From Hoeflea sp. (lineage in GTDB: Bacteria; Pseudomonadota; Alphaproteobacteria; Rhizobiales; Rhizobiaceae): a stretch of 64,000 bases of DNA. Of the stretch, positions 1-64,000 are shown piece by piece. Numbering within the stretch: position 1 is the stretch's first letter; the number at the start of each line of letters is the position of its first letter. Below the pieces are notes generated by a model. It saw nothing but the letters and a program-made list of their open reading frames with translations, was not told the DNA's origin and did not search any database. The translations under genes and the position numbers were made by a program. The DNA is taken from NCBI GenBank assembly GCA_019084245.1, contig JAHRFE010000008.1, forward strand, positions 1 to 64,000, in the 5' to 3' direction.

Positions 1-70
1 CAAAGCAGCACTCAAACGCATTACCTGTGTCCCAATTCGTTCTTTCGGGAAGAGCCCGATCAGCCACATT

Positions 71-102
71 AAAAAAGGCGGAGGCGAATCATCGCCTCCG
101 CC
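71..102 (-). terminator. Intrinsic terminator of rpsU
   Basis: An 11-bp perfect stem (77-87 pairs with 92-102, loop ATCA) is followed, on the minus strand, by six T residues (71-76). It lies 42 nt past the rpsU stop codon, so it ends that transcript. Nothing recognisable is seen in bases 1-70. Confidence 0.9.
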
Positions 103-143
103 TCACATTCATGCAACCCCAAAAGGGCGAAAAAACGACCGGA

Positions 144-380
144 TCAACGAGTCGGCGCTGCCGGACGGCCACCGCCGATAAGGCCTTCACGCTGGGCACG
201 CTTGCGGGCAAGCTTGCGGACCCGGCGAACGGCTTCGGCCTTTTCGCGGGCGCGCTTCTGCGACGGCTTCTCGTAAAAATCACGCATCTTCATTTCGCGA
301 AAAATGCCTTCGCGCTGCATTTTCTTCTTGAGAGCGCGGAGCGCCTGATCGACATTGTTATCGCGGACAAGTACCTGCAC
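144..380 (-). CDS. rpsU: 30S ribosomal protein S21
   Basis: S21 is a small basic protein of the 30S subunit that sits near the anti-Shine-Dalgarno end of 16S rRNA and helps translation initiation. The 78-residue product begins [19 protein letters not shown] and continues with a strongly Arg/Lys-rich helical part, as expected for the family. The start is a GTG at 378-380 with a GAAGGA ribosome-binding site just upstream; the longer open frame upstream is not part of the protein because S21 always begins at this point. The Gly/Pro-rich tail ([10 protein letters not shown]) is typical of rhizobial S21. It is a single-gene unit with its own terminator. Confidence 0.95.
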
Positions 381-712
381 GTTAATCCCGTTCCTTCGAG
401 TTTTCGGTTGGTTCAAACAACCTTGGCAAACAAAATTCCCATTCGTTCGGCCATGGGCGTTACGATTGATGGGGCAAATACCAGTTCCGGAGCCTGAAGT
501 CCAGTCCTTGGCGGCTTGACAATGGATGCAGCCCCGTATTTTTCCATTCTGCCTGAGGCACGACGGGTTGTCGCGCGGATCGATCGGGATGTGCGACAAA
601 ACACACTGCGACATTCATGGCCTCCCAGAAGTCGCAAAAGAGCCGATGTTGACCCGATGAATTTGCTCTTGCTTGGATAAAGTTCATCCGAACCGTTTGG
701 AGCCATGACGCC
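381..712. other. Divergent intergenic region rpsU / soxB
   Basis: This 332-bp stretch separates divergent rpsU and soxB and must hold both promoters. I see no convincing promoter pair, operator or RNA structure. Short open frames here give proteins that resemble nothing I know. The soxB ribosome-binding site TTGGAG lies at 697-702. Confidence 0.6.
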
Positions 713-1966
713 ATGCGCAAATATTCCGCTTTTGCCGTTGCCCGTGAGGCACTGCGCGGTCACAAGGGCTGGCCCGCGCAGTGGTCCTCGCCCGAGCCGA
801 AAAAAGAGTATGATGTCATCATCGTGGGCGCAGGCGGCCATGGGCTTGGCACCGCCTATTATCTTGCCAAGGAACACGGCATCACCAACATCGCGGTGAT
901 CGAAAAAGGTTGGCTCGGCGGGGGAAACACCGGCCGCAACACCACCATCATCCGTTCCAACTACCTGTATGACGAAAGCACGGGGCTCTATGATCATGCG
1001 CTCAAGCTGTGGGACGGCCTATCGCAGGATCTCAATTACAATGTGATGTATTCGGCCCGCGGCGTGATGATGCTGTCGCACAATGTGCACGACACGCAGG
1101 TGTTCAAGCGGCATATTCATGCCAACCGATTGAATGGCATCGACAATGAATGGCTGACGCCGGACCAGGCCAAGGCCTTCTGCCCCCCGCTCAACATTCA
1201 CCAGTCGGCGCGCTATCCCGTGGTCGGGGCTGCGCTGCAGCGCCGGGGCGGCACCGCGCGTCACGACGCGGTGGCCTGGGGCTATGCCCGCGCCGCGGCC
1301 GCCATGGGTGTCCATGTCATCCAGAATTGCGAAGTCACCGGCATACGCCGCTCTGCCGATGGTGCGGTGACGGGCGTCGACACCAGCCGCGGCGTCATCG
1401 GCGCGAAGAAGGTTGGCGTCGTGGCCGCGGGCCACACGTCTGTCATCATGGAGATGGCCGGCGTGCGCATGCCGCTCGAAAGCTATCCGCTGCAGGCGCT
1501 GGTCTCCGAGCCGGTCAAGCCGATCTTCCCCTGTGTCGTGATGTCCAACACGGTGCACGCCTATATCTCCCAGTCGGACAAGGGCGAACTGGTGATCGGT
1601 GCGGGCACCGACCAGTACACCTCCTATTCCCAGACCGGCGGGTTGCACATTTTGAGCCACACGCTCGACGCCATCTGCGAGATGTTCCCGATCTTCAGCC
1701 GGATGAAGATGCTGCGCACCTGGGGCGGCATTGTCGACGTGACGCCGGACCGGTCGCCCATCCTGTCGAAGACACCGATCAAGGGGCTTTATGTGAATTG
1801 CGGCTGGGGCACCGGCGGGTTCAAGGCGACGCCGGGCTCGGCGCATGTGTTCGCCCACACCATCGCCCGCGACGAGCCGCACAAGATCAACGCGCCGTTC
1901 ACGCTGGAGCGCTTCCAGACCGGCCGGCTGATCGACGAAGCGGCCGCTGCGGCCGTGGCGCATTGA
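713..1966 (+). CDS. soxB: Sarcosine oxidase, beta subunit
   Basis: SoxB is the catalytic FAD/FMN subunit of the cytoplasmic heterotetrameric sarcosine oxidase, which oxidatively demethylates sarcosine to glycine, passing the methyl group to tetrahydrofolate and making H2O2. The 417-residue product has the Rossmann dinucleotide motif [18 protein letters not shown] at about residues 35-52. The GGTARHD segment carries H184, which by analogy with characterised SoxB is the likely covalent FMN attachment site. The C-terminal [15 protein letters not shown] and [13 protein letters not shown] motifs are typical of this DAO-family subunit. The start ATG has TTGGAG ten bases upstream. It heads the operon soxB-cupin-soxD-soxA-soxG. 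Confidence 0.96.
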
Positions 1967-1976
1967 GGGCGGTCGC

Positions 1977-2333
1977 GTGAAACATTCCGCCATCAATCTC
2001 GAGCAGAAGCTTGCCGGCTTTGACGATCTGTGGTCGCCGAAGATCGTCGCCGCCTTCAATGGCCATGATGTCATGGTGGTCAAGGTCAATGGCGAGTTCA
2101 ACTGGCATTCCCATCCCGACACTGATGATCTTTTCCTGGTTCTTTCGGGACGCCTCACCATCCAGATGCGTGATGGCGACGTGGTGCTGGGGCCGGGCGA
2201 AATGTATGTCGTGCCAAGGGGTGTCGAGCACTGCCCGCGCGCCGACGAGGAAACCCACCTGATCATCATCGAGCCGGCCGGAACGCCGAACACCGGCGAT
2301 CCCGAAACCGCCGTCGTCAAAACCAAGATCTGA
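1977..2333 (+). CDS. Cupin domain protein inserted in the sox operon
   Basis: A 118-residue single-domain cupin. The first cupin motif is seen as HSHPDTDDLFLVLSGRL (two His and a downstream acidic residue as likely metal ligands), and the second as GPGEMYVVPRGVEHCP with a His that normally completes the metal site. The start is a GTG at 1977 with GAGGGCGG just upstream. It lies 10 bp after soxB and 14 bp before soxD, so it is almost certainly co-transcribed with the sarcosine oxidase genes. Its function is unknown: a small-molecule-binding or isomerase role linked to sarcosine, betaine or folate intermediates is possible but not shown by the sequence. Confidence 0.88.
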   Translation: MKHSAINLEQKLAGFDDLWSPKIVAAFNGHDVMVVKVNGEFNWHSHPDTDDLFLVLSGRLTIQMRDGDVVLGPGEMYVVPRGVEHCPRADEETHLIIIEPAGTPNTGDPETAVVKTKI

Positions 2334-2347
2334 CCAAGGACCAAGCA

Positions 2348-2671
2348 ATGCTTCTGATCCATTGTCCCTACTGCCAGGAAGAAAGGCCCGAGCTTGAGTT
2401 CCGCAACACGGGCGAGGCGCATATCGAACGGCCGAAGGATATCGCCGCGATCAGCGACGCGGAGTTCGAGAAATTCTTCTTCATCCGCGCAAATCCCAAG
2501 GGCGTCACCTATGAGCGCTGGCGGCATATCCACGGCTGCGCCAGGTTCTTCAACGCCGTGCGCGACACGGTGAGCGACAGGTTCGTCACAACCTACAAGG
2601 CCGGCCAACCCCGGGTCGAGGTGGAGCGTGGCGAGGATGGCATGTTGCAGATCAGGGAACCTCAATCATGA
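2348..2671 (+). CDS. soxD: Sarcosine oxidase, delta subunit
   Basis: SoxD is the small zinc-binding subunit of heterotetrameric sarcosine oxidase. The 107-residue product begins MLLIHCPYCQEERPELEF; the CPYC pair at C6/C9 and the later HGCARFF Cys/His cluster match the Zn ligands of the family. The segment NPKGVTYERWRHIHGCARFFNAVRDT is a hallmark of SoxD. Its stop overlaps the soxA start by 4 nt (ATGA at 2668-2671), which indicates translational coupling between the two subunits. The size matches the family's usual length of about 90-110 residues. Confidence 0.95.
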   Translation: MLLIHCPYCQEERPELEFRNTGEAHIERPKDIAAISDAEFEKFFFIRANPKGVTYERWRHIHGCARFFNAVRDTVSDRFVTTYKAGQPRVEVERGEDGMLQIREPQS

Positions 2672-5664
2672 GCGGCACGAACCGGATCAAGGGCAAGGGC
2701 CGGCTGACGCCCGCCCGGACCGTGCGCTTTACCTTCGACGGCAAGGCGCTGACGGCGATCGAAGGCGACACGCTCGCCTCGGCGCTGATTGCCAACGGCA
2801 TTCATCTGACCGGGCGCTCCTACAAGTACCACCGGCCGCGCGGCATGCTGTCGGCGGGTCCGGAAGAACCCAATGCGCTGATCGACATCAGCCGGGACGC
2901 CGCACGGCGCACGCCCAATGTGCGGGCGACCGTGCAGGAAGTCTTCGACGGCATGCGGGCGAAGTCGCAGAACCGCTGGCCGTCGCTCGCCTTCGACGTG
3001 GGCGGGATCAACAATTTTGCCTCGCCGCTGTTTGCCGCCGGCTTCTACTACAAGACTTTCATGTGGCCGAAGGCTGCCTGGAAGAGAGTATACGAGCCAA
3101 TCATCCGCGCAGCCGCCGGTCTGGGCGTTTCTCCAAGCGAGCCTGACCCGGATCATTATGCCAACCACTATGTTCATTGCGACGTCCTGGTGATCGGCGG
3201 CGGCGCTGCGGGTCTGACGGCAGCGCTGGCGGCTGCCCATGCCGGCGCCCAAGTGATCCTGTGCGACGAACAGCCGGAAACCGGCGGTGCATTCCATCAC
3301 GACACCGATGCCAGCATCGACGGCGTGCCGGGCTGGGAATGGGCGCAATCGGTCACCGCCGAACTTCGCGCCATGAGCAATGTGAAGGTGCTCAGCCGGA
3401 CCACTGCCTTCGGCTACCAGGCGCAGAATCATGTGGCGCTGGTCGAGCGGGTGACCGAGCATCTTTCCAATCCGGACGCAGCCCTGCCGCGCGAGCGGCT
3501 GTGGCAGGTGCGCGCCAAGCAGGTGGTGATCGCCACCGGCGCAATCGAGCGGCACATGGTGTTTGCCAACAATGACCGACCCGGCATCATGCTGGCCTCG
3601 GCGGCACGGACCTTTCTCAATCATTTCGGCGTGGCTGTCGGCGCCAAGGTCGGAGTCTACACGGCCTGCGATTCAGCCTGGGCCGCCGCCTTCGATCTCA
3701 AGCAGGCTGGTGTCTCAGTGCCTGCCATTGTCGATGTCCGCATGGACCCCGATCCTGCGCTGGTCGCACGGGCGAGGGAGCTCGGCATTGAGGTGCTGGC
3801 GGGCCAGTCGGTGCTCGACACGTCCGGCAAGCTGCGCGTCAAGTCGATGAAGGTCGGCAGGGCCTCGGGCGGATCGAGGCGCGACATCGCCATTGACGCG
3901 CTGATCATGTCTGCCGGCTGGACACCCTCGGTGCACATGTATTCGCAGTCGCGCGGCAAGGTGGTCTGGGACGAGCCGAGCCAGCGCTTCCTGCCCGGTC
4001 GCCATGTCCAGGATTGCGCCAGCGTCGGCGCCTGCACTGGCGTTGACGATCTGGCGGACGCCATTGCCGGCGCGGCCAAAGCCGGTCATGCGGCGGCCAG
4101 GGCCGCAGGCGCCAAGGCCGGCAAAGCCTGGAGCGCGCCCAAATCCGCGACCGCCGCCTCCTGGGCCGGAAGCATGATGGGTTCGGCCGGCGGCGCGGGC
4201 GCGGAGACGAGCGTGAAGGCGTTCGTGGATTTCCAGAACGACGTCACCGCCAAGGATATCCGTCTCGCCGTGCGCGAAGGCATGCACTCAATCGAGCATG
4301 TCAAGCGCTTCACCACCAACGGCATGGCCACCGACCAAGGCAAGACCTCCAACATCCACGGCCTGGCGATCGCCGCCGAGATGCTGGGCAAGCCCTTGCC
4401 ACAGGTGGGCCTCACGACGTTCCGTGCGCCCTACACGCCGGTGACCTTCGGCGCCATCGTCAACCATTCGCGCGGGTCCCTGTTCGATCCGACGCGATGC
4501 ACGCCGATGCATGGCTGGGAAGACGCCCACGGCGCGGTGTTCGAGGATGTCGGCCAATGGAAACGCGCCTGGTATTATCCGCGCCCCGGCGAGGACATGC
4601 ACCAGGCGGTCAATCGCGAGTGCCGCACGGTGCGCGATGTGGCAGGCATGTTCGACGCCTCGACGCTCGGCAAGATCGAGGTGGTTGGCCCCGATGCGGC
4701 CGAGTTCCTCAACCTGATGTATACCAACAGCTGGGACAAGCTGGAGCCGGGCCGCTGCAAATATGGCATCATGCTGCGCGAGGACGGCTTCATCTATGAT
4801 GACGGCGTCGTCGGGCGGATAGCCGAGGACCGGTTCCATGTGACCACCACCACTGGCGGCGCGCCGCGGGTCATGCACCACATGGAAGACTACCTGCAGA
4901 CCGAGTTCCCGCATCTCAGGGTCTGGCTGACCTCGACAACCGAACAATGGGCGGTGATCGCGATCCAGGGTCCGAAGGCGCGCGAGATCATCGCGCCGCT
5001 GGTCGAGGGCATCGATCTGTCCAACGAAGCCATGCCGCACATGAGCGTGCGGGAAGGGCGGATCTGCGGAGTGCCGACCCGCCTGTTCCGGATGTCGTTC
5101 ACCGGTGAGACGGGCTATGAAGTCAATGTCCCCGCCGATTACGGCGAGGCGGTTTGGAAGGCGCTGTGGGCGCGGGCGGAACCGATGGGCGCCTGCGCCT
5201 ACGGCACCGAGACCATGCATGTGCTGCGCGCCGAGAAAGGCTACATCATCGTCGGCCAGGACACCGACGGCACGGTGACGCCCGATGACGCGGGCCTCAA
5301 CTGGGCGGTGGCGAAGAAGAAACCGGATTTTGTCGGGATCCGCGGAATGAAGCGGCCGGATCTGCTGGCTCCGGGCCGAAAGCAGCTGGTGGGACTTCTC
5401 ACCAGGGATCCGAACATTGTTCTGGAGGAAGGCGCGCAGGTTGTCGCCGATCCGAACCAGAGCCTGCCGATGACCATGATCGGCCATGTCACATCGTCCT
5501 ACTGGTCGGAGAATTGCGGCCGGTCTATCGCCATGGGCGTGGTTGCCGGCGGCCGTTCGCTGAAGGGGACGACGCTGTACGTGCCGATGCCGGAGCGGAC
5601 GATCGAAATTGAAGTCACAGATGCTGTTTTCATCGACAAAGAGGGAGTGCGCCTGAATGGCTAA
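2668..5664 (+). CDS. soxA: Sarcosine oxidase, alpha subunit
   Basis: SoxA is the large subunit (998 residues here, normal for the family) that binds NAD and the folate acceptor. An N-terminal ferredoxin-like domain (about 1-110, with the typical RSYKYHRPRGMLSAG segment) is followed by a pyridine-nucleotide disulfide oxidoreductase domain with the motif VLVIGGGAAGLTAALAAA near residue 172. The C-terminal third (about 600-998) is a GcvT-like aminomethyltransferase domain that binds tetrahydrofolate and takes up the methyl group. An Ala/Gly/Lys-rich linker near residues 470-510 separates the two halves. The gene overlaps soxD by 4 nt and soxG by 8 nt. Confidence 0.96.
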   Translation: MSGTNRIKGKGRLTPARTVRFTFDGKALTAIEGDTLASALIANGIHLTGRSYKYHRPRGMLSAGPEEPNALIDISRDAARRTPNVRATVQEVFDGMRAKSQNRWPSLAFDVGGINNFASPLFAAGFYYKTFMWPKAAWKRVYEPIIRAAAGLGVSPSEPDPDHYANHYVHCDVLVIGGGAAGLTAALAAAHAGAQVILCDEQPETGGAFHHDTDASIDGVPGWEWAQSVTAELRAMSNVKVLSRTTAFGYQAQNHVALVERVTEHLSNPDAALPRERLWQVRAKQVVIATGAIERHMVFANNDRPGIMLASAARTFLNHFGVAVGAKVGVYTACDSAWAAAFDLKQAGVSVPAIVDVRMDPDPALVARARELGIEVLAGQSVLDTSGKLRVKSMKVGRASGGSRRDIAIDALIMSAGWTPSVHMYSQSRGKVVWDEPSQRFLPGRHVQDCASVGACTGVDDLADAIAGAAKAGHAAARAAGAKAGKAWSAPKSATAASWAGSMMGSAGGAGAETSVKAFVDFQNDVTAKDIRLAVREGMHSIEHVKRFTTNGMATDQGKTSNIHGLAIAAEMLGKPLPQVGLTTFRAPYTPVTFGAIVNHSRGSLFDPTRCTPMHGWEDAHGAVFEDVGQWKRAWYYPRPGEDMHQAVNRECRTVRDVAGMFDASTLGKIEVVGPDAAEFLNLMYTNSWDKLEPGRCKYGIMLREDGFIYDDGVVGRIAEDRFHVTTTTGGAPRVMHHMEDYLQTEFPHLRVWLTSTTEQWAVIAIQGPKAREIIAPLVEGIDLSNEAMPHMSVREGRICGVPTRLFRMSFTGETGYEVNVPADYGEAVWKALWARAEPMGACAYGTETMHVLRAEKGYIIVGQDTDGTVTPDDAGLNWAVAKKKPDFVGIRGMKRPDLLAPGRKQLVGLLTRDPNIVLEEGAQVVADPNQSLPMTMIGHVTSSYWSENCGRSIAMGVVAGGRSLKGTTLYVPMPERTIEIEVTDAVFIDKEGVRLNG

Positions 5665-6211
5665 ATCCGCTCAAGCCGTCCGTACCGAACCGCTTGCCGG
5701 GCGCGTCAGCGGCTCCGCAGGGGTTCAGGTGACGCCTGCCGCTGCTGCGGTACGTGTTTCGCTACGCGCCGATCCGGAAAACGCCAAGGCGCTCTCCAAG
5801 GCGCTCGGTCTTGAGTTGCCGCTCAAGCCCAAGACCACCGCGGGCTCCCTGCCGGGGCGGCTTGTTGCCTGGCTCGGTCCGGATGAATGGCTGATTATCG
5901 ACGAGACCGGCGATCCGCTCTCGGATCTGCGCAAGGCCAAGGTGCTGCATTCCGCGGTGGATGTCTCCCACCGCAACACGGCGATCCTGGTCTCGGGCAA
6001 GGGCGCGCGCGCCACGCTGGAATCGGGCTGTCCGCAGAACCTCGGCGACGCGGTTTTCCCGGTTGGGGCAGCGAGCCGGACGGTGATGGGCAAGATCGAA
6101 GTCGTCATTATCCGCACCGCGGACACCGAATATCGGGTCGAGTGCTGGCGGTCGTTCTCGACCTATGCTTTCGATTTTCTGAGCGAAAGCGCCAAAGACT
6201 GCCTCGCCTGA
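5657..6211 (+). CDS. soxG: Sarcosine oxidase, gamma subunit
   Basis: SoxG is the small folate-domain-like subunit that completes the alpha-beta-gamma-delta sarcosine oxidase complex. The 184-residue product carries family features such as VAWLGPDEWLII (about residues 69-80), VDVSHRNTAILVSGKGAR and the C-terminal YRVECWRSFSTYAFDFL. Its start overlaps the end of soxA by 8 nt, so it is the last gene of the operon. No folate C1 genes such as purU or folD follow, unlike many sox operons; instead a convergent MaoC-type gene begins 42 bp on. Confidence 0.93.
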   Translation: MAKSAQAVRTEPLAGRVSGSAGVQVTPAAAAVRVSLRADPENAKALSKALGLELPLKPKTTAGSLPGRLVAWLGPDEWLIIDETGDPLSDLRKAKVLHSAVDVSHRNTAILVSGKGARATLESGCPQNLGDAVFPVGAASRTVMGKIEVVIIRTADTEYRVECWRSFSTYAFDFLSESAKDCLA

Positions 6212-6253
6212 CGCGGCGTTGCGCCAGAGGTGAAAGCCGCTGGTCGCCGGCGG

Positions 6254-6742
6254 CTACTCTTCCTTCTTTGGCCAGATCTCGGGATCGAACTGGATGATGG
6301 TGAGCCAGCTTGCGGTCAGGGCCGGCTTCCTGCCGCCTTCGATTTCGACCGTCACATCAAAGGTCATCATCAATCGGCCAGGCCCGCGCAGCCGGGCCTC
6401 CTTGAGCACGAAACGGCCGCGGATTCGGCTGCCGGCAGGCACCGGCGCCATGAAGCGGATCTTGTTGAAGCCGTAGTTGATGCCGAAATTGTCTTCGCGC
6501 AGTTTCGGGATCGTGTTGGCGTGCATGGCCGACAACATCGAGACGGTCAGGAATCCATGGGCGATGGTGCCGCCGAAGGGTGTCTCGGCCGCGCGCACCG
6601 GATCGACATGGATGAACTGGTGATCGTCGGTGGCGTCGGCGAACATGTCGATCCGCGATTGCGGTATGTCCATCCAGTCGGAGATGCCGACTTCCAGGCC
6701 GACCAGATCGGGGATTTCTGTGATTGAGATCTCGCCTTGCAC
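6254..6742 (-). CDS. MaoC-like (R)-specific enoyl hydratase
   Basis: A 162-residue hot-dog-fold protein of the MaoC family. The hydratase motif is clear: DATDDHQFIHVD supplies the catalytic Asp and His pair (D-x4-H), followed by FGGTIAHGFLTVSML. Members hydrate or dehydrate acyl-CoA thioesters in the cytoplasm, feeding fatty acid or polyhydroxyalkanoate metabolism; the substrate here cannot be read from sequence. The start is a GTG at 6740-6742 with an AGGGAG ribosome-binding site seven bases upstream. It is convergent with soxG and follows the end of the glycogen operon by 168 bp, probably as a separate unit. Confidence 0.9.
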   Translation of the reverse strand: MQGEISITEIPDLVGLEVGISDWMDIPQSRIDMFADATDDHQFIHVDPVRAAETPFGGTIAHGFLTVSMLSAMHANTIPKLREDNFGINYGFNKIRFMAPVPAGSRIRGRFVLKEARLRGPGRLMMTFDVTVEIEGGRKPALTASWLTIIQFDPEIWPKKEE

Positions 6743-6910
6743 GAACGGCTCCCTGTTTGAATGAAGAATCGGATCGCCAGTTCCTTAAGGCGATAAGCCG
6801 ATCATTGCATCATTTCATTGCACGTGCGTGGTGTCGTTTGCATGAAGCCTGGCAATTCCGCCGGCCACATTTTTCCGAACCCAGATGAATGACCCCGGCT
6901 TGATCGGCAA

Positions 6911-8880
6911 TCATTCCGCCGATTCCTGCCAGCCGAGCACACAGCGGGGTGGAACGACGCCATCCTCTGTCGCGCCTGGGGTGGCCGGGCGCCAGATGCC
7001 GGGGCTTTCAGGCAACTGGCAGTGAATCTGGCGGCCCCGGTTGAAGGCGATCGCAAGCCGCGCGCCCGGCGGTCCGATCACCATCATGAAGGCATCCCGG
7101 ACCGGGTCTTCCCACTCGGAAGGCGTCATCGGCTGACCGTTCTCAGTCAGCCAGGCGACCTGATCCGGATCTTCTCCACCGCTGGCGCCCTTGAAGAAAT
7201 CCGAACGTGTCAACAGCGTCGAATTGCCCCTGAAATCCGCCCAGGCGCGGGCGAAATCGAGGCGGTTCTGGTCGGCTTTGCCCCAGTCGCGCCAGGTGAT
7301 GGCGTTGTCCTGCGCATAGGCATTGTTGTTGCCGCCCTGGCTGTGGCCGAACTCGTCCCCGGCGGCCAGGAGGATAGTGCCACGGCTCGCGAACAGGGTG
7401 GCGATCAGCGCACGTGCATCTGCTTCCCTAGCCGCCAGTATCGCCGGGTCGTCGCTGGGACCTTCCACGCCATTGTTCCAGGAATGGTTGGCGCCGTGGC
7501 CATCGCGGTTGTCCTCGCCATTGGCCTCATTGTGCTTGCTCTCGTAGGCAACGAGGTCGCCCATGGGAAATCCGTCATGGGCGGCGATGAAGTTGACGCT
7601 TCGGGTCCGGGCTTCGCCATGACGCGTGAAAATGTCGGAAGAGCCCGAAAGCCGCGTCGCCAGGGACCCGGTCATCGTCGCGTCGCCGCGCCAGTAGCGG
7701 CGAATGTCGTCGCGGGCGCTGTCGTTCCACTCAAGCCAGGGCGGTCCGAAACTGCCAAGCTGATAGCCGCCGGGACCGATGTCCCATGGCTCCGCGATCA
7801 GGATCCTGTCATGCAGCACGGAATCATCGACAATGAGCTGCAGAAGCTCGGCCTCGGATGAAAACCCGTTCCGGTCCCGGCCAAGTATTGGCGCCAGGTC
7901 GAAGCGGAAGCCGTCAATGCCCGCCTGGGTCACGAAGTGGCGCATCGCAGTCAGCACCAGATCCTGAACCGCAGGGTGATCGCAGGCCAGCGTGTTGCCG
8001 CACCCCGTATCATTGATCAGCCCACCGTCGTCATCGTGGCGATAATAGGCCTTGTTGCCGAGCCCGCGCAGCGACAGCGTCGGGCCGTGGATGTCGCTTT
8101 CGCCGGTGTGGTTGAACACGACGTCGAGAATGACGCCGATGCCAGCCGCCTGAAGCGCTGCTGTGGCGAGGCGCAGATCGGCGATGCCGCCCGGGGCCAG
8201 GCGTGGATCGAGCGCGAGCATCGTCACCGGATTGTAGCCCCAGGCATTGGTCAGTCCCAGCGGCGGCAGATGCCGCTCGTCGATCCAGGCCGCGACCGGC
8301 ATCAGTTCAACAGCGCCGATATGCAGCGAACGCAGATGCTCGATGATCGCCGGGTGGGCCAGCGCCCGCAATGTTCCACGATCCGATCTTGGAATGTCAG
8401 GATGCAACAGGGTGAAGGCGCGCACCGGCAGTTCGTAGATCAGCCCGCCCGGCCTGAAGCCGGGACGGCCAGGGTTCAGCGCGGGCAGCAGCGGCTCGAC
8501 AATGGCTTTCGGCACCAGGGCCGCTGTGTCCGTCCCATACTGCCCAAGCTGCGGATCGTAGCGGAACGAGCGGTCGATGCGGGTGGCATAGGGGTCGACC
8601 AGCAGTTTTGACGGGTCGAACAGGTGTCCCTCCTCGGGTCGCCATGGCCCGTCGGCGCGCAGCCCGTAGCGCGCGCCTTGGCCAACGCCCGGCACGACGC
8701 TGGAGAACAGCCCGTCGCCCGCGATCGCCAGGTCATGGCGCGCCAGTTCCCGATCGTCGCTGTCAAACAGGCAGACGGAGAGCTTCGATGCCAATGGCGC
8801 CACGACAGTGAAACGGACGCCGTCGGTGTGGATCTCCACGCCCGGTTTCGGCGGGACGCCCAAGTCACTCGGCTCCCGCA

Positions 8881-8881
<1 letters not shown>
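6911..8881 (-). CDS. glgX: Glycogen debranching enzyme GlgX
   Basis: GlgX hydrolyses alpha-1,6 branches of the limit dextrin left by glycogen phosphorylase. The 656-residue product has an N-terminal CBM48-type domain and a GH13 catalytic barrel with the conserved regions DVVFNHTGE, GFRFDLAPIL (nucleophile Asp), LIAEPWDIG (acid/base Glu) and FIAAHDGF. The HNEANGEDNRDG segment is diagnostic of the GlgX/TreX group. I chose the ATG at 8881 because it overlaps the pgm stop (TGATG); a start at 8917 is in frame but would lie inside pgm. It is the last gene of the glycogen operon. Confidence 0.95.
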
Positions 8882-11956
<3,075 letters not shown>

Positions 11957-11960
<4 letters not shown>

Positions 11961-13228
11961 TCGTAAATCAGTCCTGCACGGTCGAGCATGTCCTGGGTGA
12001 TCAGGCAGATCCCGGTTTCGCTGCGATGAAAGCGGCTGGCGTCCAGTTCCGCGTCTTCACCAACGACAAGGCCTGCCGGGATCTTGACACCCCGGTCAAT
12101 GACCACGCGGGAAAGGCTGGCATGGCGGCCAATGACGCATTCTGGCAGCACCACGGCCTCGTTCAACTTGGAATAGGACCGGCACAGGACCCCCGTGAAA
12201 AGCAGCGATCGCTGAACTTCCGAGCCGGAGATGATGCAATCGCCCGATACCAGCGAAGATATCGCGGTGCCACGGCGGCCTTCTTCATTGTGCACGAATT
12301 TTGCCGGCGGCTTGATTTCCGCATAGGTCCAGATCGGCCATGTCCGGTCGTAAAGATCGAGCTCCGGCAGGATGTCGGTAAGATCGATATTTGCCTGCCA
12401 GTAGGCATCAATGGTTCCTACATCGCGCCAATAGGCTTCTTTTTCCGGCGTTTCACGGACGCAGGACTCGGCAAACCGGTGCGCCACGGCTTTGCCGTTC
12501 TCGACGATATAGGGAATGATATCCTTGCCGAAGTCGCGACTTGAACCGGGTGTCGCGGCATCGCGACGCAATTCGTCAAACAGGAAATCGGTGTTGAAAA
12601 CATAGATTCCCATGGAGGCGAGTGACATATCAGGATTGTCCGGCATGGGCGGCGGGTCGGCGGGCTTTTCGACAAAGGCGATGATCTCGTCCTTTTCGTT
12701 GACATGCATCACGCCAAAACCGGTCGCCTCCAGGCGCGGTACCTCAAGGCAGCCAACGGTGACGTCCGCGCCGGAATTGACATGCTGCTGCAACATCAAT
12801 TCATAATCCATCTTGTAGATGTGGTCGCCTGCGAGAATGACCATGAATTTTGGGTTATGGCCTTCGATGATGTCGATATTCTGAAATACGGCGTCAGCGG
12901 TACCGTCATACCATTGGGTTTCCGACACGCGCTGGCTGGCGGGCAGGATGTCGAAGCTTTCATTTCGCTCGGGGCGCAGGAAATTCCAGCCGTGCTGCAA
13001 ATGCCTGATCAGCGAATGCGCCTTGTACTGGGTGGCCACGCCAATGCGCCGGATGCCGGAGTTGAGGGCGTTGGACAGGGCGAAATCGATGATCCGTGTC
13101 TTGCCGCCAAAATAGACTGCGGGTTTGGCTCGACGGTTGGTGAGTTCCTTCAGGCGGCTGCCGCGGCCACCCGCCAGCACATACGCCATGGCGTCACGCG
13201 CCAGTGGCTGGACTCTTTTCTGTTCCAT
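11957..13228 (-). CDS. glgC: Glucose-1-phosphate adenylyltransferase
   Basis: GlgC makes ADP-glucose from ATP and glucose-1-phosphate and is the regulated step of bacterial glycogen synthesis; alphaproteobacterial forms are known to respond to fructose-6-phosphate and pyruvate. The 423-residue product carries [23 protein letters not shown] (nucleotide-binding loop, about residues 16-38), the substrate-binding FVEKP motif and the left-handed beta-helix C-terminal domain. The ATG at 13228 has a strong GGAGGA site five bases upstream. It sits 17 bp after glgB, the only real gap in the operon. Confidence 0.96.
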
Positions 13229-13245
13229 CTCTTCCTCCCCTTTTG

Positions 13246-15464
13246 TTACCCGGCGCCGGACCGGTCGGGTGTGAACATCAGTGTCGCCAGGGGCGGCAGC
13301 GTCAGTTCGGCAACCACGCGCCCACCCTCCAGGCGCGCATTCACTTCACCCAGATTGCCCTTGCCGGACCCACCATAGATGGTAGCGTCCGAATTGAAGA
13401 TTTCACGCCAGGTGCCTTCCCGCGGCATCGGTATTTTGTACCCGGTCCTGAAACCGGGCGTCAAATTCGCAACTATGACCACTGGTTTCTCACCGGGTGC
13501 ATGGCGCACCCAAGCGTAAACCGAATTGGCGCTGTCGTCGGCGACGAGCCATTCGAAGCCTTCCGGCTCGCAATCGCGAGCATGCAGGGCCGGTGTATTG
13601 GCATAGAGCCTGTTGAGGTCGCGAACCAGATCCTGCATGCCGCTATGACGCGGATCGTCGAGATGATCCCAGTCGAGGGAGCGGGCTTCACTCCATTCGC
13701 CGCGCTGGGCGAATTCCTGTCCCATGAACAGGAGCTTCTTGCCGGGATAGCCCCACATGAAGCCGAAATAGGCTCTCAGATTGGCGAATTTCTGCCATTC
13801 GTCCCCGGCCATCCGGGTCAGCAACGTGCCCTTGCCATGCACCACCTCGTCATGGGAGATCGGCAGCACGAAATTCTCCGAAAATGCATAGAGCAGGCCG
13901 AAGGTCAGGTCATTGTGGTGATGACGGCGGTGGATAGGATCGCGCTGGAAATAGCTCAGCGTGTCATGCATGAATCCCATGTTCCACTTGAACCCGAAGC
14001 CCAGCCCGCCCTCATGTACCGGGGCGGAGACCTTGGGCCAGGATGTCGATTCCTCGGCGATGGTGACAATGCCGGGATGGCTGCCGTAGACCGCCTTGTT
14101 CATCTGTCGCAGAAACTCGACGGCGTCGAGGTTTTCGCGGCCGCCGTCCTTGTTGGGGATCCATTCGCCTTCCTTGCGCGAATAGTCGAGGTAGAGCATC
14201 GATGCGACGGCGTCCACGCGCAGGCCGTCGACATGGTAGGTCTCGGCCCAGAACAGGGCGTTGTTGACAAGGAAGGACGAGACCTCGCGGCGGCCGAAAT
14301 TGTAGATCGCGGTGTTCCAGTCAGGGTGGAAGCCCTGGCGCGGATCGGCGTGCTCATACAGCGCCGTGCCATCGAAATGGGCCAGTCCATGGGCGTCGGT
14401 CGGAAAATGCGCAGGCACCCAGTCGAGAATGACGCCAAGGCCGACCTGATGCGCGCCATCGACAAAGCGGGCAAAGCCCTCGGGTTCGCCAAACCGGGCC
14501 GAGGGCGCGTAGAGCCCTGTGGTCTGGTATCCCCAGGACGGATCGTAAGGGTGCTCGGAGACCGGGAGGAATTCGATATGAGTGAAGCCCATTTCCACGC
14601 AATAGGGGATCAGTTCATCGCCCAACTCGTCCCAGGACATGAAAGTTCCGTCGGCACGCCTTCGCCAGGATCCGGGATGCACTTCATAGATCGACATCGG
14701 CTGGCGCCGGGCATCGACCTTGCTCCAGTGGGCGCGGTGGGCGCTGTCGCCCCATTCGTGCTTGAGGTCGGCGGCTACGATGGATGCGGTGGCGGGCCGC
14801 AGTTCGGCGCGGCGGGCGAAGGGATCCGCCTTGAGCGGCAACCTCACCCCGTCGGGGCCGAGGATTTCATATTTGTAGGCCGATCCAGTGTTCACTCCGG
14901 GTGCGAAGATTTCCCAGATCCCCACATCGGCGCGTAGCCGCATGACATGGCGTCGCCCGTCCCAGCCGTTGAAATCGCCGACAACGGAGACGCGTTGGGC
15001 GTTTGGCGCCCAGACGGCGAAATGCACGCCGTCGGCCCCCTCGTGATGGATCGGATGGGCGCCGAGCTTGTCGAAAAGCCGCAAATGCGACCCTTCCGCA
15101 ATGAAATAGTCGTCCATCGGGCCTAGCACGGGGCCATAGGAGTAGGGATCGTCAATTTCCCAGGCACTATGTGCATTCGCCGCGGCGTACCGCAGCGGCT
15201 GGCGCCGGGTGATGTCGATGGGGCCTTCGAAAAGCCCCGGGACGGCGCCTTGCCGCAGCTGCCCGGCGGATTTTCCGTCCAGGGTGAGAGCCGTGATCTC
15301 ATCCGCGCCGGGCGCGAAGACGCGGGCAACGAAGCCATTTTCTAGATTCTGTACGCCGAGAACGGAAAAAGGGTTTCCATGCGTGCCGGAAGCGATCGCT
15401 CCTGCTTCGTCGGCCGAAAGGTGAAATTCCTTTGTATCGGCGTCGCGCACGGTTCCCTTTTGGG

Positions 15465-15468
<4 letters not shown>
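13246..15468 (-). CDS. glgB: 1,4-alpha-glucan branching enzyme
   Basis: GlgB adds alpha-1,6 branches to glycogen. With the start chosen here the product has 740 residues: an N-terminal extension and CBM48 domain, then the GH13 barrel with [27 protein letters not shown] (nucleophile Asp), [10 protein letters not shown] (Glu) and [10 protein letters not shown], and a C-terminal beta domain. The ATG at 15468 forms a TGA/ATG overlap with the glgP stop at 15465, as at the other junctions of this operon; an in-frame ATG at 15483 inside glgP is less likely. Confidence 0.95.
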
Positions 15469-17936
<2,468 letters not shown>

Positions 17937-18332
17937 CGATTGTCCCGTTCATCTTGGGCCTGCGCACGCCGGACAGGGTCAGCGCGCAAAGAAGTGACGT
18001 GAGCCTCAGGCTTACCAAGCAATGAATGATTTTATCGTCAATATCCAGCAATTAAATCCATTAGATTGAGTATTTCAGCGGATTTTCGGGGCCACTATGG
18101 TGCCGTTGCCGCCTGTTTTCTCACCGGATTGACGTCAAAACAGGCAGGTTGGAACGGCAAGCGGCAGTTGATGCCCATCCGCGTGGAAATCAGGCTGGAA
18201 ACACCACGCTTGCCACGGTCGATGACCTGATCCCGTGCTTGACTCCTCGTTTTCCGCGGTTTGGCGGAAACACGGCCGAGGGAGGCCGCAGGCGGGGCCG
18301 ATACAAGGGCATTCAAAGAGGAGGAGACCGGA
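17937..18332. other. Leader/promoter region of the glg operon, with a long inverted repeat
   Basis: No gene is seen in these 396 bp between glgP and tRNA-Val. The part at 18000-18090 is more AT-rich than its surroundings and probably holds the glgP promoter; TTGACG on the minus strand (18048-18053) is a possible -35 element but I see no good -10. A two-part inverted repeat occupies 18101-18159: outer arms of 7 bp and inner arms of 9 bp around a 17-nt loop. Confidence 0.55.
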
Positions 18333-18407
18333 TGGTGGGCGTAACAGGGATTGAACCTGTGACCCCTACAATGTCAATGTAGTGCTCTCCCGCTGAGCTA
18401 TACGCCC
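18333..18407 (-). tRNA. tRNA-Val (GAC)
   Basis: Read on the minus strand this 75-nt sequence folds as a complete tRNA cloverleaf: acceptor GGGCGTA / TACGCCC, D-arm with AGCTCAGCGGGAGAGC, anticodon stem CTACA / TGTAG with loop TTGACAT (anticodon GAC, valine), T-arm with GGTTCAATCC, and an encoded CCA end at 18333-18335. No intron or odd base is seen. Confidence 0.97.
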
Positions 18408-18419
18408 ATCCGATGCGGG

Positions 18420-18449
18420 CTTACACCACACAAAGGGCGGCGGCGTCAA
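18420..18449 (-). promoter_or_regulatory. Candidate promoter of tRNA-Val
   Basis: On the minus strand a -35-like TTGACG (18444-18449) and a -10-like TGTAAG (18420-18425) are spaced by 18 bp, and the tRNA 5' end lies 12 bp beyond the -10. The spacing suits a housekeeping sigma70 promoter. The rest of 18408-18616 shows nothing else. Confidence 0.55.
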
Positions 18450-18616
18450 TATGGAATCAGCGGGTTTTTCACCACCGGCCCATCCTGCGGAACCGCGATT
18501 CCACGCGGCACCGGCGCAAAGCTGGGCATGCGGGGCAAGCAAGAGGTCGTGAGAGACTGCGCGCCTGCGTGTGCTCCGGTGCGCAAGGCAGGTCTAGGCG
18601 TCAGGCTTGGCCCCGG

Positions 18617-18982
18617 TCAGGCCGCCTGGATCATCTTGTTGACCTCGTCGACAAGGTCACGGAGGTGAAACGGCTTTGACAGCACTTTGGCGTCGCGTGG
18701 GGCCTTGGAGTCAGGATTGAGCGCCACGGCGGCAAAGCCGGTGATGAACATGACCTTGAGGTCGGGGTCGAGTTCGGTCGCCCGGCGGGCCAGTTCGATC
18801 CCGTCCATTTCAGGCATGACGATGTCCGTCAGCAGCAACGAGAAGGGCTCTTCGCGAAGGCGGTCATAGGCGCTTGCGCCATTGTCGAAGGAACGGACTT
18901 CATATCCGGCCTTTTCAAGCGCCTTGACCAGGAACCGGCGCATGTCGTTGTCGTCTTCGGCGAGGAGAATTTTCGGCGTCAT
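18617..18982 (-). CDS. cpdR: CpdR-type single-domain response regulator
   Basis: CpdR is a stand-alone receiver protein that, when unphosphorylated, directs the ClpXP protease in the Caulobacter/Sinorhizobium cell cycle, under control of the CckA-ChpT phosphorelay. The 121-residue product consists of one REC domain: acidic residues in LLAEDDNDM, phosphoacceptor D53 in LLTDIVMPEMDG, and the conserved Lys in VLSKPFHLRDLV. The ITGFAAVAL segment is typical of CpdR. Upstream in-frame codons to 19147 would extend it without family support, so I start at the ATG at 18982. It is divergent from the neighbouring amidohydrolase gene. Confidence 0.92.
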   Translation of the reverse strand: MTPKILLAEDDNDMRRFLVKALEKAGYEVRSFDNGASAYDRLREEPFSLLLTDIVMPEMDGIELARRATELDPDLKVMFITGFAAVALNPDSKAPRDAKVLSKPFHLRDLVDEVNKMIQAA

Positions 18983-19157
18983 TATGTTTCCAGCCCTGTC
19001 TTCGTGCTCGTGGAGCTCTGCTTTGGCCATCTCTACGCCATTCCAGTAAACATCAGGTGAATGATGGCGATTTTGAGATCTGCCGTGACCCGGACTGGAC
19101 AGTTGTGGGGGCAACTGGCAAGGTGATTCAAGCGGTTGCTGGGGCAAAGGGACAGAT

Positions 19158-20066
19158 ATGCGCGAAGCCGACGTGCCCGGAACGGGAGGCGAGCCTGAAG
19201 CGGTTGCGCCCTTTGAGCTTCGCCGTCCGGCACATCAGACCGAACCCTTTGTGTTCAATTCGCCGCATTCGGGCCGGGTCTATCCAGACTCGTTTCTGAA
19301 AATGTCGCGACTTGACCGGATGTCGATCCGCCGCTCCGAGGACCATTACGTCGACGAATTGTTCGCAGGGGTCATTCATCTGGGAGCCCCAATGCTTGCG
19401 GCGCAGTTCCCGCGCGCCTGGCTCGATGTCAATCGCGAGCCCTATGAGCTTGATCCGCGCATGTTCGACGGCGCCCTGCCGTCCTTTGCCAATATCGGAT
19501 CCATGCGGGTGGCGGGCGGACTGGGCACCATTCCGCGGCTTGTTGCCGAGAATATGGATATCTACCGGGAACGGCTCAGCGTCGAAGAAGGGCTTTCACG
19601 GATCGAGCGGGTGTACCGTCCCTATCACGCCACCCTTCGCCGGATCATCGCCCAGACCCATGTCCAGTTCGGCAAGGCCATTCTGATCGATTGCCACTCG
19701 ATGCCGGCCAATGTCCGCGTCGCCGGCGGTCAGCCAAGACCCGATATTATCATCGGCGACCGCTATGGCGCCAGTGCCGCCCATGATCTGTCGCGCGCCG
19801 CGGTCTCGTTCCTGTCGGAACTCGGATATCGCGTGGTGCGCAACAAGCCCTATGCAGGTGGGTTTATCACCGAGCATTACGGCCGTCCGGCGCGAGGACT
19901 GCACGCGCTGCAGATCGAGGTCAATCGCGGGCTTTATGTCGATGAGACAACGCTTGAGAGGACAGCGGGCTTTGATCTGCTGAAGGCTGATCTGACCGAA
20001 TTTGCGGGCCAGATGATGGCTTATGTGCGCCAGGATCTCTCGGAAGACCGGCTGGCCGCCGAATAA
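19158..20066 (+). CDS. N-formylglutamate amidohydrolase family protein
   Basis: A 302-residue member of the N-formylglutamate amidohydrolase (HutG-like) family, which hydrolyses N-formyl-L-glutamate to glutamate and formate in one branch of histidine degradation. Family motifs are visible: FVFNSPHSGRVYP near the N-terminus, DVNREPYELDPRMF, ILIDCHSMP and the C-terminal LQIEVNRGLYVDE. No other hut genes are near, so a role in histidine catabolism is not supported by context and the true substrate may differ. A second, distinct paralogue is found at 54932-55714. In Sinorhizobium, as here, such a gene lies between cpdR and a suhB/hisN-like gene. Confidence 0.88.
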   Translation: MREADVPGTGGEPEAVAPFELRRPAHQTEPFVFNSPHSGRVYPDSFLKMSRLDRMSIRRSEDHYVDELFAGVIHLGAPMLAAQFPRAWLDVNREPYELDPRMFDGALPSFANIGSMRVAGGLGTIPRLVAENMDIYRERLSVEEGLSRIERVYRPYHATLRRIIAQTHVQFGKAILIDCHSMPANVRVAGGQPRPDIIIGDRYGASAAHDLSRAAVSFLSELGYRVVRNKPYAGGFITEHYGRPARGLHALQIEVNRGLYVDETTLERTAGFDLLKADLTEFAGQMMAYVRQDLSEDRLAAE

Positions 20067-20087
20067 CCGGGGCGGGCGAGCCTGGTC

Positions 20088-20162
20088 AAAAAAAACCGCG
20101 CACGAAGCGCGGCAAAGCTTGGGAGGAAACGCCCAAGGAGGGCATTCACAGTCTAGGACTGT
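20088..20162 (-). ncRNA. mmgR: mmgR / suhB-motif (alpha-r8 type) small RNA
   Basis: A compact minus-strand RNA gene of about 75 nt. Read 5' to 3' it has a 6-bp hairpin (20148-20162), a central hairpin CTTGGG/CCCAAG (20118-20123 with 20132-20137) that can alternate with GCCC/GGGC (20131-20143), and a GC-rich terminator stem (20096-20101 with 20107-20112) followed by eight T residues. Two CCTCC anti-Shine-Dalgarno motifs lie in the central part. Size, structure and place beside a suhB/hisN-like gene agree with MmgR of Sinorhizobium, the sRNA behind the Rfam suhB motif, which limits polyhydroxybutyrate granule formation. The assignment rests on recalled features, not a search. Confidence 0.82.
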
Positions 20163-20168
20163 AGTTAG

Positions 20169-20197
20169 AGCTTAATGCTGCAACGCACAAAAGTCAA
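20169..20197 (-). promoter_or_regulatory. Candidate promoter of the mmgR-type sRNA
   Basis: On the minus strand TTGACT (20192-20197) is a good -35 element, followed after 17 bp by a weak -10, TAAGCT (20169-20174). It would start transcription close to 20162, exactly at the first hairpin of the sRNA. Confidence 0.6.
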
Positions 20198-20343
20198 CGG
20201 TACGCCGACATTTCATTGTGCAATTGCGAAATGGATGCCGCGACACGCGCATGTCACGCTTGATTTTCATGAGCGGCCGGTTCAGGACGTCGGCTGAACA
20301 GGGCGGCGACCACGCCCATCACGATTAACGCCCGGAGTTCGCC

Positions 20344-21123
20344 GTGCTTCCTGATATCGCTTTTTTTGACGCCATCGCCGAAGCCGCGGCAGCGGAAACA
20401 CTTCCCCGGTTCCGCATGTCGGTTTCGGTCGACAACAAGCTCGCGAGCGGATTTGACCCGGTCACCGAAGCGGATCAGGAAGCGGAAAGGGCCATTCGAC
20501 GACTGATTGCCGATCGCTATCCGGAACACGGGATCCTTGGCGAGGAGCATGGAGACATTGGCCTCGACCGGGATTACGTGTGGGTCATTGATCCGATTGA
20601 CGGCACAAGGGCCTTCATTTCCGGACTGCCAGTGTGGGGCACGCTGGTGGGCCTTTATCACAAGGGCCGGGCCGTGATGGGGATGATGGACCAGCCGTTC
20701 ACCGGGGAGCGCTTTATCGCCCAGCCAGGCAGTGCGATTGTCCGGCGCAATGGTAAAAAATCGCTTTTGCGGACAAGGACCGGCGTTACGCTTGAGCAGG
20801 CGACGATGATGACCACGTCACCATCGATCTTCCCCGAGGCGCTTGAGCCATCCTACAAGCGCGTCGAGAATTGTGTCCAACTGGCGCGCTATGGCTGTGA
20901 TTGTTACGCCTATGCGATGGTTGCCGCGGGGCACATCGACCTGGTCGTCGAGGCCGGGCTGAAGGCCTATGATGTTGGCGGCTTGATCCCGCTGATCGAG
21001 CAGGCCGGCGGCGTCATGACCACGTGGAGCGGCGACCGCCCCGAGCATGGCGGCAGTATTGTCGCGGCCGGATCCCCGGAACTGCATGAAGCGGCGCTGG
21101 AAATGCTCAACCGGACTGACTGA
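20344..21123 (+). CDS. hisN: Histidinol-phosphatase, inositol monophosphatase family
   Basis: A 259-residue Mg-dependent phosphatase of the IMPase superfamily. The metal-binding motifs are all present: GEEHG (about residues 66-70), WVIDPIDGTRAF (about 81-92) and DVGGLIPLIEQAGG near the C-terminus. The pattern DYVWVIDPIDGTRAFISGLPVWGTLVGL is characteristic of the HisN group, which dephosphorylates histidinol phosphate in histidine synthesis; databases often label it suhB or inositol monophosphatase. It begins with a GTG at 20344 behind a CGGAG site. Its last 17 bp overlap the end of the convergent pldB. Confidence 0.88.
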   Translation: MLPDIAFFDAIAEAAAAETLPRFRMSVSVDNKLASGFDPVTEADQEAERAIRRLIADRYPEHGILGEEHGDIGLDRDYVWVIDPIDGTRAFISGLPVWGTLVGLYHKGRAVMGMMDQPFTGERFIAQPGSAIVRRNGKKSLLRTRTGVTLEQATMMTTSPSIFPEALEPSYKRVENCVQLARYGCDCYAYAMVAAGHIDLVVEAGLKAYDVGGLIPLIEQAGGVMTTWSGDRPEHGGSIVAAGSPELHEAALEMLNRTD

Positions 21124-22093
21124 CGACTCCTGCGACCGGCAGCGGCGTCTGCTCGGGCGGGATGAAGGCGTCGATTGCGGCGAGCACCGCCATTCGGTAC
21201 CGGTCGGCTTCCTGAAGCAACTCATGGCGTGCGCCATCGATAATGATCGCCCGTCCTGCACGAAAACGGTTGCTGATGCTTTCAATGGCCTGTTGGGCGA
21301 CGAGCGGATCGTTGCCGGCACCGATCAGCAGGGTGGGTACCTTGACCTGATCGAGATGTTCAAAGCGGCCGACACGGGCCATGGCGGCGAGCATTTCATT
21401 GACCCACAGCACCGTGGGCGGCCCCAGTCGCAGTTCGGGGTGGGCGGTGTAGAGCGCCTGGTTGCGGGCGTATCGGTCAATGTCCGTGGTCAGGGGATTG
21501 CCTTCGAAGGGGCGCGGAAAGCGATCCTTGCCCGAGCTGACCCACCCCAGACCGGACAAACTGATGACCCGTGTGATGAACCGCGTGACCCATGTGGGGA
21601 TTGGCTGGTTCGACAGTTCCACGAAAGGCGCCGTCAGCACCATCCGTTCAATGCGGTTGGAGAGCCTGGGCGCCATCGACAATGCCACAAGCGCGCCCAT
21701 GGAGTGAGCGACCATGCAGAACGGCAGGCGCGTCTCGGGCAGCACGATTGTCTCGAGAAAGATCGCCAGATCCCTCTCCAGGTCCCGGAACCGGCGGACG
21801 TGTCCGCGCAAGGGATTTTTCAACAGCCGGTCCGACAATCCCTGTCCGCGCCAGTCGAAGGTCGCAACCCACAGGCCGCGATCGGTGAAATGACGAATGG
21901 TCTCGAAATATTTCTCGATGCATTCATTGCGGCCCTGGAGCAGAACCACGGTTCCGCGCGCCACCGGCACATCGGATTTGAAGATCGCATAGCGCAGCCG
22001 CTTGCCGCCGGCACTGGTGTACCAACCCACGATATGGTTGCCCGGCACAGGATTGCCGTCCGTCTCGCTCAGGGTCGGGAGATCATCGCTCAT
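21107..22093 (-). CDS. pldB: Alpha/beta hydrolase, lysophospholipase PldB-like
   Basis: A 328-residue serine hydrolase of the lysophospholipase/monoacylglycerol lipase type. The oxyanion region is VLLQGRNECIEKYFE, the family motif TFDWRGQGLSDRL follows, and the nucleophile elbow is AHSMGA (G-x-S-x-G variant with Ala first). The acid GAGNDPLV and the His in DGARHELLQE complete the triad. It probably acts on lysophospholipids at the membrane. The same neighbour set (hsp20, pldB, hisN) occurs in Sinorhizobium as far as I recall. Transcribed toward hisN with a 17-bp overlap of the two coding ends. Confidence 0.88.
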   Translation of the reverse strand: MSDDLPTLSETDGNPVPGNHIVGWYTSAGGKRLRYAIFKSDVPVARGTVVLLQGRNECIEKYFETIRHFTDRGLWVATFDWRGQGLSDRLLKNPLRGHVRRFRDLERDLAIFLETIVLPETRLPFCMVAHSMGALVALSMAPRLSNRIERMVLTAPFVELSNQPIPTWVTRFITRVISLSGLGWVSSGKDRFPRPFEGNPLTTDIDRYARNQALYTAHPELRLGPPTVLWVNEMLAAMARVGRFEHLDQVKVPTLLIGAGNDPLVAQQAIESISNRFRAGRAIIIDGARHELLQEADRYRMAVLAAIDAFIPPEQTPLPVAGVVSQSG

Positions 22094-22154
22094 GGGGAAC
22101 CGGATTAGGACTTCCCCGGTCTTTGGTCAAAAGGAAAAATCTGAGCCTGAAAGG

Positions 22155-22189
22155 AAAAGGCCGGACCCGCTGGGGGTGCGGGTCCGGCC
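22155..22189 (-). terminator. Intrinsic terminator upstream of pldB
   Basis: A perfect 12-bp GC-rich stem (22159-22170 with 22178-22189, 7-nt loop) is followed on the minus strand by TTTT and then CCTTTC. It lies about 60 bp before the pldB start, not after a gene, so it ends either a small RNA or a leader transcript. Confidence 0.7.
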
Positions 22190-22330
22190 GGGAGCACGGA
22201 ACAGAAGGGACGGGATGTCCCGCGCAGGTCAGACTGTCTTGCCTGACTGACCTGATACTCGCTGACCCCGGCTGAACCGGAACAGAACAGCCTGTTCATC
22301 GCGCGTTCACCGTCCAATTCTCCTGTAATC
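22155..22330 (-). ncRNA. Candidate structured RNA or attenuated leader upstream of pldB
   Basis: No protein gene is convincing between 22094 and 22508. On the minus strand five stems can form within about 140 nt: 22285-22297 (GAACA/TGTTC), 22270-22292 (GGCTG/CAGCC, an alternative to the first), 22225-22254 (8 bp), 22207-22221 (5 bp) and a final 12-bp stem (22159-22170 with 22178-22189) followed by TTTT. A CATAAT hexamer at 22344-22349 (minus strand) could be a -10 element. It may be an independent sRNA or a leader that controls pldB; I do not recognise a family. Confidence 0.4.
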
Positions 22331-22371
22331 CCGCGGCGTTGTGAAGATTATGCACGAGAGGCTTCGAAGAT

Positions 22372-22401
22372 CTTGAAGCTGCTCTGAGGAGTTCCCACAT
22401 T
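22372..22401 (+). promoter_or_regulatory. Candidate heat-shock (RpoH) promoter of hsp20
   Basis: CTTGAAG (22372-22378) and CCCACATT (22394-22401) are separated by 15 bp, close to the known RpoH consensus CTTGAA and CCCCATNT. It would start transcription around 22408, giving a leader of about 100 nt that contains the thermometer described in the next entry. Confidence 0.5.
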
Positions 22402-22407
22402 GAACCT

Positions 22408-22508
22408 GCAGACGCCGATTGCCGGGTCTGCTGGCCGGGATGCCGCCCAATGCGGGGCAGACCAGGGCCAGAACGCTAAACCGAACGTTGCTCTTAAGGA
22501 GGACACCT
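22408..22508 (+). promoter_or_regulatory. ROSE-type RNA thermometer in the hsp20 leader
   Basis: The leader ends with TTGCT (22488-22492) a few bases before the Shine-Dalgarno AAGGAGG (22496-22502). These fold as the conserved ROSE hairpin: C93-G99, T92-A100, C91-G101, a G90/G102 mismatch and T89-A103 (numbers minus 22400). The opposed G pair is a known feature of ROSE thermometers in rhizobia. Upstream, GTCTGC (22426-22431) pairs with GCAGAC (22457-22462) enclosing CCGC/GCGG. Heat would melt the last hairpin and free the ribosome-binding site. Confidence 0.82.
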
Positions 22509-22976
22509 ATGCGTCACGTTGATTTTTCACCCCTCTACCGTTCCACCGTCGGCTTCGACAAGTTGCTGACCATGCTGGACAGCCTGGCTCCGACAGAACA
22601 GGCACAAACCTACCCGCCCTACAATATCGAACGCACCGGCGATAACACCTATCGCATCACCATGGCCGTGGCCGGCTTTGCGGAAACCGAGATTTCCATT
22701 GAAGCGCGCGAACATGTGCTGACCGTCAAGGGTGAAAAGGCCGACGAACAGGAGTCCGAAGGCTCGGAATTCCTCTATCGCGGCATTGCCAAGCGCGCAT
22801 TTGAGCGCCGTTTCCAACTTGCTGACCATGTCGAAGTCACTGGCGCCTCGCTGCGCAACGGGCTTCTTCATGTGGATCTGGTTCGCGAGCTTCCCGAAGC
22901 CATGAAGCCGCGCCGCATCGCCATCAGTAGCGACGCCGTCGGCAAGACCAAGCAGATCGAAGCAACAAAGGCCTGA
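22509..22976 (+). CDS. Small heat-shock protein, Hsp20/IbpA family
   Basis: A 155-residue class A rhizobial small heat-shock protein, an ATP-independent chaperone that holds unfolding proteins in the cytoplasm. The N-terminus MRHVDFSPLYRSTVGFDKL is typical of the IbpA-like group; the alpha-crystallin domain runs from about residue 37 to 135 (YNIERTGDNTYRITMAVAGF to GLLHVDLVRELPE), with the ELPEAMKPRRI motif before a short tail. The ATG at 22509 follows an AAGGAGG site that is masked by the ROSE hairpin, so it is under heat control at two levels. Confidence 0.95.
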   Translation: MRHVDFSPLYRSTVGFDKLLTMLDSLAPTEQAQTYPPYNIERTGDNTYRITMAVAGFAETEISIEAREHVLTVKGEKADEQESEGSEFLYRGIAKRAFERRFQLADHVEVTGASLRNGLLHVDLVRELPEAMKPRRIAISSDAVGKTKQIEATKA

Positions 22977-23004
22977 TCCCATCCCCCCAAGCGGAGAAGG
23001 CTGT

Positions 23005-23033
23005 GTGGCGCTCAGGAGACTGAGCGCCACTTT
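23005..23033 (+). terminator. Terminator between hsp20 and the bufferin operon
   Basis: A perfect 11-bp stem (23005-23015 with 23020-23030, loop GAGA) is followed by TTT on the plus strand, 28 bp after the hsp20 stop. The stem is also placed where it could block read-through from the convergent doxX gene, but no T-run is present on the minus strand. Confidence 0.75.
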
Positions 23034-23065
23034 CGTACGCGACATTGTGCAATGTGTCGGTTGGG

Positions 23066-23638
23066 TCAGACTTGCCGTGGCACCCTGGTGAGAAGGCCGT
23101 CCAGGGAAAGACCACCCGGTCCCTTGATCGAAATGACCATCAGCGGCACCAGCCACAACAACCGCTGATCCGCGATCACGGCATCCGGGAAGCGGTCGAA
23201 CCAGGCGCCGATGGCCTCGGCGCCAATCTTGTGAACGGTGATGTCCACGAAGGTCTGTACCGTTATGAAGCCGATCATGCCGAGTGCCGCAATCCGCGAG
23301 AACAGTCCGACGACAATCAGCAGCGGCAGGATGAATTCTGCGTAGGTGCCCATGAGGACGATCAGGCCCCAGGGAAAGAAAGCCACCGCATCGACATCGC
23401 CGCCCGCGGCCTCAACCGCCGGCAGGGCGATCTGGTAATAGGCGCCGGGCGAAATCGAAAAGAAACCGGTTAGACCGTCGCCGACCTTGGTCTTGGCCGA
23501 ATTGAGAAAATAACCCCACAACACGGCCGCAAAGGCGAAGCGGGCGATCAGGCCGAGCAGCCATTTGTCGCCGATCCGCTCGAGACCAACAAAAAAGCGA
23601 TCATGCAGCCCGGTGAGATGGCAGATAGCCGATGTCAT
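23066..23638 (-). CDS. bufD: DoxX-family membrane protein of bufferin operon (BufD-like)
   Basis: A 190-residue integral membrane protein of the DoxX family with about four hydrophobic segments (near residues 29-45, 85-110, 115-135 and 160-172). DoxX proteins are quinone- or redox-associated membrane proteins; in bufferin clusters they are the fourth gene and their exact role is unresolved. The ATG at 23638 overlaps the stop of the preceding DUF2063 gene (ATGA), so it is translationally coupled to it. A start at 23668 would lie inside that gene and is less likely. It is the last gene of the operon. Confidence 0.85.
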   Translation of the reverse strand: MTSAICHLTGLHDRFFVGLERIGDKWLLGLIARFAFAAVLWGYFLNSAKTKVGDGLTGFFSISPGAYYQIALPAVEAAGGDVDAVAFFPWGLIVLMGTYAEFILPLLIVVGLFSRIAALGMIGFITVQTFVDITVHKIGAEAIGAWFDRFPDAVIADQRLLWLVPLMVISIKGPGGLSLDGLLTRVPRQV

Positions 23639-24438
23639 GTGATTTGCTCCGTCTGTGCCTGACTGCACGAGCAGGCTGAAAAAACACCGGCTTCCAGCAT
23701 GGCTGAAATCGCGGCTGGCAGATCGAACCCGGGATGACGCTCGACCGTGATGGTCGCCGCGCCCGCAAGCGTTTCCCCGGTAATCAATGCCTCAAAGAAT
23801 TGCGCAGCGCCGGGTGGCAGCGTCCTGACCTGAACCTCAAAATCCGGCCGTGTGATCAACCCGTCTTCCGGATCAAGCGGCCTGATGCGATCAAGCGGGC
23901 GGTATTCGCGACTGGCTGAAAATATCGAGACAGCGGCGTACCGGCTCCTGACGATGCGTGCGGCGGGATGCGGGGTGAACCGCACGTCGCCGAGGTTTTC
24001 GGGCGCGATCACCCCCAGGGCTTCGGGAGACAGCGGTTCAACATCGGTTGAATGAAACACATCCAGCCATGCCCTTTCGAGGCGGGCGACATCGGCCAGA
24101 TAAGGCAATTTCGAGACCGGTTCGAAACGGTCGAGGAAAGCGGCAAAACCGCTGCCATATTCGAACATGACCGCCGAGGCCGGCGGTTCCTCCGTGAGGT
24201 ACACCCGGGCCATGTTCCTGAAGAAATCCGGGCCCACAAGCCGCTGAACGGCGGGAAAGATATCCGCCAGCGAGTCGATCAGGCTTACCGTCACATTGTT
24301 GCGGTAGACGGCGAAGCGTCTTTGCGCGCTCTTGCCGGCCGGACCGACCACGCCTTTGGGGAGGGGAAGATCCGGATCGAGCAGAGCCGCGGCGAAATCC
24401 GCCTGGGGCGCATCACGCGCCGGATCATTCCGCGGCAT
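23635..24438 (-). CDS. bufC: DUF2063 partner protein of MNIO enzyme (BufC-like)
   Basis: A 267-residue protein with the DUF2063 N-terminal domain: FAAALLDPDLPLPKGVVGP, then RRFAVYRNNVTVSLIDSLADIFPAVQRLVGPDFF, the diagnostic stretch. Known members bind the RiPP precursor and deliver it to the DUF692 oxidase. An ACSCSQ run near the C-terminus contains two Cys. The ATG at 24438 lies 14 bp inside the end of the upstream DUF692 gene, and the stop overlaps the doxX start, so all are made together. Longer in-frame codons to 24630 are not supported by the family. Confidence 0.9.
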   Translation of the reverse strand: MPRNDPARDAPQADFAAALLDPDLPLPKGVVGPAGKSAQRRFAVYRNNVTVSLIDSLADIFPAVQRLVGPDFFRNMARVYLTEEPPASAVMFEYGSGFAAFLDRFEPVSKLPYLADVARLERAWLDVFHSTDVEPLSPEALGVIAPENLGDVRFTPHPAARIVRSRYAAVSIFSASREYRPLDRIRPLDPEDGLITRPDFEVQVRTLPPGAAQFFEALITGETLAGAATITVERHPGFDLPAAISAMLEAGVFSACSCSQAQTEQIT

Positions 24439-25339
24439 GACGGGATCCAAGCAGGGAGGCAGGTCCCAAGCGATCGAGAATTGCATCGGCCAGTTGAGCT
24501 TCGCGGCGCAGCACCGGCCAATCCGGCACGTCATTGTCCCACTCAACCAGCGTCGGCAGCGCGCCGGTCTGGCTGATGACGGTCTCATAGAGCTTCCAGA
24601 CGGCGTCGGCGACCGGACGGTCGTGGGCATCGATCAGAAGAAGGTCGCCCTCGTCGTCGGTATCCGCGGCATGACCGGCGAGATGGATTTCCTCCACCAG
24701 TTCCAGCGGGAACTCGCGCAGATATTGCAGCGGCTTGAAACCATGATTGACGGCTGAGACGAAGACATTGTTGATGTCGAGAAGCAGCCCGCAGCCGGAT
24801 TTGCGGGCGATCTCGCGGATGAAATCAGTCTCGCTCATCGTGGTCTGCTCGAAAGCCACGTAGGTCGACGGGTTTTCCAAAAGGATCGGGCGCTTGAGCC
24901 GGTCCTGGATCCGGCCCAGATGCGAAACCACCCGTTCGAGGGTTGCCGAATTGTAAGGCACCGGCAAAAGGTCGTTGAAGTAGCCCGCGTCGTGGCTCGA
25001 CCAGGCGAGATGTTCCGACACCATCGCGGGTTCGTACCTCTCGACAACCCTGGCCAGTCGTTCGAGATGGGCAGGATTGATGCCGCTCCCCGACCCGATC
25101 GACAGGCCAACGCCATGCACGGAAACAGGGAATTCGGAGCGGATGGCTGTCAACGCGCGATGCGCCGGGCCGCCGTCTCCCATGTAGTTCTCGGCATGGA
25201 TCTCAAGAAATCCGATCCGGTAGGAATCGGCCAGGATCTGGTCGATATGCGCGGACTTCAAGCCCGCCCCCGCACGAGGCGGGAGCGGGGCGCGCGGAAA
25301 ACGCGGCCCACTGGATGATATGGAGGCGGACTGCGTCAT
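24425..25339 (-). CDS. bufB: DUF692/MNIO multinuclear iron oxidase (BufB-like)
   Basis: A 304-residue TIM-barrel enzyme of the MNIO (DUF692, MbnB-like) family, iron-dependent oxidases that modify cysteines of peptide precursors. The metal ligands expected for the family are seen: EIHAENYMG (H48, E50), SVHGVG (H75), SEHLAW (H110), LENPSTY (E155), DINNVFVSA (D188), EIHLAGH (H219, H223), DAHDRP (D237, H239) and VEWD (E266). The ATG at 25339 has GGGAG at a good distance; a start at 25360 is possible. It lies 31 bp after the DUF2282 precursor gene. Confidence 0.93.
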   Translation of the reverse strand: MTQSASISSSGPRFPRAPLPPRAGAGLKSAHIDQILADSYRIGFLEIHAENYMGDGGPAHRALTAIRSEFPVSVHGVGLSIGSGSGINPAHLERLARVVERYEPAMVSEHLAWSSHDAGYFNDLLPVPYNSATLERVVSHLGRIQDRLKRPILLENPSTYVAFEQTTMSETDFIREIARKSGCGLLLDINNVFVSAVNHGFKPLQYLREFPLELVEEIHLAGHAADTDDEGDLLLIDAHDRPVADAVWKLYETVISQTGALPTLVEWDNDVPDWPVLRREAQLADAILDRLGPASLLGSRHAAE

Positions 25340-25370
25340 TTGGTGACTCCCGTTTGCCAAAGTCGCCGGA

Positions 25371-25676
25371 TCAGGCCGGGAGATCGCGATCGAGCGGCTC
25401 GAGCGAGCCCATGCGTCCGCCGTCGACGCTCATCGTGGTGCAGGTGCCTGCATCGACCGTTTTCCAGGCATTGCCCTGGTAGTCGACCTTGGACGTTCCC
25501 GCGCATGTGGTGCCGGGTCCGGCAGCGCAGTCGTTCTTTCCGGCCATGGCGACGCCATAGCATTTTTCGGTGGCGGCCGATGCCCCGTCGGTCGATGCGA
25601 GGAATGTTGCCCCCGAAATGGCCATGGCCACTGCACCTGCGAGAGCCGACGCGCTAATGAGCGTTTTCTGCGACAT
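25371..25676 (-). CDS. bufA: DUF2282 bufferin-type RiPP precursor (BufA1-like)
   Basis: A 101-residue secreted precursor. A Sec signal peptide covers about residues 1-35 (hydrophobic [17 protein letters not shown], cleavage near ASA-A). The core has the four conserved cysteines C39 (EKCYG), C50 (KNDC), C58 (TTCAG) and C79 (GTC). In the Caulobacter homologues the two central Cys are turned into thiooxazoles by the MNIO enzyme, and the peptide binds copper in the periplasm, buffering metal stress. The ATG at 25676 follows AAGGAG seven bases upstream. It is the first gene of bufA-bufB-bufC-doxX. Confidence 0.93.
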
Positions 25677-25741
25677 GATGTTCTCCTTGAAGGTTTCTTT
25701 GAAACTTTTCCCGGGGCTTTCCGTCCCGGCAGGAGAAACAT

Positions 25742-25795
25742 GACAAACTGTCGCATCACTTGGAAATCAAGCGCACGTTATCGGGCATCACTTGG
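25742..25795 (-). promoter_or_regulatory. Repeat elements upstream of the bufferin operon
   Basis: Two exact 11-bp direct repeats, GCATCACTTGG at 25753-25763 and 25785-25795, start 32 bp apart (about three helical turns). Next to the first lies the small palindrome GACAAACTGTC (25742-25752). They sit 66-119 bp before the bufA start, where a regulator of the operon would bind. No clear ECF-type promoter was recognised. The rest of 25677-25858 shows nothing else. Confidence 0.5.
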
Positions 25796-25858
25796 CTGTG
25801 AGCCTGGAGTGATCGTGTCTATTCTTGCTGAACACGGATGTCAGCGGACGGATGTCTG

Positions 25859-26908
25859 CTACCGCAGCAAATCCACAAACTGATCGACATGCTCTTCCGT
25901 GGTGGCAAAGCTGGTGACCAGCCTGAGCATGGTTTCATCCTCACCCACGAGATGAGTGGCGGAGCGGGGCGGGGCCCATTCGTAAAAAAGTGCCCCCTTG
26001 CCCGAGAGATCCTTGGCGAGAGACTTCAGCACGATCGGAAAGGTCTCGTTGGCCGGGCTTTGCCATGCCAGCCGCGCCTTGCTGGAGTTCTCGATGCCTG
26101 CCTGCAACCGGGCCGCCATGGCATTGGCGTGACGGGCGACATCGAGCCAGAGGTCGTTTTCAAAATAGGCGTCGAACTGGGCGGCGATGAAGCGGCTCTT
26201 GGAAAACAGCTGCGCTGCCCGCTTGCGGATGAAGGGCGCCTGGACGGCCATGGCCGGATCGAGGAACACCAGGGCTTCGGCGCACCAGCAGCCGTTCTTG
26301 GTGCCGCCAAAGGAAACGATGTCGACCCCGAGTTCATGGGTCATCTGCGCGGGCGTGAGATCGAGTGCAACCAGCGCATTGGCGAAGCGCGCGCCATCCA
26401 TGTGCAGCGGCAGTCCGTGGGCCCTGGCGATTGTGGAGAGGGTTCGGATTTCCTCGGCTGTGTAGACGGTTCCCGCCTCGGTCGCCTGAGTCAAGGTGAT
26501 GGCCATGGGTTGGCCGGCGTGGACAAAGCCCGCGGGAAAGCGGGCGATTTCCCTTTCGAGATTTCCCGGATCCATCTTGCCGTCAGCGCCATCCACGGGA
26601 ACGAGCCGCGACCCATGGCTGAAGAATTCCGGCGCGCCGCATTCATCGGCAATGACATGGGCTTCCCGGTGGCAAAATGACACGCCCCCCGGCCGGTTTA
26701 TCGCCGACAGCGCCAGCGAATTGGCCGCCGTGCCCGTGCCGACGAAGAAAACCGCGACGTCCCGCTCGAAGATCTCGTTGAATTTCGCCTCAACCTTGCG
26801 ATCCAGATCGCTCGCGCCATAGGCGGGCGCAAAGCCGGTCGAGTGGGCGGAAAGCGAGGCGGCGACCGCCGGATGGGCGCCAGCCCAGTTGTCAGAGGTG
26901 AAGATCAT
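25859..26908 (-). CDS. ltaE: Low-specificity L-threonine aldolase
   Basis: A 349-residue PLP enzyme of the threonine aldolase/beta-eliminating lyase family that splits L-threonine or L-allo-threonine into glycine and acetaldehyde. The N-terminus MIFTSDNWAGAHPAV, the VGTGTAANSLAL cofactor loop, LHMDGARFANAL (Asp that contacts the PLP ring nitrogen) and VDIVSFGGTKNG, with the Schiff-base Lys near residue 205, are all conserved. It begins with an ATG behind GGAG. It is a single gene, divergent from gltB. Its product glycine connects with the sarcosine oxidase product, but no shared regulation is visible. Confidence 0.92.
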   Translation of the reverse strand: MIFTSDNWAGAHPAVAASLSAHSTGFAPAYGASDLDRKVEAKFNEIFERDVAVFFVGTGTAANSLALSAINRPGGVSFCHREAHVIADECGAPEFFSHGSRLVPVDGADGKMDPGNLEREIARFPAGFVHAGQPMAITLTQATEAGTVYTAEEIRTLSTIARAHGLPLHMDGARFANALVALDLTPAQMTHELGVDIVSFGGTKNGCWCAEALVFLDPAMAVQAPFIRKRAAQLFSKSRFIAAQFDAYFENDLWLDVARHANAMAARLQAGIENSSKARLAWQSPANETFPIVLKSLAKDLSGKGALFYEWAPPRSATHLVGEDETMLRLVTSFATTEEHVDQFVDLLR

Positions 26909-27491
26909 GCGCGCGTGGCTCCAATGCTTGTCTCAGTCCGGCTATTGCATGATTTGTCATGCTTTCAAAGCGCTTGAAGGAATTCGCCGCGGCGCGTTCC
27001 GGACAGAACGAACTCGCATCGGCGCCGACTCTGGTTCTTTTCCTCAGTTCACGTCGCAACAGCAAAACGCCGGAATGTGGCGCAGATTAGCAATTATCTT
27101 GCGTCAATCTGTCATGGTCGATCATTTACGGTCGTGAAGGCATGGTTTTTTGGGCCGGGTCTCTTGCGCAATTGGGTGCATTCTGTCATAGAACACTGGA
27201 AATAGGACAGCCATGCTGTCCTATTTGTGTCTGCCCGGGCCAACTGGCCGAGGTCTTGGCGAACACAAGGGGTGTGCTGCAATCCGATACCATGCGATCC
27301 ACAGGCGCAAGGTGACCGTATCGCCCCTTCATGATACAAGATCGCGCCGCGCGCGCTACTGATGTGGCGAGGCTAGAAAGCCCCGCGAGGCCAGACGACA
27401 GATGCATCCGGAACGAAAGCGTCGCCGCATTGGCGGTGGCGGACGGCAGGCCGGGATCAACCGCTGCGGCGGTCATGAAGGAGGAATGCAG
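26909..27491. other. Intergenic region ltaE / gltB
   Basis: No convincing gene lies in these 583 bp. It holds the promoters of divergent ltaE and gltB, a perfect 12-bp palindrome (27200-27226) listed separately and, at 27478-27485, the strong gltB ribosome-binding site. Codons from 27402 are open in the gltB frame but are not expected to be translated. Confidence 0.6.
27200..27226 (+). promoter_or_regulatory. Perfect palindrome upstream of gltB
   Basis: AAATAGGACAGC (27200-27211) and its exact reverse complement GCTGTCCTATTT (27215-27226) flank a 3-bp spacer, CAT. It lies 266 bp before the gltB start. It has no T-run, so it looks like a dimeric-regulator operator rather than a terminator. 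The regulator is unknown. Confidence 0.6.
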
Positions 27492-32209
<4,718 letters not shown>

Positions 32210-32213
<4 letters not shown>

Positions 32214-32377
32214 AGCAGGGGGCAGCCATTCACCGGCTGCTCTCGATGGCCATCGCAATCGCCGTCCCGGCGGTTGCCTATGCTGTCAATGACAGGTTCG
32301 ACATGGAATTCATCGTGCTGGGGGCGGTCATTGGCCTGGCCTATTGGTACTGGGGGCCTTCGTGGCCGCCACTCTGA
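32210..32377 (+). CDS. Small two-helix membrane protein between gltB and gltD
   Basis: A 55-residue hydrophobic product begins with a GTG that overlaps the gltB stop (GTGA at 32210-32213). It has two predicted membrane helices (about 12-26 and 33-47) and ends in [11 protein letters not shown]. An alternative ATG start lies at 32246. It ends 15 bp before gltD, so it would be co-transcribed. I do not recognise the family; the short length and the overlap could also mean it is only a spacer with an open frame. Confidence 0.5.
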
Positions 32378-32392
32378 TGTGAGGAAGAAAGA

Positions 32393-33847
32393 ATGGGCAA
32401 GGTAACGGGTTTTCTCGAAATCGACCGGCAGACGGCGAAGTATCAGCCGGCGTCCGACCGCATTCGCCATTTCCGGGAGTTCACCATTCGGATGAGCGAC
32501 CAGGAGGTCCAGAAACAGGCGGCCCGCTGCATGGATTGCGGCATTCCCTATTGCCATGGTCCGACCGGCTGCCCGGTGCACAACCAGATCCCGGACTGGA
32601 ACGATCTGGTCTACAACGACAATTGGGAAGAGGCGATCCGCAACCTGCATTCGACCAACAACTTCCCCGAATTCACCGGCCGGATCTGTCCGGCGCCGTG
32701 CGAGGAAGCCTGCACCCTCAATCTCGAGGATGCACCGGTTGCCATCAAGACGGTCGAGCAGGCTATTGCCGACAAGGCCTATGAGCTGGGCTTCATCGTC
32801 CCGCAGGCAGTGACCTCCAAGACCGGCAAGAAGGTCGCCATCATCGGCTCCGGCCCCGCCGGCATGGCCGCGGCGCAGCAGCTTGGCCGCGCCGGCCATG
32901 ACGTCCATGTCTATGAGCGCGAAAGCCGGCCTGGCGGGTTGCTGCGTTACGGCATTCCCGATTTCAAGATGGAAAAGCACTTCATCGACCGCCGCATCGA
33001 ACAGATGGAAGGCGAGGGCGTGACGTTTTTCTGCAACGTCAATGTCGGCGTCGACAAGAGTGTCGAAGAGATGCTCGGCACTTACGACGCCGTGCTTTAC
33101 ACCGGCGGGTCCGAGAAGCCACGCGATGTGGGCATTCCCGGCGCCGATCTGATCGGCGTGCATGACGCCATGCCGTATCTGGTCCAGCAGAACAAGCGTG
33201 TGGCGCGCGAAAGCATCGACAATGTCGGATGGCCTTCCGACCCGGTGATGGCCGGCGGCAAGCATGTGGTGGTGATCGGCGGCGGCGACACCGCTTCCGA
33301 CTGCGTCGGCACCGCATTCCGCCAGGGCGCGGTCAGGGTGACCCAGCTCGACATCAGGCCGCAGCCGCCGGAAAAGGAAGACAAGCTTGCGGTCTGGCCC
33401 TACTGGGCGACGAAGATGCGGACCTCGTCCTCGCAGGCCGAAGGCGCTGTGCGCGAATTCCAGGTGGGCACGCTCGAACTGATCGGCGAAAACGGCATCC
33501 TGACCGGCGTCAAATGCTGTGAGGTGGACGAGAAGCGCAAGCCGATTGCCGGAACCGAGTTCGTGATCAAGGCCGATCTTGTCTTTGTCGCCATCGGCTT
33601 TCGGGGCGCACTTGATACCGGCCTGATCAGCGAGCTTGGAGACAAATTGTCTCTGGACGTTGACCGGCGCGGCTCGACCAATATCGCTGCCAATGAAGAC
33701 GACTACCGCACCTCGGTCGACAAGCTCTGGGCGGCGGGCGATGTGCGGCGTGGCCAGAGCCTTGTGGTCTGGGCGATCCGGGAGGGCCGCCAGGCTGCAA
33801 GGGACATCGATTTGAGCCTGATGGGCGTCACCGACCTGCCGCGTTGA
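32393..33847 (+). CDS. gltD: Glutamate synthase (NADPH), small subunit
   Basis: GltD passes electrons from NADPH through FAD and iron-sulfur clusters to GltB. The 484-residue product has an N-terminal Fer4_20 domain with the cysteine sets [21 protein letters not shown] and CPAPCEEAC (about residues 45-110). Next is the FAD site [17 protein letters not shown] (about 149-165) and the NADPH site [15 protein letters not shown] (about 293-307). The C-terminal [16 protein letters not shown] closes the flavin site. The ATG at 32393 follows a GAGGAAG-type site. Nothing resembling a terminator was seen downstream. Confidence 0.96.
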
Positions 33848-33937
33848 TCAATCAAGGGTCGGCTCGAATTCGCTGAGGGTCCACGATAAGTTGTGACAGA
33901 GGGATGTCTGATCCTGCGAAACGCGACGGGCAGGAAA

Positions 33938-35098
33938 TCAGCGGTTGCCGCGCGGCCAGACGTAATTGTCGACACGGCCCTGTGGTGGTTCCGGCAGCAC
34001 GCCGTCAATCACCATGATGTCGCGCGGAGACCGTACCAGGCTTGCTGAGGCGGGCATGTCACCAAGCAGCGCGGAGCCTCCGTCCAGATCCGGATCGGTC
34101 ATGGCCACGGGCATGGTTCTGGTGATGGCCGCGGCATTTTCTCCAGGTGCAGGCGGCATGAAGATTTCCGGAAAATCCTCCGAAGAAAACGCGGCTATGC
34201 CGGTGGCTGCCGCATCTCCGAGCAGCCGGCGTGCGGATTTCTCGACATAGAATGCAATCTTTCGCCGTCCGGCCTGGGTGAGATTGATCCCGTCCGATCC
34301 GCGAAGCCGCACCTGCTGTCCATTGATATCGGACCCGGTGAAGATGAATTTGCCTTCTTCGTCGACAAATCCGTCCCATATGTCGATGAATTCGCCGCCC
34401 GCCAGTTCGACGAGTTTCCGGTGAACGCCGTTCAGGGCAACGATGTCGGTTGTCATGGCAGGGGATTTGAAGGCCGGCAACCCGACCCACAACAACGGTG
34501 TGTTGCGGGCACGCAGGATGCCGATAAGCTGCTTTGTGCGACGCTCGTATTCAGCAAGCCAGTTGACGGAGCGAACTGCTTCGCGCTCGCCATTCACCAC
34601 CAGCTGCTGGCGGTCATTCGAGCCGATCTGTATCACGATGATTGACGGCTTCACTTCCTCGACAATCGTCGGCGCCTGTTCGATCCAATTGTAATAATCA
34701 TCGCGAACCAGCCCTGAAGATCCATTGGTCCGATCGACAATCACCACGCCGGGCGATTTGGCAAAAGCCTCACTCAGGCCGTCCGCTGCGCCATTCGCCA
34801 GAAAGTCGCCAAGCACCAGGATAATCCGTGCATCTTCAAGCTTCTCGATTGCCGGCTCCGGTGGCGGTGCGGCCACCGCGCTGCGGGTGGGCTTCTTGAC
34901 CCGGCTGGTGCGGGGCGTTTCCGCCGGCGGTTTTGGCTTGGCGGTGGTGCCGCCACCGAACAGAAGCTGGAGGATGGATTTGCGCTCAACGCGTTCCTGG
35001 GCCGCAGCAGGCTGAACAATATGCGAGATCGCCAGCCCGCCGATCGCGGCGATCAGCAGGATGGCAAGAAGACGAAATGCTGCAAAACGAACTGGCAA
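33938..35098 (-). CDS. DUF459 SGNH-hydrolase-fold envelope protein
   Basis: A 386-residue protein with a signal/anchor segment (residues 8-27, ending in PAAA), a Pro/Lys-rich spacer to about residue 85 and a DUF459 domain of the SGNH hydrolase fold. Block III GSND is kept, but the block I nucleophile is LGDFLANG (Phe at residue 99 where GDS enzymes have Ser) and the C-terminal block V reads SDGINLT, with Asn where His is usual. It therefore may not be a classic esterase. The next gene upstream is a lytic transglycosylase 58 bp away, so a periplasmic role in cell-wall or O-acetyl metabolism is likely. Confidence 0.82.
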
Positions 35099-35156
35099 AG
35101 GGGAGAGATCTCCGTTTCGGCCTTGCGCCGGTTGGGATCCGCCATCTTTCTAGTGA

Positions 35157-36374
35157 TCAATAACGGCGGATCGCGTCCAGTATCTTTTGCGACGGAATTG
35201 CCTCGCCGGTCAAGCCGGACCGTGACTGGAAAGCGGCAATGGCCGCCTTTGAGCCCGATCCGAAATTGCCGTCAATGTCTCCATCATAGTACCCGAGCTG
35301 CTTGAGCCGGGTCTGCAACTCGAACTTCTCCTTGACGTCGAGGGTACCTACCGGCCGCGGCCAGCGCTGGTCTACGCCGCCATATCCGGCGATCTCATCC
35401 GCCAGAACTCCGACGCCGAGGGCGTAGGAATCAGAGTTGTTGTAACGCTTGATGACGAAGAAATTCTTCGTCATCAAGTGTGCCGGCCCGTTTGGACCAC
35501 CGAGCATCTTGAGTTCCGCGCGCCGGCTTCCATCGGGAAAGCCCTTGCCATTGGGCCTGGTGAATCCGAGCGCCGCCCACTGCGACAAGGTCTTGGTCTG
35601 TCCGGAATATTGGGAGCCTCCGCGCGGCGCGACGGCCTCGTACCCCCATGTTTCGCCGGTTCTCCAGCCATTCTTCTTGAGAAGATTTGCCGCAGTTGCC
35701 AATGCATCCGGAATTGAATTCCAGATGTCGCGATTTCCGTTTCCATCCGCATCAATGGCATAGGCCAGATAGCTTGTGGGGATGAATTGGGTGTGGCCCA
35801 TGGCGCCTGCCCAGGATCCTGTCATCTCCCGGGTCGAGATGTCGCCCGCCTGGAGGATCTTCAAGGCGGCCACTAGCTGCTGACGCGCGAATTTTGCACG
35901 CCTCTGGTCCGCATAGGCGAGGGTGGCCAGGGCCTGCGGCACATAGTGGAGGCGATCGGTCTTGGTGAGAATTTCGCCGTAGTTGGATTCCATTGACCAG
36001 ATTGCCAGCAAGACGGATGCTTCCACGCCAAAGTGACGCTCAATTGCGGCCAGGGTTTTGGCATGACGGGAGGCCATCTCGCGTCCTTTGCCAATGGTAT
36101 AAGGGTTGACACGGGAATCGAGATAGTCCCAAACCTTGGTGGTGAATTCCGGTTGATAGCGCGCTTTCTCAAGCACACTTGGATCGGGCGCGGTCACGCC
36201 ACTGAAAGCCTTTTCATAGGTTGAACGCGTGATTCCGGATTTGGCAGCAGTGCTGTAAAAGCCGGAGACCCACTTCTGAAAGCCGGCATCGGCCTGCGCG
36301 GGGATGGGGGCCAGCATTCCGGCAACGAGGCAAAGGCCGGCAGCGCGAATGAATTTACGGGGTGTTCGGATCAT
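35157..36374 (-). CDS. Lytic murein transglycosylase, MltB type
   Basis: A 405-residue periplasmic enzyme that cuts peptidoglycan between MurNAc and GlcNAc, forming 1,6-anhydro ends. A signal peptide (MIRTPRKFIRAAGLCLVAGMLAPIPAQA) is followed by the SLT_2 domain, with catalytic E129 in AIWSMESNYGEI and the typical GAMGHTQFIPTSYL motif. A C-terminal PG_binding_1 domain (about 350-405, FELQTRLKQLGYYDGDIDGNFG) anchors it to the wall. It lies 58 bp upstream of the DUF459 gene in the same direction and probably forms an operon with it. The promoter region is shared with divergent galU. Confidence 0.93.
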   Translation of the reverse strand: MIRTPRKFIRAAGLCLVAGMLAPIPAQADAGFQKWVSGFYSTAAKSGITRSTYEKAFSGVTAPDPSVLEKARYQPEFTTKVWDYLDSRVNPYTIGKGREMASRHAKTLAAIERHFGVEASVLLAIWSMESNYGEILTKTDRLHYVPQALATLAYADQRRAKFARQQLVAALKILQAGDISTREMTGSWAGAMGHTQFIPTSYLAYAIDADGNGNRDIWNSIPDALATAANLLKKNGWRTGETWGYEAVAPRGGSQYSGQTKTLSQWAALGFTRPNGKGFPDGSRRAELKMLGGPNGPAHLMTKNFFVIKRYNNSDSYALGVGVLADEIAGYGGVDQRWPRPVGTLDVKEKFELQTRLKQLGYYDGDIDGNFGSGSKAAIAAFQSRSGLTGEAIPSQKILDAIRRY

Positions 36375-36564
36375 GTTCCAAGCATCCTCTCGTTTGGGGC
36401 TCTAGGGGTGACTGACCCGCAATCCTAGCTCCCAGCCGTCAACAAATCGTTTACCATACTCCTGCCCGGCGCCAAACTTGCCGTTTTCCGGGAGATGCAC
36501 ATATCGAAGCTAGATGTCCCGCCATGCACCGAAGCATATCTTTTATGAGAAATGAGGAAAATAC

Positions 36565-37449
36565 ATGACAATGACGCGAAAAATCAGAAAAGCCGTTCTT
36601 CCGGTCGCAGGCCTGGGCACACGGTTCCTGCCCGCCACCAAGGCGGTGCCCAAAGAAATGCTGACCGTGGTCGACAAGCCGGTTGTTCAGTATGTGGTCG
36701 AGGAAGCCATGGCTGCCGGCATCGAGCATTTTGTTTTCGTCACCGGACGCAACAAGACGGTTATTGAAGATCATTTCGACATTCAGGTCGAACTTGAGGC
36801 GACGTTGCGCGAACGCGGCAAGACGGTCGAATTGAAATCGCTCGAAGACATGTTGCCAAAGGCAGGCGCCACCAGTTTCACACGTCAGCAGGCGCCGCTT
36901 GGCCTGGGCCACGCGGTCTGGTGCGCCCGCGATATTGTCGGCGACGAGCCCTTTGCGCTTCTGCTCCCCGATATGGTGATGCGCGACAAGGTTGGGTGCC
37001 TCTCCGGAATGGTCGAGCTTTACAACAAGGTTGGCGGCAACATCGTCGCGGTGTCTGAATGCGATCCCGAACTGGCCCACAAATACGGCATTGTTGGCAA
37101 GGGCGAGGAACTCGACGGCGGCTTCCGGATCACCGGAATGGTCGAAAAGCCGGCGAAGGGAACCGCACCTTCGAATTTCTATATCAATGGCCGCTATATC
37201 CTGCAGCCAAAGATCTTCGAGATCCTGTCAAAACAGGAGCGCGGAGCCGGCAACGAGATCCAGGTTACGGATGCAATGCTCAAGCTCGCCGATGAACAAC
37301 CGTTTTCCGCCTATGCTTTCGGCGGTCAGACCTATGATTGCGGGTCCAAGGAAGGGTTCATTCTGGCCAATGTGGCCTTCGCGCTCGATCGGGAAGACAT
37401 CAAGCCGCTGGTGGCGGACGGTCTTCGACACCTGATAGCCGGCGCCTGA
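36565..37449 (+). CDS. galU: UTP-glucose-1-phosphate uridylyltransferase
   Basis: GalU makes UDP-glucose from UTP and glucose-1-phosphate for exopolysaccharide, LPS and cyclic glucan synthesis. The 294-residue product starts with [25 protein letters not shown], the nucleotide-binding GXGTR motif. The VEKP segment and the C-terminal [14 protein letters not shown] are typical of bacterial GalU. The ATG at 36565 has GAGGA six bases upstream; another in-frame ATG lies two codons on. It draws on the same glucose-1-phosphate pool as glgC. It is convergent with an outer-membrane barrel gene. Confidence 0.95.
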
Positions 37450-37517
37450 GAAGAACTCGGCAGCTGTCGGAAGCGCCTAAGGCTGATTGCCGGGAAAGGC
37501 CGCGAATGTTTGATCCG

Positions 37518-39104
37518 TCACCGCCTCAGCCTGAGGCCCAGTCCAACGCGGGTTGTTTCTTCATCGGTGACGCCAGGCTCTTTGGTTCGCGTGTAACTCG
37601 CATCAGCTTCAAGGTCTAGATAGCGGTTTATGTTCCACGTCAGGCCGGTGGACACGCCATAGCTCTGCTGGTTTCTGCGGCCGCTGCGGGCATCGTAATC
37701 CCTAAGGCCAGCAGATGCGCCAAGGCGCGCCACCACGGCGCTGTGGATTTGCTGTGTCAGGGAAGTGTCAAATTCATAGACGACCGAGCCCGATTCGCCT
37801 GCCGTCGTTGCTGATTCCAGGGTGGTGGACAAGCCAGCCATGACATCGGTTCCGCGCCTTGGCGACCAGTTGATTTCGCCATCGAGCGTCAAGCCGGACA
37901 GATTGCTCAATTTGCTGTCATCAATGGATCGCAGCACGTAACCGGCTCCAAGCTCGCCCGAGAGCTTTTCGCCGAAATTGAATTCCGCGCCGCCGCGCGC
38001 GCCATAGGTCGTCGATGAGCGTTCCGCGCCTGTGTTATCGATGCGTTGATCATATTTCTCGCGGCCGACCGAGGCCTCCAGAAATGGAATCAATGCAGGC
38101 GATACAACATAGCCGATGCGCGCCGTGAGTTCAGCACCCAGAGTGTCACGGTCATCGACCAGAATGCTGCCGCCGGTCGCCGACGTTGCATTGCCATAGA
38201 TTCTGCGGGTCACTTCAAGTGACGTTGTTCCGCGCAAAACACCGAGGTCCTTCTGCAGGCCGATGCTTGCGCGCAATTCGTGAATACCAGATTGCGTGGT
38301 GGCGCCGGCGATGGCGTTGGGGTCTGTGCGGCTTTCCTGGGAATAGCTATATCCGGCGCCAACGATGCCGGTCATGTCATTGAGGAGATCGAGGTTCAGC
38401 CGGACGTCGAGATTGGCGCTTGGAGACTCGGTGCCGGTGCCCGAGAGGTTTTTCTGATATGTCGCGGACCCTTCGACCGAGAGCTGATGACGTGACCAAT
38501 CGGATTGCAGCGTTCCTGACAATGTCGTTTCGCTGTAGATCCGGCTGGTTTTCGATGCGCCGTAATTGATCGATTCGTGAACGACCCGCTGAGCCAGGGT
38601 TGGCCGCAAAGTCAGCGATCCCAACATGAATCCCGGCACGGCGGTATCATCAGCTCCGCTATTGATTGACAAATCATCCACGGTTCCGACGCGATCATTC
38701 TGGCGCGCCAGACTTGCGGCAAAGTCTCGGTCGGCTTGGGTGAGATCCGAATTGGCGCCAATGGTCCCGGTTTGAATTTGCGTATCAGTCTCGACTGGAT
38801 CTGCGGAAAACTGCGACTGGCCTGCACTATTGGCGGCACCGGTTCGGGATGATGTTGCAGAGTTTTCGCGGCTTGCTGGTAGCGCTCCATAAAGGGTCGA
38901 GGCTGCAGTGGATCGTGTGGACGCGGAACCAGTGGTCGTGCCGCGCAAGCCGTAGGTCTCTGTGGCGGCCGCATCAGGGCCGCTTGCTGATTGCGCTTGC
39001 GCCCCGGACATCAGCGCGAGCAGGCATGCCATAGAGGTGCAGGCTCGCAGGCCCGCGCGGTGCGCGGCCCTATCAGTCAGTGCCGTGGTGTCTCGTTTGC
39101 GCAT
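37518..39104 (-). CDS. Outer-membrane beta-barrel protein (BBP2_2-like)
   Basis: A 528-residue secreted protein. A long basic N-terminus leads to a signal peptide ending at SGAQA. Next comes about 110 residues rich in Ser/Thr/Ala, then from about residue 155 a series of alternating amphipathic strands with GY.Y, Y.RTK and a C-terminal RVGLGLRLRR that looks like a barrel end. The pattern (TLRPTLAQRVVHESINYGASKTSR, ATYQKNLSG) fits the BBP2_2 (formerly DUF2320) outer-membrane family. Substrate and partners are unknown; it may serve in envelope polysaccharide export or adhesion. Confidence 0.75.
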   Translation of the reverse strand: MRKRDTTALTDRAAHRAGLRACTSMACLLALMSGAQAQSASGPDAAATETYGLRGTTTGSASTRSTAASTLYGALPASRENSATSSRTGAANSAGQSQFSADPVETDTQIQTGTIGANSDLTQADRDFAASLARQNDRVGTVDDLSINSGADDTAVPGFMLGSLTLRPTLAQRVVHESINYGASKTSRIYSETTLSGTLQSDWSRHQLSVEGSATYQKNLSGTGTESPSANLDVRLNLDLLNDMTGIVGAGYSYSQESRTDPNAIAGATTQSGIHELRASIGLQKDLGVLRGTTSLEVTRRIYGNATSATGGSILVDDRDTLGAELTARIGYVVSPALIPFLEASVGREKYDQRIDNTGAERSSTTYGARGGAEFNFGEKLSGELGAGYVLRSIDDSKLSNLSGLTLDGEINWSPRRGTDVMAGLSTTLESATTAGESGSVVYEFDTSLTQQIHSAVVARLGASAGLRDYDARSGRRNQQSYGVSTGLTWNINRYLDLEADASYTRTKEPGVTDEETTRVGLGLRLRR

Positions 39105-39197
39105 GCGCTTTCGGCTCCGGAGCCATCCAAATCTTTTTAAACCGTAAACACTTGTGGTTAACGCAAGGTTTCGATCCGTCTCGTTGACTTATTGGTT

Positions 39198-40238
39198 ATG
39201 TCCTTAATGGACACGGAAGCTGCAACGCGATATTCCGGCGCCATGAAGAAGATCCTGCCAGGCTACCCAGCTGATGAAATCCTGCTTTCCGCGAAGCGGA
39301 CGATCCTCACCGAAAGGAGCGGGCTCGACGCCGTCGCTGCCGCCCTTGAGAACGGGCTCGCGGAGCCTTTCGTGCGCGCTGTCGAAGCGCTCGGCAGCAT
39401 ATCGGGTCGGGTGATCGTCACCGGAGTTGGCAAGAGCGGTCATATAGGCGCGAAAATCGCAGCGACCCTGGCTTCAACTGGCACTCCGTCGCATTTCGTG
39501 CATCCCGCCGAGGCAAACCATGGCGATCTCGGAATGATCGCGCACGATGATGCAATCATTGTGTTGTCCTGGTCAGGCGAAAGCGCAGAGCTGAAAGGCA
39601 TCCTGGCCTATTCGCGTCGGTTCCAGATTCCGTTGGTTGCCTTTACCGCTGGCGCCCAATCGACGCTGGCGCGCGAAGCCGACATCGTCATGCTGTTGCC
39701 GCGAGAGCAGGAGGCGTGTCCGCATGGCCTGGCGCCGACCACATCCACGCTGATGCAACTGGCGCTCGGCGATGCGCTGGCCGTGGCGCTGCTTGAAGCC
39801 AAGGGGTTCACCGCGGGAGACTTTCACGCTTTCCACCCAGGGGGGCAGTTGGGTGCCAACCTGGCGCATGTGGCGGATGTCATGCACACGGGCGAGTCGG
39901 TGCCGCTGGTGCCATCAGGCACGCCTGCACCGGAAGCCATCATGACGCTCTCACAGCGAAAATTCGGCTGTGTCGGAGTTACAGGCCCCGGTGGACGGCT
40001 GATCGGCATTGTCACCGATGGCGACGTGGCGCGGAACCTGGGCAGGAATTTGATTGATCAGCCGATCGACGCCATCATGACCAGCCAACCCAAGACCATC
40101 GCGCCAACGGCGCTTGCCAGCACGGCGATGGCCATATTGAACAAGAACGCGATTGGTGCGCTGATCGTCACCGATCAGGATCTTCTTCCGGTCGGCATCG
40201 TGCATTTCCATGATCTGCTCAGGATTGGCGTCGCCTGA
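39198..40238 (+). CDS. kdsD: Arabinose-5-phosphate isomerase (KdsD/KpsF)
   Basis: KdsD converts ribulose-5-phosphate into arabinose-5-phosphate, the first step in making Kdo for LPS or capsule. The roughly 346-residue product has an SIS sugar-isomerase domain (VIVTGVGKSGHIGAKIAATLASTGTPSHFVHPAEA, then SWSGES) and two CBS domains in the C-terminal half (VADVMHTGESVPLV and IDAIMTSQPKTI). The start is uncertain: TTG 39192, ATG 39198, 39207 and 39243 are all in frame and none has a clear ribosome-binding site; ATG 39198 is a compromise. It is divergent from the barrel gene and convergent with the NfeD gene. Confidence 0.93.
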   Translation: MSLMDTEAATRYSGAMKKILPGYPADEILLSAKRTILTERSGLDAVAAALENGLAEPFVRAVEALGSISGRVIVTGVGKSGHIGAKIAATLASTGTPSHFVHPAEANHGDLGMIAHDDAIIVLSWSGESAELKGILAYSRRFQIPLVAFTAGAQSTLAREADIVMLLPREQEACPHGLAPTTSTLMQLALGDALAVALLEAKGFTAGDFHAFHPGGQLGANLAHVADVMHTGESVPLVPSGTPAPEAIMTLSQRKFGCVGVTGPGGRLIGIVTDGDVARNLGRNLIDQPIDAIMTSQPKTIAPTALASTAMAILNKNAIGALIVTDQDLLPVGIVHFHDLLRIGVA

Positions 40239-40259
40239 GACACTTTCCCGGTCGGCAGG

Positions 40260-40718
40260 TCAGGCGGCGGGCTCCACCGTCAGGCACCCAGCTTGGGCCG
40301 TGGTGATCCGTACGCGGGCGCCAACGGGCATGTCCGGGCCTTGCACGATCCAGGTGGTATCGTCGAGCCTGATCCATCCCTTGCCCTCGCGGATCGGTTC
40401 CTCCAGCGTTGCGGTCCGGCCCACAAGGCCTTCGATGCGGCGGTTGAGCATGGGTTGATCGGTGTCCGCGTTGGATCTCGAGATCCGACGTCCGACAAGG
40501 GCAAGCGCCACGGCGAGTACCGCGAACACCAGCATCTGCGTTTGCCAACTCCAGAGGTCAGCTCCCCACAGAAGGAATGAGATGGCGCCGACGACCATCG
40601 CTGCCAGACCGATCCAAAGCAGAAAAACCCCTGGGACAACGATCTCAAGCCCCAGGAAAATCAGGCCGACGATCCACCAGCTCCAAGGTCCGAGTTCGGT
40701 TGCCAGCGCGGCAATCAT
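40260..40718 (-). CDS. NfeD-like membrane protein
   Basis: A 152-residue membrane protein with an N-terminal hydrophobic region forming three or four helices (about 12-75, [24 protein letters not shown] is typical) and a soluble C-terminal OB-fold domain ([24 protein letters not shown]). NfeD proteins occur beside SPFH proteins and are thought to act with them in membrane microdomains. That pairing is present here: its start overlaps the stop of the SPFH gene by 4 nt. The protease domain of long NfeD forms is absent, so it belongs to the short NfeD1b type. Confidence 0.9.
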
Positions 40719-41740
40719 GCGTCCGGTTCCGTAGTCGTGGGGGCGGAATAGCCCGGCGTTGTGGCGCGCGTTGAGCGCACCGGCTGGCTGGCTGCACGAA
40801 CCGGGTCTGATGCCGGCGGATTGCCGTCCTTGCCGAAGACCTCGCGGGCAATTGCACCAATGCCGCCCAGCGTCCCGATCAAGGCAGAAGCCTCAAGCGG
40901 CATCAGGATGACTTTCTGGTTCTTTGCCGATGCAATCTGACCCAGAGCCTCGGTGTATTTCTGTGCGACAAAGTAATTGATCGCGGCAGGATCGCCTTCC
41001 GAGATGGCAATCGACATCATTTGCGTGGCCTTGGCTTCAGCCTCGGCGAGCCGTTCGCGCGCCTCGGCGTCGCGGAAGGCGGCATCCCTGCGGCCCTCCG
41101 CCTCCAGGATCGCTGATTGCTTGGCGCCTTCAGCGCGCAGGATCTGGGCATTGCGGAAGCCTTCGGCCTCGAGCACCTCGGCGCGCTTCTCGCGCTCGGC
41201 CTTCATCTGCCGGCCCATCGACTGGACCAGATCCACCGGGGGAGCAATATCCTTGATCTCGACGCGCGTGATCTTGATGCCCCAAGGAGCGGCAGCCTGG
41301 TCGACGACGCGCAGCAGGCGGTCATTGATGGCATCGCGATTGGACAGGAGCTCATCCAGATCCATCGACCCCATGACCGAGCGGATGTTGGTCATAGTCA
41401 GATTGAGCAGCGCCTGTTCAAGATCAGAAACCTGGTAGGCAGCCTCGGCGGCGTTGAGGACCTGGTAGAATGAAACGGCGTCGGCGGAAACGGAGGCATT
41501 GTCGCGGGTGATGACCTCCTGGGTGGGGATGTCGAGCACCTGTTCCATGATGTTTATCTTGCGGCCAACACGGTCGACAAAGGGGACGATGATGTTCAAC
41601 CCCGGCGAGAGCGTCCGTGTGTAGCGTCCAAATCGCTCAACTGTGTAGGCATAGCCCTGCGGCACGGTCTTGATCCCGGAAAACAGAAGCAGGATCGCGA
41701 TGACGACGACGACTATGACCGTGATATCCAGTCCAACCAT
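40715..41740 (-). CDS. qmcA: SPFH/band 7 protein, QmcA/stomatin-like
   Basis: A 341-residue membrane-anchored SPFH protein. An N-terminal helix ([22 protein letters not shown]) is followed by the band 7 domain ([28 protein letters not shown] to about residue 190) and a long coiled-coil Ala/Glu/Arg-rich region ([25 protein letters not shown]). The tail is a variable Pro/Thr-rich stretch. Such proteins form ring-like oligomers that organise membrane microdomains and can control FtsH. The ATG follows an AGGGAGG site. The gene is translationally coupled to the NfeD gene. Nothing notable is seen in 41741-42008 upstream. Confidence 0.9.
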
Positions 41741-42008
41741 GCCCTAGACCTCCCTGGCTCGCCCGTCGGTCAACCCTGACACGAGAGCGGCTCTACCTTC
41801 CGATGCCCACACATCCTGACTTCAGAATATCCCAACGGGGTTCCCAGTCGATGCTGCGGCAGGTTTCTGGTTCACGGCGTAGTGCCGCTTCCCTCAAACA
41901 GGTAGTTGGTCTCGCGAGAGCTTGCAATCTTTGCCGCACATAATCTTTGGACCTGCGCAGCGATGGGTCGGATCAGTGAGGCGCAGCATTGGCACCAAAG
42001 CACATGAA

Positions 42009-43085
42009 TCAGACCCAGCCCTGCAGTTCGCGCCGGACAATGGCCTCAAGCACCTTCATGCCGGCCTCGCTGTCATTGAGGCACGGGATGTGGGTGAAAT
42101 GTTCGCCGCCGTTCTCATGGAACAGTTCACCGGCTTCGCCGGCGATTTCCTCAAGCGTCTCGAGGCAGTCGGACACGAAGCCGGGATTGATCACGGCGAT
42201 CCGCTTGACGCCATCCTGGGCCAGTTTCTCGACGGTCTTGTCGGTGTAGGGCTGAAGCCATTCCTCCGGGCCGAAACGCGACTGGAACGTCGGCATCAGC
42301 TTTTCCTTCGGCCAGCCCAGCCGCTCCCGCACGAGCCGGGCGGTCTTGAGGCACTGGCAATGATAGGGGTCGCCCTTGAGGAAATATGATTGGGGAATGC
42401 CATGGAACGAGGTCAGCACGATTTCCGGTTCCCAGTCGAGTGTGGCGAGATGCTCCTCGATCGATTGGGCGATGGCGTCGATATAGACCGGATCGTCATG
42501 ATAGGGCGGAACGGTGCGCAGTGCGGGCTGCCAGCGCATGGTCATCATGGCCTGGAAGGCCTTGTCGTTGACGGTCGCTGTCGTTGCCGCGGCATACTGG
42601 GGATAGAGCGGAAACAGCACGATGCGGTCACACCCGGCATCCTTGAGCGCCTGCATCTTGTCGGGAATGGACGGCTGGCCATAGCGCATGGCCCAATCGA
42701 CCTTCACCGAGGGAAACGACGACAGGGCCGCGCCGAGCTGGTCTGACTGGTTTCGGGTGTAGGTTCTCAGATAGCTTTCATCCAGATCCTTGTTCCAGAT
42801 CTCCTCATAGGCCTTGCCGACACGCTTTGGCCTGGTGTTGAGAACAATGCCGAACAGGATCGGATACCACAGCACCCGGGGCCATTCGATCACACGCTTG
42901 TCGGTGAGGAACTCCTTGAGATACCTCCGCATCGAGCGGTAATCAGTGCCGTCGGGCGTGCCAAGATTGACGAGCAGAACGCCAACTTTCTGGATATTCA
43001 CCGACGGGTGCCCGGGCGGCAGTTCGCCCACGGCTCGGCTGGCCTCGACAGGCAAGATCACACGGGTGTTCAAAATCGCGTCCAT
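42009..43085 (-). CDS. hemH: Ferrochelatase
   Basis: HemH inserts Fe2+ into protoporphyrin IX at the last step of heme synthesis. The 358-residue product has the N-terminal GVLLVNLGTPD, the active-site His H228 in LTSFHGIPQSYFLKGDPYHCQC and the metal-path Glu motif NPGFVSDCLETLEEI. The start at 43085 (MDAILNTRVILP) is chosen by homology to family N-termini; no strong ribosome-binding site is visible, and in-frame codons reach back to 43151. It is a single gene downstream of the 5'-nucleotidase terminator. Confidence 0.94.
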   Translation of the reverse strand: MDAILNTRVILPVEASRAVGELPPGHPSVNIQKVGVLLVNLGTPDGTDYRSMRRYLKEFLTDKRVIEWPRVLWYPILFGIVLNTRPKRVGKAYEEIWNKDLDESYLRTYTRNQSDQLGAALSSFPSVKVDWAMRYGQPSIPDKMQALKDAGCDRIVLFPLYPQYAAATTATVNDKAFQAMMTMRWQPALRTVPPYHDDPVYIDAIAQSIEEHLATLDWEPEIVLTSFHGIPQSYFLKGDPYHCQCLKTARLVRERLGWPKEKLMPTFQSRFGPEEWLQPYTDKTVEKLAQDGVKRIAVINPGFVSDCLETLEEIAGEAGELFHENGGEHFTHIPCLNDSEAGMKVLEAIVRRELQGWV

Positions 43086-43188
43086 TTCATGTGCTTTGCG
43101 GGATCGGTTCGATGTTGCTGGGGAACATAGTGACATAACGGGACAAATCAATCATCCGCGATGCAGGCATTGGTGAATTCGCAGATGC

Positions 43189-43219
43189 AAAAAAAAAGGG
43201 CCCGGCAGAACCGGACCCT
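43189..43219 (-). terminator. Intrinsic terminator of the 5'-nucleotidase gene
   Basis: A 9-bp stem with one T-G wobble (43211-43219 with 43197-43205, 5-nt loop) is followed on the minus strand by eight further T residues. It lies 23 bp after the stop of the nucleotidase gene. Confidence 0.88.
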
Positions 43220-43242
43220 CTGACACATGCGACCTGCCGGGC

Positions 43243-45297
43243 TCAATTGGCCGGTATGGTCAGCGTTTCACCTATGGTCAGTCCTCTTGCGGATGCCGAC
43301 GGATTGGCCTCGGCGATCTTGTTCCACATCGTGGCGTCGCCATAATAGGTCTTGGCGAGGTCCCACAGCGTGTCGCCGGAAGCGATCACATGCTCCTTGG
43401 CAGCCATCGCCGCACCCTCCGCAGGGGCGGCTGCCTGGGCCGGAGCGGTTTCACCCGAAATCACCGGAGCCGACGTGGTCAGATCCTGGGAGCCGGGGAG
43501 CGGTTCGGGAACCTCAACAACCGGATCTTCCGCCGGTGCGGCCTCAGCCACGGGCGGCGTTTCCGCTGCAGGCGATGTTTCTGCCATGGGGGCGGTTTCG
43601 GCTGCGGGTGCAGTCTCTGTTGCCGGAGCAGTCTCAGCCACCGGAGCGGCCTCGGCAGCAGGCGCGGATTCAGCGGCGGATGTCGTGGCGGCAGCAACCC
43701 TGCCGTCGGTATAGGGCGTGTAGGGTGTGTTCTTTGCAAGGTAGTCGGCAACAACCTGCTCAAGGCCCGGACCGAAGTCATAGGCGTTCATGCCGGCCGT
43801 CTTGAAAACCGCATAGCCGTCGCCGCCACCGCGCATGTAGTTGTTGGTGGCCACCGAATAGACTGCGTCAGGGTCGATCGGCTTGAAGCCGTCTCCGTCC
43901 TTCACTTCCACGGACATGATGCGTGATCCCGCGGCAGCGTCCTTGTCGAAAGTGTAGCGCAGCCCTGAAACCTGGGCGAAACGGCCCGCGCCTTCCTCGA
44001 TCTGGCTGGCGCCGTTCTCGAGCGCCGCGACGATATCGGATCCCTTGAGCTGGAAGGTCGCCAGCGTGTTCTGGAACGGCAGGACGCTGAGCACTTCGCC
44101 CATGGTGATCTCGCCCGCGTCAATGGAGGAGCGCAGGCCGCCGCCGTTCTGGATGGCGATGGTCACGCCCTGGTCCTTGACGCGATCGACCATGGCGTCA
44201 GCGACGAGGTTGCCCATGGTGCATTCTGTGGCGCGGCAGGTTTCGCGGGAGCCATCGATGGTTTCGGTCGATTCGGAAACGACCTGGGTCATGAGGTCCT
44301 GGATCGGCTCGCCAAGCTCGGTGACGCGCGCCGCGAAGGCCTCGTCAGGGACCACGGAGGCATCCAGAAGGTGCGGTTCGCCCTCGGCGCTGACGACCTT
44401 GCCGTCATCGTCAAAGGTCACCTTCACTTCGCCCACATACTTGGAGTAGGCATAGGCCTGCACGATCGGGACGGCAACGCCCGAGGGGTTGTTGACCATG
44501 GTCGGGTAAGGGCCCGCGGCGCCTTCCGCGGTGTTGGACAACAGGGTGTGGCTGTGGCCGCCGACGATCACGTCGATCCCATCCACTTCGGCCGCGATTT
44601 GCTCGTCCTTGGACATGCCGACATGGGAGACCAGAACGATCTTGTTGATCCCTTCTGCCTCGATCTGGCTGACGGCGTCCTTGAGATAGTCGATCTCATC
44701 AAGAATCAGAACCGAAGGTCCGGGCGAGGAGGTTTCCACGGTGTCCGCGGCCAGAACCGACAGGAGCGCGATCTTCTCGCCGCCGACTTCCTTGATGACA
44801 TAGGGCTTGATCCGGTCGCCCAGGACGGAATTGGCGCCGCTGATGGTGTTGCCGGAAATAACCGGAAACTCGACCATGTCGATAAAGTCGCGCAGGCCTT
44901 CCGGTCCGTCATCGAATTCGTGATTGCCGACAGCCATGGCGTCAAAGCCGATACCGTTCATGAATTCGGCGGCGGCCTTGCCCTTGTAGGTCGTGTAGAA
45001 CAGTGAGCCCTGGAACTGGTCGCCGGCGTCGAGCACCAGGACATTGGCGCCTTCGCCGGTCAAGGCGTCGCGGCGCTCGTCAATCTTCGTCTTGACCCGG
45101 GCGATGCCGCCGAAACACTTGCCCTCGCCTGCGTCTTCAGCGGAGCAAGTCGAGTCAAACCGGTTGATGGCTTCAATCCGCGAATGCAGATCGTTGATAT
45201 GCAGGATGTTCAAGGTGTAGTCGGCAAAGGCAACGCCCGAACTCAGGCCCAGGATGGACGCTGACAAAAGCGCGCGCTTGATGAGTGTGGTGGTCAT
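43243..45297 (-). CDS. Periplasmic 5'-nucleotidase with C-terminal LysM domain
   Basis: A 684-residue exported UshA-type enzyme. A signal peptide ends at GVAFA (residue 25). The metallophosphatase motifs follow: HINDLHSRIE (D36, H38), DAGDQFQGSLF, GNHEFDDG and GGHSH. The 5'-nucleotidase C-terminal domain (IAIQNGGGLRSSIDAGEITMGEVLSVLPF) binds the substrate. After it come about 95 residues rich in Ala, Pro, Glu and Thr with repeated AETAP-like units, and then a LysM domain (about 635-684, GDTLWDLAKTYYGDATMWNKIAEANP). The ATG at 45297 has AGGGAG eight bases upstream. It likely dephosphorylates nucleotides while held at peptidoglycan. Confidence 0.93.
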   Translation of the reverse strand: MTTTLIKRALLSASILGLSSGVAFADYTLNILHINDLHSRIEAINRFDSTCSAEDAGEGKCFGGIARVKTKIDERRDALTGEGANVLVLDAGDQFQGSLFYTTYKGKAAAEFMNGIGFDAMAVGNHEFDDGPEGLRDFIDMVEFPVISGNTISGANSVLGDRIKPYVIKEVGGEKIALLSVLAADTVETSSPGPSVLILDEIDYLKDAVSQIEAEGINKIVLVSHVGMSKDEQIAAEVDGIDVIVGGHSHTLLSNTAEGAAGPYPTMVNNPSGVAVPIVQAYAYSKYVGEVKVTFDDDGKVVSAEGEPHLLDASVVPDEAFAARVTELGEPIQDLMTQVVSESTETIDGSRETCRATECTMGNLVADAMVDRVKDQGVTIAIQNGGGLRSSIDAGEITMGEVLSVLPFQNTLATFQLKGSDIVAALENGASQIEEGAGRFAQVSGLRYTFDKDAAAGSRIMSVEVKDGDGFKPIDPDAVYSVATNNYMRGGGDGYAVFKTAGMNAYDFGPGLEQVVADYLAKNTPYTPYTDGRVAAATTSAAESAPAAEAAPVAETAPATETAPAAETAPMAETSPAAETPPVAEAAPAEDPVVEVPEPLPGSQDLTTSAPVISGETAPAQAAAPAEGAAMAAKEHVIASGDTLWDLAKTYYGDATMWNKIAEANPSASARGLTIGETLTIPAN

Positions 45298-45438
45298 GGA
45301 TATGGCTCCCTGTTCTGGTGCTCGCTGCCCGCCGGGATTCCGTATACTCGGAGCTTTCGGCATGCTTATGACGATGCTTTCACTATCGGCGGAGAACTTC
45401 AAGAGCCAAGCGAAGCGCCGTTCGCAATTTGGATGGGC

Positions 45439-46692
45439 TCACGCTGAATAATCACGCTCGTCGGCAATGACCTTGCCGTCATTGGGGAGGCTGCCATGCG
45501 GGGCTATTTCGACGGCTCCGCGCAGCTTCAGGATCGCAGCCAGAGTTGCCTCGATTGCGCCCTTGTCCGGCTGGGCGCCAGGCGCGGGCTCCACCATCAG
45601 CGTCATCACGTCGGCGTCGCCCGAGCGGCCGACAACCAGGCGTGCGCGGGCAACTTCGGGATGCGCCTTGATCACCTCGGACACCTGCTTGGGATCCACG
45701 AACATGCCCTTGACCTTGGTCCGCTGGTCAGCTCGGCCCATCCACCCCTGAATGCGAGGACCAGTGCGGCCGCAGGGCGAAAGGCCCGGCATGATGGCCG
45801 ACAGATCGCCGGTCCCGAAGCGGACCAGCGGATAGCCTGGATTGAGAGTGGTGACGACGAGTTCGCCGACCTCACCGTCGGGGACCGGGTCACCGGTGCC
45901 GGGGCGGACGATTTCCACGATCATGTCTTCATTGACGATCATGCCGGGATAGGGCGCGCCGCTGGCGTCAGCGCTTTCATAGGCGATGATGCCGAGATCG
46001 GCGGTGGCATAGCATTGAAGCACCGAGACGCCACGGTCAGCGTAATATTGCCGCAGGGACGGAAACAGCGCGCCGCCTGAGACCAGCGCCCGCTTGATCG
46101 AGGCAAGATCCCGGCCCAGTTCATCGGCCTTCTCGAGAATGATCTTCAGGAAATCCGGCGTGCCGGTGTAACCGGACGGCTTCAACCGCGCGGCGGCGTC
46201 AACCTGGGCTTCGGTGTTGCCGGCGCCGGCAGGAAACACTAGGCATCCGAGCGCGCGCGCGCCTTCATCCAGAATGAAGCCGCCGGGCGTCATGTGATAG
46301 GCGAGAGAGTTGTGAATGATGTCGCCAGCGCGAAAGCCTGCAGCAAACAGCGCGCGCGCCGCGGCCCAGGGATCGGCGCCCAGGCCTTGCGGCTCCCAGA
46401 CCGGGCCGGGCGACATGAAGACCCGGTTGCCCCTGAGCGCGTCCGGGTCGGCCAGGCCGCCGAAAGGCGGATTGGCTTCCTGCATGTCCATAAGATCGGG
46501 CTTGCGCAACACCGGAATTGTGGCCAGTGCGCTGCGATCCGTCAGGGCTGCGGGATCAGGGGTGCCGAGCCATGTATCGAGCGCGGGAAGCCGGTTGAGG
46601 CTTCGCTCCAGCAAGGCCCTGAGGCTTTCGAATGTGTCGCGTTCGCGGACGTCAGGCACCCGGGTTTCGCGATCATCGAAATGGCTGGTCAT
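45439..46692 (-). CDS. PaaK-like adenylate-forming enzyme family protein
   Basis: A 417-residue member of the phenylacetate-CoA ligase (PaaK/coenzyme F390 synthetase) family. Family features include YHMTPGGFILDEGARALGC, the FGTGDLSAIMPG motif that binds the adenylate, GWMGRADQRTKVKGMFVDP (hinge) and the C-terminal domain PEVARARLVVGR. The usual Ser/Thr/Gly-rich ATP loop is replaced by FMSPGPVWEPQG, so activity cannot be assumed. The start at 46692 follows family N-termini. No phenylacetate genes are near; the neighbours are the nucleotidase and Omp10 genes in the same direction. Confidence 0.82.
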   Translation of the reverse strand: MTSHFDDRETRVPDVRERDTFESLRALLERSLNRLPALDTWLGTPDPAALTDRSALATIPVLRKPDLMDMQEANPPFGGLADPDALRGNRVFMSPGPVWEPQGLGADPWAAARALFAAGFRAGDIIHNSLAYHMTPGGFILDEGARALGCLVFPAGAGNTEAQVDAAARLKPSGYTGTPDFLKIILEKADELGRDLASIKRALVSGGALFPSLRQYYADRGVSVLQCYATADLGIIAYESADASGAPYPGMIVNEDMIVEIVRPGTGDPVPDGEVGELVVTTLNPGYPLVRFGTGDLSAIMPGLSPCGRTGPRIQGWMGRADQRTKVKGMFVDPKQVSEVIKAHPEVARARLVVGRSGDADVMTLMVEPAPGAQPDKGAIEATLAAILKLRGAVEIAPHGSLPNDGKVIADERDYSA

Positions 46693-46715
46693 TGCTCGGG
46701 CCCCGTGCCTGCTGC

Positions 46716-47081
46716 CTAGCTGCGACGCACCAAGGTGAACTGCGCGCCCGTTGAGGAGGTGCAGTTGAGCTGAGACGGGGTGGCAAGTGCGCAATTGACC
46801 CGGGAAGTCGTCTGACGCAGCAGTGACGTCAGTTCAATCTCGACCATCTGAGGCGATACCTGCTGATAGGAGCCTTCCGCCAGCAGCGAATTCGTATCGG
46901 TTGTACGCGTCTCGAAGCGTCCGCCGGAGAAGCTTGAAATGATGCCGTTGGGGTCGGTCCACTGACCTTCGATGCCTTGCGGCTGTTGGGGTGGGAGAGG
47001 ACGCGGGCTGTAGGATGCTGACTGGCAGGCGGTCAGAAGGCCGGCAAGCGCGCCGGTGGCGATAAGTCGATGCAGGTTCAT
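46716..47081 (-). CDS. omp10: Outer-membrane lipoprotein Omp10
   Basis: A 121-residue lipoprotein with a signal peptide ending in the lipobox LLTAC (lipidated C19). The mature part matches the Brucella Omp10 pattern: IEGQWTDPNGIISSFSGGRFETRTTDTNSLLAEGSYQQVSPQMVEIELTSLLRQTTS is followed by RVNCALATPSQLNCTSSTG. Omp10 is a minor outer-membrane protein of Rhizobiales, found with peptidoglycan or associated lipoproteins; its molecular function is unclear. The ATG at 47081 fits a normal signal sequence, whereas the longer frame to 47108 would add a charged leader. Confidence 0.88.
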   Translation of the reverse strand: MNLHRLIATGALAGLLTACQSASYSPRPLPPQQPQGIEGQWTDPNGIISSFSGGRFETRTTDTNSLLAEGSYQQVSPQMVEIELTSLLRQTTSRVNCALATPSQLNCTSSTGAQFTLVRRS

Positions 47082-47217
47082 GGCGCGGTGCTTCCCTCGA
47101 TCCGTCACAAATATGATTCCGTATATGAAAGAATGCAGCGGCTATGCGCCGAAAGCAAGGCACACGCATGCCGGCCGGCCAATAAGGCCGGGCCGGATGC
47201 TGGCTTTCGTGTGGCGC

Positions 47218-48669
47218 TTAGCGGACCAGGACGTTGCGGAACTGCCATGGATCGCTTTCGTCAATATCTTCCGGGAACAGGCCCGGACGGCCTTCGAGCG
47301 GGGTCCAGTCGGTGTAGTGGCCTTCGACGGGTCCCAGGTAGGGCATCTGGACTTCGAGGCAGCGCTTGTAGTCGACCTCATCGGCCTCGACGATGCCTGC
47401 CTTCGGGTTTTCCAGCGCCCAGACCATGCCGGCCAGAACCGCCGATGTCACCTGCAGGCCGGTCGCGTTCTGATAGGGCGCGATGCGGCGGGTTTCCTCG
47501 AGCGACAGACGCGAGCCAAACCAATAGGCATTCTTGTCGTGGCCGTAGAGCAGAACGCCGAGTTCATCGAGACCGTCGACCAGTTCGTTCTCGTCGAGCA
47601 CATGCTGCACCGGCTGGGCCGTGCCGCCATTGCCGAACATTTCGTGCAGCGACAGCACCGCGTCATTGGCCGGGTGATAGGCATAGTGGCAGGTCGGGCG
47701 GTAGCTGACGTCGCCGTTCTTGTCCTTGACCGTGTAATAATCGGCAATCGAGATCGACTCGTTGTGGGTCACGAGGAAACCATATTGCGGGCCGGGCGTC
47801 GGGCACCAGGTGCGCACGCGGGTGTTGGCGCCGGGCTGCTCAAGATAGATTGCCGCCTTGCAGCCCTTCTTGTGCTTCTTGGCGTTCTTCGGCATCCAGT
47901 TTTCATGGGTGCCCCAGCCAAGTTCGGCCGGCTGCAGGCCTTCCGAAATGAAGCCTTCCACCGACCAGGTGTTCCAGAACACATTGAGCGGCTTGGGGGT
48001 CTTGGTCAGTTGTGTGTCGCGCTCGGCGATGTGAACGCCCTTCACGCCAACCTTCTTCATCAGCTTGGCCCAGCCTTCGCGGTCATGCTGATCGGGCTCG
48101 TCGAACTTGATGTCGAGGTCATGCGCGAGGTTGACCAGCGCCTGCTTGACGAACCATGAGACCATGCCCGGATTGGCGCCGCATGTGGACACCGCGGTCG
48201 TGCCGCCGGGGCTCTTTTTCTTCTCGTGGCGCAGCGTTTCGCGCAGCGCGTAATTGGTGCGCTCCGAATTCTTCATGGTCTTGTCAAAATAGAACCCGAG
48301 CCACGGCTCGACGACGGTGTCGATGTAGAGCACATCGAGCTTGCGGCACATCTTGATCAGATCCACCGATCCGGTGTCGACGGAGAGATTGACACAGAAG
48401 CCCTGGCCTTCGCCTTCGGTCAGCAGCGGCTTGAGCAAGTCCTTGTAGTTTTCCTTTGTGACATGCGCCTTGATGTGGCGGACGCCATACTTGGCCAGGA
48501 TGTCCATGTCGTCTGCGTCGTCGCGCGGATCGATGACGACCATGCGGCTCTTGTCGAACTTGAAGTGACGCTCGATGAGCGGCAAGGTGCCGCGCCCAAT
48601 GGAACCGAACCCGATCATCACGATCGGACCGGTGATTTCGCCATAGACCGGAAATTCCTGCTGGGCCAT
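47218..48669 (-). CDS. hss: Homospermidine synthase
   Basis: Hss makes sym-homospermidine from putrescine in an NAD-dependent reaction; this polyamine is typical of Rhizobiales. The 483-residue product begins MAQQEFPVYGEITGPIVMIGFGSIGRGTLPLIERHF, a Rossmann NAD-binding motif near residues 17-27. Further family features are FCVNLSVDTGSVDLIKMC, YIDTVVEPWLGFY, TCGANPGMVSWFVKQAL and HENWMPKNAKKHKKGC. The ATG at 48669 has CGGAG nine bases upstream; codons upstream to 48732 are not conserved. It is a single gene between pepF and omp10. Confidence 0.96.
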   Translation of the reverse strand: MAQQEFPVYGEITGPIVMIGFGSIGRGTLPLIERHFKFDKSRMVVIDPRDDADDMDILAKYGVRHIKAHVTKENYKDLLKPLLTEGEGQGFCVNLSVDTGSVDLIKMCRKLDVLYIDTVVEPWLGFYFDKTMKNSERTNYALRETLRHEKKKSPGGTTAVSTCGANPGMVSWFVKQALVNLAHDLDIKFDEPDQHDREGWAKLMKKVGVKGVHIAERDTQLTKTPKPLNVFWNTWSVEGFISEGLQPAELGWGTHENWMPKNAKKHKKGCKAAIYLEQPGANTRVRTWCPTPGPQYGFLVTHNESISIADYYTVKDKNGDVSYRPTCHYAYHPANDAVLSLHEMFGNGGTAQPVQHVLDENELVDGLDELGVLLYGHDKNAYWFGSRLSLEETRRIAPYQNATGLQVTSAVLAGMVWALENPKAGIVEADEVDYKRCLEVQMPYLGPVEGHYTDWTPLEGRPGLFPEDIDESDPWQFRNVLVR

Positions 48670-48765
48670 GTTATTCGCTCCGTAAACTCTTGTCGCAGCC
48701 ATCTGCGGCGTTAGCGGCGGCGTAAACCACACTTCGCTGTTACAATAAAGCGAAAACGGGTGTGG

Positions 48766-50613
48766 TCACATGTCCATGGCTTCGAGTTCGTCGATCAATC
48801 CCTCGATCATGGACAGCCCCTGGTTCCAGAACCCGGGGTCCGATGCATCAAGTCCGAACGGCGCGAGAAGTTCCGTGTGATGCTTGGTTCCCCCGGCCTT
48901 GAGCATGTCGAAATACCGGTCCCTGAAGCCTTCGGGACTGTTTTCGTAGACAGAGTAGAGGGAATTGACCAGGCAATCGCCAAAGGCATAGGCGTAGACG
49001 TAGAACGGCGAGTGGATGAAATGCGGGATATAGGCCCAGAAGGTCTCGTATCCTTCCGACAGTGCCACCGCCGGGCCGAGGCTTTCCGATTGGACGTCGA
49101 GCCAGAGCGCGCCCAGGTCGTCGGATGTCAGCTCGCCTTCGCGGCGGGCGGTGTGGACCCGTCGTTCAAATTCATAGAACGCAATCTGGCGCACGACGGT
49201 GTTGATCATGTCCTCCACCTTTTGCGCCAGCATCGCCTTGCGCTCGCGGCGGTCAGTGGTGCGTTCAAGCAACGCACGGAAGGTCAGCATTTCGCCAAAT
49301 ACCGAGGCGGTCTCGGCCAGCGTCAGCGGGGTCGACGACATCAGCGCGCCTTGCGCGCCGGCGAGCACCTGATGCACGCCGTGACCGAGTTCATGCGCCA
49401 GCGTCATCACGTCGCGGGGCTTGCCCAGGTAATTGACCAGCACATAGGGATGGACAGAGGGCACGGTGGGATGAGCGAACGCGCCCGACATCTTGCCCGG
49501 GCGGCTGGGCGCATCAATCCAGCGCTGGTCGAAAAACCGGCCGGCTATCTCGGCCATCTCCGGCGCGAAGCCGTGATAGGCGGAAAGCACGGTGTTCTTC
49601 GCCTCGTTCCAGGAGATGGTTTCGCTGGGCGCTTCAGGTAAAGGCGCGTTGCGATCCCAGAATTCGAGTTTTTCAAGGCCTAGCCAGCGCGCCTTCATCG
49701 CGTAGTAGCGATGCGACAGCCGCGGGCAGGCTTCGCGCACGGCCTGCGCCAGGGCATCGACCACCGGCCGTTCGACCCTGTTGGCCAGATGGCGGCTGTC
49801 GGCGATGTCTTCGAATCCGCGCCAGCGGTCGGAGATTTCCTTGTCCTTGGCGAGCGTGTTGGTGATCAGGGTGAAGGTGCGAAGATTTTCCTTGAATGTC
49901 GCAGCGAGCGCCTGGCCGGCCTTCTTGCGCTGCGCCCCATCGGAATGCTGCAACATGGACAGCGTGTGCTCGAGCGGCAGCTCTTCATCATCGATAGTGA
50001 ATTCGAGGCCGCCCATGGTCTCGTCGAACAACCGGTTCCACGCCGCGTGACCGGTCATCGATTTCTCATGGAACAATTGCTCGATCCGGTCGTCGAGCTG
50101 ATAGGGCCGGTCGAGCCGCAGATCGTGGATCCAGGGCGTGTAGCGGGCGGCCCGGGGATCCCGGCTCAGGCTGTCTTCGATGACGGCGTCATCAATACGG
50201 TTAAGCTCCAGCGCAAAGAACAGAAGATGCGCGCTGGTATCGGTCATCGCACTCTGCACATCGCCGTAAAACTTGGCGATCCTGGTGTCGGATGTATCGG
50301 TGAAATAGGCCAGTCCCGCATAGGAGATGATCCGGCCCATCAGTTCTTCAAGCTCTTCATAGGCTTCAATGACCGCGCCCAGGCCCTCGTCGCCCGAGCT
50401 TCTTGCCGCTTCCTCGATCCGGCCTTTCCAGCGCGCTTCAAACTGTTCGGCGCGGCTTCTGGCTTCAGCGAGATCGGATTTGAATTCCGGTGCGTCGGGG
50501 GCGGCATAAAGATCGCCCAGGTTCCATGCCGGCAGATCACCCAGACCGGCATCTGCTCCCTGGGCTGACGCGGCAGCATGGACCGGCGCATGGTCCAGAA
50601 TTGACTTCAGCAT
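48766..50613 (-). CDS. pepF: Oligoendopeptidase F (M3 family)
   Basis: A 615-residue cytoplasmic zinc metallopeptidase of the M3B subfamily that cleaves short peptides. The HEXXH motif is seen in TLAHELGHGVHQVLAGAQGALMSSTPLTLAETASVFGE at about residue 405, with the third ligand Glu 25-30 residues later. The N-terminal lobe has the usual helical PepF_N region. I start at the ATG at 50613 (MLKSILDHAP); an upstream TTG at 50631 is in frame but has no clear advantage. It is divergent from the sigma54 activator gene. Confidence 0.94.
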   Translation of the reverse strand: MLKSILDHAPVHAAASAQGADAGLGDLPAWNLGDLYAAPDAPEFKSDLAEARSRAEQFEARWKGRIEEAARSSGDEGLGAVIEAYEELEELMGRIISYAGLAYFTDTSDTRIAKFYGDVQSAMTDTSAHLLFFALELNRIDDAVIEDSLSRDPRAARYTPWIHDLRLDRPYQLDDRIEQLFHEKSMTGHAAWNRLFDETMGGLEFTIDDEELPLEHTLSMLQHSDGAQRKKAGQALAATFKENLRTFTLITNTLAKDKEISDRWRGFEDIADSRHLANRVERPVVDALAQAVREACPRLSHRYYAMKARWLGLEKLEFWDRNAPLPEAPSETISWNEAKNTVLSAYHGFAPEMAEIAGRFFDQRWIDAPSRPGKMSGAFAHPTVPSVHPYVLVNYLGKPRDVMTLAHELGHGVHQVLAGAQGALMSSTPLTLAETASVFGEMLTFRALLERTTDRRERKAMLAQKVEDMINTVVRQIAFYEFERRVHTARREGELTSDDLGALWLDVQSESLGPAVALSEGYETFWAYIPHFIHSPFYVYAYAFGDCLVNSLYSVYENSPEGFRDRYFDMLKAGGTKHHTELLAPFGLDASDPGFWNQGLSMIEGLIDELEAMDM

Positions 50614-50785
50614 GGAGGCACTCTCTTTCAAACAGAACAGGATCGGCGAAGCAGGCTCCCGGTTTTACTGGCACAGACGATTAAAATGCAAACATTTCTC
50701 GAAATCCGATTTTCAGGCTTTGCTGGCACTGTCGGGTGATGGCGGAAGCCCCAGCCGTATTCCCTGGAGTGAGGAAACAAAGCCC

Positions 50786-52324
50786 GTGTCGAACCGAATT
50801 CTGATTGTCGATGATGATCCTGTGCAGCGCCGCCTGCTCAAGGCTGCGGCTGAACGCGCCGGCTATGAGGCCGAGCTTTTTGAGCACGGCCGATCGGCGC
50901 TCGCCCGGCTCAACGAGACCGGTCCCAAGGTCGATGCGGTCGTGCTTGACCTGATGATGCCGGAAATGGACGGGCTGCAATTGCTTGAGCATATGCGGAC
51001 TGCCGGCATGTCGGTTCCGGTCATCGTCCAGACAGGTCAGGGCGGTATCGAGACCGTGGTCAAGGCAATGCGCGCCGGGGCCTTCGACTTTGTAGTCAAA
51101 CCGGTCTCCCCCGAACGCCTCCTCTCGTCTCTGGCCAATGCGCTGAAGGCGTCGCGAACCGGGCTCGGGCCGAAATTCTCCCGCAAGGGCCCCGGCTTCA
51201 AGGATATCATTGCCGCAAGTCCCGAAATGGAACGGGTCATCTCGCTCGGGCATCGCGCGGCCGGCTCGACCATCCCGGTGGTGCTGGAGGGTGAATCCGG
51301 AGTAGGCAAGGAAATGATCGCGCATGCCATCCAGGCCGAGGGCACCCGGCGCAACAAGCCATTCGTCACGGTCAATTGCGGCGCGATTCCCGAAAACCTG
51401 GTTGAGAGCATCCTGTTCGGCCATGAGAAAGGCGCCTTTACCGGCGCGTCAGAGCGTCATGCCGGCAAGTTTTCAGAAGCTGACGGCGGCACCCTGTTTC
51501 TCGATGAGGTCGGCGAACTGCCGCACGACATCCAGGTGAAGCTGCTGCGTGCGGTACAGTCCGGCGAGATCGAGACAATTGGTGCACGGGTGGCGAAAAA
51601 GGTGGATGTCCGCCTGATCTCGGCCACCAACAAGGATCTGATCGCGGAGGTCAAGGCCGGTCGATTCCGCGAGGATCTGTATTACCGGCTCAATGTGTTT
51701 CCAATCCATGTCCCGGCGCTGCGCAAGCGCAAGGAAGACATTCCTCAACTGGTGCGCCATTTCACCCAGCATTATTCCGAGACAATCGGCAGGAGCCGCA
51801 TTCGCGGTATTGCCCCGGACACCATGGCGCTGCTGACCGCCCATGATTGGCCGGGCAATATCCGCGAACTGGAAAACGCCATCTACAGAGCTATCGTGTT
51901 GTGCGACGGCGATACATTGACCAGTGGGCTTTTCCCGCAGATTGCCGCTCAGATGCCGGGATACGATCTCGAAGTGCGGGAAGAGGCGGACATCGCGGAA
52001 AGCAGTGCCAAAGTGCAGTCAGCGGTGCTGGGTTTGATGGCGTCAGATCTGGCTTCCGGGCGAAGCGTCTTCGATACGCCGGAGATCGCAGAACCAGCGG
52101 TGCCGGCAAGTTTCGGCCTGCCTTCGGTCAACGCGGTGACGCTTGAGGGCGAGGTGCGTCCGATTTCCGAGGTTGAAGAAGAGCTTATCCGCTTTGCCCT
52201 GTCATTCTACCGCGGTCAGATGAGTGAAGTCGCGCGAAGGCTCGGCATCGGCCGATCAACCCTTTACCGCAAGCTCAAGGATTACGCGATCGATCCGGAC
52301 AATCCCGGACGGGAAGCTGCCTGA
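50786..52324 (+). CDS. Sigma54-dependent response regulator (NtrC family)
   Basis: A 512-residue transcription activator. The REC domain (1-120) has acidic residues 10-11 and phosphoacceptor D55 in [12 protein letters not shown] and K105. The AAA+ domain has Walker A GESGVGKE (169-176), the sigma54-contacting GAFTGA (216-221) and Walker [11 protein letters not shown] (235-244). A spacer of about 100 residues leads to a C-terminal Fis-type helix-turn-helix ([22 protein letters not shown]). The start is a GTG at 50786, nine bases after GAGGAA. No partner kinase lies nearby, so it is an orphan here, and its targets are unknown. Confidence 0.93.
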
Positions 52325-52512
52325 GGTTCAAAAGACGCCAATCCTAAAAAATCCCTGCCGGTTTGATCTGTTTCATTTCTTGTTAAGCGATCATTCACTA
52401 TAAGGTATCCCGAAGTGACACAGGGCGGCCGTTGCCATTGTGTCACCGCATTTGGTCACCAAATGGTGATGGACAGCGGTTTTTCCGGCGTTCGGGGACG
52501 ACTTTGGCGATA

Positions 52513-54357
52513 ATGACAACAGGTTCTGGAATGGCACCGTCGACATGGCGCGCGGTCGTGTGCGCCTGGCAGGGGCGCCGGGTGGCCGTGTTGGCATCGC
52601 TGATTCGGATCTGTTTGCTGGTGTTGGTCGCAACCACGGCCGGATTGATCACCGCCCCCAGCGCATCGGCGGAAACGCGCTCGCTGAAACTCTATTTTAT
52701 TCATACCAAAGAAAAGGCCGAGATCGTTTTCAAGCGGAACGGCAAGTATGATCAGGCCGGCCTGACCAAGCTCAACCGGTTCTTGCGGGATTGGCGGCGC
52801 AATGAGCCGACCAAGATGGACCCGAGATTGTTTGATCTGGTCTGGGAAGTTTACAGGAAGACCGGCGCGCGGGATTATATCCATGTCGTCTCGGCTTACC
52901 GTTCTCCCGCCACCAACGATATGCTGCGCCGGACGCGTGGAGGCCAGGCGACGAAAAGCCAGCATATGCTCGGTACAGCGATTGATTTCTTCATTCCCGG
53001 TGTGAAGCTCGCCACGTTGCGCGCCACGGCGATGAAGATACAAGGGGGCGGCGTTGGTTATTATCCGAAATCCGGTTCACCCTTTATCCATCTCGACACG
53101 GCAAGCGTGCGTGCCTGGCCGCGGATGAGCAGGCAGGAACTGAGCCAGATTTTCCCGGACGGCAAGACAATTCACCTGCCGCCGGATGGAAAGCCGCTTC
53201 CCGGGTACAATGTCGCGATGGCTGAATACAAGAAGCGCGGTGGAGCGATCGTGTCGACCAGCGGCGGCGATTCAGACAGTAGCAACAAGCGCTCGGGTGG
53301 CTTGTTGGCAGCCCTGTTCGGTGGTGGTGATGAGGACGAGGTTCCAGACGCAATCACCGCCGCGCCAACCCCCGCGCCAGCGCCGCCTCGGACAGAAGTG
53401 GCCGCATTGCCGGGCGTTACAGATTTTCCCGCGGAACCCGCGCCCGCAGTTGAGACGGGATTTGTGCTGCCTGCCCGCGGGCCAGTTCCGGACGCACGGC
53501 CTGCGCTTGAGCCGCCGGTCGTAGTGGCTGCGCTTGCTCCGCCGGAGCCGGTCCTGCCCGCCCAGGCCGAGATCAATGCGTTTGCCGCAGCCGCCGCCGT
53601 TGACGTCGTCACATCGCCACCAGATGCCACTACGCCTCCGGAAAACGCAATTATTGACCTCGCAAGCGTTCGTGCCCCGATTCCCGAATTGCTCGCAGAG
53701 CGGGCGGTCGCTACAAGTTCGACACCTGGATCGCAGACGGTGGAGATGGCCGCATTGCCGGTTCCCAACCTGATAAGGTCTCGCATGCTGGCCGAGGGGC
53801 CTAAGGCTGAGGAAGCGATCCAGACAGCATCAGCCGCACCGGCGCCTGTCACTCCTTCGGCAACCGTGTCTTCCTCGGCTGCACCTAGCACGGCGTCGTC
53901 GTCCGGAGAGGCTTTTGTGCCGTTGCCGATTCGCAGGCCAGTTGAGCGCGCCGGGGATGGTCTTGTTGCCCTCGCGCCGGAACAGATCGAAGTCGCAGCT
54001 CTGGCCCCGTCGCAGCGTGGCGTCCGTCCGGCTGCGTCGTCAATGAGCGTTTCCGCACCTCGCAAGGGGGACCGGCCAACTGCGGCCGAGGTGGCGAGCC
54101 AGGCCCCGCGCGCGGCGGTGCGCACAGAGCCGAAACTGACCGACACCATGATTTCAAAATGGGCCTTGGCGCAGGAGCGCGTGCAGACGATGTCGCCGCC
54201 GCCTGGCAAGGCAGGCCAGTTCGTCGTTACGCAGCTGCGCGCCGCTCCGAAAGTCGTTTATGCGAATGCCTTTGCGCCAGGCAGCGGCGACCTGCCGCAC
54301 AACCAGTTCACCGGATCAGCGGTCAACTTCGTCACCGTTGCACGGTTTGACAAATAG
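52513..54357 (+). CDS. DUF882/YcbK-like peptidase M15-fold protein
   Basis: A roughly 614-residue exported protein. An N-terminal hydrophobic segment (about 24-50, ending SASA) is followed by a DUF882 domain (about 55-220) related to VanY/MepK-type metallopeptidases: YIHVVSAYRSPATNDMLR, SQHMLGTAIDFFIPG (His and Asp ligands) and SPFIHLDTASVR (His ligand). It probably acts on peptidoglycan cross-links in the periplasm. The remaining 350 residues are Ala/Pro/Val/Ser-rich and look disordered. The start is uncertain (ATG 52513 or 52531). The 188 bp upstream of it has no gene. Confidence 0.85.
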   Translation: MTTGSGMAPSTWRAVVCAWQGRRVAVLASLIRICLLVLVATTAGLITAPSASAETRSLKLYFIHTKEKAEIVFKRNGKYDQAGLTKLNRFLRDWRRNEPTKMDPRLFDLVWEVYRKTGARDYIHVVSAYRSPATNDMLRRTRGGQATKSQHMLGTAIDFFIPGVKLATLRATAMKIQGGGVGYYPKSGSPFIHLDTASVRAWPRMSRQELSQIFPDGKTIHLPPDGKPLPGYNVAMAEYKKRGGAIVSTSGGDSDSSNKRSGGLLAALFGGGDEDEVPDAITAAPTPAPAPPRTEVAALPGVTDFPAEPAPAVETGFVLPARGPVPDARPALEPPVVVAALAPPEPVLPAQAEINAFAAAAAVDVVTSPPDATTPPENAIIDLASVRAPIPELLAERAVATSSTPGSQTVEMAALPVPNLIRSRMLAEGPKAEEAIQTASAAPAPVTPSATVSSSAAPSTASSSGEAFVPLPIRRPVERAGDGLVALAPEQIEVAALAPSQRGVRPAASSMSVSAPRKGDRPTAAEVASQAPRAAVRTEPKLTDTMISKWALAQERVQTMSPPPGKAGQFVVTQLRAAPKVVYANAFAPGSGDLPHNQFTGSAVNFVTVARFDK

Positions 54358-54429
54358 AATTCGTGGCTGAACTGCGCGGTTGATCTATCGCAGCTGATTC
54401 CCTGACCATCCAGTATGAAGATACAGACA

Positions 54430-54460
54430 AGGCCGCCCGAGTTGTTCACTTGAGCGGCCT
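54430..54460. terminator. Possible bidirectional hairpin between DUF882 and gapR
   Basis: AGGCCGC (54430-54436) pairs with GCGGCCT (54454-54460), with inner pairing CGAGT/ACTTG. It lies between two convergent genes. Only TTTT eight bases later follows on the plus strand, so termination is a guess. Confidence 0.35.
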
Positions 54461-54524
54461 GTTGGATTTTCAGCAGATGGATCAGATTAGGTCGATGGGA
54501 GCCGGAGAGGTTTGACCTTAGGTC

Positions 54525-54791
54525 TTAGCTGGCGTCTTCGGGCTCGGGGGCCATGCCAAGGGCATGCAGATAGGTGTCGAGGATCGCTTCCTGCTCAAGC
54601 CGGTCGTTCTGGTCCTGCTTGCGGATGGCAACGACCTTGCGGAGCACCTTGGTATCGTATCCGTTGGATTTTGCCTCGCCATAGACATCCTTGATATCGT
54701 CGGCGATGGTTTTCTTTTCTTCTTCCAGCCGTTCAATGCGTTCCACAATGGAACGGAGCTGGTCGCGGGCGACGGCGCCGGCATCAGACAT
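54525..54791 (-). CDS. gapR: Nucleoid-associated protein GapR (DUF2312)
   Basis: An 88-residue protein of the DUF2312/UPF0335 family. Members such as Caulobacter GapR bind overtwisted AT-rich DNA ahead of replication and transcription forks and stimulate topoisomerases. The product is largely helical and coiled coil: [50 protein letters not shown], followed by [15 protein letters not shown], the near-invariant family pattern. The ATG at 54791 ([12 protein letters not shown]) is chosen by family length; the longer frame to 55022 is not conserved. Confidence 0.95.
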
Positions 54792-54931
54792 GGGGTCACT
54801 CCTGAATGGACAAGATGAGGGGTTGATGGTGTGAGGCTTCAAGTGCCCAAAGGCAGCCTTCGGGTCAAGGGCGTTTGCGATATCCGGCCCGATTATTCGG
54901 CCGCCTGTGGACATGCGTGTGAACGGTTGCG

Positions 54932-55714
54932 TCAGATCACGCGGGAACCGTGAAGTTCGACCTGGTGAAGATCCTGACGGTCGGCCATCGACGCGAGTAT
55001 CGGCGAGAGGCGGTCGACCCATGAGTCGACGCCGGACTTTTCCGATATCAGGTCCTGGCGGATTTCAAGCAAGGCGTGCGGCAGGCCCGTCATCGAACAA
55101 TGCCGGTGCATGGTGTCGCCCCTGAGCGCCCCGTCATAGGGTTCGTTGTCGCCCACGACCAGTTCCGGATCGGCACTCAGCAGATCAATCAACAACTGCG
55201 CGGCACGGGGATCGGTGTCCCACAACACGCCTGCGTGCCAGGGCCTGCCTACGCCCTTCCAGGCATGGGTGAAGGAATGCAGGGAAATCACCAGAGGCGG
55301 CTTGCCGGACATGCGCCAGGTTTCGGCAATGACAGTGGCTACGGCGTCATGATAGGGCCGGTGGTAGAGGTTCAGACGGCGGTCGCGTTCCTCGACGGAG
55401 AGCGGGTGATTGGCCGGGATCACCATTCCGTCGGACAGCTTCATGATCAGCGTCGGGTCATCCTCGCCGCGGTTGGGATCGATCAGCAGGCGCGAGAAAC
55501 ACCCCAGGACCGAGGGAACCCCAAGACTGGCGCAGAGACCGCGCGTCACGTCTTCCACGCCAATGTCATAGGCGATGTGCCTTTTGAAGGCTTCTGCGGG
55601 CAGGCCCAGATCGCCATACTCAGTGGGCAGCCGGTTCATGGCGTGATCGCCGAGAATCACCAGGGAGCGGCTTGGGTCTCCGGGAATGATCTCAAAGGGA
55701 TTGAAGCCGGACAT
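54932..55714 (-). CDS. N-formylglutamate amidohydrolase family protein (second copy)
   Basis: A 260-residue member of the N-formylglutamate amidohydrolase family, of a different subgroup from the copy at 19158. Motifs include [13 protein letters not shown] (replacing NSPHSG), [30 protein letters not shown] and LLEIRQDLI. Such proteins are annotated as hydrolases of N-formylglutamate or related amides, but context gives no substrate. The ATG at 55714 is chosen over an upstream one at 55774 because family members start near [13 protein letters not shown]. It is divergent from the DUF1036-pyk pair. Confidence 0.85.
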
Positions 55715-55930
55715 GGCAGGTTCGAATACCGGGTTTTGGGATGGGTGACAGGGCGGGATCAATGGCACAGCCATGACTTCCGGGCAACTGTCAGGATCAG
55801 GTTCTTTGCATTCTCGCCGTTTGTGGTAGCGTGCAATGCCTGACTTAAGTCTGGTGTCTTTCGTTGACTTTCATGCCTCCCCGGCGCAAAACGCAAACCA
55901 TAAGCCCCAAGCGGAGACTGACCGAAATTG

Positions 55931-56401
55931 ATGTTTCGCAAGTTGCCACAAGCCTATGCCTCCATCACCAGATTTGCCGTCTTCTTTCCCTTGACTCTCG
56001 GGGCGCTGATGCTCGTCTCCGCCGGTGAAGCGAAGGCGGATTTCCGCGTCTGCAACGGAACGCAGTCCCTGGTGGGCGGCGCCATCGGCTACCGCACGGC
56101 CGAGGGTTGGGTGACGGAGGGTTGGTGGCAGATACCGGCCAACTCCTGCGCCACCCTGATCGAAGGCCAATTGGGATCGCGGTATTATTATCTCTATGCC
56201 GAGGATGCAGGCGGCGGCGGACGATGGGCTGGTGACATCAACATGTGCGTCGCCGACAATGAGTTCCGCATTGTCGGGGTAGAAGACTGTTTCGCTCGTG
56301 GTTTTCAGCGTGTGGGATTCAAGGAATACGACACCGGACGGCAAGGCAGCTGGATGGTCCAGCTTTCTGATGCCCCGGAAGCGCCGGAAAGCCAAAACTG
56401 A
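55931..56401 (+). CDS. DUF1036 exported protein upstream of pyk
   Basis: A 156-residue protein with a signal peptide (RFAVFFPLTLGALMLVSAGEAKA) and a DUF1036 domain: DFRVCNGTQSLVGGAIGYRTAEGWVTEGWW, then SCATLIEG and YYLYAEDAGGG. Cys pairs (VCNGT, NSCATL, NMCVAD, EDCFAR) suggest disulfides in the periplasm. Its function is not known. The stop overlaps the pyk start by one base (TGATG), a link conserved in rhizobia as I recall, which implies co-translation. The ATG at 55931 is preferred over a TTG one codon earlier. Confidence 0.85.
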   Translation: MFRKLPQAYASITRFAVFFPLTLGALMLVSAGEAKADFRVCNGTQSLVGGAIGYRTAEGWVTEGWWQIPANSCATLIEGQLGSRYYYLYAEDAGGGGRWAGDINMCVADNEFRIVGVEDCFARGFQRVGFKEYDTGRQGSWMVQLSDAPEAPESQN

Positions 56402-57840
56402 TGATGCGTCTACGCAATGTGAAAATTCTCGCGACCCTCGGCCCCGCGTCGTCCGATGAAGCGATGATCCAGAAACTGCATGAGGCAGGCGCCGATCTGT
56501 TCCGGATCAATATGAGCCATTCAAGCCATGAACTGATGCGTACGCTGGTTGGTCGCATCCGTGCGGTGGAGAAGAAATGCGGCCGCCCGATCGGCATTCT
56601 AGCCGACCTTCAAGGGCCGAAACTGCGGGTTGGCAAATTCGCAGACGGGTCGGCGACACTGACCGCCGGCCAGACATTCGTCCTCGACAATCGCGACGAG
56701 CCGGGTGATTCGACGCGGGTGTTCCTGCCGCATCCGGAAATCCTTGAAGCGGTCCAACCCGGTCACCGTCTGCTGATCGATGACGGGCGGCTGCAATTGC
56801 TGGCTGTCCAGTCTGACAAGACCTCCATCACCTGCACCGTCGTCGCCGGCACCAAGATCTCCGACAAGAAGGGCGTCAGCCTGCCTGACACCACGCTCGG
56901 AGTTGGCGCGCTGACCGAGAAGGACAGAAGCGATCTGGACGCAGTCCTCGCCGTCAATGATATCGACTGGGTGGCTTTGTCCTTTATTCAGCGGCCCGAG
57001 GATCTGGCCGAAGTGCGCAAGATTGCCCGTGGCCGCGTCGGCCTGATGTCGAAGATCGAAAAACCGCAGGCGCTGGAACGCATCGATGAAATCATCGAAT
57101 TGTCGGATGCGCTGATGGTGGCGCGCGGCGATCTCGGTGTCGAGATGCCGATCGAATCCGTGCCGGGGATCCAGAAACAGCTGACCCGCGCCTGTCGCAA
57201 GGCCGGCAAGCCGGTGGTGGTTGCAACGCAGATGCTGGAATCGATGATCTCGGCGGCGGTTCCCACCCGCGCCGAAGTCTCCGATGTCGCAACCGCCGTG
57301 TTCGAAGGCGCCGATGCGGTGATGCTGTCGGCTGAATCGGCTGCCGGCGACTACCCGGTCGAAGCGGTCACGATGATGGCCTCGATCGCCCGCAAGGTGG
57401 AACGCGATCCGAATTATCCCGGCATCATCTATTCCCAGCGCCCGCAGCCCGACGCCACCGGCGCCGATGCGATTTCGCTGGCCGCGCGCCAGATCGCCGA
57501 AACGCTCAATCTGTCGGCGATCGTCTGCTATACCTCGTCGGGCAATACCGGCCTGCGCGCCGCGCGGGAGCGGCCGAATGTGCCGATCATTGCCCTGTCG
57601 CCGGTGATCCAGACCGCGCGCCGGCTGTCAGTCGTCTGGGGTCTGCATTGCGTGGTGACCCAGGACGCGACGGATCTTGACGACATGGTCGACCGCGCCT
57701 GCCGCATCGCCTTTCGCGAAGGGTTCGGCAAGCCCGGTGATCGCATCATCATTTCCGCGGGCGTACCGCTCGGCACGCCGGGCTCGACCAACATGCTGCG
57801 CATTGCCTATATCGGCTCAGACGGCATGACCGGGATCTGA
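56401..57840 (+). CDS. pyk: Pyruvate kinase
   Basis: Pyk transfers phosphate from phosphoenolpyruvate to ADP at the end of glycolysis. The 479-residue product has RNVKILATLGPASSD at the N-terminus, the signature ADLQGPKLRVG, the active-site Lys region LMSKIEKPQALERIDEI and MVARGDLGVEMPIE for Mg and phosphate binding. It continues through ATQMLESMI and the C-terminal regulatory domain. Length is normal. Two ATG codons (56401, 56404) are in frame; the first overlaps the DUF1036 stop. It is followed by a convergent hydrolase gene. Confidence 0.96.
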   Translation: MMRLRNVKILATLGPASSDEAMIQKLHEAGADLFRINMSHSSHELMRTLVGRIRAVEKKCGRPIGILADLQGPKLRVGKFADGSATLTAGQTFVLDNRDEPGDSTRVFLPHPEILEAVQPGHRLLIDDGRLQLLAVQSDKTSITCTVVAGTKISDKKGVSLPDTTLGVGALTEKDRSDLDAVLAVNDIDWVALSFIQRPEDLAEVRKIARGRVGLMSKIEKPQALERIDEIIELSDALMVARGDLGVEMPIESVPGIQKQLTRACRKAGKPVVVATQMLESMISAAVPTRAEVSDVATAVFEGADAVMLSAESAAGDYPVEAVTMMASIARKVERDPNYPGIIYSQRPQPDATGADAISLAARQIAETLNLSAIVCYTSSGNTGLRAARERPNVPIIALSPVIQTARRLSVVWGLHCVVTQDATDLDDMVDRACRIAFREGFGKPGDRIIISAGVPLGTPGSTNMLRIAYIGSDGMTGI

Positions 57841-57872
57841 CAGCCCGCACCAGGGATCGCTGACGCGGCCTG

Positions 57873-58934
57873 TTATCCGGCGGAGGGAGCTTCGCCGGGA
57901 CAGGTTGCGTCATCGCCGGCGAGCGCCGCCTCGGCCGCTGCGGCCGCGGCCTTGAGATCGACCGGGAAGCCCGCCATCTTCTCGATCGCCCGTATCGCGA
58001 GATCGGTTGTGACATGATCGGGCTTGTGGCCGAGATTGCGAATCCAGATCAGTTCCGCGCCCGGGATGTCGCGTGCCAGCCCCTCGGAGTGAATATGGGC
58101 CAGCACCACCGAATCGCTGTCGCCGGTGATGATGACCGTCGGCGCGGTGATTTCACTGTACCGCGGCGCAACGCGGGTGGCGTAGGGCTGGAGGTTATGG
58201 ACATCGATGGCGTTGTTGCGAAACGCCTCCGGCCGGAGCACCAGGGCCGGCGCGGTTTGAGTGACATAGTCATCTGGTTTCGGATTTGGCGCGAAGACGC
58301 AGGCGGAGCCGCTTTCGAGCCGGCTGAGCCCGGCGGGGACCGCAAACGTATGGGCGAACAACGGGCCGATGAGCGGGGTGCTCGTCAGGCCGTAATACCA
58401 GGCAATTCCCCCTGGCCAGGGATGGGTGGCGGGCGCCAAGAACACCAGCCCGGCCGTCATTTCGGGGTGGCCGAGCGCCAGACTTGCCGCAATCGCCCCG
58501 CCGAAGGAATGACCGATGATGATGGCGCTGGATATTCCCTTGGCTTGCATCGCGCGGATGATCGCGTTCGCCTGGCCATCGGGGGTGTTGTTTTCACTGC
58601 CGCCGCGGTCTGACCAGCCATGCCCGGGACGGTCAATGAACAGCATTTCGGCGCGGCCCTCGAACTTGCTTCTGAACGGGATGAGTTGATCACGCAAATT
58701 GCCGCTGGCGCCGTGAATGAAAACAAGCGCCGGCAGGTCGGCGGTGTCTGGACGCGGGATGTGCACGGCGTGAAGCCTGTAGTCGCCGACATCGATCATC
58801 TCGCCGATTGGCGGATAAAGCGCCTCGATTTCACGGGCTTTCACCTGGGTCCATGCGACGAGAGCGGCGAGGAGCAAGACCAGGGCGAGGATAAGATAGA
58901 TCATGAAGGTTCGGATCGGTCTTGGGAGGGGCAT
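57873..58934 (-). CDS. Membrane-anchored alpha/beta hydrolase
   Basis: A 353-residue protein with one N-terminal membrane helix (about 11-30, MIYLILALVLLLAALVAW) and an alpha/beta hydrolase domain: oxyanion region LVFIHGASGNLRDQL, FIDRPGHGWSDR, nucleophile elbow IIGHSFGGAIA and the acid/His near the C-terminus (ITGDSDSVV, RNLGHKPDH). It likely faces the periplasm; the substrate is unknown. An Ala-rich tail is present. The ATG at 58934 and another at 58904 are both possible, and neither has a strong ribosome-binding site. Confidence 0.85.
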   Translation of the reverse strand: MPLPRPIRTFMIYLILALVLLLAALVAWTQVKAREIEALYPPIGEMIDVGDYRLHAVHIPRPDTADLPALVFIHGASGNLRDQLIPFRSKFEGRAEMLFIDRPGHGWSDRGGSENNTPDGQANAIIRAMQAKGISSAIIIGHSFGGAIAASLALGHPEMTAGLVFLAPATHPWPGGIAWYYGLTSTPLIGPLFAHTFAVPAGLSRLESGSACVFAPNPKPDDYVTQTAPALVLRPEAFRNNAIDVHNLQPYATRVAPRYSEITAPTVIITGDSDSVVLAHIHSEGLARDIPGAELIWIRNLGHKPDHVTTDLAIRAIEKMAGFPVDLKAAAAAAEAALAGDDATCPGEAPSAG

Positions 58935-59022
58935 GATGGAACAATGCTTGAGCGCGGGGAGGGAAGGGGACGTTTGCCCCATCTCCCATGACGATGAAGT
59001 GTGGATAAAGTTTCAGGAGCGA

Positions 59023-59634
59023 TCAGGTCCTGCTGCCAGAAAGCTTGTCGGCCAGTTCCCCAACCTTTTCCTGGGCCTGGCGATTGGCGGGGTAGATCTC
59101 CAGCATCTGTTCCCAGGCTCTGAGTTCAAGTTCGTCGTTACCCGAGGCTGACAGGATCGCTGCCATGCCGGCGATGGCGCCGAAATGACGCGGCTCTAGC
59201 GTCAGGACCCGATTGATGTCCACCATGGACTTCCCGTGATTGCCCATCATGAAATGCAGGGTCGCCCTGCGGTTCCAGCCTTCGACGTAGTCCGGCTTGA
59301 GAACGATCACCTGGTCGAGCAGATCGAGCGCCAGGCCATTCTTGCTGTCGGTGACGGCCTTGTCGGCCCATTGCATCAGGAGATTGACGGTGGCGCTGCC
59401 CGAGTCGCGCCATTCCGCCCAGATCCGTTCACTGATTCGCTTGGCCTGTTGGTCGTTGCGCTCGCGCTTGAGGTCCGAGAACAGGGTGTCGAGTGTGGCG
59501 GCAGGTTTCGCCGATGCGCTGGACGCAGGTGGCGCAAGCCCGGATTGAGCCGATGCTGGCGTGACTGGCGCGCCTGCGATGAGGGCGGCGGCAACGGGCG
59601 GGGCAAGGAACTTTAAAAACAGAAAATGGCGCAT
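59023..59634 (-). CDS. Exported tetratricopeptide-repeat protein
   Basis: A 203-residue protein with a signal peptide (FLKFLAPPVAAALIAGAPVTPASA). A short Ala/Ser/Pro linker precedes three or so TPR-like helical pairs (about residues 75-185), for example LALDLLDQVIVLKPDYVEGWNRRATLHFMMGNHGKSMVDINRVLTLEPRHFGAIAG, where the Leu-Pro spacing repeats every 34 residues. TPR proteins act as scaffolds; no partner is evident. It lies between the alpha/beta hydrolase and rpmJ genes, all in the same direction. Confidence 0.85.
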   Translation of the reverse strand: MRHFLFLKFLAPPVAAALIAGAPVTPASAQSGLAPPASSASAKPAATLDTLFSDLKRERNDQQAKRISERIWAEWRDSGSATVNLLMQWADKAVTDSKNGLALDLLDQVIVLKPDYVEGWNRRATLHFMMGNHGKSMVDINRVLTLEPRHFGAIAGMAAILSASGNDELELRAWEQMLEIYPANRQAQEKVGELADKLSGSRT

Positions 59635-59704
59635 GACGGAAAACTAGTCCGTCTGCGCCAAATTTCAAATGCAAATTTCAGTGAAGGCCAAGCAGCCGGC
59701 AGCT

Positions 59705-59830
59705 TCAGCCCTGACGAGCCTTGAAGCGCGGGTTCTGCTTGTTGATGATGTAAACCCGGCCCTTGCGGCGAACCAGACGGTTGTCGCGGTGACGGGCCTT
59801 GAGCGCCTTAAGCGAATTCTTGATCTTCAT
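59705..59830 (-). CDS. rpmJ: 50S ribosomal protein L36
   Basis: A 41-residue very basic protein, [19 protein letters not shown] followed by [22 protein letters not shown], which is the alphaproteobacterial L36 that binds 23S rRNA in the large subunit. It belongs to the zinc-free type, as no Cys residues are present. It stands alone and not in the spc operon, as is usual in rhizobia. The gene is too short for most open-frame searches. The 148 bp between it and purK contain its promoter. Confidence 0.95.
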
Positions 59831-59978
59831 TGTTCTGATCCGCGCGTTATCTGGGCGGCCAGGCCGCCTATTCATTCAAAAGCGCGCCAGCCAGGGACGC
59901 GCTCATCGGTTGGCAGGCATGTAGCCGCTTGGGCATTTGCTGTCAACTCCGGCAAGGCTGTTTCCGACCGGAAACCGC

Positions 59979-61076
59979 TCAGGAATTGAGCTTTGGCGGG
60001 GAAATCCGCGTCACATGGCCCATCTTGCGGCCGGGCCGCGCTTCCGATTTGCCATAGAGATGGATCACCGCGCCGGGTTCGGCGGCCAGATCGACCAGCT
60101 TGCCGATATCGTCGCCGATGAGGTTTTCCATCACGCAGTCGGAATGCCGTTTCGGGTCGCCGAGCGGCAGGCCGGTGATGGCGCGAATGTGCTGCTCGAA
60201 TTGCGAAATCGCGCAGGCAGCTTCGGTCCAGTGACCGGAATTGTGAACCCTGGGCGCGATTTCGTTGACCAGCAGCCGGTGGCCTGCCCCATCGCGGACA
60301 GCGAAGAACTCCACCGCAAAGACGCCGACATAGTCCAGGTGATTCGCAATGGCCGCTGCAATCCTGAGCGCTTCGGTGCAGGCCTCGGGTCCGAGGGCTG
60401 AGGGAACCGTCGAAGTATGCAGGATATGATCGCGATGGACATTCTGCACCACATCATACGCGCGGACCTCGCCCGACAGGCCGCGCGCGGCAACCACCGA
60501 GACTTCGTGTTCGAAATGGACAAAGGATTCAAGGATCGCCATCTGGCCACTCATGGCGGCAAAAGCGGCCTCTGCGTCGTCCGGCCGGACGAGTTTCGCC
60601 TGGCCCTTGCCGTCATACCCCAGCCGGGTTGTCTTCAAGACAGCGGGCAGCCCGGTGGTGACGATGGCCTGTTCAAGATCCTCCCGGTTGGAGACAGCGG
60701 CGAACAAGGCTGTTTCAGCACCCAGTTCCCGCGCCATGGTCTTTTCGAGCAGCCGGTCCTGCGCGACTTCCAGCGCTTTCGAGCCCGGACGGACGGGGAC
60801 GCGCGATTCGAGCGAACGGACCGCCTCAACGGGCACATTCTCGAATTCATAAGTCACGACATCGCAGAGCGCCACCAATTGATCGAGCGCTTCGGCGTCG
60901 TCATAGCGAGCGACGATCTGGCTGTTGGCGACCTGGGCTGCGGGCGCATGCAAATCCGGTTCGAGAATGACGGTCTTGTAGCCCAGCCGCGCCGCCGCCA
61001 TTGCCAGCATCCGGCCGAGCTGTCCGCCGCCAATGATGCCGATGACTGATCCAGGCGGGAGCGGCTTGGCGTTCAT
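59979..61076 (-). CDS. purK: N5-carboxyaminoimidazole ribonucleotide synthase
   Basis: PurK makes N5-CAIR from AIR, bicarbonate and ATP in purine synthesis; PurE then converts it to CAIR. The 365-residue product begins with [31 protein letters not shown]. Its ATP-grasp domain carries [13 protein letters not shown] (glycine-rich loop), FAVEFF and [14 protein letters not shown] (metal ligands). The start overlaps the purE stop by 4 nt (ATGA), so the two enzymes are translationally coupled. Confidence 0.96.
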
Positions 61077-61573
61077 GGCTGATCGACCGGGTGATCGGCC
61101 ACGGCGTCCGTGCGGGCCTGGCGCCAGGCGTCGAGGCGCTCAGCCAGTGCCGCGTCGGACAGGGCGAGGACGGAAGCCGCCAGCAAGGCCGCGTTGATCG
61201 CGCCCGGCTTGCCGATCGCCAATGTGCCGACGGGAATGCCGGCCGGCATCTGGACGATGGACAAGAGGCTGTCCTGCCCGGACAGCGCCCTGGATTCCAC
61301 CGGGACGCCAAAAACCGGCAGAGGCGTGAAGGCCGCGGTCATGCCGGGAAGATGGGCTGCGCCGCCCGCGCCGGCGATGATCACCTTGAAACCGTCAGCC
61401 CGGGCGCCTTTGGCAAAGGCCACAAGGCGATCGGGCGTCCGGTGCGCGGAGACAATCAGCGGCTGGTGGGAAATGCCAAGGTCGGCAAGTGTTTCGCAGG
61501 CGTGTTTCATTGTGGGCCAGTCAGACTGACTGCCCATTATCACGGCCACCTTCGGCTCTTCTGCAAGGGTCAT
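61073..61573 (-). CDS. purE: N5-CAIR mutase
   Basis: PurE class I converts N5-CAIR to CAIR, using no cofactor. The 166-residue product has the typical N-terminus [14 protein letters not shown], the catalytic His H44 in [10 protein letters not shown] and the binding loop [26 protein letters not shown]. The C-terminal ends with QARTDAV. The ATG at 61573 has GGGGAG six bases upstream, and longer frames reaching 61690 lack family support. It is the first gene of purE-purK. Confidence 0.96.
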
Positions 61574-61587
61574 GCGCAACTCCCCGG

Positions 61588-61791
61588 TCAGGCGATGATA
61601 TCGGGGATGAGTTGGTCCTCGAGCTCGGTAATCTTGTCCTTGATCGCCAGCTTCTTCTTTTTCATGCGCTGAATGCGCAACTGGTCGCATCCAGTCTGGA
61701 TCATGGCGTTAATCGCAACGTCGAAGTCTTCGTGTTCATGGCGCAGCCGCGCCACGAGCATACGGCGCTCCGCCTGTTCCTGATCGGACAT
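61588..61791 (-). CDS. YdcH/DUF465 family small protein
   Basis: A 67-residue helical protein of the DUF465 (YdcH) family: [22 protein letters not shown] then the basic cluster [20 protein letters not shown], the family hallmark. These small proteins are common in alphaproteobacteria and of unknown role. The ATG at 61791 has GGGGA seven bases upstream. It ends 14 bp before the purE start and could be in the same transcript. A second DUF465 gene lies divergently at 62003. Confidence 0.88.
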
Positions 61792-62002
61792 ACAGTTTCC
61801 CCGTCTCACGCATGCTGTCGGAGCTGGTCCGACCCTTTTGTCGTTCGGGCGCTCGTAGCACAGAATCGGGTGTAACAGGAAGTTACCCGTACCAAAGAAA
61901 TCACCTTCGACAAAAGCGAAAAGCCATGTCACACTCAACGGTGTCAACAAACGATTTGCTCCGGTGCTCCGGTGCCGGCGCATTCCATAAAAGGAGTCGC
62001 TT

Positions 62003-62179
62003 ATGTCGATTGATGCACATCTTGCCACACTTGAGAGAAAGCACGGCGAACTGGACGAAGAGCTTCGGTCCGTGCAAGCCCAGCCCTCTGTCCACGACGA
62101 GCAAATCGTGGATATCAAGCGACGCAAGCTGCGACTCAAGGATCAAATCAATCGGTTGCGTTCAGACACGCAACATTGA
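62003..62179 (+). CDS. YdcH/DUF465 family small protein (second copy)
   Basis: A 58-residue protein, MSIDAHLATLERKHGELDEE and then a region ending DIKRRKLRLKDQINRLRSDTQH, typical of DUF465. It has a clear AAGGAG site (61991-61996) six bases before the ATG and a terminator directly after it, so it is a complete one-gene unit. The function is unknown. The intergenic stretch 61792-62002 has a GTAAC/GTTAC inverted repeat (61872-61886) that might be an operator. Confidence 0.9.
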   Translation: MSIDAHLATLERKHGELDEELRSVQAQPSVHDEQIVDIKRRKLRLKDQINRLRSDTQH

Positions 62180-62208
62180 TCATGAGCCCATGACACGAAG
62201 ATGACAGG

Positions 62209-62237
62209 CGCGGGGATTTCTCCCCCGCGTCTTTTTT
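62209..62237 (+). terminator. Intrinsic terminator of the second DUF465 gene
   Basis: CGCGGGG (62209-62215) pairs with CCCCGCG (62223-62229), with a 7-nt loop, followed by TC and six T residues (62232-62237). It lies 30 bp after the stop codon. Confidence 0.88.
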
Positions 62238-62265
62238 CTGAAATCATAGGAAAAACGTTCCTGCA

Positions 62266-62523
62266 TCACGACCAGAACTGATCGATCCAGAGGTTCAAAT
62301 GCATGAAGCCGCCGGTATTGACGGCGTAGATCCGGCGCGTGCCTTGATTGGTGACGGTTACCAGATTGCAGTCGAGAAGCGCCTTGAGATGCTGGGACAC
62401 CGCCGGACGACTGATCGGCAGGCCATCGGCCAGTTCATTGACCGTCCGCGGCTTGCGGCGCAATTCCTCAAGCAGGTAGCGCCTGTTCGGATCAGCGATG
62501 GCTTGAAAAGCATCCGTGGTCAT
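62266..62523 (-). CDS. ArsR-family winged-helix regulator
   Basis: An 85-residue winged helix-turn-helix protein: AIADPNRRYLLEELRRKPRTVNELADGLPISRPAVSQHLKALLDCNLV, followed by the wing QGTRRIYAVNTGG. It is of the short, metal-independent ArsR type; only one Cys is present and the metal-binding motif ELCVCDL is absent. Such regulators often pair with an SRPBCC-type (AHSA1) gene, but none lies here. The acyl-CoA synthetase gene upstream ends 103 bp away. Confidence 0.88.
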   Translation of the reverse strand: MTTDAFQAIADPNRRYLLEELRRKPRTVNELADGLPISRPAVSQHLKALLDCNLVTVTNQGTRRIYAVNTGGFMHLNLWIDQFWS

Positions 62524-62626
62524 CCGGTCAAGCTAAGATAAAGCATTCGGGCCGGCAAGGTTTTTTATGTGCGCTGCAACCAAGTGGTTGTGCGGCAGAA
62601 TACTGGCCTGGTGCCACCCCGCAGTT

Positions 62627-64000
62627 TCAGGTCTGGCCCAAGGTCTTGGCTTCGTCACGCAGAAGATATTTCTGGATCTTGCCGGTCGAAGTCTTGGGGA
62701 CTTCGTGAAAGACCACGGTGCGCGGACATTTGAACCGGGCCAGCAAGCCCCGGCAATGCTCGATGACCTCTGCTTCGGTGAGGCTGTGACCGGGACGCAC
62801 TTCAACGAAAGCGCACGGGGTTTCGCCCCATTTGTCATCGGGCCGCGCCACCACGGCGGCGGCCAGGATGGCCGGATGCTTGTAGAGCGCGTCTTCCACC
62901 TCGATCGAAGAGATATTCTCGCCGCCGGAGATGATGATGTCCTTGGACCGGTCCTTGAGCTGCAGGTAGCCGTCGGGATGCATGACGCCCAGATCGCCGG
63001 AGTGGAACCAGCCGCCACGGAAGGCCTCTGCGCTGGCGGAGGGATTTTTCAGATACCCCTTCATCACGATGTTGCCGCGGAACATGACCTCGCCGATGGT
63101 CTCGCCATCCGCAGGCGTTTTCTCCATGGTTTCGGGGTCCATCACAGCCAGGTCTTCCAGCGCCGGATATCGTACGCCCTGACGCGCCTTCTTGGTGGTG
63201 CGGGCGCTTCGCTCAAGCGCCGACCACTCGGCCTTCCATTCGTTGACAACCGCCGGGCCGTAAGTCTCGGTCAGCCCGTAGAGATGAACCACCTCGAAAC
63301 CGGCGTCGGCCATGCCGGCGAGAACCGCTTCAGGGGGAGGTGCTGCGGCGGTGTTGAAGCTGACGGTGTGGGAGAAGTCGCGCTTGTCGGCGTCGGCGGC
63401 GTTCAGCAGGGTCGACATCACGATCGGCGCACCGCACAGATGGGTGACACCGTGATCGGCAATGGCGTCGTACATGGCCTTGGCCCGGACCCAGCGGAGA
63501 CAGACATGGGTGCCGCCGACAACACTCAGCGTCCAGGGAAAGCACCAGCCATTGCAGTGAAACATCGGCAGGGTCCAGAGATAGACCGGGTGGCGTCCCA
63601 TGCCGGATGCGATCACGTTGGAATAGCCCATCAGGGCCGCGCCGCGGTGATGATAGACCACGCCCTTGGGGTTTCCGGTGGTGCCGGAGGTGTAATTGAG
63701 CGAAATGGACTCCCATTCATCGGCAGGCAGGGTTCGGGTGAAATCCGCGGGGGCCGCGAGAACGAATTCGTTGTAATCGTGGGTTCCAATGCGCCCGCCC
63801 TTTGGGAAGGGGGCGTCAGCCGGGTATTCCGTGTCGTCGTAGTCGACAATCACGGGCCGGACTTCGGCGAGATCGAGCGCCAGGGCCATGACGGCGGAAA
63901 ACTCGCGATCGACAATGAGAACCTTGCACTCGGCGTGATCGAGCTGGAAAGCGATCGCCTGGGCGTCGAGCCGCGTGTTGATGGAATGAAGCACCGCGCC
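62627..64000 (-). CDS. Acyl-CoA synthetase (AMP-forming), 5' end outside the window
   Basis: The C-terminal 457 codons of a class I adenylate-forming enzyme that activates a fatty or short-chain acid to its CoA ester. The ATP-binding loop YTSGTTGNPKGV, the YGLTETYGP motif, GWFHSGDLGVMHPDGY and the final PKTSTGKIQKYLLR (catalytic Lys) are present. The segment LHSINTRLDAQAIAFQLDHAE lies near the edge; the family usually has about 85 more residues before it, so the start lies past 64000. The medium/long-chain type is most likely. Confidence 0.92.
   Translation of the reverse strand, partial: GAVLHSINTRLDAQAIAFQLDHAECKVLIVDREFSAVMALALDLAEVRPVIVDYDDTEYPADAPFPKGGRIGTHDYNEFVLAAPADFTRTLPADEWESISLNYTSGTTGNPKGVVYHHRGAALMGYSNVIASGMGRHPVYLWTLPMFHCNGWCFPWTLSVVGGTHVCLRWVRAKAMYDAIADHGVTHLCGAPIVMSTLLNAADADKRDFSHTVSFNTAAAPPPEAVLAGMADAGFEVVHLYGLTETYGPAVVNEWKAEWSALERSARTTKKARQGVRYPALEDLAVMDPETMEKTPADGETIGEVMFRGNIVMKGYLKNPSASAEAFRGGWFHSGDLGVMHPDGYLQLKDRSKDIIISGGENISSIEVEDALYKHPAILAAAVVARPDDKWGETPCAFVEVRPGHSLTEAEVIEHCRGLLARFKCPRTVVFHEVPKTSTGKIQKYLLRDEAKTLGQT

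Follow-up and report, generated by a model that had tools for sequence, protein, structure and literature searches.

Four conserved Cys residues have been reported for the Buf1 family of bufferins, and in Buf1 the two central ones are modified while the first and the last form a disulfide (PMC12452194). Caulobacter Buf1 chelates copper and aids growth in excess copper (PMC12452194), the bufferin genes of Caulobacter rise with copper, and a sigF mutant is copper sensitive. The Caulobacter operon, CC3254-CC3257, encodes a DUF2282 precursor, an MNIO, a DUF2063 protein and a DoxX protein, and is under SigF/NrsF control from a promoter GTAACC-N16-CGAA. In the rhizobium Sinorhizobium meliloti, the operon SMb20530-SMb20527 contains a DUF692 and a DUF2063 gene, and its first gene we infer to be a DUF2282 precursor; its promoter is RpoE7 dependent, with rpoE7 and ecfR7 adjacent in locus number. 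In both of these regulated alphaproteobacterial examples in the literature, the regulator is thus an ECF sigma factor, SigF in Caulobacter and RpoE7 in Sinorhizobium. BufA2 bufferins and EGKCG captophorins (oxazolin and fontiphorin, for both of which thiooxazoles are reported) likewise combine an MNIO and a DUF2063 partner with a secreted Cys peptide, but their precursors belong to families other than that of the BufA described below.

A complete Buf1-type operon in Hoeflea sp.

The 64,000-nucleotide stretch of Hoeflea sp. DNA analyzed here (the window) contains a complete Buf1/DUF2282 bufferin operon on its minus strand at 23066-25676, in the same gene order as CC3254-CC3257. The host is a marine bacterium.

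25371..25676, minus strand: bufA, Buf1/DUF2282 precursor, 101 aa (PF10048, E = 4.7e-24)
24425..25339 counted from ATG, minus strand: bufB, MNIO oxidase, 304 aa (PF05114, MbnB_TglH_ChrH, E = 3.9e-102)
23635..24438, minus strand: bufC, DUF2063 (PME-type 1) partner, 267 aa (PF09836, E = 6.6e-26)
23066..23638, minus strand: doxX-like, membrane protein, 190 aa (PF07681, E = 1.2e-4)
23005..23030, no strand assigned: terminator-like hairpin, 11 bp and perfect, between doxX and hsp20 (z = -3.4)
22509..22976, plus strand: hsp20, convergent neighbor of the HSP20 family

A sequence-only reading of the window had proposed these four genes, and all four open reading frames were confirmed in place, as were the overlaps of 14 bp between bufB and bufC and of 4 bp (ATGA) between bufC and the doxX-like gene. 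The proposed DUF2282, MNIO and DUF2063 identities hold in the Pfam searches, which together with NCBIfam place both the MNIO maturase and its PME-type 1 partner inside the operon. BufA scores 84.6 bits against the DUF2282 profile (cut-off 22.4) and 20.5 bits against the BufA2 model (cut-off 60), while BufB reaches 374 bits against NF050167, MNIO_BufB (cut-off 310). BufB aligns with the solved MNIO chains 3bww and MbnB, and the putative iron-ligand motifs, expected by the same reading, are present and align with these chains. The DoxX assignment stands in part: the PF07681 match is found, yet its 23.1 bits fall slightly below the 23.6-bit cut-off, and an AbrB match is also below cut-off (24.4 versus 29.2 bits). 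A PDB sequence search at E <= 0.001 was empty for BufC, the one with BufA gave a chance-level match only, and a PHROGs search with BufA and the DoxX-like protein gave no match.

The BufA N terminus, judged by eye, has typical Sec-type n, h and AxA regions, with ASA|A near residue 34. The four Cys residues noted earlier, C39, C50, C58 and C79, are invariant across 35 aligned precursors, namely that of the window and those of 34 of 75 ATG-start loci picked by similarity, and C50 and C58 are the central pair that is reportedly modified. The Caulobacter layout and chemistry named in the sequence-only reading have been published (PMC12452194). The 22 residues following C79 had been suggested to be lineage specific, which is ruled out, since the GSLxxLxRDLP motif recurs across many other genera. 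Among 150 bufA records, a few of which are fragments or second copies, the share with a GSLxxLxRD tail is 65 of 66 for the TTG type, 8 of 13 for other records from genomes lacking NrsF and 18 of 71 for records from genomes bearing NrsF. An AlphaFold2 model of BufA is poor (mean pLDDT, 55.6) and uninformative on Cys geometry.

BufA is present in all 18 genomes of the genus, and a search of the Hoeflea genome found one MNIO gene and one DUF2282 gene and no others. Among 94 loci, bufB has matches in 93, bufC in 91 and doxX, downstream of bufA, in 76 (in one locus, L110, straight after bufA), some of the loci without a downstream doxX match being cut by contig ends. Gene identity, order and conservation are thus established, and the genes themselves are ordinary, because bufferin operons of such layout have been published. 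By homology, this is probably a chromosomal Buf1-type operon with a copper-chelating product. BufA would be synthesized with a Sec signal peptide, C50 and C58 would be converted to 5-thiooxazoles by BufB with BufC, and the modified peptide would be exported, closed by a C39-C79 disulfide, to serve as a periplasmic copper chelator; copper binding and Cys modification are attributed to it by homology.

A phased array of half-sites before bufA

The control region, by contrast, appears to be new. It is unlike that of the two published operons under ECF sigma control and did not figure in the sequence-only reading.

25755..25812, minus strand: promoter array of six direct half-sites, T[CGA]A pattern, in a block conserved in the alignment
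25756..25770, minus strand: TTGATTTCCAAGTGA core, located where a -35 element would lie, some 90 bp from the ATG

The half-sites, of TSAY/TAAC type, have their 5' bases at 25812 (TCAC), 25801 (TCAC), 25790 (TGAT), 25780 (TAAC), 25769 (TGAT) and 25758 (TGAT), at spacings of 11, 11, 10, 11 and 11 bp, and the array ends in TTGATTTCCAAGTGA. In 16 of the 18 genomes of the genus, T[CGA]A occupies every one of the six positions; the other two genomes have it at five of them. Operators of the PhoB/OmpR family consist of direct half-sites at 11-bp spacing that reach the -35 region; the direct repeats before bufA, about 11 bp apart and reaching the presumed -35, are as expected of such an operator, although TSAY is not known as a PhoB or CtrA half-site.

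Outside the genus, 25 TTG-type promoters contain 31 TSAY pairs at 11 bp, compared with 77 in 4033 random segments, 2 in 37 threonine-aldolase upstream regions and none in 37 hsp20 upstream regions. The 11-bp phasing recurs, free of any alignment, in loci bearing mostly Rhodobacteraceae names. Distances of 6, 14-15, 25-26 and 29 bp are enriched as well, less strongly. Promoters of the SigF/GTAAC type also carry 11-bp TSAY pairs (7 in 28), so the phased array may be shared with them and hence not be exclusive to one type. Of the 25 TTG-type promoters from outside the genus, just 2 contain a strict chain of at least four TSAY at 10-11 bp, and the window has none because its fourth half-site is TAAC. 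In the window's own genome, CTTGATTTCCANNTGA with one mismatch allowed recovers two sites, that of bufA and another preceding a cold-shock-like gene; CTCACNNNCAAGTGA finds bufA and five one-mismatch sites (0 and 3, respectively, for the reversed-pattern control).

Promoter class and NrsF in the family

All 18 genomes of the genus have TTGATTTCC at -170 to -30 of bufA, and none has the strict SigF motif in that interval. GTAAC-N15-17-CGAA matches at -257 in a single genome of the genus; in the window's own genome it has 22 matches, none of them on contig C17. Unlike in Caulobacter, then, bufA of the window lacks such a promoter, and NrsF was not found in its genome, with all 26 candidates scored and the Caulobacter control positive. 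Across the family, bufA is preceded by TTGATTTCC, allowing at most one mismatch, in 66 of 75 genomes lacking NrsF versus 1 of 61 bearing it (background rate in shuffles, 0.6%), and for the strict SigF motif the counts are 0 of 75 versus 39 of 61; this leaves 9 and 22 genomes, respectively, without the motif of their group in the examined loci. These counts come from 136 of 157 DUF2282-bearing genomes that were retrieved, some of them incomplete, with promoter classes drawn up after the promoters had been inspected, and the Fisher p-values ignore kinship. A genome is called NrsF-bearing when a match exceeds the Pfam cut-off, as in 106 of 297 genomes (up to 10 candidates scored in each), and four further genomes with matches below cut-off are counted as lacking.

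In the BufB tree the SigF-type promoters are nested inside the promoter class of the window, and control therefore switched at least once. The careful tree comprises 40 of the 41 rows that make up one clade, together with 18 rows from outside it that we selected. The group put to the AU test, 30 TTG-type and four unclassed rows, was defined once a quick tree had been inspected; that quick tree omitted 13 further rows of the genus, four loci lacking a long BufB match and three with no promoter class. The BufB proteins of the Ensifer/Sinorhizobium loci L067, L092, L126 and L130 nest within the same class, although these loci, unlike the window, have neither an hsp20 neighbor nor a DoxX match.

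Candidate regulator, alternative readings and gene neighborhood

It is tempting to assume that the helically phased array of six TSAY-type units serves as operator for a regulator of metal or envelope stress that is widely conserved yet undescribed. This would be the older control of Buf1 in Rhizobiales and Rhodobacteraceae, replaced by ECF SigF/NrsF in the Sinorhizobium/Ensifer-Mesorhizobium-Mycoplana branch; we put the probability of this at about 0.45. An oligomeric activator would bind the direct repeats, which lie in 10-11 bp phase and extend into the presumed -35 region. We infer a regulator of the OmpR type or another oligomeric kind, most likely, at about even odds, an OmpR/PhoB-type response regulator. 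If the array works in this way, a different sensor governs production of this peptide in many relatives of Caulobacter and Sinorhizobium, and the inducing signal (copper, redox or envelope stress) may not be the same. The array could then serve as DNA bait for finding the regulator.

The array can also be read as containing an inverted repeat, TCAC-N6-GTGA, made up of its second TCAC and of GTGA at half-site three; this repeat is present in 17 of the 18 genus promoters and in many others, and the core overlaps the presumed -35. With the same bufferin product, the array could thus be a repressor operator, bound for example by a dimer on that repeat and released by copper or another stress. We consider this unlikely: no signal is stronger or more widespread than the direct repetition at 10-11 bp, which binding to an inverted repeat would not need, and the inverted repeat is formed by only parts of the array. 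A reading in which TTGATTTCC is instead the -35 recognized by an alternative sigma factor (a paralogue of RpoH, for instance), with the operon in a heat or oxidative stress regulon, agrees with the position of TTGATTTCC about 90 bp before the ATG, with T at +23 in 82% and A at +29 in 40 of 40 representatives, and with the synteny of hsp20. A sigma factor would leave the upstream half-sites unexplained, however, CTTGATTTCCANNTGA with one mismatch finds only the one further genomic site, and hsp20 upstream regions are free of the phasing; such a regulon seems hardly probable.

Two further alternatives concern the role of the operon. The related gig operons were named for gold, the operon of Caulobacter is responsive to chromate and to cadmium, and DoxX may indicate oxidative or sulfur stress, all of which would fit a main function in handling another metal or envelope oxidative stress. 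Given the copper chelation, copper induction and copper-sensitive sigF mutant of Caulobacter, we regard this as quite improbable. Nothing was found in favor of a decaying or silent relic, which the open frames, the invariant Cys, the occurrence throughout the 18 genomes of the genus and the conserved promoter render scarcely credible.

We also compared the surroundings of 80 named loci, kept from 575 confirmed ones by similarity to the window precursor; their tails and Cys are biased toward agreement because of this selection, and three of them have no assigned start codon and no promoter class. No regulator gene was seen beside the operon among the 40 most recurrent neighbor clusters of these loci and the window, which comprise ORFs of at least 110 aa and at least 15 loci each, so that rarer or shorter regulators would escape. 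Many of the clusters are shadow frames. Threonine aldolase, hsp20, gltB and a CpdR-like receiver were recognized by eye among the recurrent neighbors. The best NCBIfam match of hsp20 is IbpA, below the IbpA cut-off. Its position beside the operon had also been suggested to be lineage specific, which fails because it is kept in 23 of the 80 named loci besides all 14 genus loci examined. Among the named loci, hsp20 adjoins 19 of 23 TTG-type versus 0 of 10 SigF-type operons. We take it to be a neighbor by conserved synteny and do not count it as a member of the pathway. The conserved neighborhood of threonine aldolase, bufABC-doxX and hsp20 suggests that a bufferin operon on the chromosome has long been passed on vertically.

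Gene content of the operon

On the minus strand at 23066-25676, four genes were found where the sequence-only reading had placed them, in the order bufA (DUF2282 precursor), bufB (MNIO), bufC (DUF2063) and a doxX-like gene, with the overlaps it had claimed (bufB/bufC, 14 bp; bufC/doxX, 4 bp) and with BufA cysteines at residues 39, 50, 58 and 79. The families it had proposed were recovered for the first three products, while the DoxX match fell just under the cut-off.

Pfam matches of the operon products
BufA: DUF2282, E=4.7e-24
BufB: MbnB_TglH_ChrH, E=3.9e-102
BufC: DUF2063, E=6.6e-26
DoxX-like protein: DoxX, E=1.2e-4 (23.1 bits vs cut-off 23.6)

The DoxX-like protein also has a sub-cut-off Pfam match to AbrB (24.4 vs 29.2 bits). 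Because BufB exceeds the cut-off of the NCBIfam MNIO bufferin maturase model and the precursor scores far under that of the BufA2 model, the latter is classed as Buf1-type. MNIO motifs of BufB, matched by counterparts in 3bww, start at residues 74 (VHGVG), 108 (SEHLAW), 153 (LLENPS), 185 (LLLDINN), 196 (AVNHG), 218 (IHLAGHA), 236 (IDAHDRP) and 264 (LVEWDND), and presumably include the iron-binding residues. A search of the window's own genome yielded a single DUF2282 gene and a single MNIO gene. Precursor identity is 93% with Hoeflea alexandrii and 89% with Hoeflea sp. BRH_c9; every one of the 18 genus genomes has bufA, and DUF2282 is matched in 157 of the 297 genomes that make up the family sample.

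Buf1 operons with the same four core genes have been described, their precursors carry four conserved cysteines, of which the two central ones are modified and the outer two form a disulphide, and the Caulobacter peptide chelates copper (PMC12452194); bufferin-like peptides have been assigned to the captophorin class, with 5-thiooxazoles (PMC12668002). With layout and chemistry in print, the gene set therefore belongs to a known kind: the gene content is ordinary, and the earlier reading of the genes is correct.

A conserved core upstream of bufA

By eye, a block of ~70 bp is much more conserved than its flanks in an alignment of the 18 genus upstream regions. It bears the core TTGATTTCC at the presumed -35. 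The Caulobacter operon is driven by SigF at GTAACC-N16-CGAA (PMC3511200, PMC8224329) and that of Sinorhizobium by RpoE7, at a site similar to the Caulobacter SigF site (PMC6180224). NrsF, the anti-sigma partner of SigF, had no match in the window's own genome, and the Caulobacter positive control was detected.

Among 150 bufA records, drawn from 136 genomes of the family, TTGATTTCC (at most one mismatch, -170 to -30) precedes bufA in 66/75 NrsF-lacking vs 1/61 NrsF-bearing genomes, and the strict SigF motif (GTAAC-N15-17-CGAA) in 0/75 vs 39/61; rates in shuffled upstream regions were 0.6% and 0.09%, respectively. Counter to a simple split, the strict motif is absent from 22 of the 61 NrsF-bearing genomes; of their 71 records, 16 have GTAAC without a strict -10 and 15 have neither. 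In one genus member (L017) the strict SigF motif does occur, but at -257, beyond the stretch that was counted. Five NrsF-bearing relatives (L024, L027, L032, L036, L039) carry a pair of DUF2282 genes in the same orientation, separated by ~300 bp. The own genome contains another copy of the core with one mismatch, CTTGATTTCCATGTGG (L140, C39:70929-70944), shortly upstream of a gene identified by eye as cold-shock-like; this copy is probably due to chance.

A phased array of half-sites

In 80 promoters anchored on TTGATTTCC (40 representatives at <70% identity), T and A peak at -42, -31, -20, -10, +1 and +12; beyond these, T recurs at +23 (82%) and A at +29 in all representatives. When 90 offsets were scanned in 36 representatives, with a threshold of 15% for T[CG]A[CT] and of 30% for T[CGA]A, either being enough, all six offsets were recovered, plus +38 weakly; at -10, T[CGA]A reaches 42% and TSAY 8%. 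Promoters hold 1 to 6 in-phase half-sites (median 4), with all six in 16 of the 18 genus genomes and five in the other two. Strict chains of at least four TSAY were found nowhere in the window, the bufA array being missed because its fourth half-site is TAAC.

Free of alignment, TSAY pairs in 25 non-genus promoters of the TTGATTTCC-bearing (TTG) type are most enriched at 11, 32 and 21 bp (31, 20 and 13 pairs vs 0.4-0.7 expected), with weaker enrichment at 10, 22 and 33 bp as well as at the out-of-phase distances of 6, 14-15, 25-26 and 29 bp. Another 39 loci, mostly with Rhodobacteraceae names, show enrichment at 10-11, 20-21, 29 and 31-32 bp, with 11 pairs at 11 bp. At that spacing, 28 SigF/GTAAC promoters hold 7 pairs. 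Among the controls, 4033 segments drawn at random from the same loci hold 77 pairs, the upstream regions of 37 hsp20 genes none and those of 37 threonine-aldolase genes 2.

PhoB-like response regulators bind promoters through phased direct half-sites that reach the -35 region, and the window's array is alike in extending such half-sites into the presumed -35. By this analogy, it may be bound by an OmpR-type activator (probability about 0.5). The same half-sites might instead form a repressor operator, which we think rather unlikely; the remaining probability falls to other readings of the array. No regulator gene was seen among the 40 most recurrent neighbour clusters listed for 80 named loci and the window. 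As a conserved sequence feature the control region is well supported; its function we infer. It is apparently previously undescribed: no such array was found among the titles and abstract openings listed for the DUF2282/bufferin literature, in a collection with few subscription papers, and the word "promoter" is absent from the main text of PMC12452194.

Probable promoter switching and neighbouring features

Promoter classes cluster in a quick BufB tree (108 rows), with two TTG labels (L070, L105) outside the TTG class. In a careful tree (58 rows), six SigF-type rows (L067, L092, L115, L124, L126, L130) fall inside that class on starred branches of 97/87 and 99/93; the branch of the six is itself weak (90/54). 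The best tree holding the TTG class together (30 TTG and 4 unclassed rows) was 38 log units worse (AU p 0.011). This nesting and the AU result favour at least one switch of promoter control, and the nesting would also suggest its direction. In four Ensifer/Sinorhizobium SigF-type promoters (L067, L092, L126, L130), an inverted repeat, TCACGAAAGCGTG, lies upstream of GTAAC; L041 and L050 likewise carry it before bufA.

Two features proposed as lineage traits proved to be wider. The tail after C79 is common to precursors of other genera, both in the alignment and in the family sample: all 35 precursors of the alignment, a set picked by similarity, share R88, G90, L95, R97, D98 and P100, and an RD-type tail occurs in 73/79 NrsF-lacking vs 18/71 NrsF-bearing records. 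Likewise, hsp20 matches were found in 37 of 94 loci (23/80 named, 14/14 genus), downstream of the operon on the opposite strand, and 35 of the 37 also have threonine aldolase upstream. Among named loci, hsp20 adjoins 19/23 TTG-type vs 0/10 strict SigF-type operons. Two further features were noted in the window, the first being likely a two-way terminator:

23005-23030: perfect 11-bp hairpin, GTGGCGCTCAG-TCTC-CTGAGCGCCAC, in the gap where the doxX-like gene and hsp20 converge
20081-20150, minus strand: suhB/mmgR small RNA (Rfam, 56.2 bits vs gathering score 41)
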